From Spirochaeta africana DSM 8902 (lineage in GTDB: Bacteria > Spirochaetota > Spirochaetia > DSM-27196 > DSM-8902): a stretch of DNA of 64,000 nucleotides. The notes below the pieces were generated by a model, which saw nothing but the letters and a program-made list of their open reading frames with translations, did no database searches and had not been told where the DNA came from. Every line of letters starts with the position of its first letter. Positions within the stretch are counted from its first letter, which is position 1. This document shows, one piece after another, positions 1-64,000 of the stretch. A program made the translations under genes and the position numbers. The DNA lies in NCBI RefSeq assembly GCF_000242595.2, contig NC_017098.1:1984001-2048000 (forward strand). Reading direction: 5' to 3'.

Positions 1-1287
1 CCCGACCACCCGGTACGGGGTGAGTCGAAGTATGGGCTTGAACTGAATCCGTCGGCGTGTGGCGGTGATGGTGTGCTGGTCGCAGACCGAAGACAGGACA
101 TCATTCAGGTTCACCCCCTCCAGCTGAGAGTTCAATGTCTCCGGATCGGAGGGAATCTCCTGCAGAAAAAACACCAGCTGCTCGAATGACGACATTAACC
201 GCTGGGCCGAGGTAACAATGGCCTCGGCAAATTCCCGCTGTTCGGGGTCCGCGGCATCCTCTGCCAGCACCGAGGCCATACCGATCACCCCGTTCATTGG
301 CGTCCTGATCTCGTGATTGAGATTATACAGAAACTGATCACGGAACCCGAGCAGCTGACGTATATGCTCCTGCTTGCGGCGCGACTCAAGCATCTCGCTT
401 TTGTGCGCAATGGTCTGCTGGAACTCCCAGGCGGCGCGAGATACCAGTTCAACGATATAGGGATCGATTACCCGGGGGCGATCGAAAAAGTACACACCGA
501 CAGACACCAGCTCCTCACCAGCGAACAGGGGGATCGCAAACCCCGCACCCAGCTGATAGCGTTCGGCCAGGGCTGCCCGCAGGAATGTCCGATCGGTACG
601 CACATCGGTGCGCCACTGCAGCTCTCCCGACTGCCAGGCCGCTCCAGGCAGACCCTCTCCCGGTACAAAGCTGTACTGCAGACTCTCCTGGAAAAAACCC
701 TCGAACATATGTGAAGAGCGAAACCAGATGCCGGAGTGAATCAGGGCTGTCCGGCCGGAATCCGGAATCCATGTTTCGGCATAGACTGCGTCAACCGATT
801 CGGCCAGAATCTGCTGAGCCGACTGCAGGGCATACAGGAGGCTGTCCTCGCGCTCCACTGCCTCGGCAATACGCTGGAGCACCTGAAACAGGGCCTCTCG
901 CCGCTGCCGCTCCAGGCGCCCCCTGTTCAGCAGGGCACATCCCATAGTGTAGCCAATGCGTACATCCTGAACCGTCGGGTCCGGCGGCAGCACTGCGGCT
1001 GGCTGCAGTGCTGCGATCGCCTGCTGCAGCCAGGAGTCGTACTCCGGGCGATCCTTTCGTCTGGCTGGCGGGCACTGGATCAGCACCAGCGCGATCGCCT
1101 GCAGGGCATCAGGCGAGGCATGTTCCAGCTGAGCGACATCTACAAACAACAGCACACGGCTGTGTGGCTGCAGCATCTCGAACAGGCTCTCGATACTGTC
1201 CACGGGGATGCAGTCTGGCAGTTCCTTTTGAATCCTGGTCAGGCACTGTGGATCGGTTGACAGCAGGTATACCGGATCCTTGGTCAT
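1..1287 (-). CDS. GAF-domain sensor histidine kinase, 3' end outside window
   Basis: Partial gene: it reads leftward from an ATG at 1285-1287 and is still open at base 1 (429 codons visible). Residues 1-110 form a poorly conserved receiver-like or linker region. Residues about 135-290 look like a GAF sensor domain, containing PGEGLPGAAWQSGE and later GFAIPLFAGEELVSVGVYFF. A HisKA dimerisation domain follows, with the H-box LNHEIRTPMNG; the phosphoacceptor is His325. The ATPase domain and any fused receiver lie beyond the window. There are no membrane segments, so it is probably a cytoplasmic kinase. The GAF ligand cannot be told from sequence. It is divergent from the small gene at 1371, with 83 bp between them. 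Confidence 0.85.
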   Translation of the reverse strand, partial: MTKDPVYLLSTDPQCLTRIQKELPDCIPVDSIESLFEMLQPHSRVLLFVDVAQLEHASPDALQAIALVLIQCPPARRKDRPEYDSWLQQAIAALQPAAVLPPDPTVQDVRIGYTMGCALLNRGRLERQRREALFQVLQRIAEAVEREDSLLYALQSAQQILAESVDAVYAETWIPDSGRTALIHSGIWFRSSHMFEGFFQESLQYSFVPGEGLPGAAWQSGELQWRTDVRTDRTFLRAALAERYQLGAGFAIPLFAGEELVSVGVYFFDRPRVIDPYIVELVSRAAWEFQQTIAHKSEMLESRRKQEHIRQLLGFRDQFLYNLNHEIRTPMNGVIGMASVLAEDAADPEQREFAEAIVTSAQRLMSSFEQLVFFLQEIPSDPETLNSQLEGVNLNDVLSSVCDQHTITATRRRIQFKPILRLTPYRVVG

Positions 1288-1370
1288 TGCTCTAATATAA
1301 CGGCTCTATACCCGGATTTCAAATTTTCCGTTATGGTAATTTTCTATACTATGAGCTATACTATCTGCAT

Positions 1371-1736
1371 ATGCAGGATATTAACCCACAACACATCACC
1401 AACGTAATCCGCCTTCTGAATGAGCATGGCATCCAGACCGCAGCGATCTTCGAGCCAATCGGCTGCACCTTCCATCCAAGCCCGGAGGATATTATCAAGA
1501 TGATCCAGGACAGCGATGCATTCTTCGCGCGCGAATGCGGGCTGTCCAAGAAAGATTACCAGGACTGGAAGGCCTTTTTGAAAACCGGCTGCCGCTGCCC
1601 CGCGACAACCAGGGCCGGCACACAATGCGCCAAACGGGTCAAAAACTTTACCGAGCTCAGCCCGCAGCGCTATGTCGAACGTCGCAATCAGGGAACCCTG
1701 TTCTGCGCCGTCCATCAGCACACCGCACACAGCTGA
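1371..1736 (+). CDS. Small Cys/His-rich hypothetical protein (possible zinc binder)
   Basis: A 121-residue protein that I cannot assign to a named function. The C-terminal half carries GCRCPATTRAGTQCAKR and, about 35 residues later, LFCAVHQH. This C-x-C...C...C-x-x-H spacing is common in small treble-clef or zinc-ribbon proteins and suggests one bound metal. The N-terminal 60 residues are mixed helix with no signal peptide. No clear Shine-Dalgarno precedes the ATG. It ends 21 bp before the SDR gene, so it may be first in a three-gene transcript with SDR and srkA. Coding status rests on length, gene-like spacing and the conserved-looking metal motif. Confidence 0.6.
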   Translation: MQDINPQHITNVIRLLNEHGIQTAAIFEPIGCTFHPSPEDIIKMIQDSDAFFARECGLSKKDYQDWKAFLKTGCRCPATTRAGTQCAKRVKNFTELSPQRYVERRNQGTLFCAVHQHTAHS

Positions 1737-1757
1737 TTCGGACCGGAGTTACCCATT

Positions 1758-2537
1758 GTGAAAAAACTGTATGGCAAGACAGCCCTTGTTACCGGGGCAT
1801 CCAGTGGAATGGGACGCGAGTATGCCCTGCTGCTGGCCGCTGCCGGTGCCGACCTGATTCTGACTGCGCGCAGAGAAGAAGCCCTGCTGCAGCTGCGCAA
1901 GGAACTTCCCGACGTCCGGGTGACCATTATCCCGCATGATCTTGGTGCTGCGGGCGCAGCCGATGCCCTCTGGCAAAAGATAGTTCGTCAGCAGCTGCAG
2001 GTGGATATCCTGATCAACAACGCCGGGGTCGGCGCCTACGGCGGTTTCACCGCTATTCCAGAAAACACCGAGCTGGCCATGATCCAGCTGGATATCGTCT
2101 CGCTGCTGCGTCTGACCAGACTGGCTGCAACTGTCATGCGGCAGCGCGGCTGGGGACGGATCCTGCAGATTTCTTCTGTGGCGGCCTATCAGCCAACACC
2201 GGATTTTGCCAGCTATGCCGCTGCAAAATCCTTTGTGCTGAACTATGGGATCGCGGTGAATCACGAGCTGCGCGGCAGTGGTGTCAGCTGCACGGTATTC
2301 AGTCCGGGGGTGACCCGTACCGAATTCTTTGATACAGCTGCCATCCAGAAGCTGTCCCTGTTTCAACGAGTATCAATGATGTCCGCCCGTCGTGCCGCCC
2401 GCATCGGCCTGACGGCCATGCTGCGGAAGCGCAGGATGGTGGTGCCCGGCATGCTGAACTCTATACTGGTATTCTCGACCCGGTTTGTCGGACGCGGGCT
2501 GGCGGCAGGGATTGCCCGTCTGTTGATGCGTTCATGA
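1758..2537 (+). CDS. Short-chain dehydrogenase/reductase (SDR)
   Basis: A 259-aa classical SDR, which uses NAD(P)H for oxidation or reduction of a small hydroxyl or carbonyl substrate. The Rossmann glycine motif TGASSGMG is at residues 12-19, NNAG at 87-90, and the catalytic set is Ser140, Tyr153 and Lys157 (YAAAK). The start is GTG at 1758, preceded by GGAG at 1744-1747. The gene overlaps srkA by four bases (ATGA), so the two are probably translated together. The substrate cannot be inferred from sequence; the short C-terminal extension with hydrophobic stretches resembles DltE/YqjQ-type SDRs. Cytoplasmic. Confidence 0.9.
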   Translation: MKKLYGKTALVTGASSGMGREYALLLAAAGADLILTARREEALLQLRKELPDVRVTIIPHDLGAAGAADALWQKIVRQQLQVDILINNAGVGAYGGFTAIPENTELAMIQLDIVSLLRLTRLAATVMRQRGWGRILQISSVAAYQPTPDFASYAAAKSFVLNYGIAVNHELRGSGVSCTVFSPGVTRTEFFDTAAIQKLSLFQRVSMMSARRAARIGLTAMLRKRRMVVPGMLNSILVFSTRFVGRGLAAGIARLLMRS

Positions 2538-3562
2538 GCTGGTACGATAATCCACCGCACAACGACAGCGCCGAATCGCCGGGGGATTTTGATGATCTTA
2601 CCCCCCAAGCCGTACTCCGCTCGGTTGAGGCCGGCTTTGATCTCCGGCTGAGCGGCAGCATCACCCCGTATAACAGCTACATCAACCGGGTCTATGAGCT
2701 GACAGACGAGGATGGACAGTCCTTCATGGCCAAGTTTTACCGCCCCGGACGCTGGGACGAGGCGGCCATTCTGGAGGAGCATCGCTTTATTCAGGATTGT
2801 GTGGCGCTGGAGATTCCAACCGTCGCCCCGCTGCCCGATGCTGATGGCGACACCCTGATCACGGTGGAGCTGGAGGGTGTCGTATCCGGACTCACGAAAG
2901 AATACTCCTTTGCGGTATTTCCCAAGCGCAGCGGACGCAATTTCGATGCCGAAAGCGAGGATGACTGGCTGCGCCTCGGATCACTGGTCGGGCGAATGCA
3001 TACCGCTGCCCGCCAACGCCCGGCCAGCCACCGGCTTGTCTGCAACCCGGCCACCATTCGCCGGACATTCCTGCAGGAGCTTGAGGCCGCCAATGCTGTC
3101 CCGGGTCCGCACCATGCCGAATTCTTTGAACTTGCCCATGAACTGCTGGAACGGATCGAACCGCTGTTCAAGGATATCCCGCTGCAGCGGGTACACGGGG
3201 ACTGTCATCGCGGCAACATCCTGGAGCGCCCCGGCGAAGGTCTGCTGCTGATTGACTTTGACGACATGATGATGGGACCGGCCGTCCAGGATCTCTGGCT
3301 GCTGCTGCCTGAACGTGCCGACAACTGCCCGGCCGAGTTCAACCTGATAGTCGAGGGCTACGAGCAATTCCAGCCGTTTGATTATCGCTGGAAGGGGCTT
3401 ATCGAACCGCTGCGCGCCATGCGGATGCTGTACTACCTGGCCTGGGCCGCCCGTCAGCGCAATGATCTTCGATTCCGCCGCGAGCATCCTGACTGGGGAA
3501 CCCCGGCCTTCTGGATAAAGGAGATCGAGGACCTGCGCGAACAGCTGCCGTACTGCGAGTAG
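2534..3562 (+). CDS. srkA: Stress response serine/threonine kinase SrkA (YihE/RdoA)
   Basis: A 342-aa protein of the aminoglycoside-phosphotransferase/choline-kinase fold, closely matching the Cpx-regulated kinase SrkA. Family signatures are SITPYNSYINRVYEL near residue 42, MAKFYRPGRW near 65, the catalytic loop HGDCHRGN (H221, D223) and the metal-binding IDFDD at 240-244, followed by GPAVQDLWLLL. SrkA kinases are known to counter stress-induced death in enterobacteria; a similar role here is inferred. Length is slightly longer than E. coli SrkA. The ATG overlaps the SDR stop, so it is in an operon with that gene. Convergent with hydA, whose stop abuts at 3563. Confidence 0.93.
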   Translation: MSWYDNPPHNDSAESPGDFDDLTPQAVLRSVEAGFDLRLSGSITPYNSYINRVYELTDEDGQSFMAKFYRPGRWDEAAILEEHRFIQDCVALEIPTVAPLPDADGDTLITVELEGVVSGLTKEYSFAVFPKRSGRNFDAESEDDWLRLGSLVGRMHTAARQRPASHRLVCNPATIRRTFLQELEAANAVPGPHHAEFFELAHELLERIEPLFKDIPLQRVHGDCHRGNILERPGEGLLLIDFDDMMMGPAVQDLWLLLPERADNCPAEFNLIVEGYEQFQPFDYRWKGLIEPLRAMRMLYYLAWAARQRNDLRFRREHPDWGTPAFWIKEIEDLREQLPYCE

Positions 3563-5347
3563 CTACAGCTGTGCCGATGGCCTGGCGGTATAGCTGGTGT
3601 GCAGCAGCCGGTGCGCTGCTGCACTGCCCGGTTCGCCCAGAAACTCCCGGTACAGTGCCTGCACCGCCGGGTTCTGATGCGACCCTCTCAATGGTTTGGC
3701 AGCGTCTTCGTCGTACAAAGCCCGCATCCGCGCCAACCGCACCGCGTCGGTGGTGGGACGCGGTTGTCCGCCCCCGCCGATGCAGCCGCCCGGACAGCAC
3801 ATTATCTCGACAAAATGCGGGCTGATACTGCCGTGCTGAATCTCCTGCAGCAGTCGGGCAGCATTCGACAATCCATGCGCTACCGCCACCGAGAGTTCCT
3901 CCCCCTCCAGAAATCCCCATTCTGCCACGGTGCCCTGTATCGGCAGTTTTGCCTGTTTTACCCCCTCCAGCCCGCGCACCGGCACGAGCTCAAGCCGCCC
4001 GCCAGGCCCTGGCAGGGGTTTGCCGGTTACCAGCTCATGCACCGTGCGCAGGGCTGCCTCCATAACCCCGCCAGTCGCACCAAAGATGTCGGCAGCTCCG
4101 GTAGAGATCCCCAGGGGCTCATCCATGTGGTCATCCTCCAGCTGCTCAAAGGTTATTCCCGCCTGATGGATCATGTGGGCAAGCTCACGGGTGGTCAGCA
4201 CCGCATCGACATCCGGATATCCCGAACTCTGCATCTCGGGGCGCATGGCCTCGTATTTTTTTGCGGTGCAGGGCATGACAGAGGCGACGAACACCCGGGC
4301 GGGGTCAATTCCCCGCGACTCAGCGTAGTAGGTTTTAGCCAGTGCACCAAACATCTGCTGCGGTGATTTGCAGCTCGACACCATCGGCAGCAGCTGCGGA
4401 AAATACTGCTCGGCAAAGTTGATCCAGCCGGGCGAACAGCTGGTGATTACCGGCAGCGGCTCATCACGGCCGTCTCGCAGAACCGCCGTCAGGCGCTGCA
4501 GCAGCTCGGTGCCCTCCTCCATAATGGTAAGGTCGGCCGCAAAGTCGGTATCGAACACCGCATCGAAATGCAGCCGACGCAAGGCTCGTACCATTTTTCC
4601 GGTGACGCGGGTCCCGGCCGGCAGGCCGAAACATTCCCCGAGAGCGGCCCGGATAGCTGGTGCGGTCTGCACCACCACATGCAGCTGCGGGTCATCCAGG
4701 GCATCCCACACCCGATCGATGTGCGAGGTTTCCATGATCGCACCGACCGGACAGACAGCGACGCACTGCCCGCATTGCACACAGGCAACCTCGGCCAGAT
4801 CAGCACCGAATGCCGGCCCGATCGTGGTAGCAAACCCTCGCCCCTGCGGAAACAGCGCACCTACCCCCTGGATCCCGTGGCAGACCCGCACGCAGCGGCG
4901 ACATTTGATGCATTTCCCGGTTGCACGCGTAATAGCCGGTGTTGTTTCGTCGATATGGGCCGGCAGCTTTGGCCCTGGAATGGTGTCACGATCCAGGCCC
5001 AGCCCGGCGGCGATCGTTTGTAGCTCACATTCGCCATTGCGGAAACAGGTACCGCACTCGCCATTGTGTTCGCTCAGCAGCAGATCCACCACCATGGTGC
5101 GGGCGGTACGGACCCGACGGGTGGTGGTGCGCACCTGCATCCCGTCAAATACCGGGGTGGCGCAGGCAGCCTGCAGCGCGCGCGCCCCCTCTACCTCCAC
5201 CAGGCATACCCGGCAAGCCCCCAGCGGACGATGGGTTTCCATGTTGCACAGGGTCGGAATTACCACCCCGGCCTGACTGGCCGCGTCCAGAATGCTTGCA
5301 CCGGGGCGAACCCTGGCAGCTATGCCATCGATGGTTATATCATACAT
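3563..5347 (-). CDS. hydA: [FeFe]-hydrogenase catalytic subunit HydA
   Basis: A 594-aa catalytic subunit of a multimeric NAD(P)-linked [FeFe]-hydrogenase, which interconverts H2 with protons and electrons. From the N-terminus: a plant-type [2Fe-2S] domain (Cys34, 45, 48, 62), a His-Cys3 [4Fe-4S] site (HNGECGTCFRNGEC near 94), two [4Fe-4S] ferredoxin motifs (CIKCRRCVRVC at 146; CVQCGQCVAVC at 189), then the H-cluster domain with L1 TSCSPGW (301), L2 MPCTAKKYE (358) and L3 MCCPGGCIGGGGQP (515). The C-terminus has NPAVQALYREFL and LLHTSY. The start chosen is ATG 5345-5347 with AGGAGG just upstream; it overlaps the hydB stop by 8 bp. Two loop residues are unusual: Ser after the L1 Cys and Cys before the L3 Cys. 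No hydEFG maturases are nearby. Confidence 0.96.
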   Translation of the reverse strand: MYDITIDGIAARVRPGASILDAASQAGVVIPTLCNMETHRPLGACRVCLVEVEGARALQAACATPVFDGMQVRTTTRRVRTARTMVVDLLLSEHNGECGTCFRNGECELQTIAAGLGLDRDTIPGPKLPAHIDETTPAITRATGKCIKCRRCVRVCHGIQGVGALFPQGRGFATTIGPAFGADLAEVACVQCGQCVAVCPVGAIMETSHIDRVWDALDDPQLHVVVQTAPAIRAALGECFGLPAGTRVTGKMVRALRRLHFDAVFDTDFAADLTIMEEGTELLQRLTAVLRDGRDEPLPVITSCSPGWINFAEQYFPQLLPMVSSCKSPQQMFGALAKTYYAESRGIDPARVFVASVMPCTAKKYEAMRPEMQSSGYPDVDAVLTTRELAHMIHQAGITFEQLEDDHMDEPLGISTGAADIFGATGGVMEAALRTVHELVTGKPLPGPGGRLELVPVRGLEGVKQAKLPIQGTVAEWGFLEGEELSVAVAHGLSNAARLLQEIQHGSISPHFVEIMCCPGGCIGGGGQPRPTTDAVRLARMRALYDEDAAKPLRGSHQNPAVQALYREFLGEPGSAAAHRLLHTSYTARPSAQL

Positions 5348-8300
5348 AGACTGCCTCCTTGGATGCCGCCTCGCTGCGGCACTTGCCATATTCGCAGCGC
5401 AGACAGCGTGCTGCCTGCATGGTTGCTACCGCTTCGCTCCAGGGCAGCTCAACCTCATCAAAGCTGTTGCGACGACGCAGCGGATCGGCAGTCCGCAGCG
5501 GTTCACGTCCCTGCCTGACCGGTTCAGCATCTGGATCAAAATCGGCATCGACCTCCCGATCTATCCGCCAGAAAGCATTGTTGCTCCCGGTAAACCAGCG
5601 ATCAATACCGACCGCAGCCCGCTCACCGGCACCGATCGCGGCTACCACCGATGCCGGACCACTAACCGCATCACCGCCGGCAAACAGCCATTCAAGAGCC
5701 GTGGCACCGGTGGCCGGATCGACCTGCAGATACCCTTGTTCATCCAGCAGTCGGGCATGTCGTCCCTCAAGGCAGGCACCATCGAATACCGCAGCCTCAA
5801 CCGGCTGCTGCCCGATCGCGGCGATTACCTGACTGCAGGCAATCTCGATGGTGCGTTCGCCGGCAGAGGTCGGGCGACGACGTCCAGAACGATCAAACCC
5901 ACCCAGCTGCATCGGCCGGCAGAGCACCGCCCGGACACGGCCATCGGAATCTCCGCGCACCTCAACCGGCTGCATCAGGCCGCGGATTACTACCCCCTCC
6001 GCCTCGGCAGCAGTCAGCTCCTCGGCATAGGCCGGCATCTGCTCCCGCGTCCGGCGGTACACGATGGTTACCTTCTCGGCCCCCAGACGCACCGCAGTGC
6101 GTGCAGCATCGACCGCAGCGTTGCCGCCACCGACCACCACAACCTCCCGCTCTACCGGGACCGAACCGCGAATGTTGTACCTGCGCAGGAACTCTACCGC
6201 ATCATCTACCCCCACCAGCTCTTCACCGGGTACCCCGAGCTTGCTGGAGCGGGGCGCCCCGACCCCCAGAAAGACTGCCTCGAACCCGCGGGCACGCAGA
6301 TCATCCAGGCTGAAGTCCCGTCCCAGCTGCTCGCCGGTGTGGATTGTCGCCCCCATCTGTTCGATCATGCGAATCTCACGGGCAAGCACCTCTCGGGGCA
6401 GCCGATAGGCGGGGATGGTTTGTACCAGCATCCCGCCAGGTCTGGGTTCGCTCTCGAATACCTCCGGGGCATAGCCCAGGCGCGCCAGGAAGTAGGCGCA
6501 GGACAAACCGGCCGGTCCGGCGCCAACGATAGCCACCCGGCGTTCACGATTACGCAGGTTTTCGCGAACCTCCGGTCGCTGTATGGTAACCTCCTGATCC
6601 ACCATAAACCGTTTGATTGCCCGGATTGCGACCGGAGCATCCAGGGAAGCCCGTCGGCAATGCTCCTCGCAGGTATGGAAACACACCCGGGCACATACCG
6701 CAGCAAACGGATTGCGTTCGCGATGCAGCTGGAGTGCCTCGGCATAGCGGTGCTCCTTGACCAGGGCCACAAACCCGGGCACATCTACCCCTGCCGGACA
6801 GCCGCTCTGGCAGGGCGCCCGAACCAGACCGGCACACACCCCGGCGGCACAATGATGGGTATGGATATGCTGCTCGTATTCATGGCGAAAATGCCGCAGG
6901 GTGGACAGCACCGGGTTAGGGGCTGTCTGCCCGAGCCCGCAGAGCGCTGTTTCGCGAATAAGCTCTCCCAGGCGAATCAGGGTATCCAGATCCTCCTGCC
7001 GGCCTTGTCCCGCGCAGATCCGCTCCAGTATCTCCAGCATCCGCTTGGTACCCACCCGGCAGGGTGCACACTTCCCACAGGACTCTTCCTGCACGAACTC
7101 AAGAAAATAGCGGGCTACATCTACCATGCAGGTTTCCTCGTCCATTACGATCAACCCGCCGGAGCCCATGATGGCCCCCAGATCCTGCAGGGATTCATAG
7201 TCCAGCGGCACATTCAGGTTCTCCCGCGGCACACAGCCGCCGGACGGCCCGCCAATCTGAGCCGCCTTGAATGCCTTGTCCCCAATAATTCCCCCGCCAA
7301 TGTCATAGACCAGTTCACCCAGGGTGGTACCGATCGGCACCTCCACCAGACCGGCGTTACGGATTGCACCAGCCAGTGCAAACACCTTGGTACCGCGACT
7401 GCCTGATTGGGGGTGTTTCTCCGACTGCTGTTCCGGTCTGCCCGACTCTATCTGCCGCAGATACTCAGCGGCACCCGCGCGAATAATTCCCGGCACCGTC
7501 GCGTAGGTCTCTACATTGTTCAGCAAACTCGGGCAATCCCACAGCCCCTGCTCAGCCGGAAATGGCGGGCGTGGACGCGGTTCACCACGCCGCCCCTCGA
7601 TAGAGGCCATCAGGGCGGTCTCCTCACCGCACACAAAGGCACCGGACCCCTTGCGGATATCCAGCTCGAAGCAAAAACCGGTACCCAGAATATTCTCACC
7701 CAGCAGTCCCAACTCGCCTGCCTGCAGCAATGCCAGCTGCAGACGCTGTACCGCCAGAGGGTACTCGGCCCGGACATAAATAAAACCCTGCCTGGCACCG
7801 GTCGCAAACCCGGCCAGCAGCATCCCTTCGATCAGATCATGCGGGGCTCCCTCGATTATGCTGCGATCCATAAAGGCCCCCGGATCCCCCTCGTCGGCAT
7901 TGCAGATAACGTACTTCGGGGTCTGCTGCTGCTCCCTGGCAGCCGTCCACTTACGCCAGGTAGGAAACCCGGCACCACCACGGCCGCGAAGACCGGAAGC
8001 CTTGAGCTCGTCGAGTATCCGCTGCGGTCCTCGGTTTGCCCCCCATTCACAGACAGCCTGTACCACAGCCGCATACGCCCCGTTGGCCACCGCCGACTCG
8101 ACGCGTTCCGGATCAACCAGCCCGCATGAACGCAAGGCAATCTTGCGCTGGGGCTGGAAAAAATGGTCGCCCTCCGCCCAGCGCAGCGCACTGCTGCGAG
8201 GTATCGGATCAGCCTCGGCTGGATCCCATTCAGCAATCAGGCGCCGGGCACGCTCGGGTGTAAGCCCCTGCAGGATCATCCGATCCCCGAAACGCGCCAT

Positions 8301-8531
8301 TGGACCCCTGGCGCACGGCCCAAGACAGCCGGTGGACATCACTCGCAGCGGGAGCCCACGCTGTTCGATCTCCTCACGCAACAGCTGTACGACCTCTTGA
8401 GCCCCCGAGGCCAGACAGCCGCCCCCGCAGCATACACGCAAGCAGTCTTTGCCGGCCTGAGCCACCTCGGCAGCTGTTGCTGCATAGTCATACCATTCAT
8501 CTACCCCGGTAATTCGTCGGCGTGCCTTCAT
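5340..8531 (-). CDS. hydB: HydB flavoprotein fused to a GltD-like NAD(P)H/FAD module
   Basis: A 1063-aa electron-transfer subunit. Residues 28-100 are a thioredoxin-like [2Fe-2S] domain (CCGGGCLASG, STGCLGPC). Residues 130-545 are a NuoF-type diaphorase that binds FMN and NAD(H) (GLRGRGGAGFPTWRKW at 180; NADEGDPGAFMDR at 211) and a [4Fe-4S] site (SCGKCAPCR at 484 plus Cys531). From residue 560 to about 985 comes a GltD/NfnB-like module with Cys motifs (CQSGCPAGVDVP at 574; CARVCFHTCEEHC at 613), two Rossmann folds (VAIVGAGPAGLSC at 667; VVVVGGGNAAVDA at 797) and the FAD end motif LFAGGDAV. A final CLRCEYGKC is at about 1043. This gives two nucleotide sites and suggests NADH/NADPH or flavin-based bifurcating chemistry (inference). 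Overlaps hydC by 4 bp. Confidence 0.95.
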   Translation of the reverse strand: MKARRRITGVDEWYDYAATAAEVAQAGKDCLRVCCGGGCLASGAQEVVQLLREEIEQRGLPLRVMSTGCLGPCARGPMARFGDRMILQGLTPERARRLIAEWDPAEADPIPRSSALRWAEGDHFFQPQRKIALRSCGLVDPERVESAVANGAYAAVVQAVCEWGANRGPQRILDELKASGLRGRGGAGFPTWRKWTAAREQQQTPKYVICNADEGDPGAFMDRSIIEGAPHDLIEGMLLAGFATGARQGFIYVRAEYPLAVQRLQLALLQAGELGLLGENILGTGFCFELDIRKGSGAFVCGEETALMASIEGRRGEPRPRPPFPAEQGLWDCPSLLNNVETYATVPGIIRAGAAEYLRQIESGRPEQQSEKHPQSGSRGTKVFALAGAIRNAGLVEVPIGTTLGELVYDIGGGIIGDKAFKAAQIGGPSGGCVPRENLNVPLDYESLQDLGAIMGSGGLIVMDEETCMVDVARYFLEFVQEESCGKCAPCRVGTKRMLEILERICAGQGRQEDLDTLIRLGELIRETALCGLGQTAPNPVLSTLRHFRHEYEQHIHTHHCAAGVCAGLVRAPCQSGCPAGVDVPGFVALVKEHRYAEALQLHRERNPFAAVCARVCFHTCEEHCRRASLDAPVAIRAIKRFMVDQEVTIQRPEVRENLRNRERRVAIVGAGPAGLSCAYFLARLGYAPEVFESEPRPGGMLVQTIPAYRLPREVLAREIRMIEQMGATIHTGEQLGRDFSLDDLRARGFEAVFLGVGAPRSSKLGVPGEELVGVDDAVEFLRRYNIRGSVPVEREVVVVGGGNAAVDAARTAVRLGAEKVTIVYRRTREQMPAYAEELTAAEAEGVVIRGLMQPVEVRGDSDGRVRAVLCRPMQLGGFDRSGRRRPTSAGERTIEIACSQVIAAIGQQPVEAAVFDGACLEGRHARLLDEQGYLQVDPATGATALEWLFAGGDAVSGPASVVAAIGAGERAAVGIDRWFTGSNNAFWRIDREVDADFDPDAEPVRQGREPLRTADPLRRRNSFDEVELPWSEAVATMQAARCLRCEYGKCRSEAASKEAVYV

Positions 8532-9109
8532 GAAACACCCCCAGTTTTGCTGCGGTCTGAGCCCAGGGGAGCGGTAGCCGCCGACGATATCGCTGCCTCC
8601 GCAGCGGAGCCATCCGATGCCGTTTTGCAGCCAGAGATAAGCTCCGGTATTCGCGCCGGCGAGACCCGCTGGTGGGTTTGATCATCCACCATTACCACTG
8701 GTGCCAGACCGCACGCGCCAAAGCATCGCCCGGTCTGCAGGGAAAAACAGCGATCAGGAGTAGTCCCGCCGTCCGGAATTCCCAACTCCCGTTCCAGTGC
8801 ATCCTGCACACTGCGACCGCCTCGGACATAGCAAGCGGTCCCCAGGCAGACCCTGATCGTATGTTTACCCTTGGGAACGGTAGAAAAATAGGAATAGAAC
8901 CCGACCACCCCGGCTACCTCGCTGTAGGGTACGTGCAGGGTGCGGGAGATATGGTGCAGCGCGACGGCGGGAAGGTAGCCATAGGTATCCTGGGTAAACT
9001 GCAGAACCGGGATCAGCACCCCCGGCATCTCACCATGCACGGCAAGAAAATCGGTAACCGGGCTCAGGTCGATCACATCACCAGAAACAGGATTGGCAGA
9101 CACACTCAT
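8528..9109 (-). CDS. hydC: HydC, NuoE-like [2Fe-2S] subunit of the hydrogenase
   Basis: A 193-aa thioredoxin-like [2Fe-2S] protein of the NuoE family. It relays electrons between the HydB flavin and the iron-sulfur chain of HydA. Helical N-terminus (VLQFTQDTYGYLP), then the four cluster cysteines in CLGTACYVRGG and RCFGACGLAPVVMV. About 30 extra Ala/Ser-rich residues follow the domain. First gene of the hyd operon: a strong Shine-Dalgarno (GGAGG) lies just upstream of the ATG at 9107-9109, and the stop overlaps hydB (ATGA). The order C-B-A matches known trimeric hydrogenases. Confidence 0.95.
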   Translation of the reverse strand: MSVSANPVSGDVIDLSPVTDFLAVHGEMPGVLIPVLQFTQDTYGYLPAVALHHISRTLHVPYSEVAGVVGFYSYFSTVPKGKHTIRVCLGTACYVRGGRSVQDALERELGIPDGGTTPDRCFSLQTGRCFGACGLAPVVMVDDQTHQRVSPARIPELISGCKTASDGSAAEAAISSAATAPLGSDRSKTGGVS

Positions 9110-9236
9110 ACATCCTCCTCCAGGCCCGGAGAGATTTCCGTGCCCTCAATCTATTGCTTCGACCCCGTGGCTTACCGCGGCCGGAAACAGACGGATGGAT
9201 GCACAGCAATGGTTGTCTATTTATCGATATAATATA

Positions 9237-9265
9237 ATCGTAAACCCATAATTCTCCGGCGTCAA
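9237..9265 (-). promoter_or_regulatory. Probable sigma70-type promoter of the hyd operon
   Basis: Reading the minus strand: TTGACG (complement of 9260-9265), a 17-bp spacer, then TACGAT (complement of 9237-9242). The flanking sequence is AT-rich while the genes around it are not. It would give a leader of about 120 nt before hydC. No obvious Rex-type palindrome (TTGTGA-N6-TCACAA) was seen. Call based on consensus match only. Confidence 0.5.
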
Positions 9266-9304
9266 ACCCTGACTATCGCTTTTTTTGGCGATACAATACG
9301 TAGT

Positions 9305-9847
9305 ATGTTGATGCGCGTATTTCTGCCTCTCATACTGCTGAGCACCGGACTCTCTACGCTGACTGCGTTCCCGATTGTGGAGTCTCAAACCCTCGACCAA
9401 GCCGATTTCCGTTTTCCGGCTGATGCTCTTGAGAGTCCTCATGAAAACAAACCTGTCCTGTTCGCCATCGCCATGAGCGCTACCCAGGAAAACGGTGAAG
9501 AACAGCAAGTACAGCTGATGGACTGGCACCAGCGTCTGCAGAGCGACAGTCGTGTGCCGGATGATCTTCCGATATATCACTTTGCTGTCATTGAATCGCC
9601 ACCATTCTTCGTCCGCGGCCTGATACGCCGTGGCATTCGTCGAAGCCTGCAGGGAAAGGTTTCCGACGACCGGGCTGCCGTCCTGTTTGTCGACAGCACC
9701 CTGGAGTTTGCCCGTACCGCCGGCATCCCGCTGGACACCCAGGCTACCATGGTGGTTCTGAACCCTGACGGAAGCCTGCGCGGGTATATCAAGGGCGATC
9801 TCACCAGCCAGAGCTGGGAACAGCTGCTATCGCTGCTGCTTGAATGA
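9305..9847 (+). CDS. Exported thioredoxin-fold-like hypothetical protein (YtfJ-like)
   Basis: A 180-aa protein with a signal peptide (MLMRVFLPLILLSTGLSTLTA, predicted cut near residue 21). The body resembles periplasmic YtfJ-type thioredoxin-like proteins: a beta strand with PVLFAIAM, a central AAVLFVDSTLEFA strand and the C-terminal MVVLNPDGSLRGYIKGDL, where thioredoxin folds carry the last strands. There is no CxxC, so a thiol-redox role is unlikely. It is divergent from the hyd operon, with the start 195 bp away. No strong Shine-Dalgarno; a second ATG at 9311 is an equally possible start. Function unknown. Confidence 0.7.
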   Translation: MLMRVFLPLILLSTGLSTLTAFPIVESQTLDQADFRFPADALESPHENKPVLFAIAMSATQENGEEQQVQLMDWHQRLQSDSRVPDDLPIYHFAVIESPPFFVRGLIRRGIRRSLQGKVSDDRAAVLFVDSTLEFARTAGIPLDTQATMVVLNPDGSLRGYIKGDLTSQSWEQLLSLLLE

Positions 9848-9918
9848 GGCAGTGAACTCATCAACAGTACACAATCTCTGTACTGGATCTATATCGCTTT
9901 ACTGGTTGTTTTGGATAT

Positions 9919-9947
9919 TTGACAAGACACTTTCTCGCTGATAGGAT
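9919..9947 (+). promoter_or_regulatory. Sigma70-type promoter for the 9978 lipoprotein
   Basis: A perfect -35 box TTGACA (9919-9924), a 17-bp spacer and TAGGAT as -10 (9942-9947). The expected start site is near 9954, only about 25 nt before the ATG. This is the best consensus promoter I found in the window. Confidence 0.65.
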
Positions 9948-9977
9948 AGATCATTCATACCAGAGGAGGATGAAGGA

Positions 9978-10796
9978 ATGAAAAACTATCGTTATTCGGT
10001 GCTGAGCGGTGTACTGATTCTGCTGCTGAGCGTTGCCGTGATCGGTTGTGATTTGGCGGGGGATGATAATGGGGAGGAGAAGGAACCTACCATTACCTTC
10101 ACTCAAAGAGATTTTACCCTTGGGGGCGATGCAATAAGTGAACTGTACATGATGGGGGACTTCACAAATTGGTCGGCTAATGAAGACTATCAATTCAGCA
10201 AGTCAGGAAACACCTGGAGCCTTGAGGTGCCACTGAGTACTGTTGGAGATAGACTTGAGTATAACTTGCTAGGCCGAGTGCAGGATACGCTGAACTCTAT
10301 TAGGGACATTTACTATCTCACCTACGATGCCGATCCACGTCCCGATGGGTTCCTGTTAAAAGATACTCAGTACGGGTACTCATATAATGTGCTTATCGGG
10401 GATGTTGATGTTGTGCCGTATGATGAGTCAGCAGGCACAATGACGGAGATTGATTTCACGGTTGCCGATGATGTGACCATGACGATAGACGGCACCACGC
10501 ACGAGATTGAGGGGGTGTATTTAATGGGCAATTTCAATGGTTGGGATCCAGAAGACCCGGCGTACGCTTTCACTCACAACGAAGCAGAAGGACGATACGA
10601 ACTCACTGCAGAATTTGCAGCAGGCAGCTATATCACCTACAAGCATAGCTACGACTTGAAAGATCACACTTCTAACCCAAATCAGTTCTTTTTTGATTTT
10701 GTTCCGAACGATGTTCAGGATGGAGTAAGCCCGTTACCGACAAAATATATCGACGACGGCTTCAACGGTTATAATTCCTATCTGTATATAGAATAG
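9978..10796 (+). CDS. Lipoprotein with two CBM48/AMPK-type glycan-binding-like domains
   Basis: A 272-aa lipoprotein: hydrophobic leader and lipobox AVIGC (Cys24), then an acidic linker. Two related Ig-like domains follow. The first has LYMMGDFTNWSANEDYQF (about residue 55), the second VYLMGNFNGWDPEDPAYAF (about 175). The MG-N/D-F-x-x-W signature is typical of glycogen-binding E-set domains (CBM48/AMPK-beta) and suggests carbohydrate binding at the cell surface or periplasm; no catalytic domain is attached. GAGGAGG precedes the ATG, and the gene has its own promoter and terminator, so it is monocistronic. GC content is visibly lower than that of its neighbours, which may point to transfer. 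Confidence 0.85.
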   Translation: MKNYRYSVLSGVLILLLSVAVIGCDLAGDDNGEEKEPTITFTQRDFTLGGDAISELYMMGDFTNWSANEDYQFSKSGNTWSLEVPLSTVGDRLEYNLLGRVQDTLNSIRDIYYLTYDADPRPDGFLLKDTQYGYSYNVLIGDVDVVPYDESAGTMTEIDFTVADDVTMTIDGTTHEIEGVYLMGNFNGWDPEDPAYAFTHNEAEGRYELTAEFAAGSYITYKHSYDLKDHTSNPNQFFFDFVPNDVQDGVSPLPTKYIDDGFNGYNSYLYIE

Positions 10797-10818
10797 CCAA
10801 TCGGTTAACTGATAACAG

Positions 10819-10849
10819 CCCGGCCTGCTTTGGCCGGGTTCTTTTTTTT
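10819..10849 (+). terminator. Rho-independent terminator after the CBM48-like lipoprotein
   Basis: CCCGGCC (10819-10825), a six-base loop, GGCCGGG (10832-10838), then TTCTTTTTTTT. A classic GC stem and U-tract, 22 bp after the stop codon. Confidence 0.88.
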
Positions 10850-10912
10850 CCATCACCATCCACCGCTTTGAACCCGGAGGGATTTCCGCTATAGTCGCAG
10901 CAGGGGGGCCGT

Positions 10913-12784
10913 GTGGCACTGATCAGCTTGAAGGATGTACAACTGCGATTTGGTGATGAGCCGCTGTTTGCCGGGATTGACCTGCACATACAGTCTGGCG
11001 ACCGGCTGGTGCTACTGGGGCGCAACGGGGTTGGCAAGTCTACCCTGCTGCGGCTGATTGCCGGGCGGATAGAGCCGGACAGCGGTGCCGCGGCAATTTC
11101 CAACGAGGTACGGGTCGCACTGCTTTCACAGGAGGACGAGACCGGTTTTGTCGGTACGGCGCTGGAGTACTGTCTGGAGGCTGCCAATCCGCCGGCGATC
11201 TCGGAGGTGGAGGCGCAGAAGTTCCTGACCAGATTGGGGATGCAGGCGGACGAAGGGTTTGCAACCCTGTCCGGCGGGGGGCGGCGCCGGGTTATGCTGG
11301 CGGCGGCACTGGCAGCCGAGCCGGAGGTGCTGCTGCTGGATGAGCCGACCAATCATCTGGATATCGATACCGCAATCTGGCTGGAGGGCTATCTGCAGCG
11401 GGAGGCAGCGACCTTGCTGATGATTACCCATGACCGGGCCTTTGCCAAGGCGGTGGCCAACCGGGTAGCCGAGCTGGATCGGGGCGAGCTGTTCAGCTTT
11501 GACTGCGGCTACGAGGAGTTCCTGCGTCGACGGGACAGCCAGCTGGAAAGCGAACAGCAGCAGCGGGCTGCTTTCGATCGCAAGCTGGCGGCCGAAGAGG
11601 CCTGGCTGCGACGCGGGGTAAAGGCGCGACGCACCCGGGATGAGGGACGGGTTCGCGCATTGCTCAAGATGCGTGAGGAGTTCCGCCAGCGCCGCAATCG
11701 CCTGGGCAGCGTCAACCTGAAAGCCGAGGATGCCGGCCGGTCAGGCAAACTGGTAGCCGAGGTGAGCAACCTGAGCTTTACCTACCCCGACAGCCAGGAA
11801 CCGGATCGTCCCCTGATCCACGGCCTGAGTACAACCATCATGCGGGGTGACAAGGTCGGGATTGTAGGGCCCAACGGGGCCGGCAAGACTACCCTGATCC
11901 GGCTGCTGCTGGGCGAGCTGACCCCGGATGCCGGCCATGTGCGAACCGGTACCAATCTGCAACCGCTGTACTTTGATCAGATGCGCAGCCAACTCGATCC
12001 GGACAGAACCGTCGTAGAAAACCTGAGCGGTGGGGATGATCAGCTGATCGTTGGCGGCAAGCCAAAACATGTAAATGCTTATCTGCAGGATTTCCTGTTC
12101 AATCCGGAGCGTGCGCGCAACCCGGTCAAAATACTTTCCGGCGGCGAGCGCAATCGCCTGCTGCTGGCCAAGCTGTTCGCCCAGCCCTCCAACCTGCTGA
12201 TTCTGGACGAACCCACCAACGACCTGGATATGGAAACCCTGGATCTGCTGGAGGATATGCTGCTGCAATATCCGGGCACGGTACTGCTGGTAAGCCATGA
12301 CCGCGAGTTCCTGGATAATGTGGTGACCGACTGCCTGGTATTCACCCCAGACGGGGATATTCACGAGTTTGTCGGCGGCTACAGCGACTGGCGCCAGCGG
12401 GTTGCTGCCGGGTTGCCGGGAGGGACGTCTGCCGGAACAGCTGCGGGCGGCGCACGCAGCGCAGGCAGTACGGGCAATAGCCCCACCAGCAGCCATGGGG
12501 ATGACAGCAGATCGGACAGCAGCACCGCTGCTGCGGGCAGTCGCCCGACCAGGCGTGAACGCAAGCTCAGCTATAAAGAGGCTCGCGAACTTGAGTCACT
12601 GCCGGAACGTATCGCCGGGCTGGAGCAGCGAATAGAGGAGCTGCACACCGCTATGGCCGACCCCGAGTTCTATCGACAGGAGGGGGATCAGGTCGCACAG
12701 CTCACCGGTGAACTGCAGGACTGCGAGGAACAGCTGGAGGCGGCTTTTCATCGCTGGGAGGAACTCGACCAGCTGCCGCAGTAG
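10913..12784 (+). CDS. uup: ABC-F family ATPase Uup
   Basis: A 623-aa soluble twin-ATPase of the ABC-F type, which acts on ribosomes or branched DNA, not in transport. First cassette: Walker A GRNGVGKST (36-44), signature LSGGGRRR, Walker B LLLDEPTNHLD. Second cassette: GPNGAGKTT, LSGGERNR, LILDEPTNDLD. Between them is the ABC-F linker rich in Arg/Glu. After an Ala/Gly/Ser-rich tether (about 500-545) the C-terminus is a coiled coil beginning near KLSYKEARELESLPERI, which is typical of Uup and its DNA-binding arm. GTG start at 10913 after a GGGGGG run. No membrane segments. Tex follows 88 bp downstream. Confidence 0.92.
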   Translation: MALISLKDVQLRFGDEPLFAGIDLHIQSGDRLVLLGRNGVGKSTLLRLIAGRIEPDSGAAAISNEVRVALLSQEDETGFVGTALEYCLEAANPPAISEVEAQKFLTRLGMQADEGFATLSGGGRRRVMLAAALAAEPEVLLLDEPTNHLDIDTAIWLEGYLQREAATLLMITHDRAFAKAVANRVAELDRGELFSFDCGYEEFLRRRDSQLESEQQQRAAFDRKLAAEEAWLRRGVKARRTRDEGRVRALLKMREEFRQRRNRLGSVNLKAEDAGRSGKLVAEVSNLSFTYPDSQEPDRPLIHGLSTTIMRGDKVGIVGPNGAGKTTLIRLLLGELTPDAGHVRTGTNLQPLYFDQMRSQLDPDRTVVENLSGGDDQLIVGGKPKHVNAYLQDFLFNPERARNPVKILSGGERNRLLLAKLFAQPSNLLILDEPTNDLDMETLDLLEDMLLQYPGTVLLVSHDREFLDNVVTDCLVFTPDGDIHEFVGGYSDWRQRVAAGLPGGTSAGTAAGGARSAGSTGNSPTSSHGDDSRSDSSTAAAGSRPTRRERKLSYKEARELESLPERIAGLEQRIEELHTAMADPEFYRQEGDQVAQLTGELQDCEEQLEAAFHRWEELDQLPQ

Positions 12785-12872
12785 CCAATCCGGCAGGGCC
12801 CTCACCAGCAGGCCCATCAATTTCTGTAAAAAACCTGTTTGTACAGCGGCTGCAAGCGTGTATTATGGCGCT

Positions 12873-15041
12873 ATGGCAACTGCAAAAAAGATACTCGATC
12901 GCGTCGCCCGGGAGACCGGGATTGCGGCGTCACAGGTGGCGGCTACCGCCGTGCTGCTGGATGAAGGGGCTACCGTGCCGTTTATCGCCCGCTATCGCAA
13001 GGAGCGTACCGGCGGGCTTGAGGATGTACAGATTATTGCGATCCGTGACTGGATTCAGCGCCTGACCGAGCTGGAGGATCGCCGTACGGTGGTGCTGGAT
13101 TCTATCCGGGATCAGGAAAAGCTTACCCCGGAGCTGGAGGCGCAGATTATGGCCGCCGAGAGCATGGCGGTACTTGAGGATATCTATCTGCCGTATCGCC
13201 CCAAGCGGCGTACCCGGGCAACCATCGCTCGCGAGCGCGGACTGGAACCCCTGGCGGAGCAGATCTATGCGCAGGGATCGGGGGACCCACAGCAATGGGC
13301 GGAAGCATTTGTAAACCCGGAACTCGAGGTGCCGGATCCGGAGGCCGCGCTGCAGGGAGCCGCGGACATCATCGCCGAGCGGATCAGCGAGGATGCCGGC
13401 GTGCGGGCATCACTGCGGATGCTGTTCAGCGAGAAGGCACGCCTGTGCTCGGTACCTGCCAAGGGTCAGGATCCGGAAAAACTGAAAAAGGATTCCAAGT
13501 TCGCCGACTGGCTGGACTGGGACGAGCAGGCCGAACAGGCACCATCGCATCGTATTCTGGCTCTGCTGCGCGGCCGGTCCGAAGGGGTACTGTCGATACA
13601 TGCCCTGCCACCGGAGGACATGGCCCTGGAACGCCTGCAGCAGCGGGTTGTGCGCGGGAACACCCCGGCGGCGCGCTTTGTTGCGGGGGCTGCTGAGGAC
13701 GCCTATGGCCGGCTGCTGCGCCCGAGCCTGGAAAACGAGCTGCTCGGGCAGCTGAAACTGCGAGCCGATGAGGCAGCAGTCGGGGTGTTCACCGAAAACC
13801 TGCGGGAACTGCTGATGGCAGCCCCCTTTGGCCGGCGACCGGTACTGGCACTGGACCCGGGGCTGCGCACCGGCTGCAAGCTGGTCTGTCTGGATGCCCA
13901 GGGGGCACTGGTGCATAATACCACCATCTTCCCCCTGCCCCCGCGCAAACAGATCGCCGAAAGCTCGCGCACCCTGATTGAACTGTGCGACCGCTACGCG
14001 ATTGCCGCAATCGCCGTCGGGAACGGCACCGGCGGGCGTGAGGCGGCCGATTTTGTCCGCAGCCTGGGGCTGCAGAACAGCGATGGCATGCCGATTCCGG
14101 TCGAGATGGTGAATGAAAGCGGAGCCTCCATCTACTCCGCCTCGCAGACAGCCCGTGAGGAGTTTCCGGATCACGATGTTACGGTACGCGGCGCGGTCTC
14201 GATCGGCCGGCGGCTGCAGGACCCGATGTCCGAGCTTATCAAGATCGACCCGAAATCGATCGGTGTCGGACAGTATCAACACGATGTGGATCAGAAGCTG
14301 CTGAAAACGGGACTGGATGATGTAGTGGTCGGGTGTGTCAACGCGGTCGGGGTTGAGCTGAACATGGCCGGTCGCGAGTTGCTGCGGGCAGTATCCGGGA
14401 TTTCCGACAAACTGGCGCGCAACATCGTTGACTATCGCGCCGAGCATGGTGCACTGGGTTCCCGTGCCGAGCTGAAAAAAGTATCCGGGTTAGGGCCCAA
14501 GGCCTTCGAGCAGTGTGCCGGCTTTCTGCGGATCAGCGGTGCAAAAAACCCGCTGGACGCCTCGGCGGTACATCCCGAAAGCTACAGCATCGTAAAGCAG
14601 ATGGCCGCGGATCTGGGCTGCAGTGTGCGGGATCTGATGCAGGATGCCGGTCTGCGCAAACGGATAGAACTCAAGCGGTATCTCAGCGATAGCGTCGGTA
14701 TGCCGACCCTGAAGGACATCCTGGCAGAGCTGGAAAAGCCGGGACGCGACCCGCGCGAGGGGTTCGAGGAGTTCCGGTTCGCCGACGGGGTGAACCAGAT
14801 CAGCGATCTGCGTGAGCACATGCTGCTGCCAGGAGTGGTGACCAATGTAACCGCCTTCGGGGCGTTTGTGGACATCGGGGTGCACCAGGACGGACTGGTA
14901 CACATCAGTCGTCTGGCCGATGAGTTTGTACGCGATCCGGCCCAGGTGGTCAAGGTCGGACAGAAGGTGCAGGTGACGGTCCTGGATGTAGACACCGCCC
15001 GCAAACGGATCAGCCTGTCGATGCGGCCTTCGGACAGATAG
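12873..15041 (+). CDS. tex: Tex-type RNA-binding transcription accessory protein
   Basis: A 722-aa Tex/YhgF protein. Tex proteins bind nucleic acid and affect transcription and stress fitness. Visible parts: the N-terminal helical region (VPFIARYRKERTGGLEDVQ near residue 38), a YqgF/RuvC-like core (VLALDPGLRTGCKLVCLD), a helix-hairpin-helix part (VSGLGPKAFEQCAGFLRI) and a C-terminal S1 RNA-binding domain (GVVTNVTAFGAFVDIGVHQDGLVHIS to SLSMRPSD). The ATG at 12873 begins MATAKK and fits family length; an upstream in-frame ATG would start inside uup and was not used. No good Shine-Dalgarno. Confidence 0.95.
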   Translation: MATAKKILDRVARETGIAASQVAATAVLLDEGATVPFIARYRKERTGGLEDVQIIAIRDWIQRLTELEDRRTVVLDSIRDQEKLTPELEAQIMAAESMAVLEDIYLPYRPKRRTRATIARERGLEPLAEQIYAQGSGDPQQWAEAFVNPELEVPDPEAALQGAADIIAERISEDAGVRASLRMLFSEKARLCSVPAKGQDPEKLKKDSKFADWLDWDEQAEQAPSHRILALLRGRSEGVLSIHALPPEDMALERLQQRVVRGNTPAARFVAGAAEDAYGRLLRPSLENELLGQLKLRADEAAVGVFTENLRELLMAAPFGRRPVLALDPGLRTGCKLVCLDAQGALVHNTTIFPLPPRKQIAESSRTLIELCDRYAIAAIAVGNGTGGREAADFVRSLGLQNSDGMPIPVEMVNESGASIYSASQTAREEFPDHDVTVRGAVSIGRRLQDPMSELIKIDPKSIGVGQYQHDVDQKLLKTGLDDVVVGCVNAVGVELNMAGRELLRAVSGISDKLARNIVDYRAEHGALGSRAELKKVSGLGPKAFEQCAGFLRISGAKNPLDASAVHPESYSIVKQMAADLGCSVRDLMQDAGLRKRIELKRYLSDSVGMPTLKDILAELEKPGRDPREGFEEFRFADGVNQISDLREHMLLPGVVTNVTAFGAFVDIGVHQDGLVHISRLADEFVRDPAQVVKVGQKVQVTVLDVDTARKRISLSMRPSDR

Positions 15042-15075
15042 TTCACTGCCAGGCGGTGCTACCTGCGGGCAGCAC

Positions 15076-15678
15076 CTACTGCACCTGTTCTCCCAGGCGA
15101 ACCCCGCCGCTTACCACCAGAATCTCTGGGATTCCCGGTATAAAGTGGGTAGAGAGCGCAGGGCCATCGACTGCATAGTATACATGCTCGAGACCGCCCC
15201 CATGCCAGTAGAAACTGTGCTGCAGGCGTCCGTTATCGGCGAACAGGCCCTCATCGGCATAACCGGGCAGTCTGCTCCAGCTGCGGCGGGCAAACCAGGC
15301 CGGGCCAAAGCTGAGCCCGAAGCCATGACGCTCGGTGCGGGCAAATCCGCGCGCGCCAAAATGGAAGTAGCCCGCAGGCTGCAGGGCACAATCGCGAAAC
15401 AGGGCAACCGCGAGCTGCAGACCGAGATAATGGTCTTCCAGGACTCCCTGTTGCAGGGCGTCCTCGGCGCTATACAGGGGGATATCTATGCTCAGCTGTA
15501 CCCCGGAGATCGCAACCATCCGGCCGCCGGCATCAAAACGATACCGGTAGAGATCGGCATTTTGCTGCGGTTGCAGATGATAGGTTAAACCCAGCAGGTT
15601 TACCCCGATGCTGATCTGTGCGGCTGCCATGAGCGGCATCGCAGCTGTCAGCAGTATACTCAGCGCAAGGGTGCGCAT
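15076..15678 (-). CDS. Exported hypothetical protein (possible beta-barrel)
   Basis: A 200-aa protein with a clean signal peptide (MRTLALSILLTAAMPLMAAAQ). The mature part has alternating polar/hydrophobic strands and many Gly, Tyr and Phe residues (GLQLAVALF, FHFGARGFA, HGFGLSFGPAWFA), as in small outer-membrane beta-barrels, but I do not recognise a family. GAGGAGG lies upstream of the ATG. It is the last gene of the minus-strand run that starts with the ammonia-lyase, and it is convergent with tex 34 bp away. Confidence 0.7.
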   Translation of the reverse strand: MRTLALSILLTAAMPLMAAAQISIGVNLLGLTYHLQPQQNADLYRYRFDAGGRMVAISGVQLSIDIPLYSAEDALQQGVLEDHYLGLQLAVALFRDCALQPAGYFHFGARGFARTERHGFGLSFGPAWFARRSWSRLPGYADEGLFADNGRLQHSFYWHGGGLEHVYYAVDGPALSTHFIPGIPEILVVSGGVRLGEQVQ

Positions 15679-15714
15679 AGCTGTCCTCCTCCCCCCCCCG
15701 GGATCGATCTATGA

Positions 15715-16851
15715 TCAGGGGGAAATGATCTTGCGATCGGCGCGCATCTTCAGGGCGTACAGCTTGTACAGGTGTACCGCTGCCGTCCGGCCGACTGCGT
15801 AACTGGGAACCGCCAGCAGCAGACCGAAAAACCCTGCCAGACTGCCGGCGGTCAGCAGCACAAAGATGATAGTCAGGGGGTGAATCTTGAGCTTGCGTCC
15901 CATGACCAGCGGGCTGATCAACTGGCTTTCCACCTGCTGCACAATGACTACCAGAACCAGCACCTGCAGCATGGTCCAGGGAGATGCCAGCAACCCGACA
16001 ATCATCCCGGGTACGGTGCCGATAATCGGCCCGACGTAGGGAATCAGGTTGGTTACCAAGGCAACAATCGCCAGCAGCAGGGCATACTCTATCCCGATGA
16101 TCAGATACCCGATGTAGATAAAGGTGCCAACAAACAGGCTGACAATCATCTGCCCCTGGATAAATGCTGCCAGGGCTTCGCTCATGCGGGCCAGGATTTC
16201 CCTGCCTTCAGGTCGATACTCCACCGGCAGAAAACGGACAATTGCTTCCGGCAGCTGATGTCCATCCTTCAGCATAAAGAACAGAATAAACGGGACGGTC
16301 GTAAGCACCACCGTAATCCCGGCGAGAAACCCTGCAAAGGCATTCAGGTTGCGGTTAATCCCCTTGTACAGCTCGGAAACCAGATCCCCGACCCGCTCGC
16401 TGATGTCAAGCTCAAGCAGCTCGGTGTCGGGCAGAATACGCTGTACCAGGGTATTGTCCTGCAGCGATGCGATAAACCCGCGGGCTTCACGCACAAGTTC
16501 CGGGGTGCTATCTACCAGTTTCTCGACCTGCTGCCCGGCTGCCGGGGCGATCATAAAAACCAGCGCAACCAGCATGAGCACAAACAGGAGGTACAACAGG
16601 ATGATTGCAGCAACCCGCGGCAGACGCAGTCGCTGCAGCAGCCGTACGGCGGGATTCGAGAGGTAATACAGGGCTCCCGCCGCGAGTATCGGCAGGAACA
16701 GTGTGGTAACAAGTACCACTACCGGACGAAACACAAAGCTGATGCGGGACCCGACCAGTATTACCAGAAACACCAGCAGGGTTTTGCTGCCCAGGCGTAT
16801 CAGCAGACTGTCATCCCATGGGTTTGGTCGGCGGGTTGGTGCAGGTGTCAT
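15715..16851 (-). CDS. AI-2E family (PerM/YdiK) membrane transporter
   Basis: A 378-aa polytopic inner-membrane protein of the AI-2E exporter/PerM family. About eight hydrophobic segments with a long soluble stretch (about residues 110-200) between the third and fourth, and the family hallmark IPYVGPIIGTVPGMIVGLL followed by QQVESQLISPLVMGRKLKIHPL. Members export small molecules or act as Na+/H+ antiporters; the substrate is unknown here. The start is taken at the ATG 16849-16851; a TTG at 16866 in frame would overlap the stop of the upstream lipoprotein and is a fair alternative. Same strand and tightly linked to the SUMF-type lipoprotein. Confidence 0.9.
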   Translation of the reverse strand: MTPAPTRRPNPWDDSLLIRLGSKTLLVFLVILVGSRISFVFRPVVVLVTTLFLPILAAGALYYLSNPAVRLLQRLRLPRVAAIILLYLLFVLMLVALVFMIAPAAGQQVEKLVDSTPELVREARGFIASLQDNTLVQRILPDTELLELDISERVGDLVSELYKGINRNLNAFAGFLAGITVVLTTVPFILFFMLKDGHQLPEAIVRFLPVEYRPEGREILARMSEALAAFIQGQMIVSLFVGTFIYIGYLIIGIEYALLLAIVALVTNLIPYVGPIIGTVPGMIVGLLASPWTMLQVLVLVVIVQQVESQLISPLVMGRKLKIHPLTIIFVLLTAGSLAGFFGLLLAVPSYAVGRTAAVHLYKLYALKMRADRKIISP

Positions 16852-16862
16852 ACAGGCATCCG

Positions 16863-19800
16863 TCAATGGAGGCTGCGCACTACCCGCAGTCCGGTAGCAC
16901 TATGGTAACTCTCTCCCGGACCAGCACTGCCGGCACGCCCCAGTGACAGCTCTGTCAGGGTATTACGGAAGGATCCGCCTCGCCGCATCCGACGACGGTT
17001 GACCGCTGCAGGATGCCAGTCAAATACCCATTCATCGACATTCCCGCTCATATCATACAGCCCCAGGCTGTTAGGGCGACGCGATCCTGCCGGCTCCGGA
17101 GCGGCTGTGCCAAACACTGCCAGCTCGGCAGCGGTTTGGGGATCGTCCAGCAGTGCATCGGCACCACTTATCCAGTCTTCCTGCTCCCCGCCCCAGGTAG
17201 CGGCTGCCAACCATTCCTGCGCAGTTGGCAGGCGGAATCCATCGGCATCCGGATGAACATGCGGAGCGTCAACCGAGCCCGGGGTGGTATCTACCCGGGA
17301 TGTATTCGATGCCTGCCGTAACGGCGTACGGAAATCGGCATCAACATAATAGACCGGCTGCAGACTGCTGCTGTACTGCTCGTTGAGATATTCGGTGAGT
17401 GCATTGGTCCATACCAGGGCCGATCGCCAGCTGACGCGGGTTACCGGGTAGTCATCGCTTTCGGCACTGAAATGCCGTGCCCCCTCGTCGGGGATCTGGT
17501 AGCCATTCTCGGCTGCCCAGTTGTAAACGGTTCGCCACTGCCCATAGGTAATCTCAGTAGTTCCGATGGCAAACCCTCCCGCAGAAACCAGTTCGAGATC
17601 GATATCGGAATAGTTTTCCACCAGGGTACCAATGGTCCCATCGTCCGTCTCCGGCTGTGCAGGCCCTGACACAGTCTCGGACTCCGACGCCGGATCAGGC
17701 TCTGATTCCGGCATCGATGCCTGCGGTTCCTGGGCTGGTTGTGCCGATTCAGGCTCAGACTCCTGTTCCGGATCTGCCGCCTCCGGCTGTGGTTCCGGCG
17801 CGGGTTCCTCTTGTTCCGAATCGGGAACAACCCTGGTGGCCGGGCTGGTATCAGCAGCACCACGTGCTATTCGCAGCCCGGCGGTAAAGCCGAACAGGCC
17901 ATTTTCGTCCTGTTCAGCCTCGACGCGACTGACCCGCAAGGCCGATGGATTATCAAAGTAACTCCCCCCGCGATGGGCTGGTGCATAACTGGATCCGCCA
18001 TCAGCATCGGCCAGCAATACCCATTCAGATATATTACCGCTCATGTCCCACAGCCACAGAGGGTTGGGGCTGCGCGACCGCACCGCCTCGGTACTGCCGG
18101 GTACACCGGGAACCACCGCGACCTCGCGAGTGGCACGGTGATCATCTACACTTCCAACCGCACCGGATGCATAATTTCCCGGTGTCCAGAACCCCCCGGA
18201 GTTCTCGGGGAACTCCATGGCACCACCGGAAGAGTCGGCGCCTTTATACCGCGCCGCGAGTTCCCATTCTTCGGCAAACGGCAGACGGAATCCGTCTGCC
18301 CGGGACCGCACATGTATCCCGCCGCGAGCTGCATCCGCCGTATTGGCCGCACGCCCCAAGGGCTGCTGAAAATCGGGATCGGCATAGTATACCGGAACCA
18401 GATCTGCATCGTTTACCTGGTTATACATCTCGGTGAGAGCATTCATCCATGCCATCGCAGACACCCAATCTACCTCGGTTACCGGATGATCCGGTCCGGT
18501 TGCTACCCGGTCCGGCCAGTATCCGCCACGACGCCCTGCAGCAGGGATGGTGTACCCAGCAGATTCCCGGGCCCAGTCACGCACACGCGCCCACAGTGCA
18601 TAGGTAACCTCGGTATCTGCGAGCCAGAACTCATAATCAACCTCGGCAGTCAAGTCGTCATCGATCCCGGCCGGGAACTGAACGGCCGGCACCTGCACCA
18701 GAGAAAAATCCGCATCTGTCGAATCAGGTTCATCCCCTGATTCCAGAAATACCGGCAGCTTTACCACCGCGGTAAATTCCGTGTCCAGACCACCATCCCG
18801 GGTTACAGCGGTTATGGTGGTGGTACCGACAGAATGGGCGGTTACCGTGCCCTCAGAATCCACCGATACGATGTCAGGATGTGCGCTTTTCCAGTCAACC
18901 TCTGTATCGGTGGCCTCGCGCGGATAGATCTCGGCTGCAAGCTGCAGCTGCTGACCAGGTTCCAGTACAGCACTATACTCCTGCAGGCTTAATCCCTGCA
19001 CTGCTATACGCACCGTGACGTCAACACGGCGAGATACGTCATGCGGACCAGCGGCATCTATCCGGATTGAGGTGGTACCAGCAGCTCGCGCCCGGACTAC
19101 CCCATCCGGGGTTACCGAGGCAACCTCCGGATTACTGGAGCTCCAGATCAGACTGCGGTCACTGGCATTGCGCGGAAGCACCTCTGCCTCGATCTGTTGT
19201 GACTGGCCCACGGTAAGGTCCAGTGATTCACTCGTTACGTTAATTCTTTCGGGATGGATCAATCGTTCGGTGCGCACCGGTCGCAGACCATGGGTTCCGT
19301 CTTCGTGGTATGGCCTGGCGAAATCACGACTGTCGGGCCTGAGTTCAGATCCCGGGCTGTTCCAGCTGCCGCCACGCAGTGCTCGCTGATCCCCTACATA
19401 ACCAGGATGCCAGTCGAACACCCACTCGCTTACATTGCCATACAGATCGTATATTCCTAACAGCGAAGCTGCACGAGAGGCGACCTCGGCAGTAGAACCA
19501 CCCGAGGTATCACGATACACTGCATGTTCGCGCATGCTGCTGATCCCTTCCGGAAAGGTAGCGGCAGATTGCCACTCGTGATCCCGCGGCAACCGGAAAC
19601 CATCGGCATCTGCCACAACATGCGGGTTGTCCTGGCTTATGAATACATCGCGCCGGATACGTTCTTCACGAGTGGCCCTGCGCAGTGGCAGCTCCTCGTC
19701 ACTGTCAACATAGTACACCAGTTGCCGGTTCGATCCGGTTACTGCATTGTAGTACTCGGTAAGTGCGTTCATCCAGACAGCGGCCGATCGCCAACTCACC

Positions 19801-20477
19801 CGGGTTACCGGATGCAGACCGGATTTGCTCTGCGCACCATCGTTGCCACGCCGACCAAGGCTGGGGATACTATACAGTTCTCCCCCATCCTCACGGCGCC
19901 CATCACCTCGATCCTGTACAGCCCACCGGTACACCTCCTGCCAGAGAGTGTGGGTAACCGGTGTATCCATTATCCAGAAGGTGTGCTCGGCATCCTGCTG
20001 CTTGTCCGGTATCAGAATAAAGCGGGCTTCTGCATTGGAGAACTGGATTTCATCCCGCACCACTACCCAGACGCTGTCTGTAAGGGATGCTTCCCCGGCG
20101 TCCTGGGCTTCATCGGTTACCTGCTCCCCGTCGCCCGACAGCGTGGCATGAATCTGTACCGTACCGGGACGCAGGGCGGTAACCCGTCCGGCACCGTCAA
20201 CCCTGGCTACCTCATCATTGTCGGAGGTAAAGTTTACCAGCTCGAAGGGATCATCGGGAAGTTCGCCGGACTCTGGTACAAGATCGACCGCAAGCTGCGG
20301 TGAATCACCCACCGACAACACCAGTGAATCCTGCCTCAGGTTCAGGGACTGCCATTGAACCGGTGCTGGTTCCTGCGTCGGCTCTGGCAGTGGTTCGGGT
20401 TCCGGCGTCGTGCGACAGGAGATCATCAAAAAGAGTCCAAAAGTAGAAATCAGGCCAAGTTTACCCGCAGTAGTCAT
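16863..20477 (-). CDS. Giant lipoprotein with three SUMF1/FGE-like and three Big_2-like domains
   Basis: A 1204-aa lipoprotein (lipobox MISC, Cys21). After a Pro/Glu stalk comes a Big_2-type Ig domain (45-145), a formylglycine-generating-enzyme-like (SUMF1) domain (150-405), two more Big_2 domains (410-490, 493-575), a second SUMF1 domain (595-875), an 70-residue Pro/Glu/Ser linker, and a third SUMF1 domain (965-1204). SUMF1 marks in each: PVTRVSW or PVTEVDW, DGFRLP, W-E-x-A-A, GN-x-x-EWV, RGGS(W/Y/F), GLR. The cysteines that catalyse formylglycine formation are missing after RGGS, so these are probably binding or structural domains. It starts 31 bp after the ammonia-lyase stop, on the same strand. 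Role unknown; surface or periplasmic location is inferred. Confidence 0.9.
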   Translation of the reverse strand: MTTAGKLGLISTFGLFLMISCRTTPEPEPLPEPTQEPAPVQWQSLNLRQDSLVLSVGDSPQLAVDLVPESGELPDDPFELVNFTSDNDEVARVDGAGRVTALRPGTVQIHATLSGDGEQVTDEAQDAGEASLTDSVWVVVRDEIQFSNAEARFILIPDKQQDAEHTFWIMDTPVTHTLWQEVYRWAVQDRGDGRREDGGELYSIPSLGRRGNDGAQSKSGLHPVTRVSWRSAAVWMNALTEYYNAVTGSNRQLVYYVDSDEELPLRRATREERIRRDVFISQDNPHVVADADGFRLPRDHEWQSAATFPEGISSMREHAVYRDTSGGSTAEVASRAASLLGIYDLYGNVSEWVFDWHPGYVGDQRALRGGSWNSPGSELRPDSRDFARPYHEDGTHGLRPVRTERLIHPERINVTSESLDLTVGQSQQIEAEVLPRNASDRSLIWSSSNPEVASVTPDGVVRARAAGTTSIRIDAAGPHDVSRRVDVTVRIAVQGLSLQEYSAVLEPGQQLQLAAEIYPREATDTEVDWKSAHPDIVSVDSEGTVTAHSVGTTTITAVTRDGGLDTEFTAVVKLPVFLESGDEPDSTDADFSLVQVPAVQFPAGIDDDLTAEVDYEFWLADTEVTYALWARVRDWARESAGYTIPAAGRRGGYWPDRVATGPDHPVTEVDWVSAMAWMNALTEMYNQVNDADLVPVYYADPDFQQPLGRAANTADAARGGIHVRSRADGFRLPFAEEWELAARYKGADSSGGAMEFPENSGGFWTPGNYASGAVGSVDDHRATREVAVVPGVPGSTEAVRSRSPNPLWLWDMSGNISEWVLLADADGGSSYAPAHRGGSYFDNPSALRVSRVEAEQDENGLFGFTAGLRIARGAADTSPATRVVPDSEQEEPAPEPQPEAADPEQESEPESAQPAQEPQASMPESEPDPASESETVSGPAQPETDDGTIGTLVENYSDIDLELVSAGGFAIGTTEITYGQWRTVYNWAAENGYQIPDEGARHFSAESDDYPVTRVSWRSALVWTNALTEYLNEQYSSSLQPVYYVDADFRTPLRQASNTSRVDTTPGSVDAPHVHPDADGFRLPTAQEWLAAATWGGEQEDWISGADALLDDPQTAAELAVFGTAAPEPAGSRRPNSLGLYDMSGNVDEWVFDWHPAAVNRRRMRRGGSFRNTLTELSLGRAGSAGPGESYHSATGLRVVRSLH

Positions 20478-20508
20478 AATGATACTGTGGTTGTCCGGAC
20501 AGGATTTG

Positions 20509-22041
20509 TCAATAGAAACTGGCCGTCATTCGAACGGCAAGCTGTTCCAGGCGATCCCCCAGCGCCACATTTTCACGCACCAACGGGACATCCTCCCGAA
20601 CATATTTGATCAGTTTACGGACCGCCGGGCCGGGGGAACCGGCAATCTCTGCCGCCTGGGCCGCAGCGGTCAGGGTATGCGCCGCCAGCAAGAACCCGAC
20701 CCTGGCTGACTCGCGGAGTTTCAGGGCCGAAAGGGTCCCCATGGACACCACATCCTGGTTACCGCTTTCGGTCGGGCGCGACAGCAGAGAAACCGGTGCA
20801 GCCAGGTGCTGAACCTCGGCAGACAAGGCACTGGTCGTAATTCCCAGAGCCTTGAGCGCAAAGCACGGCTGTGCAGACTCCTCTCCGTCTGCTGGCGGTG
20901 GCACCAGGTTTACCGGCAGACCGGTGCTGCCCTCCAGCAGCAGCTGCAGCTGGCGATCCAGGAGATTGGCGGTGGTAGCAATCGCGATACGAAGATAGTC
21001 CGCAGCCGCCGAAATGTGTCCCCCGTAAAAATTCCCGGTGTGATACACCCTGCCGTCCCGGCTGTCGAACAACGGATTATCGTTGGCCGAGTTCAACTCA
21101 CGCTCGATCCATATGCGCGTCATGGCTACGGTGTCATGCAGGACACCATTCGCCTGCGGTGCGCAGCGCATGCTGTAGCGCGGCTGAATGTTGCTGCCAG
21201 TGTTCGGCTGGTGCTGCCGGCTGATTTCCGTATTCTGCAGCGCAGCCCCCTGCCGGACAGCTGCTGCAGAGGCTATCTGCCCGGGATGATGCTTACTTTC
21301 CTGTACCCATGAGCTGAACGGTTCCTCAGCCAGCTGCATTGCCTCTGCGGCTGCCGCGGTTATCCGGTCGCTCCACTCAGCCAGCCGTCGCGCATCCTGT
21401 AGACCCAGAGCGGCCAGGGCTGTCATGACCGCAGTGCCGTTTACCAGCGCCAGGCCCTCCTTCATATCCCAGCTCCATGGCTCGATGCCGGCAGACTGCA
21501 GGGCATCCGCAGCCGGGACGCGACGGCCTTTTACCCAGGCCTCGCGTTTTCCTGCCAGCACGGCGGCAACGTAACTGAGGGGAGTCAGATCCCCGCTGGC
21601 CCCGACACTGCCGCGGCTGGGGATTACCGGGGCAATACCGCTGTTGAAGATCCTGGCCATGTGCGCAAGCAGTGCAGGACGCACCCCGGACTTCCCCTGT
21701 GCCAGGCTGACAATCCTGGCCAGCAGCACTGCCCTGGATTCCCGTTCACTCAGAACCGGGCCCACCCCAGCCCCGTGATACTCGATTACTGCAGCCTGGA
21801 GGGCTTGTCGCTGTTCAGCCGGAATCGTCATGTCACCCTGGGCGCCAAATCCGGTCGTTACCCCATAGACTGATGATCCCTGCTCCACCAGTGTATGCAG
21901 CAGCGAGCAAGACTCCTCTGCACGGCTATAGACAGAATCAGCCAGCTCAATCGACGCCGGCTGATCAATTATGAGAATAAAGTCGTCCAGGCTCAGCAGT
22001 TGACCGGAACCCGACTCCAGGATAAATTTTTGATTGCTCAT
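20509..22041 (-). CDS. tal: MIO-type aromatic amino acid ammonia-lyase, probably tyrosine ammonia-lyase
   Basis: A 510-aa enzyme of the HAL/PAL/TAL family, which removes ammonia from an aromatic or histidine side chain. The MIO cofactor triad is A148-S149-G150 in GASGDLTPLSY. The catalytic Tyr is Tyr59 in VYGVTTGFG, and there is RYSMRCAPQANG and a later Gln/Glu-rich active-site region. The selectivity pair is Y88-H89, where TAL usually has His-Leu and HAL Ser-His. Placement back-to-back with pyp and a coumarate ligase argues strongly that the product is p-coumarate. The start is ATG 22039-22041 with GGAG seven bases upstream; a longer in-frame extension would run across pyp and is not used. 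hutH is the alternative if the operon context is misleading. Confidence 0.85.
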   Translation of the reverse strand: MSNQKFILESGSGQLLSLDDFILIIDQPASIELADSVYSRAEESCSLLHTLVEQGSSVYGVTTGFGAQGDMTIPAEQRQALQAAVIEYHGAGVGPVLSERESRAVLLARIVSLAQGKSGVRPALLAHMARIFNSGIAPVIPSRGSVGASGDLTPLSYVAAVLAGKREAWVKGRRVPAADALQSAGIEPWSWDMKEGLALVNGTAVMTALAALGLQDARRLAEWSDRITAAAAEAMQLAEEPFSSWVQESKHHPGQIASAAAVRQGAALQNTEISRQHQPNTGSNIQPRYSMRCAPQANGVLHDTVAMTRIWIERELNSANDNPLFDSRDGRVYHTGNFYGGHISAAADYLRIAIATTANLLDRQLQLLLEGSTGLPVNLVPPPADGEESAQPCFALKALGITTSALSAEVQHLAAPVSLLSRPTESGNQDVVSMGTLSALKLRESARVGFLLAAHTLTAAAQAAEIAGSPGPAVRKLIKYVREDVPLVRENVALGDRLEQLAVRMTASFY

Positions 22042-22104
22042 AGAGTTCTCCGTTAGTACCTTGGTAGTATCACATTCCCGATACCGGGACAATATGGAGG
22101 CAAG
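22042..22104. promoter_or_regulatory. 63-bp divergent control region between tal and pyp
   Basis: Must hold at least part of the control elements for both directions. It contains CCCG-ATAC-CGGG, a short palindrome at 22077-22088, and TACC/GGTA half-sites near 22056-22066. GGAG for tal (complement of 22048-22051) and GGAGG for pyp (22096-22100) lie at the two ends. No good -35/-10 pair was found on either strand, which would fit an activator-dependent or alternative-sigma promoter, or promoters lying inside the coding sequences. Confidence 0.4.
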
Positions 22105-22482
22105 ATGGAAGTTATCAAATTCGGTTCCGATGATATCGGAAATGTTATGGCAGAAATCGGTGACAGCAAGATTAATGATCTGGCGTTCGGTGCTATCAAG
22201 CTCGACAAGGACGGCCGTATCCTTTCCTACAACCAGGCTGAAGGTGCGATCACCGGTCGAGATCCGAAAGAGGTAATCGGCAAGAATTTCTTTACCGAGG
22301 TTGCCCCCTGCACCAATCAGCCGGAGTTTTACGGCAAGTTCAAACAGGGTGTTGCGGCAGATAATCTGAACACGATGTTCGAGTACGTATTTGACTACCA
22401 GATGACCCCCACCAAGGTTAAGGTCCATATGCTCAAGGCCCAGATGGGCGACGGCTACTACATCTTTGTAAAACGAATATAG
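22105..22482 (+). CDS. pyp: Photoactive yellow protein (blue-light PAS receptor)
   Basis: A 125-aa PAS-fold photoreceptor, the same length as Halorhodospira halophila PYP, with about 70 % identity in my hand alignment from memory. All chromophore-pocket residues are present at the classical positions: Tyr42, Glu46, Thr50, Arg52, Cys69 (thioester to p-coumarate) and Met100. The blocks [28 protein letters not shown] and [18 protein letters not shown] are nearly unchanged. Position 119 is Tyr where H. halophila has Trp. Light isomerises the coumaroyl group and drives a signalling photocycle; the downstream partner is unknown. GGAGG precedes the ATG; the ligase starts 3 bp after the stop, so the two form an operon. 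Confidence 0.97.
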
Positions 22483-22485
22483 GAA

Positions 22486-23652
22486 ATGCTGCAGCTTGAT
22501 CATGGTGAATGTGTCAGATTCACCAGGGATTTTGTAGTATCCCACCTGCGTACAATGCGTGGCGGGTGGGATCTTCCTGCTTCTGCAGAGGATCCGCTTG
22601 ACGCCGATTTTCCGGGAGCCCCCTGGTTTATGGATTCCCTCGAACTGGTGACGCTCTCGGGCATGATCGCCGAGAGTTTCCAGGTGCACCGCAGCGGTAT
22701 CGAGGATATGCTGCTGGCCAGGCGTTCCGTACACGACTGGGCAGAGATCATACACACCTCGCTGCAGCATTACGACCAGGAGATGGTGTTTTATACCTCC
22801 GGCAGTACCGGTGTGCCCAAGCCGGTCATGCATCAAACAGCCTTGCTGCAGCAGGAGATTGCGGCTATTGCCGCTGAGCTCCCGAGCGGGATACGCAGGA
22901 TTGTGTCCACGGTGCCGGCTCATCATATCTACGGATTTCTGTTCACTATCCTGCTGCCGCAGCATCTGATGCTGGAGACGGTTCCTGCAGCTGGGGTGCG
23001 CCCGGTACTGGAGGACACCGATCTGGTGATTGCCGTTCCGGCAGTCCTGCGCAGCTGGAGAGCCCGAGGTGCGAGCTTGCCTGCCGGTGTAACAGTGGTA
23101 TCATCCACCGCCCCGCTGGGGGATGAGGATGCGGCCTGGGTGCTGCAGACCGGGGCAAAGCTGGTTGAGGTTTTCGGATCCAGTGAGACGGCGGGTATCG
23201 GGGTCCGCCGCAACCGGGAGGAAGGGTTTCGGCTGTTTCCGTACTGGGAGCGCAGCAAGGATGGTGATCAGCTGTGGCGGGAAGGGCTGCCAGGGCAGGT
23301 TCCGCTGCTGGATTCCTTTGAATGGCTGAATGAACGTTCATTCATTTATCGTGGTCGCAAGGATCATGCGGTTCAGATACACGGGATCAATGTATTTCCG
23401 AACCAGGTCGAGGAAAAACTGGGGAGCCATCCCCTGGTGCAGGCGGCTGCTGTCCGCAGCTTTGAATCACCTGCCGGCACGCGACTCAAGGCCTTTATCG
23501 TACCGGCAGACAATACCGCTACTGCCGAAATCGAGCAACAGCTCAGAAACTGGGCGGCACAGAACCTCCCGATCCCCGAGAGACCAGCTCACTATCGCTT
23601 TGGCAGCACCCTGCCCCGCACGGAACTTGGCAAAGCGGCAGATTTCAGCTGA
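22486..23652 (+). CDS. pcl: p-Coumarate-CoA ligase, photoactive-yellow-protein type
   Basis: A 388-aa ANL-superfamily ligase, shorter than normal acyl-CoA synthetases and matching the PYP-associated coumarate ligases. It is expected to make p-coumaroyl-CoA for transfer to Cys69 of PYP. ATP-binding loop FYTSGSTGVPKPV (about residue 102), VFGSSETAG (about 226), YRGRKDHAVQIHG (about 291) and a C-terminal lysine in TELGKAADFS. Residues 35-90 look like an acyl-carrier-protein helix bundle with FMDSLELVTL. The start lies 3 bp after pyp, with AGGA overlapping the pyp stop. Together with tal it completes chromophore synthesis. Confidence 0.93.
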   Translation: MLQLDHGECVRFTRDFVVSHLRTMRGGWDLPASAEDPLDADFPGAPWFMDSLELVTLSGMIAESFQVHRSGIEDMLLARRSVHDWAEIIHTSLQHYDQEMVFYTSGSTGVPKPVMHQTALLQQEIAAIAAELPSGIRRIVSTVPAHHIYGFLFTILLPQHLMLETVPAAGVRPVLEDTDLVIAVPAVLRSWRARGASLPAGVTVVSSTAPLGDEDAAWVLQTGAKLVEVFGSSETAGIGVRRNREEGFRLFPYWERSKDGDQLWREGLPGQVPLLDSFEWLNERSFIYRGRKDHAVQIHGINVFPNQVEEKLGSHPLVQAAAVRSFESPAGTRLKAFIVPADNTATAEIEQQLRNWAAQNLPIPERPAHYRFGSTLPRTELGKAADFS

Positions 23653-23675
23653 ACGCTGCCGCCCGGAACCCGGGA

Positions 23676-23951
23676 CTATTCCAGCGGCATTTCAAATGTA
23701 ATCGTGGCTGACCCGTTGCCGTTTTTTACGGCTTGCGTCAATTGCCGGAATACAGCTTCTGCTCTGTCGGCTGAGTCGTATTCGGCAAGTGCGGCTTCCT
23801 CCGGTGCCTGGATCTTCTTCTTTTTCAGCGTGATTTTACTTACCTGCAGTACCCGACAGCGATCCTGACAAATAATCCACATACCTGTGTTTCTCCTCTT
23901 CTTTTTTTCTTCCAAATCAAGTAACAGCGTCATCGGTACATAGCTGCTCAT
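23676..23951 (-). CDS. Small hypothetical protein
   Basis: A 91-aa protein with AGGAGG seven bases before its ATG. It contains a run of Lys/Arg (EKKKRR; LKKKKIQ), a W-I-I-C strand and a C-terminal helix SADRAEAVFRQLTQAV ending in TFEMPLE. The strand-helix pattern resembles small phage- or ICE-type proteins of unknown function in which an adjustable strand is followed by a YxS-x-E-K-A helix, but I would not assign it. Convergent with pcl (23 bp apart). Confidence 0.6.
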   Translation of the reverse strand: MSSYVPMTLLLDLEEKKKRRNTGMWIICQDRCRVLQVSKITLKKKKIQAPEEAALAEYDSADRAEAVFRQLTQAVKNGNGSATITFEMPLE

Positions 23952-24022
23952 AGATCCTCCTGCTCCATCATTTTATCCGCAAGCTGAGATCGGCACAACA
24001 CGGAAGCGTCAGGACTCGCCAC

Positions 24023-24068
24023 GCATCCGGCCGCTTCGTGATAGCTCACCAAGCATCCGGTCGCTTCG
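24023..24068. repeat. Short 16-bp direct repeat, 30-bp period
   Basis: GCATCCGGCCGCTTCG (24023-24038) returns as GCATCCGGTCGCTTCG (24053-24068) with one mismatch. It lies in the 212-bp gap between the 23951 gene and the FemAB-like gene; nothing else stands out in that gap. Confidence 0.6.
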
Positions 24069-24164
24069 CTGACAACTGGCCACGAATGGGGCCACTGCCC
24101 TCGAAACATGCCACACATCCAGCGCGGCTTGCGGTTTCATCGCGGTATTGATAGGCTTTGCGAT

Positions 24165-25214
24165 ATGGACATCGCCCTGAAACAAATCCCGGTCGCTGAA
24201 CTCAACCCTGGCAACAACGTCATGCAGAGTCCCCGCTGGGCAGCCGTCAAGGGACTGCTGGGACATGAGGTCCTGGGGTTTGAGCTTGATACCAGCGACG
24301 GCAGAGACACCCTGCTGGCGATTATGCAGCAGGGTCCACGCGGGCGCCGTATTGCCTACCTGCCCTGGGCACCGCGAATTCTGCCTGTCTCGGCAAGTGC
24401 GGGCTGTTTCCTGGAGCAGCTTTCGGACGAACTCCAGCACCTGATGCCAGAGAATACCCTGTGCCTGCGTTTTGATTTGCCATGGCAGTCGCCGTTCGAT
24501 GGCGAACCACCAGATGATGTTATCCGTACGATGCGGATGAACTTTGGCACCCGTCTGCATGCCATGCGCAAGGCACCGACAGATATACAGCCCACGGTGA
24601 CTATCGTCCTTGATCTGAATCAAACCGAAGCCGAGCTGATGGCCGGAATGAGATCCAAGACTCGCTACAACATCAGGCTGTCGCAGCGACGGGGGGTTCG
24701 AGTACGAACTGCCGCACCGGATGAGCTGGAAATCTGGCATCAGCTCTACACCGAAACCATGCAGCGGCAGAACATCCCGGTACATCCGATCGGGTATTTC
24801 ACCAGCCTGTTTCATTCCAGAGTGAACAGCCCGTCCGGCACACGATTCAAACTGTTGCTGGCCGAGCATAACGGTGTGCCCCTGGCCGGCTTGATCCTGG
24901 CCATCACCGGTACCGCAGCAGTATACCTGTACGGGGCCAGCAGCAGCCGACGACGGGAGCTTATGCCCAGCTATGCCCTGCAGTGGTATGCCATCCAGTC
25001 AAGCAAGGTACATGGGTGCACCAGCTACGACATGTTTGGCATCCCGTCGGTACCAAGCCCGGACCACCCTATGTACGGGCTGTATCAGTTCAAAAAGGGA
25101 TTTGGGGGCACCGTTGTGTGTCGCCGCGGATGCTGGGACTTTCCGGTGCTGTCGCAGGAATATCAGGCCGTAGGACTGCACGAGCTCACCAGGGGTGGAT
25201 ATCATGGACACTGA
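24165..25214 (+). CDS. FemABX-family aminoacyl/acyl transferase
   Basis: A 349-aa protein of the FemA/B/X (double-GNAT) fold. Such enzymes add amino acids from aminoacyl-tRNA to peptidoglycan precursors. Marks are the N-terminal NVMQSPRWAAVKGLLG, MRSKTRYNIRLSQRRGV (typical M..K.R.NIR..R..G), a GxxAGLILAI strand with YLYGASSS, and YDMFGIP...GLYQFKKGFGG near the end. The start at 24165 (MDIALKQIPVAELN) matches how family members begin; an upstream ATG at 24108 is possible but adds 19 atypical residues. The next gene begins 11 bp inside this one. Cross-bridge amino acid unknown. Confidence 0.88.
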   Translation: MDIALKQIPVAELNPGNNVMQSPRWAAVKGLLGHEVLGFELDTSDGRDTLLAIMQQGPRGRRIAYLPWAPRILPVSASAGCFLEQLSDELQHLMPENTLCLRFDLPWQSPFDGEPPDDVIRTMRMNFGTRLHAMRKAPTDIQPTVTIVLDLNQTEAELMAGMRSKTRYNIRLSQRRGVRVRTAAPDELEIWHQLYTETMQRQNIPVHPIGYFTSLFHSRVNSPSGTRFKLLLAEHNGVPLAGLILAITGTAAVYLYGASSSRRRELMPSYALQWYAIQSSKVHGCTSYDMFGIPSVPSPDHPMYGLYQFKKGFGGTVVCRRGCWDFPVLSQEYQAVGLHELTRGGYHGH

Positions 25215-26454
25215 TCTGAACGGGCTGTGGCTGCAGCTGCATCGCAGTATCCACGAGATACCGCGTGCAGACTGGCAGCGGCTCGCTGTTACCGCCTCCC
25301 CGTTAATGCAGTGGGACTGGCTGGCAGCCCTGGAGGACAGCGGTTCGGTTTCGGCAGAAACCGACTGGGCGCCGCGCCATGCAGCTGTACGCGATGCTGA
25401 CGGCGTATTGATCGCCGCCGCCCCGTTCTACCGCCGCGACAAAAGTAGCGCTGGTGAGTTTGTGTTTGATTTTGCCTGGATCGACGCCGCAGAACAACTG
25501 GGATTCGCATACTTCCCGAAACTGGTCGGGATGAGCCCGGCTACCCCGATTCCGGCCTTTGAGATCCTGATGGATACCAGCTGGTGCCAACACCACCAGA
25601 TTGCCTCCGATCGGCTTAGCGGACATGTGCTGCAGCGAATCCGGGAGCAGGCACTGCAGGAGGGGATTGCATCGATCCACCTGCAGTTTGTCTCCCCGTC
25701 TTTGTGTGCAACCGCCGCCGGATCGGGATTCCAGGAATGGCGACATGCGGGATTTGAATGGCATAACCGGGGCTATCGGGACTGGGACCACTATCTGGAG
25801 CATCTGACCAAGGATCGGCGGCGAACGGCTCGCCGGGAACGCCGGCGCCTGCGTGAACAGGGAGTTGTCACAGAAGTTCGCCAGGGCAGTACAATCCCCC
25901 ACAGCTGGCTGTCACTCATGTACCGCTACTACCGCAATACTACCGATCAATTCGGCCCATGGGCCGCGCGGTTTCTGCGCAAGGATTTCTTTCTGCGGCT
26001 GCACGAGGCTGCTGGTGAACACCTGGTATTTGTCGCCGCATTCCTGACCGATACCAACGAGGCAGATCAGACATCTGTACTACACGATGCGGAACCGGTG
26101 GCGCTGGCAATGCTGCTGAGTAACGGCAGCGAGCTGATGGGTCGTTACTGGGGGTGCAGTCAGCAGCTGCCCTACCTGCATTTCGAGTGCTGCTACTATA
26201 CACCGATTGAGTGGGCTATCCAGCACGGGATTTCTCGATTCAATCCGGGCATGGGGGGAGAACACAAGATTCATCGCGGGTTCGAAGGCGCGCGACATTT
26301 CAGCCAGCACTGGTTTGCCGATCAGCGTATGGCACTGCTGTTTGCCGGAAACATCCATCAATTCAACGATTTTACCCAACAGGAACTTGCCGCTGCATCG
26401 CAGCTGAGTGCATTATATACCCTGCGCAAAGGAGATGGAGATGGCAACACATGA
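25204..26454 (+). CDS. FemAB-like/GNAT protein of the DUF482 (PF04339) type
   Basis: A 416-aa protein whose C-terminal part is the DUF482 signature: LHFECCYYTPIEWAIQHG, then RFNPGMGGEHKIHRGF and HWFADQRM. The N-terminus has SPLMQWDWLAALEDSG. The family is annotated as acyl-CoA N-acyltransferase-like, linked by fold to FemAB peptidoglycan enzymes; the real substrate is unknown. The ATG at 25204 follows AGGGG at a good distance; a GTG at 25195 is an alternative. Overlaps both the FemABX gene before it and msrA after it (14 bp), so the three are co-translated. Confidence 0.87.
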   Translation: MDTDLNGLWLQLHRSIHEIPRADWQRLAVTASPLMQWDWLAALEDSGSVSAETDWAPRHAAVRDADGVLIAAAPFYRRDKSSAGEFVFDFAWIDAAEQLGFAYFPKLVGMSPATPIPAFEILMDTSWCQHHQIASDRLSGHVLQRIREQALQEGIASIHLQFVSPSLCATAAGSGFQEWRHAGFEWHNRGYRDWDHYLEHLTKDRRRTARRERRRLREQGVVTEVRQGSTIPHSWLSLMYRYYRNTTDQFGPWAARFLRKDFFLRLHEAAGEHLVFVAAFLTDTNEADQTSVLHDAEPVALAMLLSNGSELMGRYWGCSQQLPYLHFECCYYTPIEWAIQHGISRFNPGMGGEHKIHRGFEGARHFSQHWFADQRMALLFAGNIHQFNDFTQQELAAASQLSALYTLRKGDGDGNT

Positions 26455-26989
26455 CTACGCAGTACTGGGGGGTGGTTGCTTCTGGTGCCTGGAAGCGGCA
26501 TTCAATCGTCTGCCCGGGGTAACCGGTGTTATCAGCGGCTATGCAGGCGGAGAAACGACAAACCCTGGCTACGAAGAGGTATGCAGCGGGTCTACCGGCC
26601 ATGCCGAGGTCGTCAAGATCGAATTCAACCCTGAGCTGATCACCTTTCGGCAACTGCTGGAGTTCTTCTGGCAAGTTCACGATCCCACGACGCTGAATCG
26701 ACAAGGGCAGGATCGCGGCACGCAGTACCGATCGATCATCCTCTACCACTCTCCGGATCAGCTGCACGAGGCTACCACATCACGCCATGCGCTGGATCAG
26801 TCCGGACGGTATCCACATCCAAGCGTAACCGAGATCATACCGCTGGAAAAGTTCTATCCGGCAGAGGAATACCACCAGCGATATTTCGAGCGGAACCCGA
26901 ATGCCGGGTACTGCCGAGCGGTTATTGCTCCCAAGCTGGAGAAGGTTTTCTCGGTTCCTGGGGTCAGTGCCTGGAGTTCTGAACCATAA
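26441..26989 (+). CDS. msrA: Peptide methionine-S-sulfoxide reductase MsrA
   Basis: A 182-aa MsrA, which reduces the S-epimer of methionine sulfoxide and repairs oxidised proteins. Catalytic GGGCFWC begins at residue 9 (nucleophile the first Cys), followed by the family blocks SGYAGGETTNPGYEEVCSG, HAEVVKIEF, HDPTTLNRQGQDRGTQYRS and FYPAEEYHQRYFERNP. The start is ATG 26441 with AAAGGAG upstream. The 3' end overlaps the 3' end of the convergent antiporter gene by 26 bp. MsrB is not fused. Confidence 0.97.
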   Translation: MATHDYAVLGGGCFWCLEAAFNRLPGVTGVISGYAGGETTNPGYEEVCSGSTGHAEVVKIEFNPELITFRQLLEFFWQVHDPTTLNRQGQDRGTQYRSIILYHSPDQLHEATTSRHALDQSGRYPHPSVTEIIPLEKFYPAEEYHQRYFERNPNAGYCRAVIAPKLEKVFSVPGVSAWSSEP

Positions 26990-29141
26990 AGCTGATCAGA
27001 TCTGCCCGACTCGGACTGACCGCGGCCGCCTCGACCGCTTCGTCCGAGTTCAGCACGCCAGCAATTCCGGACAGCACCTGCAGATGCGGGCCCGGATCAC
27101 GCTCGGGAGACACGATAAGGAACACCAGCTTGGTCGGCTTTCCATCCAGCGAGGCGAAATCTACCCCCTGAGGGGCAATGCCGACCGCAACACACAGTTC
27201 ATTGGCCCCTTCACTGCGCCCGTGCGGTATGGCGATACCATGCTGCATCCCGGTGCTCATGCTCTTTTCGCGTTCGATTACCGCTCGCAGCACTGCATCC
27301 CGATCGTTCAGCTTGCCGGCCCGCTGCAGTACCTCCACCAGCTCGGTGATAATGGCTTCCTTTTCGCGGCTGCGCAGCTTGAGGGAGATACAGTCAATAT
27401 CCAGCACCTGATACCAGTTGACCGTGGTACGGTTATCCTTCTCCACCAGTGTGCGCTGCAGCTCGACCGGCTTGCTGATGGTCCGCAGATGATCAACCCG
27501 GTTCTGCAAAGTCAGAATGGACTCATATACCAGGTTGTTGATAAAGGTGACATCTTCTTTGGCACTGGAGAAATGCAGACTGCGATCAGTGGCCATCAGG
27601 GTTATGTAGACCATTTCCTTGCGCATGTGGTACATCCGCTGTTCCATCTCGGCAGCATGGATATAGAACCCCTCATTGCGCATGGTTTGCAGCAGATCCC
27701 CCAGCAGAAAATCGGTAAGCTGCCGGGAACCGAATTCGAAATCGGTCGGCACATTCTCACTGCGCTCCACCTCGGCACGGGTACCCCGCCGCTTGCTACT
27801 TATTGCACGGCTGAAGAACGGCGGGGCTGCAATGGTGGTGATCAGGGTCATCAGGATGACAATGCCAAACAGCATATCGTCTATCAGACCGGTGCTGATA
27901 CCGATACCGGCAATGATCAGCGCCACCTCGCCGCGCGGCATCATCCCCAGGCTGATCCGCAGACTGCCGGTTCCGGTAAACCCGGCAGCATAAGCCGGGA
28001 CACCACAGCCCACCACCTTGGCTGCAATAGCAATTATACCAAACAGAAAGCCGAACCCCAGCACCGGCAGGCTGATCAGTAGCTCCAGATTGATAATCAT
28101 GCCCATTACCGTGAAGAATATAGGGTCGAAAAAATGATGTATGACCTCGATCTTTTCCTGAATTACATAGGCCAGATCGGTATTGGAAAGCGAAATCCCG
28201 ACTACATACGCGCCGATGATCATGGCCAGGCCGGCTGTTTCAAACAAACCGGCAACAACCAGTGCCATACCGAGTGCCAGCACCGCAATCTGTGAGTGAT
28301 TGGGTTCAAATTTCAACAGGCGGCTGATCCGCTGAGCCAGCAGGATACCAAGCCCCATAAACCCCAGCCAGACCATCAAGGCCCTGACCGCAACCCCCAT
28401 AATGGCCCCGTACGCCACCCCGGCATCACCGACAAAGGTGTCGATCCCGATCAGCACCGCAAGCAAGGTAATCCCGATAACGTCCTCGATTACCGATGCC
28501 GCCAGTATCGTCACCCCCTCCGGGGAGGCCATCTTTCTCCGGTCACTCAGGATACGTGCCGTAATATCCACCGAGGTAGCGATTGCCACCACCCCGAGGA
28601 AAAAGCTGCTTGGATGCAGCCACTGCCCATCCAGCACCAGGCTGCCGATATACAGGCCTGCCAGCAGGGATACCGCTGCCCCGCCGATCCCGACCAGACT
28701 GCCTTTGACAGCAAACCGCAGAAAGAGCTTCAGATCGGTCTGGAGTCCGCTCAGAAACAGCAGGACGATAGATGCCACCATGGCAAAGCCGAACAGCTCC
28801 GGCGACACCGCCACCGATCCGCCGCTGTGCTGAAACAGCCCGAACGGAAAGCCCGGCAGCGGGATGCGGCCGAACAGAAACGGACCGATCAGAATACCGG
28901 CGATCAACTCGCCGAGGATGGTCGGAAACCGGAAACGCCGCGCGAAGCGGGCGCCGATATAACCGGCAAAGATAATTATGCCGATCTGCAGGACCAGCAC
29001 CATCATGCGGTGGGTAATGTCGCCGCCATGCCCCGGTGTCTCTGCCGCCGTCACCGGCAGAACCGTCCAGAGAAGCAGCCCCGCAAGCAGCGCTGTTTTA
29101 GCTGTTTTTCCTGGATGCAGGAAGGTATGGATAAATTTCAC
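26964..29141 (-). CDS. CPA2 cation:proton antiporter fused to a PTS EIIA(Ntr)-like domain
   Basis: A 725-aa membrane protein. After a signal-like first helix come about 12 membrane segments (about 45-440) of the monovalent cation:proton antiporter-2 type, with FPTILGELIAGILIGP and FETAGLAMIIGAYVVGISLSN. A soluble linker (440-570) and a C-terminal PTS EIIA type-2 domain follow, with His640 in GIAIPHGRSEGAN, the position phosphorylated in EIIA-Ntr. This suggests transport controlled by PTS phosphorylation or a related signal (inference). GTG start at 29141, 44 bp inside the AIM24-like gene; last gene of the arsC run. Confidence 0.9.
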   Translation of the reverse strand: MKFIHTFLHPGKTAKTALLAGLLLWTVLPVTAAETPGHGGDITHRMMVLVLQIGIIIFAGYIGARFARRFRFPTILGELIAGILIGPFLFGRIPLPGFPFGLFQHSGGSVAVSPELFGFAMVASIVLLFLSGLQTDLKLFLRFAVKGSLVGIGGAAVSLLAGLYIGSLVLDGQWLHPSSFFLGVVAIATSVDITARILSDRRKMASPEGVTILAASVIEDVIGITLLAVLIGIDTFVGDAGVAYGAIMGVAVRALMVWLGFMGLGILLAQRISRLLKFEPNHSQIAVLALGMALVVAGLFETAGLAMIIGAYVVGISLSNTDLAYVIQEKIEVIHHFFDPIFFTVMGMIINLELLISLPVLGFGFLFGIIAIAAKVVGCGVPAYAAGFTGTGSLRISLGMMPRGEVALIIAGIGISTGLIDDMLFGIVILMTLITTIAAPPFFSRAISSKRRGTRAEVERSENVPTDFEFGSRQLTDFLLGDLLQTMRNEGFYIHAAEMEQRMYHMRKEMVYITLMATDRSLHFSSAKEDVTFINNLVYESILTLQNRVDHLRTISKPVELQRTLVEKDNRTTVNWYQVLDIDCISLKLRSREKEAIITELVEVLQRAGKLNDRDAVLRAVIEREKSMSTGMQHGIAIPHGRSEGANELCVAVGIAPQGVDFASLDGKPTKLVFLIVSPERDPGPHLQVLSGIAGVLNSDEAVEAAAVSPSRADLISFMVQNSRH

Positions 29142-29784
29142 TGGCCAACCGTTGTACTGACATAGTCTGCAGCCACACCTTGCCAGGACCGGTCAGGGTT
29201 GTCAGAAACAACCCTTCGCCGCCGAAGAAGACGTTGCTGATCCCTTTTACCATCTCGATGTTCATGTCTACCGTTGCCTCGAACATTGCCACCGCACCGG
29301 TCTCGATCTGGATCTTCTGCCCGGGTTCAAGCTGCATCTCGACTGTTTCGCCGTCTATCTCGGCAAATGCCGTGCCGGTTCCGCCCAGGCGCTGCATGAT
29401 AAAGCCTTCGCCGCCAAAAAAACCGCTGCCCAGGCGTCGCTGAATCGCAATATCGAAGGTCACCCCCTCGGTGCAGGCCAGAAAGGCCCGCTTCTGACAG
29501 ATGATGTCGCTGTGCGCGACATCGATCGGTATGATGCTGCCGGGATAGGTGTGCCCGAACGCGATCCGCTGCCCGGAGCGGGCGGCCTCGAAGGTACTCA
29601 TAAACCCGCTCTCTCCGGACAGGGTACGCTTGAAAAAGCCGCTAATCCCTCCCTGTATGCCGGTTTTCATTACAACCCCGTAATCCATGTACTTCATGGC
29701 ACCAGGCTGTGACAGCACCTTTTCCCCCGCATTAAGGGTACATTCAAGCAGGGGCATCGAACTGCCAAGGATTGTGTACTGCAT
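29098..29784 (-). CDS. AIM24/TIGR00266 family protein
   Basis: A 228-aa beta-rich protein matching the TIGR00266/AIM24 family: SQPGAMKYMDYGVVMKTG, GESGFMSTFEA, RRLGSGFFGGEGFIMQRLGG and FFGGEGLFLTTLTGPGKVWLQTM are typical Gly-rich repeats of the double beta-helix. The molecular role of the family in bacteria is not established. Upstream is the acyl-CoA synthetase (24 bp); the 3' end overlaps the antiporter start. Confidence 0.93.
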   Translation of the reverse strand: MQYTILGSSMPLLECTLNAGEKVLSQPGAMKYMDYGVVMKTGIQGGISGFFKRTLSGESGFMSTFEAARSGQRIAFGHTYPGSIIPIDVAHSDIICQKRAFLACTEGVTFDIAIQRRLGSGFFGGEGFIMQRLGGTGTAFAEIDGETVEMQLEPGQKIQIETGAVAMFEATVDMNIEMVKGISNVFFGGEGLFLTTLTGPGKVWLQTMSVQRLASEIYPYLPASRKNS

Positions 29785-29808
29785 AGCGACTCCTGTTCAG
29801 CTGCGATC

Positions 29809-31545
29809 TCAGGTGTAGAGATAGCGCTTGATCTTCATTGTCGGGGTTTTCTCGAACGGCTCTTCCCGCGGGACGATATCTGCCAGTTTTGAAAACATGT
29901 TCAGTTCACTGTTGATTTTCCGCCGCAACTCGTCCAGATACCCGTCTATATCACTCTTGAAGCTGGCAATCCCCTGCTTGATCTGGTCCGCACCGTCCTT
30001 GACGTTCCCCTGCACCACCGAGTGCCAGTCCTTTATGTTGGCGTGCATAGCAGCCACATGCTCAAGCAAGGCCTCGTAGTTCAGATAGACCATTGCCACC
30101 AGCTGATCACCCTTCTGGGTTACCAGCGACTCCTCCACGTACGGTTTTTCGTTGATAACCGCCTCGATCTCTTCAGGGTAGATGTTCTCGCCACTCGGTC
30201 CGAGCAGCATATTCTTGATGCGGCCGCGCAGGGAAAGCACCCCGGCACTGCTCAGATGACCGATATCGCCGGTACGAAACCAGCCGTCCTCGGTAAAAAC
30301 CTCGGCAGTCCGCTCGGGATCCTTGTAGTAGCCCTGCATGACATTCGGACCCAGTACCTGTACCTCACCCTCGTTGCGGCCGCCGAACTGATTATCCAGG
30401 CGTACCTGGACACCCTCGACAACCGGGCCGATCGCATGGAAGGTAGTCTCCTTCGGACCGGATCCGGCTACCAGCGGCGAGGTCTCGGTCAGACCGTACC
30501 CGATCGCATACGGAAAGCCGGCATCCCGCAGAAAGCGCTCTACATCCGGCGCCAGGCCCGCACCGCCTATACCAAAAAAGTGCAGTCGCCCACCAAAAAG
30601 ATCGTACACCTTGCGACCGGCTGCTTTATGCAGCAGCTTCTGAATCGGCCGAATACCGTACAGCATGCGAAGAGCAAACTTGCCAGTCAGCTGCGGCAGC
30701 ACCCGTACCCGGAATATCTTTTCGATAAACAGCGGCACCGCCAGCATCAGGTGTGGACGGATCTTCTGCAGTGCCGGCATAAGGATTGACGGAGACGGGG
30801 GTTTGCCCAGGTAATATACGCAGGCACCTGAGGCCAGCGGCACCAGAAACCCGAGGGTACATTCGTAGGTATGCGACAGGGGCAGCAGCGACAGCATTGA
30901 CTGGCCGGCTTCGATGTCGGGAATCTTGCGAGATGCCTCTACATTGCTGACAATGTTGGTATGCGACAGCATAACACCCTTGGAATTACCGGTAGTACCC
31001 GAGGTATAGATTATGGCGGCAGTAGTCTCGGGATCGGTATCCACATCAGCGCTGTCCTCGGCCGCACCAAGCACCGAGGTGCCCTGCGGGGTAAGGCTGC
31101 CGTCTGCCTGCACCACAGCATCCCGGGGAACCAGCTCCAGGGATTCCAGCAGCACTGCCTGCAACTCGCCGGACTGCTGCAGCTCGGCCAGCTTGGGGAA
31201 CTGCCGGGAAGAAACCAGCACGGTTTGCACCTCGGCGTGCCGCAGGATGTTACCGACCTCGGTCGAGTTGAAGTCCGGCAGAATCGGCACAACAACAGCA
31301 CCAATGCGGGCGATAGCCAGATAGGCGACACCCCAGTTCGGAATATTCTCACTCAGGATAGCTACATGATCTCCCGGCTTGACACCCAGGCTTCGCAGCC
31401 CGAGGCCCAGCCGGCGGCTGAGCTCATCAACATCGCGAAACGTAAGGGGGTCATCATCCACAAAGCTCAATGCCGGATGTCCGGCATACAGCTCAAGGCT
31501 GCGCTTCAGGATATCGGGAATGGTTCGAACTTGATATTCACTCAT
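29809..31545 (-). CDS. Long-chain acyl-CoA synthetase (AMP-forming)
   Basis: A 578-aa ANL-superfamily ligase of the long-chain fatty acyl-CoA synthetase (FadD15) type, which activates fatty acids with ATP and CoA. P-loop YTSGTTGNSKG (180-190), GYGLTETSPL, WFRTGDIG and RIKNMLLGPSGENIYPEEIE are all in order, with TMKIKRYLYT at the end carrying the C-terminal catalytic lysine. No membrane segments. The start is the ATG at 31545, 41 bp after arsC. Likely in one transcript with arsC upstream and AIM24 downstream, though the functional link is not clear. Confidence 0.93.
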   Translation of the reverse strand: MSEYQVRTIPDILKRSLELYAGHPALSFVDDDPLTFRDVDELSRRLGLGLRSLGVKPGDHVAILSENIPNWGVAYLAIARIGAVVVPILPDFNSTEVGNILRHAEVQTVLVSSRQFPKLAELQQSGELQAVLLESLELVPRDAVVQADGSLTPQGTSVLGAAEDSADVDTDPETTAAIIYTSGTTGNSKGVMLSHTNIVSNVEASRKIPDIEAGQSMLSLLPLSHTYECTLGFLVPLASGACVYYLGKPPSPSILMPALQKIRPHLMLAVPLFIEKIFRVRVLPQLTGKFALRMLYGIRPIQKLLHKAAGRKVYDLFGGRLHFFGIGGAGLAPDVERFLRDAGFPYAIGYGLTETSPLVAGSGPKETTFHAIGPVVEGVQVRLDNQFGGRNEGEVQVLGPNVMQGYYKDPERTAEVFTEDGWFRTGDIGHLSSAGVLSLRGRIKNMLLGPSGENIYPEEIEAVINEKPYVEESLVTQKGDQLVAMVYLNYEALLEHVAAMHANIKDWHSVVQGNVKDGADQIKQGIASFKSDIDGYLDELRRKINSELNMFSKLADIVPREEPFEKTPTMKIKRYLYT

Positions 31546-31586
31546 AGTTTAATAGTAAGCCGAATTACTGCTGAAAACAAGTCGGT

Positions 31587-32030
31587 TTACGACTGAGAAT
31601 CCCGATATTCCTGTACAAAATCCAGCACTTTGTCGCGTATCTCCTGCTGAATCGGGCGAACCGCCACCAGTCGCTGTTCGAAGCTGCCCTTGACCGCGGA
31701 GGGATCAGGAAAGGGCCAGTGCAGTCGCTGTTTTTCCGCCGGGAAGATCGGACAGCGTTCCTTTGCCTCGGGATCGCATACCGCAATTACGTAATCATAG
31801 GCACGACCCTGCCGGTGGAGATCGAAAACACTGCGGGTTGCCTTTCCCTCGATCTCGATGCCATCGTCCTTGAGCAGCTCCACCACTACCGGATTGAGGT
31901 TGCCTGGCTCAAGACCGGCGCTTTCGACCTCGAACAGATCTCCGCCAAACAGTCGCAAATACTCCTCGGCCATCTGGCTGCGCGACGAGTTATGGATGCA
32001 GATAACAAGAATGCGGGCTTTTGCTGACAT
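31587..32030 (-). CDS. arsC: Arsenate reductase ArsC, thioredoxin-coupled type
   Basis: A 147-aa protein of the low-molecular-weight phosphatase fold. P-loop CIHNSSR (Cys11-Arg17, CX5R) followed by SQMAEEYLR, and the redox pair Cys85 and Cys93 in AVCDPEAKERCP. This set is known for arsenate reductases that use thioredoxin. The P-loop second cysteine usual in this family is Ser here, but it is not one of the catalytic three. No arsR or arsenite pump is in the window, so resistance would need genes elsewhere; a protein-phosphatase role remains possible. Start ATG 32028-32030, with GGAGG upstream. Confidence 0.88.
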   Translation of the reverse strand: MSAKARILVICIHNSSRSQMAEEYLRLFGGDLFEVESAGLEPGNLNPVVVELLKDDGIEIEGKATRSVFDLHRQGRAYDYVIAVCDPEAKERCPIFPAEKQRLHWPFPDPSAVKGSFEQRLVAVRPIQQEIRDKVLDFVQEYRDSQS

Positions 32031-32045
32031 ATATCCTCCGCCACG

Positions 32046-32075
32046 ATTCTACTGCGGCAGCCGGCGGACAGACAA
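32046..32075 (-). promoter_or_regulatory. Candidate promoter upstream of arsC
   Basis: On the minus strand: TTGTCT (complement of 32070-32075), an 18-bp spacer, and TAGAAT (complement of 32046-32051). The -10 box matches 5 of 6 consensus bases and lies 16 bp before the arsC start codon. Confidence 0.42.
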
Positions 32076-32164
32076 CTACCCTAACGAATTTCTCATATTC
32101 AAGACACCGGTTTTAAACCACCTGTTTCGAAACCCCAGCCCTGGCAGGATGGTCCCGCCGTCGG

Positions 32165-33835
32165 TCAGCAGCGGCTGTGCTGTTGGCCGGCCAGGATATC
32201 GGTCAGGGCCACCGGGCGGCCGTACAGATACCCCTGCCCGAGGGTGACCCCCATCTCCAGCAGTCGTTGTCGGTGCTCCTCGGTTTCCACAAACTCGGCT
32301 ATCAGCTCGATATCGGCCTGGCGGGCAAAATCCACCACCCAGTTCACCAGCTGCTGGGAGCGCTCGCTGGTTACGATATCCCTCACCAGGCTGCCGTCAA
32401 TCTTGACGTAGGTAAAATCCAGCTCTACCAGCCGCCGCAGATTCGAGTACCCGCTACCAAAATCATCGATGGCAACCTGGGCGCCACAGTCCCGCAACTG
32501 CTGGATGAATCCGCCAATCAGATTGAAGTCACTCCCGTCTTCCTGCTCGACCAGCTCGATAATGAGGTTCCGCGCAAACCGGGGATACTCTTTCAGCAAC
32601 GCGATGGTCCGTTCGACTACCCGTTTGTTCTCGACATCGACTATCGAGTAATTCAGAGAGCATTTGCAGCTGCTGTCGGAGAACACTCTGCGTGCCTGAT
32701 CCAGCATACGCAGGGTCATGTCGGGATAATAGCGGCTGCTTTTGGCTACATCCAGAAACTGGTACGGGGTAAGCACCAGTCCGGCGGCATCCCGGATTCG
32801 CATCAGACACTCGTAGCCGATGGTATTCCCGCTGCGTAGATCCACCAGCGGCTGGGCATAAGCCAGCACCTGGTCTTCCCGCAATGAATTACGTATGGTA
32901 GTCAGGGTCTGCAGATTGGCGTGGATGGTTTCCCGGCGCTGGGCCACCACCTCCCCGGCGAAGACCATGCTTGGTCCGCGGATTGCATCGCGCCCGTCCT
33001 CAAAGGCTACCATGCCGTCATCCAGCACCGTGGGGCCGGGCAGGCTTACCACCATCCGGAATTCACAGGTAAACAGCAGGTTCTCTACCTCAAACTCCTC
33101 CTCGCCCAGATGATGCTCGAAGGTTCGCATAATGGTCGGGGCTGACTCACTGTCGATATAACCGTCAGGGTCGATAAACCGCAGCACCAGCGAACCCCGA
33201 TCGATAACATAAAGGTGGCAGGCGACCCGGAACATCTTTCCGGCTATGTCCTCGATTCTGGCACAGACACTGCGCTCCAGCTGGTCACCGATTTCGGCAC
33301 CATACAGCCGCCGCACGGCGGCAACCTCTTTCGATCGCAGGAACAGCAATGGATTGCAGCCGCCCTCGTCATCGACATCCTCCTGCAGCGCCATCATGTT
33401 CGGGCGCTCGGTCACCCGATCCATAGTCGCCAGAACGAACCGGCGATTGATCTCGGCCAGGCGCAGATAACTCTCTACCTGTGCCTTGAGCTGCACCGGA
33501 TCAAATGGCTTGTGAATAAAATCCAGTACCCCGGACTGGAACGAACTCAGCATCTTGTCGGAGGCGGTCTCGCCGGTGATCATCAGAATGGGTATCCGGG
33601 CGGCAAGCTGATGGGAACGAATCTGTGCAACCGCCTCGGGACCGTCCATGACCGGCATGCGGTAATCCATAAGAATCAGATCCGGCAGGATCTGCAGCGC
33701 CCGCTCGGCTCCGCTGCGCCCATTGTTTTCTTCTACGATCTCTACCGGAAGGTCTCGCAGAACCTCGCGTAAAACCTTGCGTGAGGACGCACTGTCATCA
33801 ACAATCAGTAAAACCGGGGTGTGAGCATGCTTCAT
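32165..33835 (-). CDS. Receiver-EAL response regulator (c-di-GMP phosphodiesterase)
   Basis: A 556-aa protein. Residues 1-125 form a receiver with acidic pocket Asp13/Asp14, phospho-acceptor Asp56 (LILMDYRMP) and Lys109. Residues about 150-300 are a degenerate GGDEF-like or unassigned domain. From about 310 on is an EAL domain: YECLMRIRD, NYSIVD, IIELVEQEDG, AIDDFGSGYSNL, YVKIDGSLV, AEFVETEEH and QGYLYGRPV. The residues that bind metal and c-di-GMP are kept, so it should hydrolyse c-di-GMP on phosphorylation. The start is ATG 33833-33835; a far longer in-frame upstream extension crosses the divergent symporter gene and was rejected. No cognate kinase sits next to it. Confidence 0.9.
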   Translation of the reverse strand: MKHAHTPVLLIVDDSASSRKVLREVLRDLPVEIVEENNGRSGAERALQILPDLILMDYRMPVMDGPEAVAQIRSHQLAARIPILMITGETASDKMLSSFQSGVLDFIHKPFDPVQLKAQVESYLRLAEINRRFVLATMDRVTERPNMMALQEDVDDEGGCNPLLFLRSKEVAAVRRLYGAEIGDQLERSVCARIEDIAGKMFRVACHLYVIDRGSLVLRFIDPDGYIDSESAPTIMRTFEHHLGEEEFEVENLLFTCEFRMVVSLPGPTVLDDGMVAFEDGRDAIRGPSMVFAGEVVAQRRETIHANLQTLTTIRNSLREDQVLAYAQPLVDLRSGNTIGYECLMRIRDAAGLVLTPYQFLDVAKSSRYYPDMTLRMLDQARRVFSDSSCKCSLNYSIVDVENKRVVERTIALLKEYPRFARNLIIELVEQEDGSDFNLIGGFIQQLRDCGAQVAIDDFGSGYSNLRRLVELDFTYVKIDGSLVRDIVTSERSQQLVNWVVDFARQADIELIAEFVETEEHRQRLLEMGVTLGQGYLYGRPVALTDILAGQQHSRC

Positions 33836-33907
33836 GCTGTACAGGATAATCCCACGGTAGGAAATTTGCAAAAGATAGGGTACACTGAGGCCGAAAGGGG
33901 TACCGCG

Positions 33908-35338
33908 ATGACACGTCTGTTTGTGCAGGGTGAACGCAGCCTGCGGTTTCGCAACATAGCTGCCTATGGCAGCGGCGATATCTTTGGTGGCGGGGCAACG
34001 GTCCTGATCGGTCTCTACTTTTTCTTTTTTCTGACCAACAATGTAGGCCTGTCGCCGCTGGCAGCCGGTACCGTGTTTGGTATCGGCAAACTCATCGATG
34101 CGGTTACCGACCCGCTGATGGGCTATATCAGTGACATTACCCGCAGCCGCTTCGGACGTCGGCGGATCTACTTTCTGGCAGCTATCGGACCGATCTGGGT
34201 CAGCTTCTTTCTGCTGTGGCTTCCGTTCGGCCAGGCCCCGCTGCTGCTGCGATTCATCTACTACACTGTCTGCTACATCCTGTTTTCCCTGGTGTATACC
34301 CTGGTCATGGTACCCTACTCTGCACTGAACGCGGAGATCAGCCGCGCTGAATCCAACCGTATTCGCCTGGCCGGGTCTCGCATGGTATTCACCCAGCTGG
34401 TAACCCTGCTGGCCATTCTGATCCCGAACTGGCTGATCGATCTGCTGGATATACAGGGGTACTACACCATGGGACTGGTATTTGCGACCCTGTTTGCTCT
34501 GCCGTGGGTGTTTGTATTCCTGGGAACCTGGGAATTGCCGTATAAACAGCCTGTCGGCGGTCCGGGTTTTGCCACCTATTTTGCCCGGTTTACCGCTATC
34601 CTGCGCAACCGCACTGCGCGCAGCCACATGCTGATGCATGCTGCCAGCTATGCAGCCATCGACATCCTGATGGTACTGGCAGTGTTCTTCTTCACCCACT
34701 ATCTGGGTGCACCGCAGCAGATATACCACCTGGCACTGGCGGTGATGATTATCACCATGTGCATGATGCTGCCGGTCTATTACGCCCTTTCACGAATTGT
34801 GAGTGTACGCCTGCTCTATGCTGTCGCCATGACATGGTGGGCAGTCGGTCTGGTTGGGGGATACTACGCGATGCAGCCTGAACATCACTGGAGCAGCTAC
34901 CTTGCAATTACGGCCTTTCTGGGCGTTGGCACTGCCGGTGGTATGCTGATGCCCTGGACAATCTTTCCGATGGTAACCGATGTCGGTGAGTACTTCAGCG
35001 GTGAAAACCGTGCCGGGATGTATGCCGGGATGCTGACCCTTACCCGCAAGCTGGTGCAGGGAGCAATCGTAATGCCGCTGGTCGGCATCTCGCTGCACTC
35101 GATCGGCTACATGCCGCAGGTGTTTCCCCAGGCTCAGGCCACCGCCATCGGGCTGCAGCGAATCTTTTTCCTGGCGCCCATCGGCTGTATACTGATCGGT
35201 TTACTGGCGGTACTGCGACTGCCGCTGACCAGCCGCCGGGCTGAGGTGCTCAGCCGCACCCTGCATGCACGCCGCAGCGGGGCTGACGAGACAGCAACCC
35301 CGGCTGCCGACATTGTGCTGCTCCAGAAACTGCGTTAG
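33908..35338 (+). CDS. GPH-family (MelB-type) sugar:cation symporter
   Basis: A 476-aa permease with about 12 membrane segments. Signatures of the glycoside-pentoside-hexuronide:cation family: GKLIDAVTDPLMGYISD, TRSRFGRRRIYFL in the first cytoplasmic loop, MVPYSALNAEIS, and MLMPWTIFPMVTDVGEY. The family imports sugars with H+ or Na+; the sugar cannot be told. The start is ATG 33908 after AAGGGG. Its stop overlaps the stop of the convergent AlaX-like gene by 4 bp. No glycosidase is adjacent. Confidence 0.93.
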   Translation: MTRLFVQGERSLRFRNIAAYGSGDIFGGGATVLIGLYFFFFLTNNVGLSPLAAGTVFGIGKLIDAVTDPLMGYISDITRSRFGRRRIYFLAAIGPIWVSFFLLWLPFGQAPLLLRFIYYTVCYILFSLVYTLVMVPYSALNAEISRAESNRIRLAGSRMVFTQLVTLLAILIPNWLIDLLDIQGYYTMGLVFATLFALPWVFVFLGTWELPYKQPVGGPGFATYFARFTAILRNRTARSHMLMHAASYAAIDILMVLAVFFFTHYLGAPQQIYHLALAVMIITMCMMLPVYYALSRIVSVRLLYAVAMTWWAVGLVGGYYAMQPEHHWSSYLAITAFLGVGTAGGMLMPWTIFPMVTDVGEYFSGENRAGMYAGMLTLTRKLVQGAIVMPLVGISLHSIGYMPQVFPQAQATAIGLQRIFFLAPIGCILIGLLAVLRLPLTSRRAEVLSRTLHARRSGADETATPAADIVLLQKLR

Positions 35339-36549
35339 TCTGCTGCCGCCGGACCGGGGAATGCTGCCAGGGCGTGCTGTACACACGGATCGGCGGCTTC
35401 GACCCCGGCAACAACCCCCTGAAACAATGGCGGCTTGCCGCCACCTTTCCACCGTTCAGCAAAAAAGCCGTCCATAAACCGGGCCACATCTTCCCGGCTG
35501 CCCTCCGGAAGCACCATCGCCCACCGCAGGCCGGCAGTTGCCGGGGCCAGGACCAGGCGCGGCGTACTGGCAAGTTTCCCCAGCTGACGCGCCACCTCGG
35601 GAAAAGGATCGCCATCCTGCAGCAGTTCACCGGGGCCGTTCGCCGCAATGCGGCGGGAAATAGTCTCTGCCTGTGCCAGCTGCAAGGCCGCCAGTTCCTG
35701 TTTCAGTTCCAGCTGTTTCTCTTCCAGCTGCAGGATCTGCTGATGCAGCTGTGTAACCGGGGTTGAAAACCGCTGTACCAGATCGCTGGCCATCTCGCCC
35801 AAATAGAGATATTCCTCGACCGCCCGCTGCCCGATCAGGAACTGCAGCCGCAGGCGTCCGCGAATACGCTCGCTGCCAACCAGCCGGATCACCCCCAGCT
35901 CACCGGTAGATGACAGGTGAACTCCGGCACAGGCGACACAGTCGGTGTCCTGGATGCGCACCAGCCGTACCTGACCGGTGATCGAGGTCGGGCGGCGGAG
36001 TTCTTGCTGGTTGATGCGGGTATGCGCCACCCACTCGGCGGTAATCGGGAGATTCTGCTGAATCGCCGCATTGGCAGCACGTACTGCCTGGCCAAGCTGA
36101 TCAGCAGAAAGCTGCTCGCGGTCCACCTCTATGGTAGTGGTCTCACTGCCCTGACGCACCGAGACGGTTCCGGCATCGGCAGTTCGCTTGAGCATGGCCG
36201 AGAGCAGATGCTGACCACTGTGCTGCTGCATGTACGCAAAGCGGTGAGCCCAGTTCAGCTCCAGTCTTACCTCGCTGCCTGGTGCCGGCAGGGTATCCGA
36301 CGCGACCCGTACGGTGTGCAGCACAGCGCCATCCTCACCCTTCTGGACGTCCAGCAGCTCCATGCCGGCGATGGTTCCGCGATCAGCGGGCTGCCCCCCT
36401 CCCTCGGGATAGAACAAGGTCTGATCAAGTTCCAGCACGGCAACAGCTGCATCCACCGCCCGGGCTGCTACCACCCGGGCAGTGGATGTCTTCAGGTACT
36501 GGTTATCGTAAAACAACATCTGCGGTGTTCGTTGGGCGCTCACATCCAT
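35335..36549 (-). CDS. Alanyl-tRNA editing protein, AlaX-L type with DHHA1 domain
   Basis: A 404-aa stand-alone relative of the AlaRS editing domain, which clears Ser- or Gly-mischarged tRNA-Ala. Residues 15-240 hold the editing core with FYPEGGGQPADRG and zinc ligands His110, His114, Cys207 and His211 (QHSGQHLL; CAGVHLSSTGELG). Residues 255-300 are a coiled coil and the end a DHHA1 domain with GPGELLQDGDPF and FQGVVAGVEA. It has no aminoacylation domain, so it is not alaS. Start ATG 36549. Divergent from the FecR-OmpA gene (91 bp). Confidence 0.92.
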   Translation of the reverse strand: MDVSAQRTPQMLFYDNQYLKTSTARVVAARAVDAAVAVLELDQTLFYPEGGGQPADRGTIAGMELLDVQKGEDGAVLHTVRVASDTLPAPGSEVRLELNWAHRFAYMQQHSGQHLLSAMLKRTADAGTVSVRQGSETTTIEVDREQLSADQLGQAVRAANAAIQQNLPITAEWVAHTRINQQELRRPTSITGQVRLVRIQDTDCVACAGVHLSSTGELGVIRLVGSERIRGRLRLQFLIGQRAVEEYLYLGEMASDLVQRFSTPVTQLHQQILQLEEKQLELKQELAALQLAQAETISRRIAANGPGELLQDGDPFPEVARQLGKLASTPRLVLAPATAGLRWAMVLPEGSREDVARFMDGFFAERWKGGGKPPLFQGVVAGVEAADPCVQHALAAFPGPAAAD

Positions 36550-36640
36550 TTACCACTCCTTTTACTCCATTGTGACAACTCCGGCTTTTTTTGGGAAGCT
36601 CCTGTGCCTGCCCTCATTTCCGTGCTACACTTGCGGTGCT

Positions 36641-37651
36641 GTGAAACAAAATGCGAAAAAGTTCATGATCCTGATTGCTATAGAGGTGGCTCTGCTGCTG
36701 GTTATTGCGATCTTTATTCTGGTGATGCAGTCACAGGGACGGGTGTATGCACGACGTCCGCTGGTGCTGCTGGAGCGCCCGACCGTTACTTATCTGGTTG
36801 GCGAGGCCCAGGTACAGAACCCTGATGCTACCTGGCAGCCAGTCGCGATCGGCGACACCCTGCGAGCCGGTTCCGCGGTGCGAACCCTCGGCGAAAGCCG
36901 TCTGGACCTGCGATTTTCCGATGGTACCGCGGTCCGCCTGGAAGAGCATACCGCATTGCACATTGCCCGTCTGCAGGCCGATGAAACCGAGCTCAGAATA
37001 GACCAGGGAACCGTCTACGGGCGATTCCGCAAGCAGTTTCTGGAGCAGGAGTATCGCCTGCGCGGCGGCGGGGCTGTGGCCGGGGTTCGAGGAACCCGAC
37101 TGTCGTTCACCGTAGCCGAAGACCACGCCCGGATAGATGTCCTGTCCGGCCTGGTGGATATCTGGACTGCCGAGAATCCCGATCAGCGAATCGAGCTTTT
37201 CAGCAATCATCGCACCCGGGTGTTCTCCGGACAGATTCCCGAGCAGCCCACCCCGATTCCCGCAAGCGAGCGCAGTGCGCTGGAACACCTGGTGCGCAAC
37301 ATTCAACAGGAACAGGTGCTGCTGGTATCCTCCACCATTCAGTTTGCATCGAACACCGATCGCATCATGCCGGCATCCCTGCCGGAACTGGAGTGGGTAG
37401 TACAGGAGCTGCAGGATCATCCCTATCGCATCCGCATCGACGGGCATACCGCCGATGTCGGCACCCGTGACGCCATGCAGCAGCTCTCGCTGCAGCGTGC
37501 CGAACGCATCCGGGAGTACCTGATTGAGCAAGGGATCGCCCCGAACCGGCTGCAGGTGCGCGGTTTTGGCGCAACCCGGCCGCTTACCGATAACGATACC
37601 CCGGAAGGGCGCGCCATCAACCGCAGGGTCGAGTTTATTATTACCGATTAA
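36641..37651 (+). CDS. Membrane-anchored FecR-OmpA domain protein
   Basis: A 336-aa protein with one N-terminal membrane helix (FMILIAIEVALLLVIAIFILV) preceded by positive residues, so the rest is extracytoplasmic. Residues 50-190 form a FecR-like beta domain (TYLVGEAQVQ...SAVRTLGESRLDLRFSDGTAVRLEE...GAVAGVRGTRLSF). Residues 230-336 are an OmpA/MotB C-terminal peptidoglycan-binding domain (SSTIQFASNTDRI, IRIDGHTADVGT, LSLQRAERIREYL, RGFGATRPLTDN, GRAINRRVEFII). It probably ties the inner membrane to the cell wall. GTG start at 36641 is preferred because it keeps the positive N-terminus; ATG 36665 is possible. A receiver gene follows. Confidence 0.88.
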   Translation: MKQNAKKFMILIAIEVALLLVIAIFILVMQSQGRVYARRPLVLLERPTVTYLVGEAQVQNPDATWQPVAIGDTLRAGSAVRTLGESRLDLRFSDGTAVRLEEHTALHIARLQADETELRIDQGTVYGRFRKQFLEQEYRLRGGGAVAGVRGTRLSFTVAEDHARIDVLSGLVDIWTAENPDQRIELFSNHRTRVFSGQIPEQPTPIPASERSALEHLVRNIQQEQVLLVSSTIQFASNTDRIMPASLPELEWVVQELQDHPYRIRIDGHTADVGTRDAMQQLSLQRAERIREYLIEQGIAPNRLQVRGFGATRPLTDNDTPEGRAINRRVEFIITD

Positions 37652-37662
37652 GCCTGTCAGGC

Positions 37663-37692
37663 TTGACCAGCTGACAAGGCTGACACTATTTT
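37663..37692 (+). promoter_or_regulatory. Weak promoter candidate before the CheY-like gene
   Basis: TTGACC (37663-37668), an 18-bp spacer, TATTTT (37687-37692). It overlaps the end of a small hairpin AAGCCT-GTC-AGGCTT (37650-37664) that begins at the stop of the previous gene. The combination could insulate and restart transcription. Confidence 0.3.
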
Positions 37693-37710
37693 CTTCTCAC
37701 GGGAGAGGAA

Positions 37711-38118
37711 ATGGCAAAGATACTGATTATCGAGGACAGCCGGGCGCAGCAGGCGCTGCTGGCCAGGTTTCTTTCGGACAAGAAACACGAGGTGACGACC
37801 GCCGGTGATGGCGAACAGGGTCTGGAGCAGCTGAAATCCGGGCGTTTTGATGCAGTGATCACCGATATTGTGCTGCCGCGCATGGATGGGATTGAGCTCA
37901 TCCGGGAAATCCGTGCCTCGTGCGACTATCCGCTGGTGATCATCGCTATCTCCGGCGGCAGCACCCACGCGGTACAGTCCCATCTGGAGACAGCCAGAAT
38001 CGCCGGTGCAGACGGGGCTCTTGCCAAACCGTTCCAGCGCACCGCGCTGCAGCAGCTGCTGCAGGATCTACTGAGGAAAAATGCAGCCAGCGGCGGTCCT
38101 GGTAATCCCGCGGGCTGA
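37711..38118 (+). CDS. Single-domain CheY-like response regulator
   Basis: A 135-aa stand-alone receiver. Acidic pair Glu/Asp in LIIEDSRAQ, acceptor Asp in AVITDIVLPRMDG, the switch Ser in AISGGS, and Lys in LAKPFQ are all present. There is no output domain, so it works by protein contact, as in CheY or stand-alone phosphorelay carriers. GGGAGAGG precedes the ATG. It follows the FecR-OmpA gene by 59 bp. Its last codons and stop lie inside a 38-bp tandem repeat. Confidence 0.92.
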   Translation: MAKILIIEDSRAQQALLARFLSDKKHEVTTAGDGEQGLEQLKSGRFDAVITDIVLPRMDGIELIREIRASCDYPLVIIAISGGSTHAVQSHLETARIAGADGALAKPFQRTALQQLLQDLLRKNAASGGPGNPAG

Positions 38119-38218
38119 GTCGCCGCGGGCTGAGCCACTGCGCCCCCGCGGGCTGAGCCGCCACGGGCTGAGCCACTGCGCCCCCGCGGGCTGAGCCGCC
38201 ACGGGCTGAGCCACTGCG
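38105..38218. repeat. Three tandem copies of a 38-bp GC-rich repeat
   Basis: Two exact copies (38143-38180 and 38181-38218) of CCCCCGCGGGCTGAGCCGCC plus ACGGGCTGAGCCACTGCG, preceded by a copy with four changes (38105-38142). Each unit is itself a near-doubling of a (G/A)CGGGCTGAGCC element. The first copy contains the end and stop of the CheY-like gene. A ragged fourth partial copy follows to about 38250. Confidence 0.92.
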
Positions 38219-38261
38219 CCCTGCGTGCCTGAGCCGCCGCAAGCCGCGCGGCAGGCAATGG

Positions 38262-38807
38262 TCAGTACTCTATCAGGATCTCGGCCGGTGCATCATGAAT
38301 AACCGCCACCAGTGCAGGATACGTCAGTGCCTGGGTAACCATTGCGTCGGCAGCCGGGGTGTTCTCACGGATATGCAGGGTGATCGTCGTTTCGCTGCGC
38401 TCAACGCGGTCAAGTTCCAGGGAATACCCGCCGGTCGAACGCTCCCCGGCAAAAACCGCTACAATAGCGTCACGGTCGAAGTCCAGTTCCTGCTCCAGGT
38501 ACTGCTCGTAGCCGGGAAGCAGATCCTCAAGTCCGGGATCTCCGGCCAGCCCTTGCCAAGCTGCCCGACTACGCGCCCGTACGGTCGAGCGGCTGCGTCG
38601 GGTGTGTCCGGCACGTGAACTGAGTACACAGACCCTCTCCAGACAGTACTCGGGGGCAACCGGGGATATCTGTGGTACCGGCACACTATTCTGCTCATCA
38701 ACGGCAGCGGTTTCCCCGGTATCCGCCGGTACCGAGGTGGCACAGCCATTCACGCCAATCAGCAGCAGTCCCAGCAGTACGATGGCCATCAATATACGCA
38801 TTTTCAT
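38262..38807 (-). CDS. Lipoprotein with PrcB_C-like domain
   Basis: A 181-aa lipoprotein (lipobox GVNGC, Cys22). Residues 50-95 are an Arg/Ser-rich segment with two cysteines (YCLERVC). The C-terminal 80 residues match the PrcB C-terminal fold: DAIVAVFAGERSTGGYSLEL, a charged turn, TLHIRENTPAADAMVTQALTYP. The T-G-G-Y motif is typical. PrcB partners a dentilisin protease in treponemes, but no protease gene is adjacent here. The start is ATG 38805-38807, divergent by 54 bp from the Ntn-hydrolase-like gene. Confidence 0.8.
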   Translation of the reverse strand: MKMRILMAIVLLGLLLIGVNGCATSVPADTGETAAVDEQNSVPVPQISPVAPEYCLERVCVLSSRAGHTRRSRSTVRARSRAAWQGLAGDPGLEDLLPGYEQYLEQELDFDRDAIVAVFAGERSTGGYSLELDRVERSETTITLHIRENTPAADAMVTQALTYPALVAVIHDAPAEILIEY

Positions 38808-38861
38808 ACCACCAGCCTAAACCATTTGGGGATATTCGTCCAAACATGCTACACTGCAGGT

Positions 38862-39587
38862 ATGTCATTCGTAATCAGTGTATATACCCGGGAAGGAATC
38901 GTAATGGCGGCCGACAGCCGCATAACATTCAATATGGAGCGTACCAACGGCGGAACCACGATACAGCATGTGGCGGTCGGGATTTCCGACGCTAACCGCA
39001 AGCTGTTCCGCACCGCCGCCGGGATCGGGATCTCGGTCTACGGGGCTGCCGCAGTTGGCGGGATACCAATAGCTGGCTATATCGACAGCTTCCTTGAACA
39101 GATCGACAGCGAGAAAAAGCCGCCGGCTCCCCATGCGGTGGCCCACAAGCTGAATGAGTATTTCCAGGAGTTCGAAAGCGTACCAGAAACCCAGTTTCAC
39201 GTCGCCGGCTATCACACCGGAACCGCACCACCTGATCCGCAGGTGTGGCATGTGGATCTGAAGCACAACTCGGTGCAGCAGAAAAACCCGGAAGACAAGC
39301 AGGGCGCAACCTGGGGCGGTGAGGCAGACATCATCACCCGACTGCTTGCTCCGGTGGCAACCCTGGCATCCCCCGGGGTGATCCAGAGCGAACTGCCGTA
39401 TCAGCGAATCCCCTTCGAGTTCTTTACCCTGCAGGATGCCATCGACTTCTCGATTTTTGCAGTCCGCTCCACCATCGAGGCTATCCGGTTCATGCCGCGG
39501 CCCAAAACCGTCGGGGGACCGATAGATATCCTGGCCATCACCCCCAAGGATTCTCGCTGGATACAGCACAAGGAACTGCACGCCTGA
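38862..39587 (+). CDS. Proteasome-beta-like Ntn hydrolase
   Basis: A 241-aa protein whose N-terminus, MSFVISVYTREGIVMAADSR, aligns with proteasome beta and HslV openings (T-T-x-V-x-V...G-x-V-x-A-A-D-x-R). After removal of Met, Ser2 would be the N-terminal nucleophile instead of Thr. A conserved-looking Lys follows in ANRKLFRTAAG (the Lys33 equivalent), then the glycine turn GAAAVGG. The C-terminal half is divergent. No ATPase partner (HslU, Mpa or ClpX) is nearby. The start at 38862 leaves exactly one residue before the Ser; an upstream ATG at 38826 would bury it. Ends overlapping the SMP-30 gene by one base. Confidence 0.75.
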   Translation: MSFVISVYTREGIVMAADSRITFNMERTNGGTTIQHVAVGISDANRKLFRTAAGIGISVYGAAAVGGIPIAGYIDSFLEQIDSEKKPPAPHAVAHKLNEYFQEFESVPETQFHVAGYHTGTAPPDPQVWHVDLKHNSVQQKNPEDKQGATWGGEADIITRLLAPVATLASPGVIQSELPYQRIPFEFFTLQDAIDFSIFAVRSTIEAIRFMPRPKTVGGPIDILAITPKDSRWIQHKELHA

Positions 39588-40462
39588 TGCAGCCGGTGTC
39601 GCCTGTTCATTGCCGGCTGGGTGAAGGGATTATCCGGGATGCCGAACGGGGCTGTATCTGGTGGGTTGATATCGAAGGTCAGCTCCTGCACCGCAGTTCC
39701 TATGACGGCAACCATTATTCATCCCTGGAATTTGACCAGAAGGTATCGATGATTGCCCTTTCCACACATCACACCCTGCTGGTTGGCCTGGAACGCGAGA
39801 TTCGGGAGATTGATGAGCACGGTCACCGTATACGTTCGACCGCGTTTGAGCCCGACTGCGCACATACCCGAGCCAACGACGGCAAGGTCGGACCGGACGG
39901 AGCCCTGTGGATAGGCAGCATGAGTAGCAGAATGCGGTCCGGCGAGGCAGCCCTGTATCGGCTGGACCAGGATTTTCAGCTACGAACTGTACTGACAGGG
40001 GTAACCGTGTCAAATGGCATGGGATGGTCGCCGGATGGAACCTGCATGTATTATATCGATACCACGACCCGCCGGATCGATGCCTTCAGCTTCGATCCGG
40101 CGGGGGACGGGATGATTCCGCAAAGCCGCCACTGTATTACAGCCATCCCCCCCGAGTTGGGATGGCCCGACGGCATGGCGGTAGACAGTCAGGGAAACCT
40201 CTGGGTGGCGATGTATGACGGCAGCTGTATTACCGTCTGGGATCCCGCGGACGGGCATCTGCTGGACAGGATTGACCTGCCGGTGCGAAGGATTACCAGC
40301 CTTGCGTTCGGTGGGGATGCCCTGTGCGATCTCTATATTACCACCGCGGCGGCAGACTCCGCTGGCGAGCAGCAGGACCTGCCCCTGTCAGGACGACTGT
40401 TGCACCTGACCGCTCAGCAGCCAGGGCTTCCCGGCTATCTTTTTGGCAGGAGGCAGGAATGA
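39587..40462 (+). CDS. SMP-30/gluconolactonase/LRE-family protein
   Basis: A 291-aa six-bladed propeller of the SMP-30/gluconolactonase family. It begins HCRLGEGIIRDAERGCIWWVDIEG; metal-site motifs follow in RANDGKVGPDGALWIGSM (Asn/Asp), SNGMGWSPDGTCMYYIDT and DGMAVDSQGNLWVAMYDG. These residues bind Ca2+ or Zn2+ and open sugar lactones in known members; the sugar here is unknown. The start (TGATG) is coupled to the previous gene and the end (ATGA) to the membrane protein after it, so the three are one operon. Confidence 0.93.
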   Translation: MQPVSPVHCRLGEGIIRDAERGCIWWVDIEGQLLHRSSYDGNHYSSLEFDQKVSMIALSTHHTLLVGLEREIREIDEHGHRIRSTAFEPDCAHTRANDGKVGPDGALWIGSMSSRMRSGEAALYRLDQDFQLRTVLTGVTVSNGMGWSPDGTCMYYIDTTTRRIDAFSFDPAGDGMIPQSRHCITAIPPELGWPDGMAVDSQGNLWVAMYDGSCITVWDPADGHLLDRIDLPVRRITSLAFGGDALCDLYITTAAADSAGEQQDLPLSGRLLHLTAQQPGLPGYLFGRRQE

Positions 40463-40983
40463 ACCCGATTACTCGCCACGAGACGCCCTGGCTGATTGTC
40501 AGCGGCCTGGTAACGGTACTGCTGTTAAGCCTGATGCAGACCACCTTCCCCATCCCCGATACCGAACTGCGTCCCGATGCCGCCAGGATTATTGAGCTGC
40601 ATTCACATCTGGACGAGACGCAGATCGCACAGTACCGCTGGGTTCGCTGGCTGGATATGCTGTTCCCCGCTGCCTATGCGGTTTTCTTCGGCCTGAGTCT
40701 GCGCCGACTGGTGCGGCGCAGCCGGACCGTCGGCCAGCCGGCCACGACCGGCAATCGATGGCGGCTGCTGCCGCTGCTGCCCCTGGCTGCAGCGGGGTTT
40801 GACTATATGGAAAATATTCTGCTGATGCGATCCCTGGCCCTGCACCCGGATCCGGGGTGGGCAGCTGCTGCTGCCGGCTGGTTTACCCTTTGCAAATGGA
40901 CACTGCTGCTGCTGCTCACCGCCGCCGCAGCCCTGGGCTCGGGTCTCGCAGCAGTCAGACGTCGTTCACGCCGATCAGGTTAA
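40459..40983 (+). CDS. Small polytopic membrane protein, hypothetical
   Basis: A 174-aa protein with about four membrane helices (WLIVSGLVTVLLLSLM; LFPAAYAVFFGLSL; LLPLLPLAAAGFDYMEN; WTLLLLLTAAAALGSGLAAV), loops rich in Arg, and no recognised family. AGGAGG lies at 40449-40454 ahead of the ATG at 40459, which overlaps the SMP-30 stop. Third gene of a tightly linked run. Confidence 0.78.
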   Translation: MNPITRHETPWLIVSGLVTVLLLSLMQTTFPIPDTELRPDAARIIELHSHLDETQIAQYRWVRWLDMLFPAAYAVFFGLSLRRLVRRSRTVGQPATTGNRWRLLPLLPLAAAGFDYMENILLMRSLALHPDPGWAAAAAGWFTLCKWTLLLLLTAAAALGSGLAAVRRRSRRSG

Positions 40984-41003
40984 TACACTGCTGCCGCCGG
41001 GGG

Positions 41004-41693
41004 TTATCGCCGCTCCTCGCGAACGATCCTGCCGTCCAGCAGGCGTATCACATGATCAGCGATATCCACGATGGTTGCATCATGGGTGGAGAAGATAAAC
41101 GTGGTCCCCTGATCACGGTTGATCTTTTTCATGAGTTCGATAATCTTTTCACCGGTTTTTGAATCGAGGTTTGCAGTAGGCTCATCGGCCAGCACCACGC
41201 GCGGCCTGGTCGCCAGAGCCCGGGCAATAGCCACCCGCTGCCGCTGCCCGCCAGACAACTCGTTCGGGCGATGCGTGCGCCACTCACCCAGACCTACCTC
41301 ATCGATCAAGTGATCTATCCAGTCCCGGCGTTCAGCTCGACTGCGACTGTTTTTGCCCAGCAGCAGCGGGAACTCGATGTTTTCATATACGTTCAGCACC
41401 GGCACCAGGTTAAAGCTCTGAAAGATAAATCCGATAAACCGATGCCGCAGGTCGGTAATCTCACGATCGGACAGTGTGCGCGTATTGTGGGAGTCGATAA
41501 CCACCGAACCGTCGGTCGGAACATCGATACACCCCAGAAGATTGAGAATGGTAGACTTGCCGGAGCCGGATGGCCCCGCAATCGAGATAAAGTCGCCCTC
41601 CTGGATGTCGAACGACACCCCCTGGATTGCGTGAACACTGGTTTTTCCCAGCGGGTATATCTTGTGCACATCCTGTAGCGAAACGATTGCCAT
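41004..41693 (-). CDS. ABC transporter ATP-binding protein, LolD/MacB type
   Basis: A 229-aa ATPase: Walker A GPSGSGKST, Q-loop IFQSFNLVPVL, signature LSGGQRQRV, Walker B VVLADEPTANLD, H-loop STHD. The LDSKTG and FNLVP wording matches the LolD/MacB/FtsE subgroup that powers FtsX-fold permeases. No permease or membrane-fusion protein is next to it: the gene upstream (14 bp) is an aldo/keto reductase. Start ATG 41693 with AAGGAG. Confidence 0.93.
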   Translation of the reverse strand: MAIVSLQDVHKIYPLGKTSVHAIQGVSFDIQEGDFISIAGPSGSGKSTILNLLGCIDVPTDGSVVIDSHNTRTLSDREITDLRHRFIGFIFQSFNLVPVLNVYENIEFPLLLGKNSRSRAERRDWIDHLIDEVGLGEWRTHRPNELSGGQRQRVAIARALATRPRVVLADEPTANLDSKTGEKIIELMKKINRDQGTTFIFSTHDATIVDIADHVIRLLDGRIVREERR

Positions 41694-41707
41694 ACCTGCT
41701 CCTTGCT

Positions 41708-42538
41708 CTACATTTCTTCGTCAAACGGATAGTGCTTGAAGTTTCCGTTGATAATGCGGCGAAAGTCCTCAAAGCTGTCGATGCTTGCGATATCCTCGGG
41801 GGCAATCTCGAGATCAGCAGCTGCCAGATTGCTCTGCAGATGCTCTGTCGAGGCGGCCTTGGGGATTACTACAATCCCCTTCTGCATGAGCCATGCAATC
41901 GCCACACTGGCGGCGTTGGTCTCGTATCGCTCGGCAATCTTTTGCAGCCGCTCGTCCCGGACAACCTCGCCGCGAGCCAGCGGAGAGTAGGCAGTTACCA
42001 CAATCCCCCGTTCACGACATACCTGCAGCAGCTCCCGCTGATACAGAAAGGGATGGAACTCGACCTGATTGGTGACAACCGGCAGCGGTGACGCATCGGC
42101 TGCCTCGGCAGTGATGCGAGAATTGAAGTTACTGATCCCGATGCTGCGCACGCTGCCCTTGTCCACCAGTTCCTTCATCGCGGACAGGGTCTCGGCAAAC
42201 GGCACCTTCTTGTCTGGCCAGTGGATAAGCAGCAGATCTACATAGTCCACCTCCAGCTCATCCAGCATACGCGAGCCGAAGGTCATAATCTGTTCCGGAC
42301 GCTGTTTCCCGAGCGGAATCTTGGTGGTCAGGAACAGCTCCTCGCGCGGGTAACCAGCCTGCTGTATGCCCTGGGCTACCTCGCGATGATTCTCGTAGGC
42401 GAAAGCGGTATCGATGTGGCGATATCCCAGTTCGATGGCAGCGGCTACGGCCGTACTACAGGTTTCCCCGTTGAGCTGCCAGGTTCCCATGCCAAGCTGC
42501 GGGATGGAATATCCGGATAATAATTCGATCTGTTTCAT
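41708..42538 (-). CDS. Aldo/keto reductase
   Basis: A 276-aa AKR of the 2,5-diketo-D-gluconate reductase type (AKR5-like). Family marks are GYRHIDTAFAYENHREVAQGI (catalytic Asp and Tyr), LLIHWPDK (His), SIGISNFNSR, VVTNQVEFHPFL and the NADPH-binding VVIPKAASTEHLQSNLAAADLEI. It reduces small carbonyls using NADPH. Immediately upstream of the ABC ATPase and probably co-transcribed. Confidence 0.94.
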   Translation of the reverse strand: MKQIELLSGYSIPQLGMGTWQLNGETCSTAVAAAIELGYRHIDTAFAYENHREVAQGIQQAGYPREELFLTTKIPLGKQRPEQIMTFGSRMLDELEVDYVDLLLIHWPDKKVPFAETLSAMKELVDKGSVRSIGISNFNSRITAEAADASPLPVVTNQVEFHPFLYQRELLQVCRERGIVVTAYSPLARGEVVRDERLQKIAERYETNAASVAIAWLMQKGIVVIPKAASTEHLQSNLAAADLEIAPEDIASIDSFEDFRRIINGNFKHYPFDEEM

Positions 42539-42584
42539 GCCTGTAGGATAGCGGTCACGGCCCGGGACGTCAAACGGGTATCAG

Positions 42585-42624
42585 TGGACAGTTACCCGCA
42601 GCACTGGACAGTTACCCGCAGCAC
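42585..42624. repeat. Perfect 20-bp tandem duplication
   Basis: TGGACAGTTACCCGCAGCAC at 42585-42604 is followed at once by an identical copy at 42605-42624, in the 98-bp gap between the DUF2721 gene and the aldo/keto reductase. Confidence 0.93.
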
Positions 42625-42636
42625 CCGGCGCGATTG

Positions 42637-43068
42637 TCAGTCCTGGTCCACACACCCCCCCGCTTCTGCCGGGGACTGCATATCATCAAGCTGCAGTTCG
42701 ATGGCGTGCATCGAGATAGCAACCTCGAGTGCCAGCACAATCAGGGCAACCGCCATGAACACCAGGGCACCGGCGAACATCACCCATGGAAGGATACCGC
42801 CAGGAACCAGTAAAAAGATCATCGACAGGGTGCACAGCAGCAGCGAGATCGTTCCGGACATCTGGGTAAGCCGTATCAGCCGCATCCGCCGCCGCAGATT
42901 TTCGATCTGGCGCGAGATGGCCGGATCGCAGTTCTGGCGCCACTGATCGTGCAGCCCGCGAACCAGGGCGGCATAACTGATAAACCGATTGGTAAACGAA
43001 AGAAACAGCAGGGAGATAGCCGGAAACAACAGCCCGGGGGTAGAAAAAGTCAGCGAAAAGTCTTGCAT
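42637..43068 (-). CDS. DUF2721-family membrane protein
   Basis: A 143-aa protein with three membrane helices: LLFPAISLLFLSFTNRF, TISLLLCTLSMIFLLV and VMFAGALVFMAVALIVLALEV, with a charged RRRMRLIRLTQMS loop, as in DUF2721 proteins. Function unknown. The start is taken at MQDFSL (43066-43068) because the upstream in-frame stretch is not membrane-like and lies in the divergent promoter region. Confidence 0.82.
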   Translation of the reverse strand: MQDFSLTFSTPGLLFPAISLLFLSFTNRFISYAALVRGLHDQWRQNCDPAISRQIENLRRRMRLIRLTQMSGTISLLLCTLSMIFLLVPGGILPWVMFAGALVFMAVALIVLALEVAISMHAIELQLDDMQSPAEAGGCVDQD

Positions 43069-43129
43069 AATACCGGCTAAAGTAGCAATTCTATGCTGTC
43101 GGCACAAGCTGCCGAAAGGAGTACGCGTT

Positions 43130-44023
43130 ATGAAATCACGTGCCACCGCACTGCTGATGCTGGTTGTTATTCTGTGCGGGATTACCGCAGCCGTATTCGG
43201 CATCTGGTCCGGTCCGACAGGAGACAGCTTCCGGGTGGAATCGGTGCGTGGACAAGATGTCGAGATATACGGGCGCGGGCTGTATCAGCTTGACAGTGCC
43301 TTTCGTGCGCCAATCCTGATCGGCACCGACATGGTTACCCTGGTACTGGCCATTCCGCTGCTGATTACGGCACTGATCTGGTCGTCTGCCGGAACCCTCA
43401 GGGCGCGTATGTTTGCCGTGGGGATTCTGGCATACTTTCTCTACCTGTCCTCATCGCTGGCCTTCGGGGTTATGTTCAATCGCCTCATGCCGCTGTACAT
43501 CGTGTATTTCTCTGCGTCACTGTTCGCGTTTATCGGTGCGCTGCGCTCGATCGATCTGCAGCAGCTGGACTACAATCTCTCACCCTATCTGCCCCGCCGT
43601 ACGATCGCCGGGTTTCTGTTTCTGGCAGGCCTCTCCCTGACCGTATGGCTGGCCGAGCTGATACCTGCCGCCGCCGGCGGCACCGTACCGCCCCATCTGG
43701 GGGCGTACACTACCGAGATTACCCATGTGATCGATCTGGGGGTTCTGCTGCCGCTGGCGCTGCTGGCAGCCTGGCTGCTGCTGCGGCGCAACCCGCTGGG
43801 ATACCTGATTGCCGGCCCGATGCTGGCCCTGAATGCCCTGATCGGGCCGGTAGTCATTGCCCAGACCGTTGTGCAGCGCCTGCACGGGGTTGCCATTACC
43901 CCGATGGAGTTCACCCTGTTTGTGCTCCCATTCGCCGCCATGAGCCTGCTGGCAGCGCTGTTATGGGCCATCCTGCTGCGCGGCACCACCGGTGACAGCG
44001 AAAGCACCGGGACGGTAGCCTGA
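43130..44023 (+). CDS. Polytopic membrane protein, hypothetical
   Basis: A 297-aa protein with about eight membrane helices and two long outside loops (residues 28-55 and 175-195). I do not recognise a family. AAAGGAG precedes the ATG at 43130 at a good distance. Divergent from the DUF2721 gene and convergent with serB. Pore or transport function cannot be stated. Confidence 0.8.
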   Translation: MKSRATALLMLVVILCGITAAVFGIWSGPTGDSFRVESVRGQDVEIYGRGLYQLDSAFRAPILIGTDMVTLVLAIPLLITALIWSSAGTLRARMFAVGILAYFLYLSSSLAFGVMFNRLMPLYIVYFSASLFAFIGALRSIDLQQLDYNLSPYLPRRTIAGFLFLAGLSLTVWLAELIPAAAGGTVPPHLGAYTTEITHVIDLGVLLPLALLAAWLLLRRNPLGYLIAGPMLALNALIGPVVIAQTVVQRLHGVAITPMEFTLFVLPFAAMSLLAALLWAILLRGTTGDSESTGTVA

Positions 44024-44076
44024 ACGGCTTGACCAACGCACCGCAGCCCTGCGGCACCTGGCTGCCGCCGGCGTAA

Positions 44077-45303
44077 TCAGGCCTCCAGCAGCTCGCGATC
44101 GCGGAAGCCCAGCAGATACAGCACCCCGTCCAGGCCCATGGTAGAGATGGCGTGGTCAGCATTCTCCCGCACCAGCGGTTTGGCCTGAAAGGCTATCCCC
44201 AACCCGGCCAGCTCAAGCATAGGCAGGTCGTTGGCGCCGTCGCCTATCGCAATCACCTGTTCCAGGGTGATGTTCTCGCGCTCGGCGATTGCCTGCAGGT
44301 ACTCGGCTTTTTTCTGACCGTCCACAATCGGGCCAAGATGCCTGCCGGTCAGCTTGCCATCCTGAATTTCCAGTTCATTCGCATATACATAATGAAACCC
44401 GAGCAGCTTTTGCAGGTACTGGCCGAAGTAGCTGAAACCGCCGGAAAGAATCGCGGTCTTGTACCCCAGCTGATGCAGGGTACCAACCAGCCGCTCCACT
44501 CCCTCGGTTAACGGCAGCTGCTCGGCAACCTCCTGCAGCACCGATTCATCCAGCCCGGCCAGGAGCGCTATCCGCTGCCGGAAGCTCTCGGCAAAGTCGA
44601 TCTCCCCGCGCATGGCCGACTCGGTAACCCGATGCACCTCGTCCCCGACCCCGGCACGTCGTGCCAGTTCTACGATTACCTCGGTCTGGATCAGGGTCGA
44701 GTCCATGTCAAAACACACCAGCCGGCGATTACGGCGGTAGATATTATCCTTCTGAAAGGCGATATCAATCCCCTGCTCCCCGGCAGTCTGCAGAAAGGCG
44801 GCCTTCATCGCCTGCAGATCCCGTGCCTGGCCGCGCACCGAGATCTCCACCGATGCCTTGCCATTGGCAGCCGGCCCTTCCAACGGAACCCGTCCCGAGA
44901 GGCGCGAGATCACATCGATATTCAGCCCCTGATCGTAGATTATCCTGGTTACCGCCGCGATCTGCCGGGCTGTGAGCTTGCGCCCCAGCAGACTGATGAT
45001 GTAGCGATCCTTGCCCTGTGATTCTACCCAGCCATCGTAGCTTTCTGCCGAGACCGGCTGAAACTTGACATGAACCCCGATCTTGTAGCCGGCATACAGC
45101 AGCTCCTTGAGTACCTCCGCCGAGTCGGTGCCGGCGGGAACCTCGATCAAAAAACCGGAGGACAGGGTGTTGTGGATTACCGATTGACCGATATCGAGGA
45201 TGTTTACATCGTACTCGGCAAAGATGGCGGTAAAATGCGAGGTAATCCCCGGCTTGTCATCGCCAAACAGGGTAATCAGAAAGAGTTCGTGGGTGTGCGC
45301 CAT
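44077..45303 (-). CDS. serB: Phosphoserine phosphatase SerB with ACT domains
   Basis: A 408-aa enzyme that makes L-serine from phosphoserine. Two N-terminal ACT-like regions (residues 8-85 and 100-180) sense an amino acid, probably serine. The HAD phosphatase follows: nucleophile Asp199 in DMDSTL, GEIDFAESFRQR, LSGGFSYFG, and metal-binding IGDGANDLPML. The longer ACT-fused form is as in mycobacterial SerB2 and several other bacteria. Start ATG 45301-45303 with AAAGGAT upstream; earlier in-frame Met rejected. Confidence 0.95.
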   Translation of the reverse strand: MAHTHELFLITLFGDDKPGITSHFTAIFAEYDVNILDIGQSVIHNTLSSGFLIEVPAGTDSAEVLKELLYAGYKIGVHVKFQPVSAESYDGWVESQGKDRYIISLLGRKLTARQIAAVTRIIYDQGLNIDVISRLSGRVPLEGPAANGKASVEISVRGQARDLQAMKAAFLQTAGEQGIDIAFQKDNIYRRNRRLVCFDMDSTLIQTEVIVELARRAGVGDEVHRVTESAMRGEIDFAESFRQRIALLAGLDESVLQEVAEQLPLTEGVERLVGTLHQLGYKTAILSGGFSYFGQYLQKLLGFHYVYANELEIQDGKLTGRHLGPIVDGQKKAEYLQAIAERENITLEQVIAIGDGANDLPMLELAGLGIAFQAKPLVRENADHAISTMGLDGVLYLLGFRDRELLEA

Positions 45304-45337
45304 AGGGTATCCTTTCGGGCGCAGTATAGCCGGAAGC

Positions 45338-45383
45338 TGCCGCCTCGCCAATACAGGGTGGCACCCGGTCACACGAGGCGGCA
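45338..45383 (+). other. Long perfect hairpin in the serB/DJ-1 divergent gap
   Basis: TGCCGCCTCG (45338-45347) pairs fully with CGAGGCGGCA (45374-45383); a smaller GGGTG/CACCC stem sits in the loop. TTTTATT follows directly, so read to the right it looks like an intrinsic terminator or attenuator, about 50 bp before the DJ-1 start. Confidence 0.5.
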
Positions 45384-45435
45384 TTTTATTAGTACGTTAG
45401 TAAGAGATAATACTATCACATCCAGGGAGGAATAC

Positions 45436-45948
45436 ATGAAAATAGCGATGGCAATCGGGCCGGGTTTTGAGGATCTGGAGCACTGGGCGGTCTACATGCG
45501 TATGGCAGAACTGGGGGCACAGATCGTGACCGTCGGGGCCCGGGCAGGCGAGGTATACACCGCCAAAAGCGGCGGGCTTACAGCACAGGCCGACACCACG
45601 GCCAATACCCTGCAAGCCGATGAGCTCACGGCACTGCTGATCCCCGGAGGCTGGGCGCCGGACAAGCTGCGCCGGGACACCGCCCTGCTCGAGTTGATTC
45701 GGTCAATGGATGCTGCCGGCAAGCTGCTGGGGTTTATCTGTCACGCCGGCTGGGTCGCAGCCAGCGCCGGAATCGTCCGCGGACGCAAGGCCGCCGGAAG
45801 TCTGGGCATCAAGGACGATATGGAGAATGCCGGGGCAGAATGGGTCGATCAACCTGCACTGCGCGATGGCAACATTGTCTGGGGGCGGGTTGTTGCCGAC
45901 ATTCCGGCCTACAACCGGCTGTTGGCAGAGACCCTAACCGGAAACTGA
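45436..45948 (+). CDS. DJ-1/PfpI family protein (glutamine-amidotransferase fold)
   Basis: A 170-aa protein of the DJ-1/PfpI/YhbO type. GFEDLEH near residue 10 carries the conserved Glu; ALLIPGGWAPDKLRRD and GFICHAGWVAASAG contain the nucleophilic Cys-His pair. Members act as chaperone-like deglycases, proteases or stress proteins; the function of this one is not resolved. GGGAGG before the ATG at 45436; an upstream in-frame extension lies over serB and is rejected. Confidence 0.93.
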   Translation: MKIAMAIGPGFEDLEHWAVYMRMAELGAQIVTVGARAGEVYTAKSGGLTAQADTTANTLQADELTALLIPGGWAPDKLRRDTALLELIRSMDAAGKLLGFICHAGWVAASAGIVRGRKAAGSLGIKDDMENAGAEWVDQPALRDGNIVWGRVVADIPAYNRLLAETLTGN

Positions 45949-46018
45949 ACATACGCCTGAAAGCAAGCCCCGGGCAGAATCGGGGCCGATGCGGCAGCAG
46001 CGCCGGGCCCCCAGCGGA

Positions 46019-47146
46019 CTACCCGGCCGGATAGCGACCGGCAGCAATCGCGGCGCGGGCCGGGCAGCGTTCCGGCTCGCTGAACCAGAAGCAGCGCGGG
46101 CGACAGTCGATGCAGGGGGATATCTCCTGCTCACGTCCAGCCAGGCTTTTGGCTGCCCAGGCTGGATCGGCCAGTAAGCCGCGCCCTACCGCAACCAGAT
46201 CGACCGGCTCGCGGCGCGACAGCGCTGTCTCGGCCCGGGACGGGGTTTTCACTCCCCCCACCCCGATTACCGGGATATGCGGCAGATCGGCCAGGGCAGA
46301 TCGCACACGGCAAGCGAACAGGAACAGTGCAGACAGACCGTCCTCGCTGTCCGGCAGATGGCCGCCGTCAGGCAGCTTCGGCATACCGCCTGCATTGGAC
46401 ACATGCAGCAGCTGCACCCCGGCGTCTATCAGGATACGTGCAGCCCGGATCCCCTCTTCTATCGGCAGTACCTGATCGGCTACTCCCAGCCGACAGGCAA
46501 TAACCGCCCGGTCACCAACCCGGGACACTACCTCTCGGGTTACCTCCTGCAGAAAACGGACCCGGTTCTCCAGTGACCCGCCCCAGGCATCGCTGCGCTT
46601 GTTATGCCGCGGAGACAGGAACTGGCTGCCCAGATACCCGTGTGCGCCATGGATCTCTATCAGCTTGAAACCGGCGGACACCGCCCGCTCGGCGGCATCG
46701 CCAAACTGGCTGATTATCAGCCGGATACCAGCCTCATCCAGCTCGACCGCACCCTCTGGGCTGCGCTCGCCCAGGCTCACGACCACCGGATCCTCGCCCC
46801 AGTTCTTCTCCCGGGTGCTCTGCGCACCGGCATGATGGATCTGGATTCCCGGCACCGCACCGGTATCAGCTATGGTACTGGCCAACGCGGTAAGACCCGG
46901 CAGCTGCTCGTCGCCAAAAATCCCGATCTGGGTTGCAGCCAGCCGGCCATTGGAAGCAACGCAGGCCGCCTCGGCAATAATCAGCCCCGGCCCGGCTGAT
47001 TCCCGGTAATGTGCCAGATGCGCCTCGTGCACCAGGCCCTCCTGGCCGGACTGCCAGATTACCAGCGGCGGCATGACTATACGATTGGAAAGGGTAAGCC
47101 CGCCGATCTCCAGCGGGCTGCTAAAGTGTGGGTACGTGTGCTGCAT
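46019..47146 (-). CDS. NADH:flavin oxidoreductase, Old Yellow Enzyme family
   Basis: A 375-aa FMN-dependent ene-reductase-type TIM barrel: LTLSNRIVMPPL at the start, GIQIHHAGAQS, FKLIEIHGAHGYLGSQFLSP (the FMN and substrate His), and SRVGDRAVIACRLG. The last 30 residues hold CIDCRPRCFWFSEPERC, a four-cysteine group suggesting a [4Fe-4S] centre or zinc as in the 2,4-dienoyl-CoA reductase branch, but the FAD/NADPH half is missing. Start ATG 47146. Confidence 0.92.
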   Translation of the reverse strand: MQHTYPHFSSPLEIGGLTLSNRIVMPPLVIWQSGQEGLVHEAHLAHYRESAGPGLIIAEAACVASNGRLAATQIGIFGDEQLPGLTALASTIADTGAVPGIQIHHAGAQSTREKNWGEDPVVVSLGERSPEGAVELDEAGIRLIISQFGDAAERAVSAGFKLIEIHGAHGYLGSQFLSPRHNKRSDAWGGSLENRVRFLQEVTREVVSRVGDRAVIACRLGVADQVLPIEEGIRAARILIDAGVQLLHVSNAGGMPKLPDGGHLPDSEDGLSALFLFACRVRSALADLPHIPVIGVGGVKTPSRAETALSRREPVDLVAVGRGLLADPAWAAKSLAGREQEISPCIDCRPRCFWFSEPERCPARAAIAAGRYPAG

Positions 47147-47204
47147 AAACAGAGTGTAGCAGATGCATCGGGGCCTGTCTGCCAACCAGTTCAGTTAGAA
47201 TTAT

Positions 47205-48695
47205 TCATGGCGCCTGATATACTTCCCCGGTTCCCTCCGACCAGAGATACTCCATACGGCCATCGATTCGCATACGATAGAAGACCCAACGATACTCGTC
47301 TTCCTCAGATAGATATGCCACCGTCACCACCTGATCCCCGAGGGCAGCCAGGCCAGAGGCGAATTGTATCTGCTCGATGCTATCTGCCGCATAATGGAAG
47401 TCCTCGTCCAGGCTGCTCCAGCTGCCATCGCTGAGCAGCTCGGCCACCCCGACAAATGGCTCGTTATTATCTGTATAGAGAAAAAACCGGCGACCCTGGA
47501 TAATCTTCAGGTCACGGATCCATCTGTCGCCGATATCGGCAATCTCTACCACCTCGATTTCCGGGTCTGCAGGGTTGGTTTCATCAACAGTAATCCTGGC
47601 TAATACCGTGCTATTTCCCTCCCCAACAGTATTATACGTTTCCATGACCAGATGCAGTTTGCCAGCATACACGGTGAAGGCCTGGACAAAATTCAATTCG
47701 TGATCAGCCAGAATATCGTCAATTGCCGGGTTGAGTACCGAATTCTCATCTACCTCTTGGAGTACTGCTGCTGGATTATGTATTCCTCGCACATCAATCA
47801 CCACCAGGCCGTCAAAGTTTTGCAACGTCGCCAGATAATCCTCAGCAGGGTCGACAGCAATATCCAGTGAATTTGAGAACTCAATTGTGTCTACCAGCTC
47901 AAACGGTGGAGCTTGGAGCGATGTTGATTTGAGAATCCTCTGATTAAAGTCAGGGTCCCGCCCGGCCAGCCACAACGTACCGGTACTATCCACACCGCCG
48001 CTGGAAACCAGATCGATGAAGTCATCGGTTCGATGCAGCGACAGATCGGCGGGCTCGGTATCGGAGGCGGTCCGTCCGGAGGAAATACCGTACCAGATTC
48101 GGTCAGCTGGATTGTCGAGTTCCAGCGCATCACCCCAGGACTCAGGAACAGATGACTGCGGTGCCGGGAAATTCATCGGCAGCGGGAGAATTACCTGCAC
48201 CGGCTCAGGAATCCCCGGGGCAACCTGACGGAGTTTACCCAGGGAGACGGGCACCTCAGTTGTCTGAAAAGACCGGACAGTGAAACGTGGGGATATGCCT
48301 CCCAGCACGAGACTGCCGGCCGCTGAATCACCTTCGGAATGGATTACGGCCTTCAGATAGAGTTCACGGTTTGCGGGAATCCGATCGATAACGACCCCTT
48401 CCGGCAGGGTGCCGTCAACGACCTGCAGGTCTATCGTACGCGTACCGTTAATTGTGATGGCCTCACCGGTCCTGGTGAAATACACCGCGTCCAGAATACG
48501 CTCAAGTATCGAGAGTCCGCGCGGCTCATGAAACTCCAGCTCCAGGGTAAAGCTCTCCAGATCATAGTCCTGGATAACATTACGCATCCCTGGCAGGGCA
48601 ATGCTCCCGTGACCCTCTGTGGGCCGGTCAAAGAACGGCGTGCAGGAAGAAGCAGATATAACAACTGCAAGAAGAATAAATTTAAGCACCTCCAA
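47205..48695 (-). CDS. Lipoprotein of a local paralogous family (member 2)
   Basis: A 496-aa lipoprotein (lipobox SASSC). TTG start at 48695 supported by GGAGG six bases upstream, inside the end of the previous gene (14-bp overlap). An N-terminal beta domain (RIPANRELYLKAVI...LVLGGISPRFTVRS) is shared with the neighbouring lipoproteins; the PEPVQVILPLP segment then leads to a beta-propeller-like C-terminal half with repeating Asp/Gly turns (VDSTGTLWLAGRD; GLVVIDVRG). Function unknown; its end is open to no other gene. Confidence 0.82.
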   Translation of the reverse strand: MEVLKFILLAVVISASSCTPFFDRPTEGHGSIALPGMRNVIQDYDLESFTLELEFHEPRGLSILERILDAVYFTRTGEAITINGTRTIDLQVVDGTLPEGVVIDRIPANRELYLKAVIHSEGDSAAGSLVLGGISPRFTVRSFQTTEVPVSLGKLRQVAPGIPEPVQVILPLPMNFPAPQSSVPESWGDALELDNPADRIWYGISSGRTASDTEPADLSLHRTDDFIDLVSSGGVDSTGTLWLAGRDPDFNQRILKSTSLQAPPFELVDTIEFSNSLDIAVDPAEDYLATLQNFDGLVVIDVRGIHNPAAVLQEVDENSVLNPAIDDILADHELNFVQAFTVYAGKLHLVMETYNTVGEGNSTVLARITVDETNPADPEIEVVEIADIGDRWIRDLKIIQGRRFFLYTDNNEPFVGVAELLSDGSWSSLDEDFHYAADSIEQIQFASGLAALGDQVVTVAYLSEEDEYRWVFYRMRIDGRMEYLWSEGTGEVYQAP

Positions 48696-50151
48696 AATAC
48701 GCCTCCTCGGCCCACAGCAACTCTATTCCCTGCTCCGTAATGCGGTAGAAATAGTAAAAATAACTGTCTAAATTGGAATTGAATTCTTCCAGGATAATAA
48801 TTTTCTCCCCAAAGCTGGCATATCCTTTCGCAAAGGAGATACTTATGATGTCGGCAACAATTCCATCATGAAAGTCTTGAGCGATAGTAGTGAGGTTCCC
48901 GTCTGGTTCAATGGCATAGACACCATACTCACCAGCAAAACTCTCGACACCTTCACCAGCAACAACGACCGGGAAATCTTCGATAATAGCTATGTCGCGA
49001 ACTGCCCAGTCTGGCGCCAGTACAAGTTGTGTAGAGGAGGTTATTTCCATATCACTATCATCTGCCGGCGAGACATCCATAGTCATATGCACGAATTGAT
49101 CCAGACCATCCATGTTGAATAATGCGATCACCTGCAGGTTCCCATCGAACACATCTGCTGCGAAAACTGTTTCGTATACATACGACGGATATTCAGCGTC
49201 GGCGTATATTTCGATTATCTCTGCCACATCAATCTCAACAAAGTCGGAATAATCCTGACTGTTAAACTTGCGCGCTGACTGTCCGCTGTTAATCATTGCG
49301 ATTATTTCCGGGCGTACCGGGTCGGCATGGATAGAAGTATAGTCGATAAAGTTTCCTGCAGAATTCTCTGCAGGCTCCGAATCCACCTCTGGGGGGTTGG
49401 CATAGACCTCTGCTGTAATGGAACCGGAGTCGTCCACAAATACAACCAGGTTTCCATCGCTATCTATATCTGCATCAATTTGTATCTGCCCCCCAGATTC
49501 CAGAGCGAAGAGATCTGCAGGTGCTGAGCCAGTGGCACCTCTACCCGCAGTAATACCCAGCCAGTTGGACAGGAAATTGCCGCTTATTTCAAAATTCTCC
49601 ACCCACGAATCCGGGGGCTCCCCGATAGAACCTTTGGTTATCACCTGCATCGGTTCGGGAAATGCCGGGCGCGGCTGCGGGGCCATGTTCTCGAGAGGTT
49701 GTATCGTTACGGTAATCTCGCTGCGCTCACCACCGCGCACCGTAAAGGGATCACTGACCCCGCCGAGCTCTAAGGATTCGTTGTCATCCATAATCCGTAC
49801 CAGCAGTCGATAGTCGCGGCCGATCGGGATTCGTTCGATTGCGGCTCCATCTTCGGGACCTGCTACCGGAATATCTAGCGAGGACTGTCCCTGCATCGGC
49901 ACAGTCGATCCACGGCGGCGATACCCCAGCAGGTTGTCATCAAGCTGCTCGGTGGTCAGATCACCGGCTGCAAACAGCTCGAAGCGGAGCACCGGATCCT
50001 CTGAGGGCTCAGGCTCTCCATTCGGCATGCGCCAGTTCTGCAGTGATACCGACACACCCGTTTCCTGCTCGGCAAACCCGATGCTGCAACCGGCAGCCAG
50101 AACGATAATACTGCTGATAATCAGGGTTCCCAGCACTCTGCGTATTCGCAT
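48682..50151 (-). CDS. Lipoprotein of a local paralogous family (member 1)
   Basis: A 489-aa lipoprotein (lipobox LAAGC, Cys22). The N-terminal domain has RIPIGRDYRLLVRIMDD and LELGGVSDPFTVRGGER, equivalent to the parts in the two relatives, then FPEPMQVITKG. The rest is a beta-rich region with YGVYAIEPDGNLTTIAQ, propeller-like. Very acidic and lower in GC than most of the window. GGAGG lies eight bases before the ATG. First of a two-gene operon. Function unknown. Confidence 0.82.
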   Translation of the reverse strand: MRIRRVLGTLIISSIIVLAAGCSIGFAEQETGVSVSLQNWRMPNGEPEPSEDPVLRFELFAAGDLTTEQLDDNLLGYRRRGSTVPMQGQSSLDIPVAGPEDGAAIERIPIGRDYRLLVRIMDDNESLELGGVSDPFTVRGGERSEITVTIQPLENMAPQPRPAFPEPMQVITKGSIGEPPDSWVENFEISGNFLSNWLGITAGRGATGSAPADLFALESGGQIQIDADIDSDGNLVVFVDDSGSITAEVYANPPEVDSEPAENSAGNFIDYTSIHADPVRPEIIAMINSGQSARKFNSQDYSDFVEIDVAEIIEIYADAEYPSYVYETVFAADVFDGNLQVIALFNMDGLDQFVHMTMDVSPADDSDMEITSSTQLVLAPDWAVRDIAIIEDFPVVVAGEGVESFAGEYGVYAIEPDGNLTTIAQDFHDGIVADIISISFAKGYASFGEKIIILEEFNSNLDSYFYYFYRITEQGIELLWAEEAYFGGA

Positions 50152-50273
50152 ACACCCTCCATACCTGAGTAAAAAGATATCGCAATCGGATTGCTATTTC
50201 TACCTTTTTGCTAATCTTTGTGACTATCTGTATTGACCGGTGCTGATCATGCTATAGTGCGGGGGTGAATACG

Positions 50274-52160
50274 ATGCACCCAGAATTTCTGCCGGTATCG
50301 GCAGCGGACATACAACAACGCGGCTGGGATCAGGTTGATTTTGCGATTGTCAGCGGCGATGCCTATGTTGATCACCCGTCATTTGGCGCCGCCCTGATCG
50401 CCCGTCTGCTGGAGTCGCACGGATATCGGGTCGGGATGATCTGTCAGCCGGACTGGAACGACATCGACGCCTTTCGGGTGCTGGGACGCCCGCGACTGGG
50501 TTTTCTGATCAGTGGCGGCAATATGGACAGCATGGTGCTGCACTACACATCGTCACAGAAGCCCCGCCGCGAGGATCTGTACAGCCCGGGAAAGAAGGCC
50601 GGGTTGCGGCCAAACCGGGCAACGATTGTATACGCCGCCGCAGTCCGTCAGGCGTATAAAAAGATTCCGGTGATTATCGGCGGGATTGAGACCAGCCTGC
50701 GCCGGCTTGGCCACTATGACTACTGGTCGGACAAGGTACGTCGCTCGATCCTGCTGGATGCCAAAGCCGACCTGGCCGTCTACGGTATGGGCGAGCTGGC
50801 GATGATCGAGATCGCCCGGAGACTTGATGCCGCCAGCACCGCCGGGCTGAACCCCGTGTCGGCCGATCTGCGCGGCATTCCCGGCACGCTCTACAAACTG
50901 CCGGCGCAGCAGGCAGCCGAGGGCTCGGATATCCCCCCGGAGGCCATAGAGCTGCCAGCCTTCAGCGAGACAGTCAGCAGCACGCGCGCCTATGCCGAGG
51001 GGTTTGCCCTGCAGTACCGCAACACCGACCCGCATTCAGCCAGGCCGCTGGTGGAACGCTATCCGGGCGGCGAGGCGGTAGTCCAGATGCCGCCGCAGAT
51101 GCCGCTCGCACAGCAGGAGTTTGACGCGGTCTATGAGCTTCCCTATACCCGCCGCAGCCACCCGATGTATGACCAGGACGGGGGAATCGCCGCCATCGAG
51201 GAGGTGCGCTTCAGCCTGGTTTCGGGTCGGGGCTGTTTTGGCGCCTGCTCATTCTGTGCACTTACCTTTCACCAGGGACGCATTATCCAGGCTCGCAGCC
51301 ACGCCTCGCTGCTGCGCGAGGCGGAGATACTCACCCGGCTCCCCGGATTCAAGGGCTATATCCACGATGTCGGCGGCCCGACCGCCAACTTCCGGCAATC
51401 TGCCTGCGAGAAGATGGCCACCAGGGGTTCCTGTACTCACCGCAACTGCCTTGCACCCACGGTCTGCAAAAGCCTGAAGGCCGACCATGCTGACTACCTT
51501 ACCCTGCTGCGCTCGCTCCGCGCTGTACCCGGTGTCAAGAAGGTCTTTATTCGTTCCGGTATTCGCTACGACTATCTGCTGCAGGATGCCGATGAAGGAT
51601 TTTTCCGCGAACTGGTACAGCACCATGTCTCGGGGCAGCTGAAGGTTGCCCCTGAACATGTATCCAGAAGTGTACTGCGGCTTATGGGGAAGCCGGAGCT
51701 GTCGGTATTCCAGCGGTTTCAGCGGCGTTTCCGTGAACTGAACCACACCGCCGGAAAGAAGCAGTTCCTGGTTCCCTACTTTATCTCGAGCCATCCCGGC
51801 AGCACATTGGAGGATGCCATCGCTCTGGCGGAATACCTGCGTGATGAGCGCATCAGCCCGCAGCAGGTACAGGATTTCTATCCGACCCCGGGAACCCTGT
51901 CGACCTGTATGTTCCATACCGGACTGGATCCGCGCACCATGCAGCCGGTGTTTGTACCCCGCTCCGGACAGGACAAGGCGATGCAGCGGGCCTTGCTGCA
52001 GTATCGCCACCCGGAAAACCATGACCTGGTGCGCCGTGCCCTGCGACAGGCCGGACGCGACGACCTGATCGGCAACGGCCCGCGCTGCCTGGTGCCCCAC
52101 GGCCGCAGCTCCCGTGGGGGCCAATCACGAAAACGAACCCTCAAACCGCACCGAAAATAG
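50274..52160 (+). CDS. ygiQ: YgiQ-family radical SAM protein
   Basis: A 628-aa radical SAM enzyme of the YgiQ type. After GWDQVDFAIVSGDAYVDHPSFG and a B12-like N-terminal region comes the [4Fe-4S]-SAM motif CFGACSFC in FSLVSGRGCFGACSFCALT, then GFKGYIHDVGGPTAN and a CxxxxCxxNCxxxxC region (CEKMATRGSCTHRNCLAPTVC). The reaction of the family is not settled. ATG at 50274 is preferred, with GGGGG at spacing; GTG at 50265 is possible. Confidence 0.93.
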   Translation: MHPEFLPVSAADIQQRGWDQVDFAIVSGDAYVDHPSFGAALIARLLESHGYRVGMICQPDWNDIDAFRVLGRPRLGFLISGGNMDSMVLHYTSSQKPRREDLYSPGKKAGLRPNRATIVYAAAVRQAYKKIPVIIGGIETSLRRLGHYDYWSDKVRRSILLDAKADLAVYGMGELAMIEIARRLDAASTAGLNPVSADLRGIPGTLYKLPAQQAAEGSDIPPEAIELPAFSETVSSTRAYAEGFALQYRNTDPHSARPLVERYPGGEAVVQMPPQMPLAQQEFDAVYELPYTRRSHPMYDQDGGIAAIEEVRFSLVSGRGCFGACSFCALTFHQGRIIQARSHASLLREAEILTRLPGFKGYIHDVGGPTANFRQSACEKMATRGSCTHRNCLAPTVCKSLKADHADYLTLLRSLRAVPGVKKVFIRSGIRYDYLLQDADEGFFRELVQHHVSGQLKVAPEHVSRSVLRLMGKPELSVFQRFQRRFRELNHTAGKKQFLVPYFISSHPGSTLEDAIALAEYLRDERISPQQVQDFYPTPGTLSTCMFHTGLDPRTMQPVFVPRSGQDKAMQRALLQYRHPENHDLVRRALRQAGRDDLIGNGPRCLVPHGRSSRGGQSRKRTLKPHRK

Positions 52161-52182
52161 CAATTGTGTTGTTTTCTCTCTG

Positions 52183-52188
52183 TATAAT
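52183..52188 (+). promoter_or_regulatory. Perfect TATAAT -10 element
   Basis: TATAAT in an AT-rich run 30 bp before the 52218 start codon. The -35 match (GCAATT, 17-bp spacing) is poor, so this is only a candidate. Confidence 0.3.
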
Positions 52189-52217
52189 TGTTTATAGTTA
52201 TAGAAGGAGAAGGTGCG

Positions 52218-53351
52218 ATGAAACGGATACTCTGTATGGTAGTCATGCTGTCGGTAGCCGGGGCAGGCGCGGTTGCCGAAACAGCACATGACACGGATCA
52301 GGAAGCGGAGCAGCTCTATATCGAAGCTCTTGAGTTGCTGATAGACGGCCGGCAGGATCGTGCTGCCGCTGTGTTCACCCGGATTGTACAGGAATACCCG
52401 GAGAGCCCCTATGCCGACCGGGCCGCCCAGCGGGCGGCCGAACTGGAAGGCAGATATGACACCTCCGGACTGCTGGGATTCTACATCGGGAATCTCGCGA
52501 CTGCTGCTCACCTTACCACCGGGATACCCATCGTTCTGGAGCTTGGCACGGTAGCTACCGGCACTGCCGGGATTGTCGGCATTGGAGGCGGGCTTGCTGC
52601 CACCTACTACCTTACACAGAACAGTAACATGTCCCGGGGACAGCAGCTGTGGATCGACAGTGTGCAGGCAGCTTCGATGATCAGTTATTATCTTGGCTAC
52701 AGCATCCTCCAGGATCTCGAGGTCATAGACTACGACAGCAGCGACGGATTTCCCAGTACCAGCTTCAAACGATTGTGGACCGGCTCAATGCTGACTGCCG
52801 TAGGATCACGCGCGGTGACCTATGTGGTGCTTCGCGACGAGATTCCCCCGGCCGGCAGACCGGCAGCCTTTCTTACCGGGTACAGCTGGAGCAATGTATA
52901 CCTGATTATGGGGATGTACGGTCTGTTCCGGGTCAGCCCCTCTACCACTACCAAAATAATTCACCTTGGGGTTCCCCTCTCGTCCGGTCTGCTCTCGGCC
53001 ATCGCCTGGGACTGGAGCGGCTGGAGTGCCGCCCGTGTAGGAATGCTCTCGGTAGGCGGTGCTGGCGGCATGCTGATCGGCGGGTTCGCTACCGCCGTAC
53101 TCTCGCCACTCGATCTGCCCTTTGAGGTATACATGGCAAACCTGATCGGCTTTACCGCCCTGGGACAGATTGCCGCCGGCCGCTTTACCCGCAATTTCGA
53201 CACCGACCCCAGCTGGGACGGTGTAGGTCTGCAGGTGCTGCCAAGCCTGCGCATCGCCAGTGACCTGCCTGCCGACTCCACGGGTGATCCTGCTGCCGTT
53301 GGCGATACCACCCGGCTGGTTCCCGGCGTAGAGGTTGTGCTGCGGTACTGA
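52218..53351 (+). CDS. Exported/membrane hypothetical with TPR-like N-terminus
   Basis: A 377-aa protein: signal peptide, then a helical EAEQLYIEALELLIDGRQDRAAAVFTRIVQEYPESPYADRAAQRAAELEG stretch (residues 28-77, written here as a TPR-like pair: its spacing fits), followed by several hydrophobic segments (IPIVLELGTVATGTAGIVGI; AARVGMLSVGGAGGML). I do not recognise the family. AAGGAGAAGG before the ATG at 52218. The next gene's lipoprotein starts 84 bp downstream across a hairpin. Confidence 0.72.
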   Translation: MKRILCMVVMLSVAGAGAVAETAHDTDQEAEQLYIEALELLIDGRQDRAAAVFTRIVQEYPESPYADRAAQRAAELEGRYDTSGLLGFYIGNLATAAHLTTGIPIVLELGTVATGTAGIVGIGGGLAATYYLTQNSNMSRGQQLWIDSVQAASMISYYLGYSILQDLEVIDYDSSDGFPSTSFKRLWTGSMLTAVGSRAVTYVVLRDEIPPAGRPAAFLTGYSWSNVYLIMGMYGLFRVSPSTTTKIIHLGVPLSSGLLSAIAWDWSGWSAARVGMLSVGGAGGMLIGGFATAVLSPLDLPFEVYMANLIGFTALGQIAAGRFTRNFDTDPSWDGVGLQVLPSLRIASDLPADSTGDPAAVGDTTRLVPGVEVVLRY

Positions 53352-53394
53352 GACTGAAGGGGTGGTCGATTTCCTTATCTGTTTTATTGGTTTT

Positions 53395-53431
53395 ACTCCC
53401 CCGAATGAGGTATATTTCGTTTCGGGGGAGT
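53395..53431 (+). other. Perfect 11-bp hairpin covering the ribosome-binding site of the next gene
   Basis: ACTCCCCCGAA (53395-53405), 15-nt loop, TTCGGGGGAGT (53421-53431), then TTT and the ATG at 53435. The GGGGGAG of the right arm is the Shine-Dalgarno of the 53435 lipoprotein. It could act as terminator, thermometer or translational switch. Confidence 0.65.
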
Positions 53432-53434
53432 TTT

Positions 53435-54820
53435 ATGACAAAGTTAATACAGTTTTGCGCCACCATGCTTGCACTGATTTTTCTGGGGGGCTGTTCTTTT
53501 ACCAACCCTTCCGATACCCATCATCGCATGCAGCTGCAGCTCGACCGCTCTGCAATTAGCAACCTGGGTGGCGATCAGCTGCCAATGCAAGCAGATCTGC
53601 TGCTGGAAGGCAACATAGTATTCGAAGGTGAGCAGGATGGCATCCCCTTGTTCTATACCAGGAGCTCCGGCCTGATTCAGCGCTATCGCGGGGCGATCAC
53701 CCCCGATAACCCGGCAAGCCACACCCTTGGCTTTAATCGGGTCATCGCCGGCCGTTCATACCAGATTGTGGTGCAGATAGATGCCGGCGAGGAGAATGAT
53801 GCCCCGGAGGACGCCGTGCTCGTTGGGATATCAGATCCGGTATCGGTCTCCCCTGGTCAGCAAACCACAGTCTCGATTGAACTGGACTGGATGATCCCCG
53901 TCTCCTTTACCCCCGAACCGGCAGTCTACGCAGGAGGATTTGACAACACTGTACGATCAATCGATGCAAGCGGAAACCAGATCTGGGTATTTGAAGGCCA
54001 TACCGACGATGTACGTAACATAACTGCAGATGCTGATGGGTATGTATACTCTTCCTCCCGCGACGAGACCGTGCGCAAGATTACCCCCGAAGGACAGGAA
54101 GCCTGGTCGTTCGATGTTGGCGGCGATGCCATGTCGGTCGCGGTAGACAGCATGGGGAATGTCTACACCGCCAGCGGATTTGGCGGAGTCCTGCACAAGA
54201 TATCCCCCAGCGGGGATCTGATCTGGATCTACGAAGACTTGAACACCGGATCCTTTCAGAACCATGTAGCCGTCGACCGCGATGACAACCTCTACGTTGG
54301 CGGCGGCAATGGCCGCGTCTACCGGATACATCCCGATGGCCCCGATGCCCCCGAGGACACTATCCTCTGGAACAGCTATATTGGCAGCGGGAACACCATC
54401 TGGACCATCGATGTAGACGACATGTACGTATATGCAGGACAGTACAGCACACTTGCTGGTGCCGGAGGTACCGTTTCAAAACTGGATCTGGAACAAGGCG
54501 CTCTTGAATGGACCGAAACAACCTTCCGTACACAAACCGTGTTCGCAGATAATCTGGGCAACGTCTATGTTGCCGAATCGGCCGGGGAACCAACCGACGG
54601 TATCCTGCGTAAGATCGACAGCGATGGTGATACAGTCTGGACCTATGAGTACCTGCCGAGCCTGTACAGCGTTGCGGTTAACACCGATGGCATGATCTAT
54701 TTTTCCCCCTGGTCGCCGCATTTCTACAAGCTGGACGCTGACCGTGAAGAGCAGTGGCGGTTTAATGACGTTACCGGCGCCGTGCGTACCCTGGCTCTGC
54801 CGCCGGGTTTGCGGAACTGA
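53435..54820 (+). CDS. Lipoprotein with beta-propeller (PQQ/NHL-like), paralogous family member 3
   Basis: A 461-aa lipoprotein (lipobox FLGGC, Cys20). The N-terminal domain shares RVIAGRSYQIVVQIDAGE and AVLVGISDPVSVSPGQQT with the two lipoproteins at 47-50 kb. From residue about 160 it is a propeller built on repeated units such as VYAGGFDNTVRSIDASGNQIWVFEG, VYSSSRDETVRKITPEGQEAWSF and LYVGGGNGRVYRIHPDG. Probably surface or periplasmic. The ribosome-binding site lies inside a perfect hairpin. Confidence 0.85.
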   Translation: MTKLIQFCATMLALIFLGGCSFTNPSDTHHRMQLQLDRSAISNLGGDQLPMQADLLLEGNIVFEGEQDGIPLFYTRSSGLIQRYRGAITPDNPASHTLGFNRVIAGRSYQIVVQIDAGEENDAPEDAVLVGISDPVSVSPGQQTTVSIELDWMIPVSFTPEPAVYAGGFDNTVRSIDASGNQIWVFEGHTDDVRNITADADGYVYSSSRDETVRKITPEGQEAWSFDVGGDAMSVAVDSMGNVYTASGFGGVLHKISPSGDLIWIYEDLNTGSFQNHVAVDRDDNLYVGGGNGRVYRIHPDGPDAPEDTILWNSYIGSGNTIWTIDVDDMYVYAGQYSTLAGAGGTVSKLDLEQGALEWTETTFRTQTVFADNLGNVYVAESAGEPTDGILRKIDSDGDTVWTYEYLPSLYSVAVNTDGMIYFSPWSPHFYKLDADREEQWRFNDVTGAVRTLALPPGLRN

Positions 54821-54840
54821 CCGCAGCCCGGGTCGCAGGC

Positions 54841-55800
54841 CTACCAGCGACGATCGACCCGATAGATGTCCACACTCTCCTCGGCATAATGCATTACGTA
54901 GATATTTCCTTCGGGACAAACTGCCGGACGGGCGGAGACCTTCTGTTCCGCAAATACGAAAAAATCCAGCAGTTCGCCCTGTGGGGAAAAAACAATCATA
55001 GCCATATGATCATTCCAGTACCAGTTGCGGTCGGCATCCCGGCCGACATACCGAGTCCCCCGCATCGAAACCCGACTCGGCCATCCGGCCAGCTGCTCCA
55101 GAACCTCGTCATTGCCCGCCGCACGATGCTGCTCCTGCCAGTACTCCAAGAATACCTGGTAGTCCAGGGTCGCCGGCTCCCCATACAGAAACAGACGATC
55201 CTGTTCATCGATTGTAAGTCCCTCCAGGTCATAGCCTGAATCCGGCAGAAACAGCGCACGGGTTTCCTCCGTGGAGCGCAAGGATGCCCGATTGACCGCT
55301 GGATCCACCGAGGGATTGGTAATACTGACCAGATTATTGTGCACATCATGGATAAACAGTATGCCGTTGTGGTACCAGAAGGAGCGGTAATTTCTTCCTG
55401 GGTAATCTATATCATTGATGGACATAAGAAAAATGGTTTGTCCGGTTAAGCTAAAACCATAACTGAGATAATCCACGTTTCCACCGAATATAAAACCACC
55501 CTCGAAACGAATATTTTCATGCCCAATATTAACATCATGATTAACATCTAATTCAATTTCAAATAATTTATCATATACTACTATTCTTTTGTTTATTGTA
55601 TCAGAAAAATAATATCTATCATCAGTTATACTAAGTATAACTGGACCAGATGGGTCAATTGGATTTAATCGATAACCAAAATCACTACCACCACGGCCAA
55701 TAGAAAAGCAATTAACTAATTTAATCTCATAAAGCGGGTATGCAACTGCATTTACCCCCACAATTAGTAAAAAAATTGATGTCGTGAATCTCCTTTTCAT
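54841..55800 (-). CDS. Exported hypothetical protein with sharp internal GC shift
   Basis: A 319-aa protein with a signal peptide (MKRRFTTSIFLLIVGVNAVA) and a beta-propeller-like body (DRYYFSDTINKRIVVYD; VFLEYWQEQH; GNIYVMHYAEESVDIYRV) resembling 6-bladed NHL/LVIVD type proteins. I do not recognise a named family. Codons for residues 1-160 are AT-rich (about one third GC), those after it GC-rich (near 63 %). AGGAG is five bases before the ATG. It starts 8 bp after the NlpC/P60-like gene. Confidence 0.78.
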   Translation of the reverse strand: MKRRFTTSIFLLIVGVNAVAYPLYEIKLVNCFSIGRGGSDFGYRLNPIDPSGPVILSITDDRYYFSDTINKRIVVYDKLFEIELDVNHDVNIGHENIRFEGGFIFGGNVDYLSYGFSLTGQTIFLMSINDIDYPGRNYRSFWYHNGILFIHDVHNNLVSITNPSVDPAVNRASLRSTEETRALFLPDSGYDLEGLTIDEQDRLFLYGEPATLDYQVFLEYWQEQHRAAGNDEVLEQLAGWPSRVSMRGTRYVGRDADRNWYWNDHMAMIVFSPQGELLDFFVFAEQKVSARPAVCPEGNIYVMHYAEESVDIYRVDRRW

Positions 55801-55860
55801 AAACACTCCTAGTAAACGAGACGTAATACAACCCAATGCTCTGGGAAAAGACTACTAAGG
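55320..55860. other. AT-rich block crossing a gene boundary
   Basis: By hand count per 60-bp line, GC is 17-42 % from 55,321 to 55,860 (lowest 17 % at 55,561-55,620) against 63-70 % just beyond 55,320. The left edge is abrupt, the right edge gradual. The block holds the start of the 54841-55800 gene and the end of the next. Confidence 0.85.
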
Positions 55861-58649
55861 CTTCGAGATGCCTTAGCCGACCCTACGAATGGTATATTTG
55901 TATATGTCGCCTCCACCAACACAATATCCTCTTCCCGGATCGGGGTACCTTCGGGGGGCGGTTGTATGTGCGAGACCATCATGAGGTGGCCGGGATAGAA
56001 CACGATGTCGCCGGGTTTTACCAGATGCAGGTTTGGTGGGCTGCCGAAGGAGGCGCGCCGGGTGATTACTGCGGCAAGGCCGCGATCCTCGGTGGTGCTG
56101 TAGGGGTAGCGACGGGGCTGTGGGTGCGGGGTTGTCCAGTCATAGCGTTCGTTGAGGCGGTGCTGGCGGGTCCAACGGTAGGGGGCTCCGGGATAGCTGA
56201 AGGCGTGCTGGACCAGTGCAACGCAGTCCACGCCGGCGCCAAAGCGACCAAGCAGCTGGTCGTTCGGAAAGCGGCCGAGGCGGCGCAGATGTTCGGTCCA
56301 TCCGGGTACATACGGGTAACTGCCGGCAAAGGGTACCACCTGCAGTGCCCATGGGAGTGCGTCGTCTGCGGGGGGCGGGCCGAACTGGTACTCGAGTTCA
56401 CCGCGGGTCATGCCGGACTGCAGCGCGAGGTGATCGATGTGGCGGAGGTAGCTGGCCCAGTCCCGACCGGGGGCCTGGCTGTGCTGATCCAGGCCGAAGC
56501 TGCTATGCAGCTGGCGGATTGCGGTGAGTTTCCGGTAAAAGCCTTCCGGGGTGTCGGAGCCGTCGTAGTCGTAGGCCACGGCGCCGTGCTGGGTTGCACT
56601 GGATATCCAGGTGTAGTTCTCGGCAGGCAGCTCGCGGCTGTGTGTCGCCAGTTCATCGAGGCTGCGCCAGGAATCAAGCCAGGTGTTGCGTCTCCCCCAG
56701 GCGTCCTGTTCCCAGTGATAGCGATCAGAGATCCGGTTGGGGCCGAGATAGGCATGTGCGCGCCACAGGGCCTTGGTGTCGATAATCGACAGGATTGTCG
56801 GGGCATGCGCGGTCATGCCAAGCAGGCTGAAGCCGAGCCGGAAATCGTCGCCGGGATGGGCCCCGTCCAGTACGGCAGCGGTAAAGCCGGTCGAGCGACG
56901 ACCATCGGGGTGCTGGTAGGTGAGTATGTATCCGTCCGGATCGGGTTCAAGATATAACCCGGCGCCTGCGATGCCGACCCAGTCGTCGGTAAAGAGCTGG
57001 CTGTTGGGGATCACCCGATAGGGTGCGGCTTGCGGAACACCTGCTTCCTGGTGTATCCGGGCTTCATCCTGTCGGGTAAAGCGGGCGATCTCGATATGCT
57101 CGATGGTGTCTGCTGCTGCAAGCTGCACACCCAGGCTGATCCCGGTGCCGCTGTTGCGCCAGATGTTGGCCGGACGCAAGGCGTCTGGCGGCTGATCAAG
57201 ATACCAGGGGTCGATCGGGGCGGCTGGCTGCACGGCGATCTTCCCGATGGCAGGATGCCGGCTGCCGTCAAACTGCAGCCGGACAATGCCGGGCAATGGC
57301 TGCGGAATGCCGGTGTTGGGCAGATGGATGGGAACAGCGGGATGCAGTCCCTCTATACGGACATCAAGCTTTCCTGGTCGCGGGATGAGAACATCCCATG
57401 CCGGGGTATCCGGCATGCTGCCGGGAGGGCTGTCTTCCAGCGGCACGGCGATACGGCGTGCATGATAATCCGGCGGAGACACACCCGAACCGTCGCACTC
57501 CGGTCGGCAGAATTTTTCCAGAGAAAAAATGCCGGCTCTGAAGGTGACCCCGGACACACAACCGATGTCCGGTGATGCGGGACAGGTGACTGGCGAATTG
57601 GTGTCGGTAACCACAGCCAGAGTGCCCTCCGTTGTAACCAGTATATCCCCTGCTCTGAGGCTGTGCAAATCGGTGATTATGGTGGTGCAGGTCTCGAGCG
57701 CAGCGGGTGCTGCCTGCAGCAGGGTTTCGATTCCGGGCGAAAGTTCGGCCGCGACGGGAGGCGGCACTACTGCGGCAGGTTGTTCGGATGGCGGGTATTG
57801 ATCGGCTGTGGTGCCGGGGAGCAACCTGAGGGCGGCATCGGCGAGCTGCTGTCCCTCCGAAGCGGTAATCGAGCGCCTGGGAATCGGTGGTGCGGTACGG
57901 GTCTGCTGGTGAAATCCGGCGAGGACGGGATAGGCTGTGGTATGCAGCTGTTCCAGGTAGGCGGTCAGATAGGGGCAGGCGTCGGCGCCGTACAGGTGGT
58001 GCAGCCCGGAGATATAGGGCCGGGCGAGGTGATCCCGTGCTATGGGCAGACCGCGTGCAATAGCCGCCATGAGCTCACGCCGGTGGACTGGATCGTTGAT
58101 GCCGCCGGCAAACAGGGTCTGTATCACGGCGTGGGCGGCAGTGGGGTGCGCGGGATTTTGGGCAGCGATGGCGCGCAGCAGCTCCTGTTCGCCGACAAAT
58201 CGCTCTGGACGCGGGGCTGCCGTGAGCAGCAGGGAGCGGCCGGGGGGGCGGTACACCACCAGGGTCCGCGGCTGGTGTTCAATCGCAGGGATTATCAGGC
58301 TCCCGGGTTGATCGGAACTGAAGTGCTGTACCGATGCTGCTGTGGCAATAAGTTCACGGGCATGTGCATCTGACACGGCAGCATAGCGAATACTACGCAG
58401 CTGGCGGCGGGTGTGCAGTTCCTGCCAGTCCAGATCGGTACCACTGATGTCGATGGTCAGGCGGGCTGCCTGCCAGGGGGTACCGGCCGAGAAGAGCTGC
58501 AGCTCCTGTACGTGGGGCTGCTCACGGGTGATCAGCTGGGTACCGTAGACCGGTGGCGGCTGGGTGGATGGTTCGCTGCTGCCGCGCGCCCAGAGACAGA
58601 TGCTGGTACCCGATATCAGCAGGCATATCAGAACTGACAGTTCTTTCAT
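55809..58649 (-). CDS. Large exported protein with C-terminal NlpC/P60-like peptidase
   Basis: A 946-aa protein with a signal peptide (MKELSVLICLLISGTSICLWA). The N-terminal 750 residues are of unknown type. The C-terminal ~140 residues look like an NlpC/P60 cysteine peptidase: Cys809 in GAGVDCVALVQHAF and the histidine region PGDIVFYPGHLMMVSHI (His888). Such domains cleave cell-wall peptides. AAGGAGG precedes the ATG, which overlaps the upstream gene stop by 4 bp (ATGA), so both are co-translated. Confidence 0.83.
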   Translation of the reverse strand: MKELSVLICLLISGTSICLWARGSSEPSTQPPPVYGTQLITREQPHVQELQLFSAGTPWQAARLTIDISGTDLDWQELHTRRQLRSIRYAAVSDAHARELIATAASVQHFSSDQPGSLIIPAIEHQPRTLVVYRPPGRSLLLTAAPRPERFVGEQELLRAIAAQNPAHPTAAHAVIQTLFAGGINDPVHRRELMAAIARGLPIARDHLARPYISGLHHLYGADACPYLTAYLEQLHTTAYPVLAGFHQQTRTAPPIPRRSITASEGQQLADAALRLLPGTTADQYPPSEQPAAVVPPPVAAELSPGIETLLQAAPAALETCTTIITDLHSLRAGDILVTTEGTLAVVTDTNSPVTCPASPDIGCVSGVTFRAGIFSLEKFCRPECDGSGVSPPDYHARRIAVPLEDSPPGSMPDTPAWDVLIPRPGKLDVRIEGLHPAVPIHLPNTGIPQPLPGIVRLQFDGSRHPAIGKIAVQPAAPIDPWYLDQPPDALRPANIWRNSGTGISLGVQLAAADTIEHIEIARFTRQDEARIHQEAGVPQAAPYRVIPNSQLFTDDWVGIAGAGLYLEPDPDGYILTYQHPDGRRSTGFTAAVLDGAHPGDDFRLGFSLLGMTAHAPTILSIIDTKALWRAHAYLGPNRISDRYHWEQDAWGRRNTWLDSWRSLDELATHSRELPAENYTWISSATQHGAVAYDYDGSDTPEGFYRKLTAIRQLHSSFGLDQHSQAPGRDWASYLRHIDHLALQSGMTRGELEYQFGPPPADDALPWALQVVPFAGSYPYVPGWTEHLRRLGRFPNDQLLGRFGAGVDCVALVQHAFSYPGAPYRWTRQHRLNERYDWTTPHPQPRRYPYSTTEDRGLAAVITRRASFGSPPNLHLVKPGDIVFYPGHLMMVSHIQPPPEGTPIREEDIVLVEATYTNIPFVGSAKASRSLSSLFPEHWVVLRLVY

Positions 58650-61600
58650 TGGTCCTCCTTGTGGGATTGGTCCATCAGGGGTTCTATGGTGATCTGCAGC
58701 GGGGGAAGCCAGTCGGGAAACCGGATATCAAGCCAGCCGGCGGTATCCTGAATATCCAGGCTCCAGCCGGATTCCGTTGCCCCGGGCCAGTATGCCCGAC
58801 CGTGGACCAGCAGCATCGGGCGTCTGGGGGTCTGATGCGGGTTATGACTTGTGTTGTCGGGCGTGCTGTGGGGCGTGGTGCTTGGGGTGCCTGCGGTCGA
58901 GCTGCTGCAGAATCGGGAGTCAGTTGCAGCGTCGGGGCTGCAAGGTTCCAGCAACAGGCGATAGCGGCCCGTTCCTGTGTGAATCCGCAGGCTGCCGTCT
59001 GCTGATTCCGGGCACCAGGGTTCCTGGCCTGGGGTCACGGGGATGAGCCTGCCGTCGTGATCTCGATGCAGCTGGATGGCAGCAGGGGATGCAGCAGCAT
59101 AAAAGGAAAACTCCCGGGTGATCACGGTTCCGTTCCCGATGTCCACTGTTGCCTGCAGCTGAAAGCTGCCGGTGTGCGACGGCACCATAAAGCTGCCGGC
59201 TGCGGGTATCGGCTCAACCCTGGCGCCTGCATGGTCACCGATGTGCCAGCGTACCATGTCGGGGGGGACGGGATTTCCCTGCCAGTCCTGTACGCTATAG
59301 ACCAGGGGTTGGGTGCTGCCGGCCAGCAGCTGGCGGTGAATCCCCGGATGCTCCAGAAACACACCTGCCCGGGTTTCGATTTGCAGCATCTGCCCGGTAC
59401 TGGAAAGCAGGCGGCCATCGGGTGAGTACTGATCAAGCTGCAGGCGTGCTGCGGTGCTGCGGGACACAAACGGCAGCTGCACGCTGCCGCGGGCCTGCTG
59501 CAGCACCGTCAAGGCTTCCTTCCCCGGCAGCTGCAGGGTCCATTTGAGCGTACTGTCGGTCTTTGCTGCTGCGGCTGCCAGTTCCAGGGTATCCCCGCCG
59601 TAGGCCCTGGTTTCCGGGCGCGGGCTCTGGATGCGCAAGGTGTGGCGTCGCTGCACGAACACCATGTCCGGGCGCCCTGAACCACTGCCGCTGCCTGACA
59701 GGTATATGCGGCTGCCGGCAGTGGCAGACAGCATCAGCAGGCCGGGCTGGTCGGCACCAGCCTCCACAGGTACAAAACCGGGATAGAGCCCGCGACTGGT
59801 ACTGTCCGGCAGGATATAGATGTCGGCATCGACCAGCACGGTAAAGCTGAGCAGCTCCTGGTGGATGGCATGCCCTGCATCGGCAGCAGCGAGACGGATG
59901 TAGTCTGCCCCCTGCAGCTGCGGATAGCGATTCAGAATCGCGCCAGCGGCGGCTCCGGTGGTGGCGACACGGGAATCAAAATTGCGCACCAGCTGGCGGC
60001 CATCACGGGAGACCCGGAACTGGAGGTCGGCGATCCAGGCAGATCGCTCCCACCCGGGATCGGGAAAGGTCTGCCATTCCCCGACGGTCCCGGCCTGGTT
60101 TACCGCCCGGAAGACTATCGGAGAATTGCTGTGCGACGGGAGTTCAATACGGCCGTCACTCCGGCGTATCGTACCGGTATCGAGTCGGTACTCGAAGTAT
60201 GCAAGCCCGCTGGGACTGCAGCTGGCTGTAAGCTTCAGCCAGCTGCGGTCTGCAACGGTATGCAGCCAGGCGGTGGCCGTCGGGATGGAGTCGTCAATCC
60301 CGATTCTTTGTGTTTTGACGGTGTGGTTACCGGCGTGGTCACGGGCTTCGATCCGCAGCTGGTGGGTTCCGTTTCCGGACAGATGCACGCTGTGTTGCCG
60401 GCTGATCTGCCGGGTATATTCCCTGCCCTGGTATTCATGCTGCAGGCTGGCGGCAGCCAGCCCGCTCGCGCCGGGATCGATCTGTATCGGAATCGATCCT
60501 CCCCTGGCCAGCCAGACGGTATCAACGCCGGAACCGGCAGGGATGGCCGACACACCAGTGGTGATGACCGGCGGTTCGCTATCCAGTCGCAGTCGCTGCA
60601 GCCTGGCGGTCTCGCGTCGGCCATCATAGGCAATCGAGTAGTACTGCAGCTGCAGTTCACCGCCAGCCGGCAATTCTATACGGCCGGTATACCGGTCATA
60701 CCCCTGCAGGCTGTTCAGGCGATAATGGGTTGCGGCCACCCGGCCAGCCGGATCTACGGCATCCAGCCGTATCCCGGGAATAGTGCGATAGAAACCATTG
60801 TCGCCATCCGGTTGAGGCGGATCCAGCAGCAGCGTGGTACGGGGAGGCGGCATAATTCCGCCCCCGATACAAACCAGCTCGCCCTGGCTGAGCAGCAGCA
60901 GCATCCCGGCCGATGCAACTATCTGTTCAGCGGCAAGTTCCAGCTCCCAGAGTGTGTGCAGATAGGCGGTATGCAGGACAGACAGCGCTTGCTCCCCTGG
61001 CATGACGAATGCCTTGCCGCTGCCAATCGCTTGATAGCTGCCAAACGGCAGGGTGTGCAGCAGATCCAGTCCGTCTGCGGCATACACCCGGGTTTCTTCA
61101 GGCGACGAGAGATATATCTTTCCATTACCCGCAAGCAGTGTCGGTGTGTGCATACGATGTTCGACCGTGTTCGCCAGGCGTCCCTCGCGGCAGATGAGAT
61201 ACAGGTTCGCATCGTCTACAGCAGCGATCATACCGGTCGGCCCGGCGACACCCGGCAGGGCTGCCGCAGCGCTTACCAGGAGGTATGGCAGTTCCCAGGC
61301 GGCTGCGGATTGTGTTGCGGCAGGCGCGGATTCTGCCGTTATTGCCGGGAGAGCAAGCACCGGCTGCAACCCTCCGCGACCCCATCGCCATATTTCGGAA
61401 CGTTGATTTCCCGATACGCTGATATACTGACCCTCGCTGTGCCAGCTTCCGGCAAGCCGGCCGCGCAGCTGGCCGGTGGATGGATCGATCCTCAGAACCC
61501 TGTCGAGAGTACCCTTTTCTGTTGCTGCCAGGAGTTCTCCGGCATGGAGATGGAGAATCCGGGTATTCTCCCGGCGCCACAGTTCCCGCCCGTCGCTGCC

Positions 61601-64000
61601 ACGTGCACTGACAACAGGTTCGGGGAGCACCAGCTGCTGCAGCCATACACCGTCATGTTCTAGCAGCCGGGAGACCGGTTCTGTGTGTGTGAACAGCAGC
61701 CTGCCACTGCTGTGCTCATACACTGCAAGACCATCAATGCCAAATACCGCCGTGCAGGAGGTGGAGGTTCTGATGCCTGAACCGTCTGCCGGCACCCGCC
61801 ACCGTATAGCGGCGGTGCCCGGCGCTGGCACCGGGCTCCAGCGCGTGCCCGATTCATCCATGTTGGCCTGGCTCCAGCTGGCAGGTGTTATCCGGACAAC
61901 GACGGTCGCCTGATTGCTACTGCCGGCTGAATCACCCAGCTCCAGCTCCATACGGAAGACACCGGGCTCGCGGGGTACACCGGTCAGCCATCCGTCGGGC
62001 ATAAGCTGGAGCCCTGGCGGCACGCGCCCGGCAATGTGGGTAACAGTTACCGTATCGACTCCCCCGGTTGTTTGAATCCTGGCACGGTATCCTGCCCCGA
62101 CCATGCCCTGTGGAAGCTCTCTGTCAAGAAGCTCGATCGCGGCACGCACCTCGATGGCTCCATAGAGCTGGCTATACACCGCGGCATTGCTGCTGTGCAC
62201 CTGAATCCTGAAAGGGATCAACTGACCGGGCGCAGTCCCGGCCGGCACCGTTACGCCAAGCTGCAGGGCAGCATTCGGCACAGCTTCGGCGGGGGTGATC
62301 GTAAGTTCGATGCCGGTCGGATTGGCGGCAGTGGCTGCGTCGGGAGCGCGTGTGGTCGTGCCAGGTGTGGCGCTGGCTTGCGACTGTGCGGTCTGCGGCA
62401 GCTCGGCCTCTTCCGGCGCGGTCTGCAGCAGTTCTGCCCGCAGCTGTACCGGCTCGGCATAGCCTGTCAGCAGGTAGCGCGTCTCGCTGCTGCCACCGGC
62501 AGCCACCTGGATGCGTTCCGGGCCCCTGAGTTGCAGGCCTCGGGTACGGATATCTATCCAGGGGCCCGGGACATGGCGGCCGTCCTGCGTCAGCAGCGCC
62601 AGGCGACCGGGTGCAGTCGCGGTTGTTGTTTGCACCTCGATGCGGTGCTCGCAGTGGTGCTGGACAGGGTGCGGGTGGTCTGCTATGTGCAGGGTCTGGA
62701 TGGTGTTCAGGCCGTGGCCGTAGATAGTAATTATCTGCCCGGGGTACACACTGTCGGGTTCCACCGCCTGTATAACCGGCAGAATCGGCGCATCGTTATT
62801 GTCCGCATCGTCATCATCCTGATCCTCATCCCCGAGGATCGTCAACGGCAGCGACACGGCATCGGCTGCTGGTTTGGACACCAGAAGAAAGTACCGACCG
62901 GGGACTGCCGACGGCGCCACCGGCAACTCGATGCGGGTTACCTTACCGGGAGCAAGCTCGGTCGCCACCGGATCAGTAAGCGGTACGTCTGTATCCTGCA
63001 GTACGATACTGACCGGTGCCATAGCGGTGTAGCCATGTCGGTCTTCTGCCCGGATATGAAGCACTGCCGTCCCCCCGGGGCGAGCATACAGATGGTTTGC
63101 CAGCAGCTGCAGATGATAATCAGGTCGATTGATCGCGACAGGGATCGCGGCAGAAACCCCCTGGCGGTTGCGTGCCCGCACCTCAAGCTGACCGGCAGAA
63201 ATTCCTGTGGGGATTTCAATCACCCGCTGCTGCTGATCCCCCGAGAGGATCGCCAGCTCATAGTGGTCCCCGCGGCTATCGGTCGCAACAATCTGCAGGG
63301 CTCCGCTCAGACCGGAGCCATACAGGGTTAGCCGGGAGGGCAGCTCTCCGGTCAGTTCGGTCGGGTCACACCCGTACAGCAGCGGCTGCGGATCGTGCAC
63401 AACGATCTCCAGATGCTCCACCACGCAGCGATCAACAGCATCATGATTCTCTACCCTGATCCCCAGTCGATAGATGCCGGGCAGTACATCCAGCCCTGCC
63501 TGCAGTACCAGCTCGACCGGGATCGTGTTGCCAGCCAGCATCCGGGCAGATGACAGATGGCCATTCAGCCCGGGGGTGGCAACAGCACACTGCACCGGAC
63601 CATCAACAGCGTCCAGACAGTCTTCGAGCCCGAGTATCCTGATCCCCCAGCTGCGGACATCGCCTTTGCCAGCAACAATCGGCAGCGGCAGGGAGATGCG
63701 CTCCCCTGCCGCAAGCATTACCACATCGGGTAATGCCAGCACAGGAGCCGCCTGACCACCGGTTTCAACACCGAGCACGGTATCGGTAAAAAGAAATCTT
63801 CCTGGTTCCGCTGCAGATATACTGTACGGGGCTATCCCGAAACGCAGCGGAACCCCAGCGGGAAATCCTCCCAGAGTGATCATCTGCAGATGTCCCAGGT
63901 CGATTTCACGAGGGACTGCCCCGGGGCGTCCGTAACGCAGCAGATATCCCGCCGTGCGCAGTTGATCTGCATGCCGGAAATGCAGGGTAACCGAGCCATT
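58646..64000 (-). CDS. Giant exported Ig/TIG/propeller protein, 5' end outside window
   Basis: The frame is open from 64000 to its stop at 58646, at least 1784 residues; the N-terminus lies beyond the window. Domain hints in order: repeated Ig-like strands, IPT/TIG-type GCDPTELTGELPSRLTLYG and AVEPDSVYPGQIITIYGHG, a He_PIG-type Ig domain (VPPGLQLMPDGWLTGVPREP), a PQQ-like propeller (about 60,870-61,860) and further Ig-like domains. No transmembrane segment is seen. It is co-translated with the NlpC/P60-like protein; an envelope adhesion or cell-wall function is likely but not shown. Confidence 0.85.
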   Translation of the reverse strand, partial: NGSVTLHFRHADQLRTAGYLLRYGRPGAVPREIDLGHLQMITLGGFPAGVPLRFGIAPYSISAAEPGRFLFTDTVLGVETGGQAAPVLALPDVVMLAAGERISLPLPIVAGKGDVRSWGIRILGLEDCLDAVDGPVQCAVATPGLNGHLSSARMLAGNTIPVELVLQAGLDVLPGIYRLGIRVENHDAVDRCVVEHLEIVVHDPQPLLYGCDPTELTGELPSRLTLYGSGLSGALQIVATDSRGDHYELAILSGDQQQRVIEIPTGISAGQLEVRARNRQGVSAAIPVAINRPDYHLQLLANHLYARPGGTAVLHIRAEDRHGYTAMAPVSIVLQDTDVPLTDPVATELAPGKVTRIELPVAPSAVPGRYFLLVSKPAADAVSLPLTILGDEDQDDDDADNNDAPILPVIQAVEPDSVYPGQIITIYGHGLNTIQTLHIADHPHPVQHHCEHRIEVQTTTATAPGRLALLTQDGRHVPGPWIDIRTRGLQLRGPERIQVAAGGSSETRYLLTGYAEPVQLRAELLQTAPEEAELPQTAQSQASATPGTTTRAPDAATAANPTGIELTITPAEAVPNAALQLGVTVPAGTAPGQLIPFRIQVHSSNAAVYSQLYGAIEVRAAIELLDRELPQGMVGAGYRARIQTTGGVDTVTVTHIAGRVPPGLQLMPDGWLTGVPREPGVFRMELELGDSAGSSNQATVVVRITPASWSQANMDESGTRWSPVPAPGTAAIRWRVPADGSGIRTSTSCTAVFGIDGLAVYEHSSGRLLFTHTEPVSRLLEHDGVWLQQLVLPEPVVSARGSDGRELWRRENTRILHLHAGELLAATEKGTLDRVLRIDPSTGQLRGRLAGSWHSEGQYISVSGNQRSEIWRWGRGGLQPVLALPAITAESAPAATQSAAAWELPYLLVSAAAALPGVAGPTGMIAAVDDANLYLICREGRLANTVEHRMHTPTLLAGNGKIYLSSPEETRVYAADGLDLLHTLPFGSYQAIGSGKAFVMPGEQALSVLHTAYLHTLWELELAAEQIVASAGMLLLLSQGELVCIGGGIMPPPRTTLLLDPPQPDGDNGFYRTIPGIRLDAVDPAGRVAATHYRLNSLQGYDRYTGRIELPAGGELQLQYYSIAYDGRRETARLQRLRLDSEPPVITTGVSAIPAGSGVDTVWLARGGSIPIQIDPGASGLAAASLQHEYQGREYTRQISRQHSVHLSGNGTHQLRIEARDHAGNHTVKTQRIGIDDSIPTATAWLHTVADRSWLKLTASCSPSGLAYFEYRLDTGTIRRSDGRIELPSHSNSPIVFRAVNQAGTVGEWQTFPDPGWERSAWIADLQFRVSRDGRQLVRNFDSRVATTGAAAGAILNRYPQLQGADYIRLAAADAGHAIHQELLSFTVLVDADIYILPDSTSRGLYPGFVPVEAGADQPGLLMLSATAGSRIYLSGSGSGSGRPDMVFVQRRHTLRIQSPRPETRAYGGDTLELAAAAAKTDSTLKWTLQLPGKEALTVLQQARGSVQLPFVSRSTAARLQLDQYSPDGRLLSSTGQMLQIETRAGVFLEHPGIHRQLLAGSTQPLVYSVQDWQGNPVPPDMVRWHIGDHAGARVEPIPAAGSFMVPSHTGSFQLQATVDIGNGTVITREFSFYAAASPAAIQLHRDHDGRLIPVTPGQEPWCPESADGSLRIHTGTGRYRLLLEPCSPDAATDSRFCSSSTAGTPSTTPHSTPDNTSHNPHQTPRRPMLLVHGRAYWPGATESGWSLDIQDTAGWLDIRFPDWLPPLQITIEPLMDQSHKEDQ

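Follow-up and report, generated by a model that had tools for sequence, protein, structure and literature searches.

The bacterial enzymes closest in selectivity pair to the lyase described here are tyrosine ammonia-lyases (TALs) from actinobacterial secondary metabolism. The Saccharothrix espanaensis TAL of the saccharomicin pathway carries the sequence LIKYH, with Tyr followed by His at the pair, and forms p-coumarate from tyrosine in vitro, and the S. clavuligerus TAL has Tyr105 at the first pair position (PMC4640377). BagA, from the bagremycin pathway, is reported to combine strict TAL activity with a His at the second pair position, and a 2017 survey of the family listed "known TAL motifs (with YH) and a possibly intermediary motif (FH)" (PMC5651878). 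Unlike these enzymes, the TALs of Rhodobacter sphaeroides and R. capsulatus serve the supply of the photoactive yellow protein (PYP) chromophore, and their pair is His-Leu (HL). A further active-site residue is "always Glu for HAL and Gln for TAL or PAL" (PMC3992019), and in a histidine ammonia-lyase (HAL), GkHAL, the E411D variant is dead (PMC11432326). According to a 2025 review, only 7 of the 113 pyp operons surveyed include a TAL, and the divergence of these TALs prevented a confident assignment of their substrate (PMC12826048). A literature search with PYP, Spirochaeta and ammonia lyase, and with the names of the pairs, returned nothing useful.

The window analyzed here consists of 64,000 nucleotides from Spirochaeta africana DSM 8902 (contig NC_017098.1, positions 1,984,001 to 2,048,000), and its relevant features are listed in Table 1. 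The lyase open reading frame begins with an ATG (22041-22039) that has a GGAG a few bases to its 5' side, its coordinates include the stop codon, and the translation of this frame contains LQAAVIEYHGAGVGPV (minus strand, 20509-22041). A complete PF00221 (Lyase_aromatic) domain spans residues 16-483 (1.9e-147), which together with the Ala-Ser-Gly triad places the protein in the MIO lyase/aminomutase family, and this is the single PF00221 gene in the whole genome (one contig, 3,285,855 bp). The divergently encoded PYP has Tyr42, Glu46 and Cys69 and is 70% identical to the H. halophila PYP. With a Cys69-bearing PYP beside a PYP-type 4-coumarate--CoA ligase (pCL) and the lyase, the locus is a PYP chromophore cassette, and the adjacent PYP-pCL genes support the link between a TAL and PYP that had been proposed in a preliminary description of this DNA. 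The region between the divergent genes contains only weak sigma-70-like matches. The protein encoded next to the lyase gene at 16863-20477 (minus strand; 1204 amino acids) contains three stretches that resemble formylglycine-generating enzyme, along with three Big_2 domains, and two neighboring FemAB-like genes lie 3' of the cassette at 24108-26454 (plus strand).

Table 1. Positions of the lyase gene, its diagnostic codons and the adjacent PYP genes, numbered within the window.
Feature	Position	Strand	Remarks
Lyase gene (510 aa)	20509..22041	-	MIO-type aromatic amino acid ammonia-lyase, best read as a YH-type tyrosine ammonia-lyase
Gln429 codon	20755..20757	-	Position of HAL Glu414 / RsTAL Gln436; coordinates counted from the ORF start at 22041
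MIO-forming Ala148-Ser149-Gly150 codons	21592..21600	-	GASGD in translation; invariant in alignment A2
Tyr88-His89 selectivity-pair codons	21775..21780	-	Tyr88, 21778-21780; His89, 21775-21777
Lyase-PYP intergenic region	22042..22104	.	63 bp between divergent genes
Photoactive yellow protein (PYP), 125 aa	22105..22482	+	TIGR02373, 195.7 bits (cut-off 143)
PYP-type 4-coumarate--CoA ligase (pCL)	22486..23652	+	Best family TIGR02372, 1.3e-94, 317.1 bits; slightly below the cut-off of 334.7

The selectivity pair lies within the stretch AVIEYHGAGVG (residues 84-94). Alignment with three solved enzymes placed Tyr88-His89 in the columns of RsTAL His89-Leu90, SgTAM Ser92-His93 and PpHAL Ser82-His83; as the reference residue numbers come out as published, the right columns were compared. 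The pair is thus Tyr-His, as the preliminary description had read it, with both codons inside the interval it named (21768-21784). Tyr-His is not a chance occurrence, since it is found in a full-length Lyase_aromatic reading frame with the MIO triad and in seven of the eight spirochaete PYP-linked loci. The description of this pair as standard for neither TAL nor HAL does not hold, however, because YH has been described before as a motif of TALs (PMC5651878) and the Saccharothrix TAL has it (PMC4640377). Tyr-His is an established TAL signature, and with this pair and a Gln at the position of HAL Glu414 the enzyme belongs to the already known YH type; for this assignment the Saccharothrix pair was taken as published (PMC4640377, PMC5651878), outside the alignment used here. 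The accompanying rule, by which His-Leu marks tyrosine, Phe-Leu phenylalanine and Ser-His histidine as the substrate, proved too simple, as SgTAM acts on tyrosine yet has Ser-His. The suggested comparison with the H. halophila pair was run on the nearest cassettes, chosen by PYP identity (L025, 119/125; L023, 113/125) as stand-ins for H. halophila, whose own TAL lies outside the fetched loci, and both have His-Leu.

In a second tree, built without the pair columns, Phe and Tyr at the first pair position alternate at least six times, indicating that Tyr88 is labile and His89 constant; a second-place His is the constant feature of the branch that contains the FH (Phe-His) and YH lyases, accompanied by a pocket Lys and Glu like those of PAL-type enzymes. 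YH was rejected as a marker of PYP linkage, as it also occurs in 11 spirochaete lyases (L164, L167, L168, L170-L172 and L175-L179) from genomes without a match to an H. halophila-type PYP and in the plasmid lyase L140. In spirochaetes without such a PYP, the YH/FH lyases L130, L163-L168, L170-L175 and L177-L179 form a group with good support, whose members are about 60-68% identical to L130.

Bacterial genomes were scanned with a PYP profile, which resulted in 80 loci; of the loci fetched in the course of the analysis, L156, L161 and L180 were left out. HL lyases were found in Halomonas, Rheinheimera, Chromatiaceae, Ectothiorhodospiraceae and others in the co-directional order PYP-pCL-lyase, and FH lyases were found in the same order in Idiomarina, Aliidiomarina and Arsukibacterium. 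In eight spirochaete loci (the window, L102, L103, L104, L024, L029, L034 and L055) the lyase is instead divergent from PYP-pCL, and the pair is Tyr-His in all but L102, which has Phe-His; L022 and L104 denote one locus, which was entered once, and three of the eight loci came from a separate genome search. Counts of TALs in pyp loci must therefore take in divergently transcribed lyases. Two further spirochaete PYP-pCL pairs (L026 and L068) have no lyase that was found nearby, and in the ligase tree their pCLs group with that of Rhodothalassium and not with those of other spirochaetes.

A maximum likelihood tree of 46 lyases separated the HALs (one clade, 100/100) from a clade of HL lyases with RsTAL (97/95) and from a third branch (100/99). 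On the latter sit the PYP-linked lyases of the spirochaetes (90/96) and those of the Idiomarinaceae (100/99), together with PYP-free FH, YH and FL lyases; one of these, L138, comes from a Pseudoalteromonas cluster that also encodes an acyltransferase and acyl carrier proteins. Forcing the spirochaete and HL sets into one clade was rejected (AU test, p = 2e-6), as was joining the spirochaete and Idiomarinaceae sets (p far below 1e-10), p-values that are somewhat optimistic because the groups, though defined by linkage and pair, were named after the tree had been seen. These clade tests reject a single common origin of the PYP-linked lyases. They also support the earlier proposal that the lineage is distinct from that of the Rhodobacter type: the window lyase shares with the Rhodobacter TALs the probable role in PYP chromophore supply, the fold (TM 0.89) and the equivalent of Gln436, but has YH in place of His-Leu, is about 34% identical to them and lies in a separate clade. 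The descent from HAL proposed alongside it was not borne out, as the lyase lies outside the HAL clade, with the FH/FL (PAL/TAL-like) branch, and has the Gln of TAL and PAL, not the Glu of HAL. The Idiomarinaceae lyases resemble that of the window in their linkage to PYP-pCL, their second-place His and their broad branch; they differ in having Phe-His and in lying downstream of and co-directional with pCL, and would represent a separate recruitment.

In the ligase tree, two cassettes with an HL lyase (L052 and L072) are the nearest kin of six FH cassettes (L035, L057, L073, L087, L093 and L095), with the same gene order. HL and FH lyases thus appear to have been exchanged in place in closely related PYP-pCL cassettes, which suggests that both types do the same job. 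Distant PYP relatives of the Leptospira type in Spirochaetota (L141-L149) have HL lyases about 1-8 kb away, so that this phylum uses both lyase types, HL at Leptospira-type and YH at H. halophila-type PYP loci. We consider it likely that PYP cassettes recruited a lyase at least three times (HL in the Rhodobacter type, FH in Idiomarina and YH in spirochaetes), with HL and FH swapped in place, and that the spirochaete YH clade comprises uncharacterized tyrosine lyases in which tyrosine use is fixed by the second-position His and not by the first residue. As the pair itself was already known, the greater value lies in this repeated recruitment of differing lyases to PYP cassettes; it is less expected that the gene sets of a blue-light sensor would have drawn on three or more distinct branches of the family for their tyrosine lyases. 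Reading the pair together with the Gln divides the lyases linked to PYP into an HL, an FH and a YH type that share one genetic role, a variety that offers a natural test of what both selectivity residues do, and the YH and FH enzymes are candidates for p-coumarate production.

Taken with its genomic context, the lyase is very probably a YH-type TAL with tyrosine as its main physiological substrate, giving p-coumarate for PYP. In the 79-row alignment, Gln occupies the Glu414 position in every full-length HL, FH and YH row and in SgTAM, while all 22 HAL rows (Ser-His or Thr-His) have Glu. The complete genome was searched for a histidine-degrading pathway: neither urocanase (hutU) nor a second MIO lyase was found, and hutI had no specific match, only a weak partial one (35 bits). 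Histidine is therefore an unlikely substrate, given Gln429 in place of HAL Glu414, the absence of urocanase and the absence of another such lyase. In the related genome G200, a separate HAL with Ser-His and Glu (L121) is present alongside the PYP-linked lyase (L102). No NCBIfam model for a lyase or mutase gives the protein a score above its curated cut-off, and the best matches are HAL models (TIGR01225, 373.5 bits, cut-off 539.15; NF006871, 384.7 bits, cut-off 524); it is also far below the BagA/FevW model (NF041222, 330.9 bits, cut-off 1000). An AlphaFold2 model was obtained with a mean pLDDT of 90.4 and a pTM of 0.92, with the lowest confidence at residues 146-148 in the MIO loop. In a Foldseek search of the PDB with this model, the best matches were R. 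sphaeroides TAL (E 7e-32, TM 0.89), SgTAM and AdmH, and since these and PpHAL match nearly equally, the fold does not tell the substrate.

By analogy with the family, Ala148-Ser149-Gly150 would cyclize to the MIO electrophile, which would take the amino group of L-tyrosine, with Tyr59 (present in the alignment) as the likely catalytic base and the carboxylate presumably held by conserved Arg, Asn and Tyr residues. His89, constant in the FH and YH enzymes, probably touches the phenol hydroxyl of the substrate, and Tyr88, which alternates with Phe, may be a secondary contact. The neighboring pCL would then activate the p-coumarate released, for attachment to Cys69 of the divergently encoded PYP.

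Three other activities were weighed against a YH-type TAL. Beyond the pair, the pocket has Lys and Glu at the positions of RsTAL 405 and 432, which we take to be PAL features, and the same-branch relative L136 has Phe-Leu (FL), so some activity on phenylalanine is plausible. FH has also been called a possible PAL-TAL intermediate (PMC5651878), and the TAL FlxA is weakly active on Phe (PMC3992019). That the enzyme is a bifunctional Phe/Tyr ammonia-lyase, accepting both amino acids with tyrosine turnover sufficient for PYP, is nevertheless improbable: a second-place His is reported to accompany strict TAL activity in BagA (PMC5651878), PYP is not known to make use of cinnamate, and the cassette includes pCL and no hydroxylase. 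SgTAM is the nearest PDB sequence and shares with the window lyase a His second in the pair and Gln at the HAL Glu position, but an SgTAM-like tyrosine 2,3-aminomutase with p-coumarate as a by-product is very unlikely, as SgTAM has Ser-His and sits on another branch, the lyase reaches only 310.4 bits against the TIGR03832 cut-off of 501, no beta-tyrosine pathway was seen adjoining the lyase, and PYP requires p-coumarate. A HAL that is merely a neighbor of PYP has the least chance of all and was rejected: although hutH enzymes share the fold, MIO and second-place His with the lyase and their models top its matches, its scores fall far under their cut-offs, it has Gln where they have Glu414 and Tyr-His where they have Ser-His, it lies outside their fully supported clade, its genome has no urocanase, and its linkage to PYP-pCL is conserved.

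Elsewhere in the set, four lyase-like proteins (L155, L157, L158 and L160) either show no clear Ala-Ser-Gly in the MIO columns of the alignment or carry an unusual pair (Ala-His, Leu-Cys), and are possibly not ordinary HALs.
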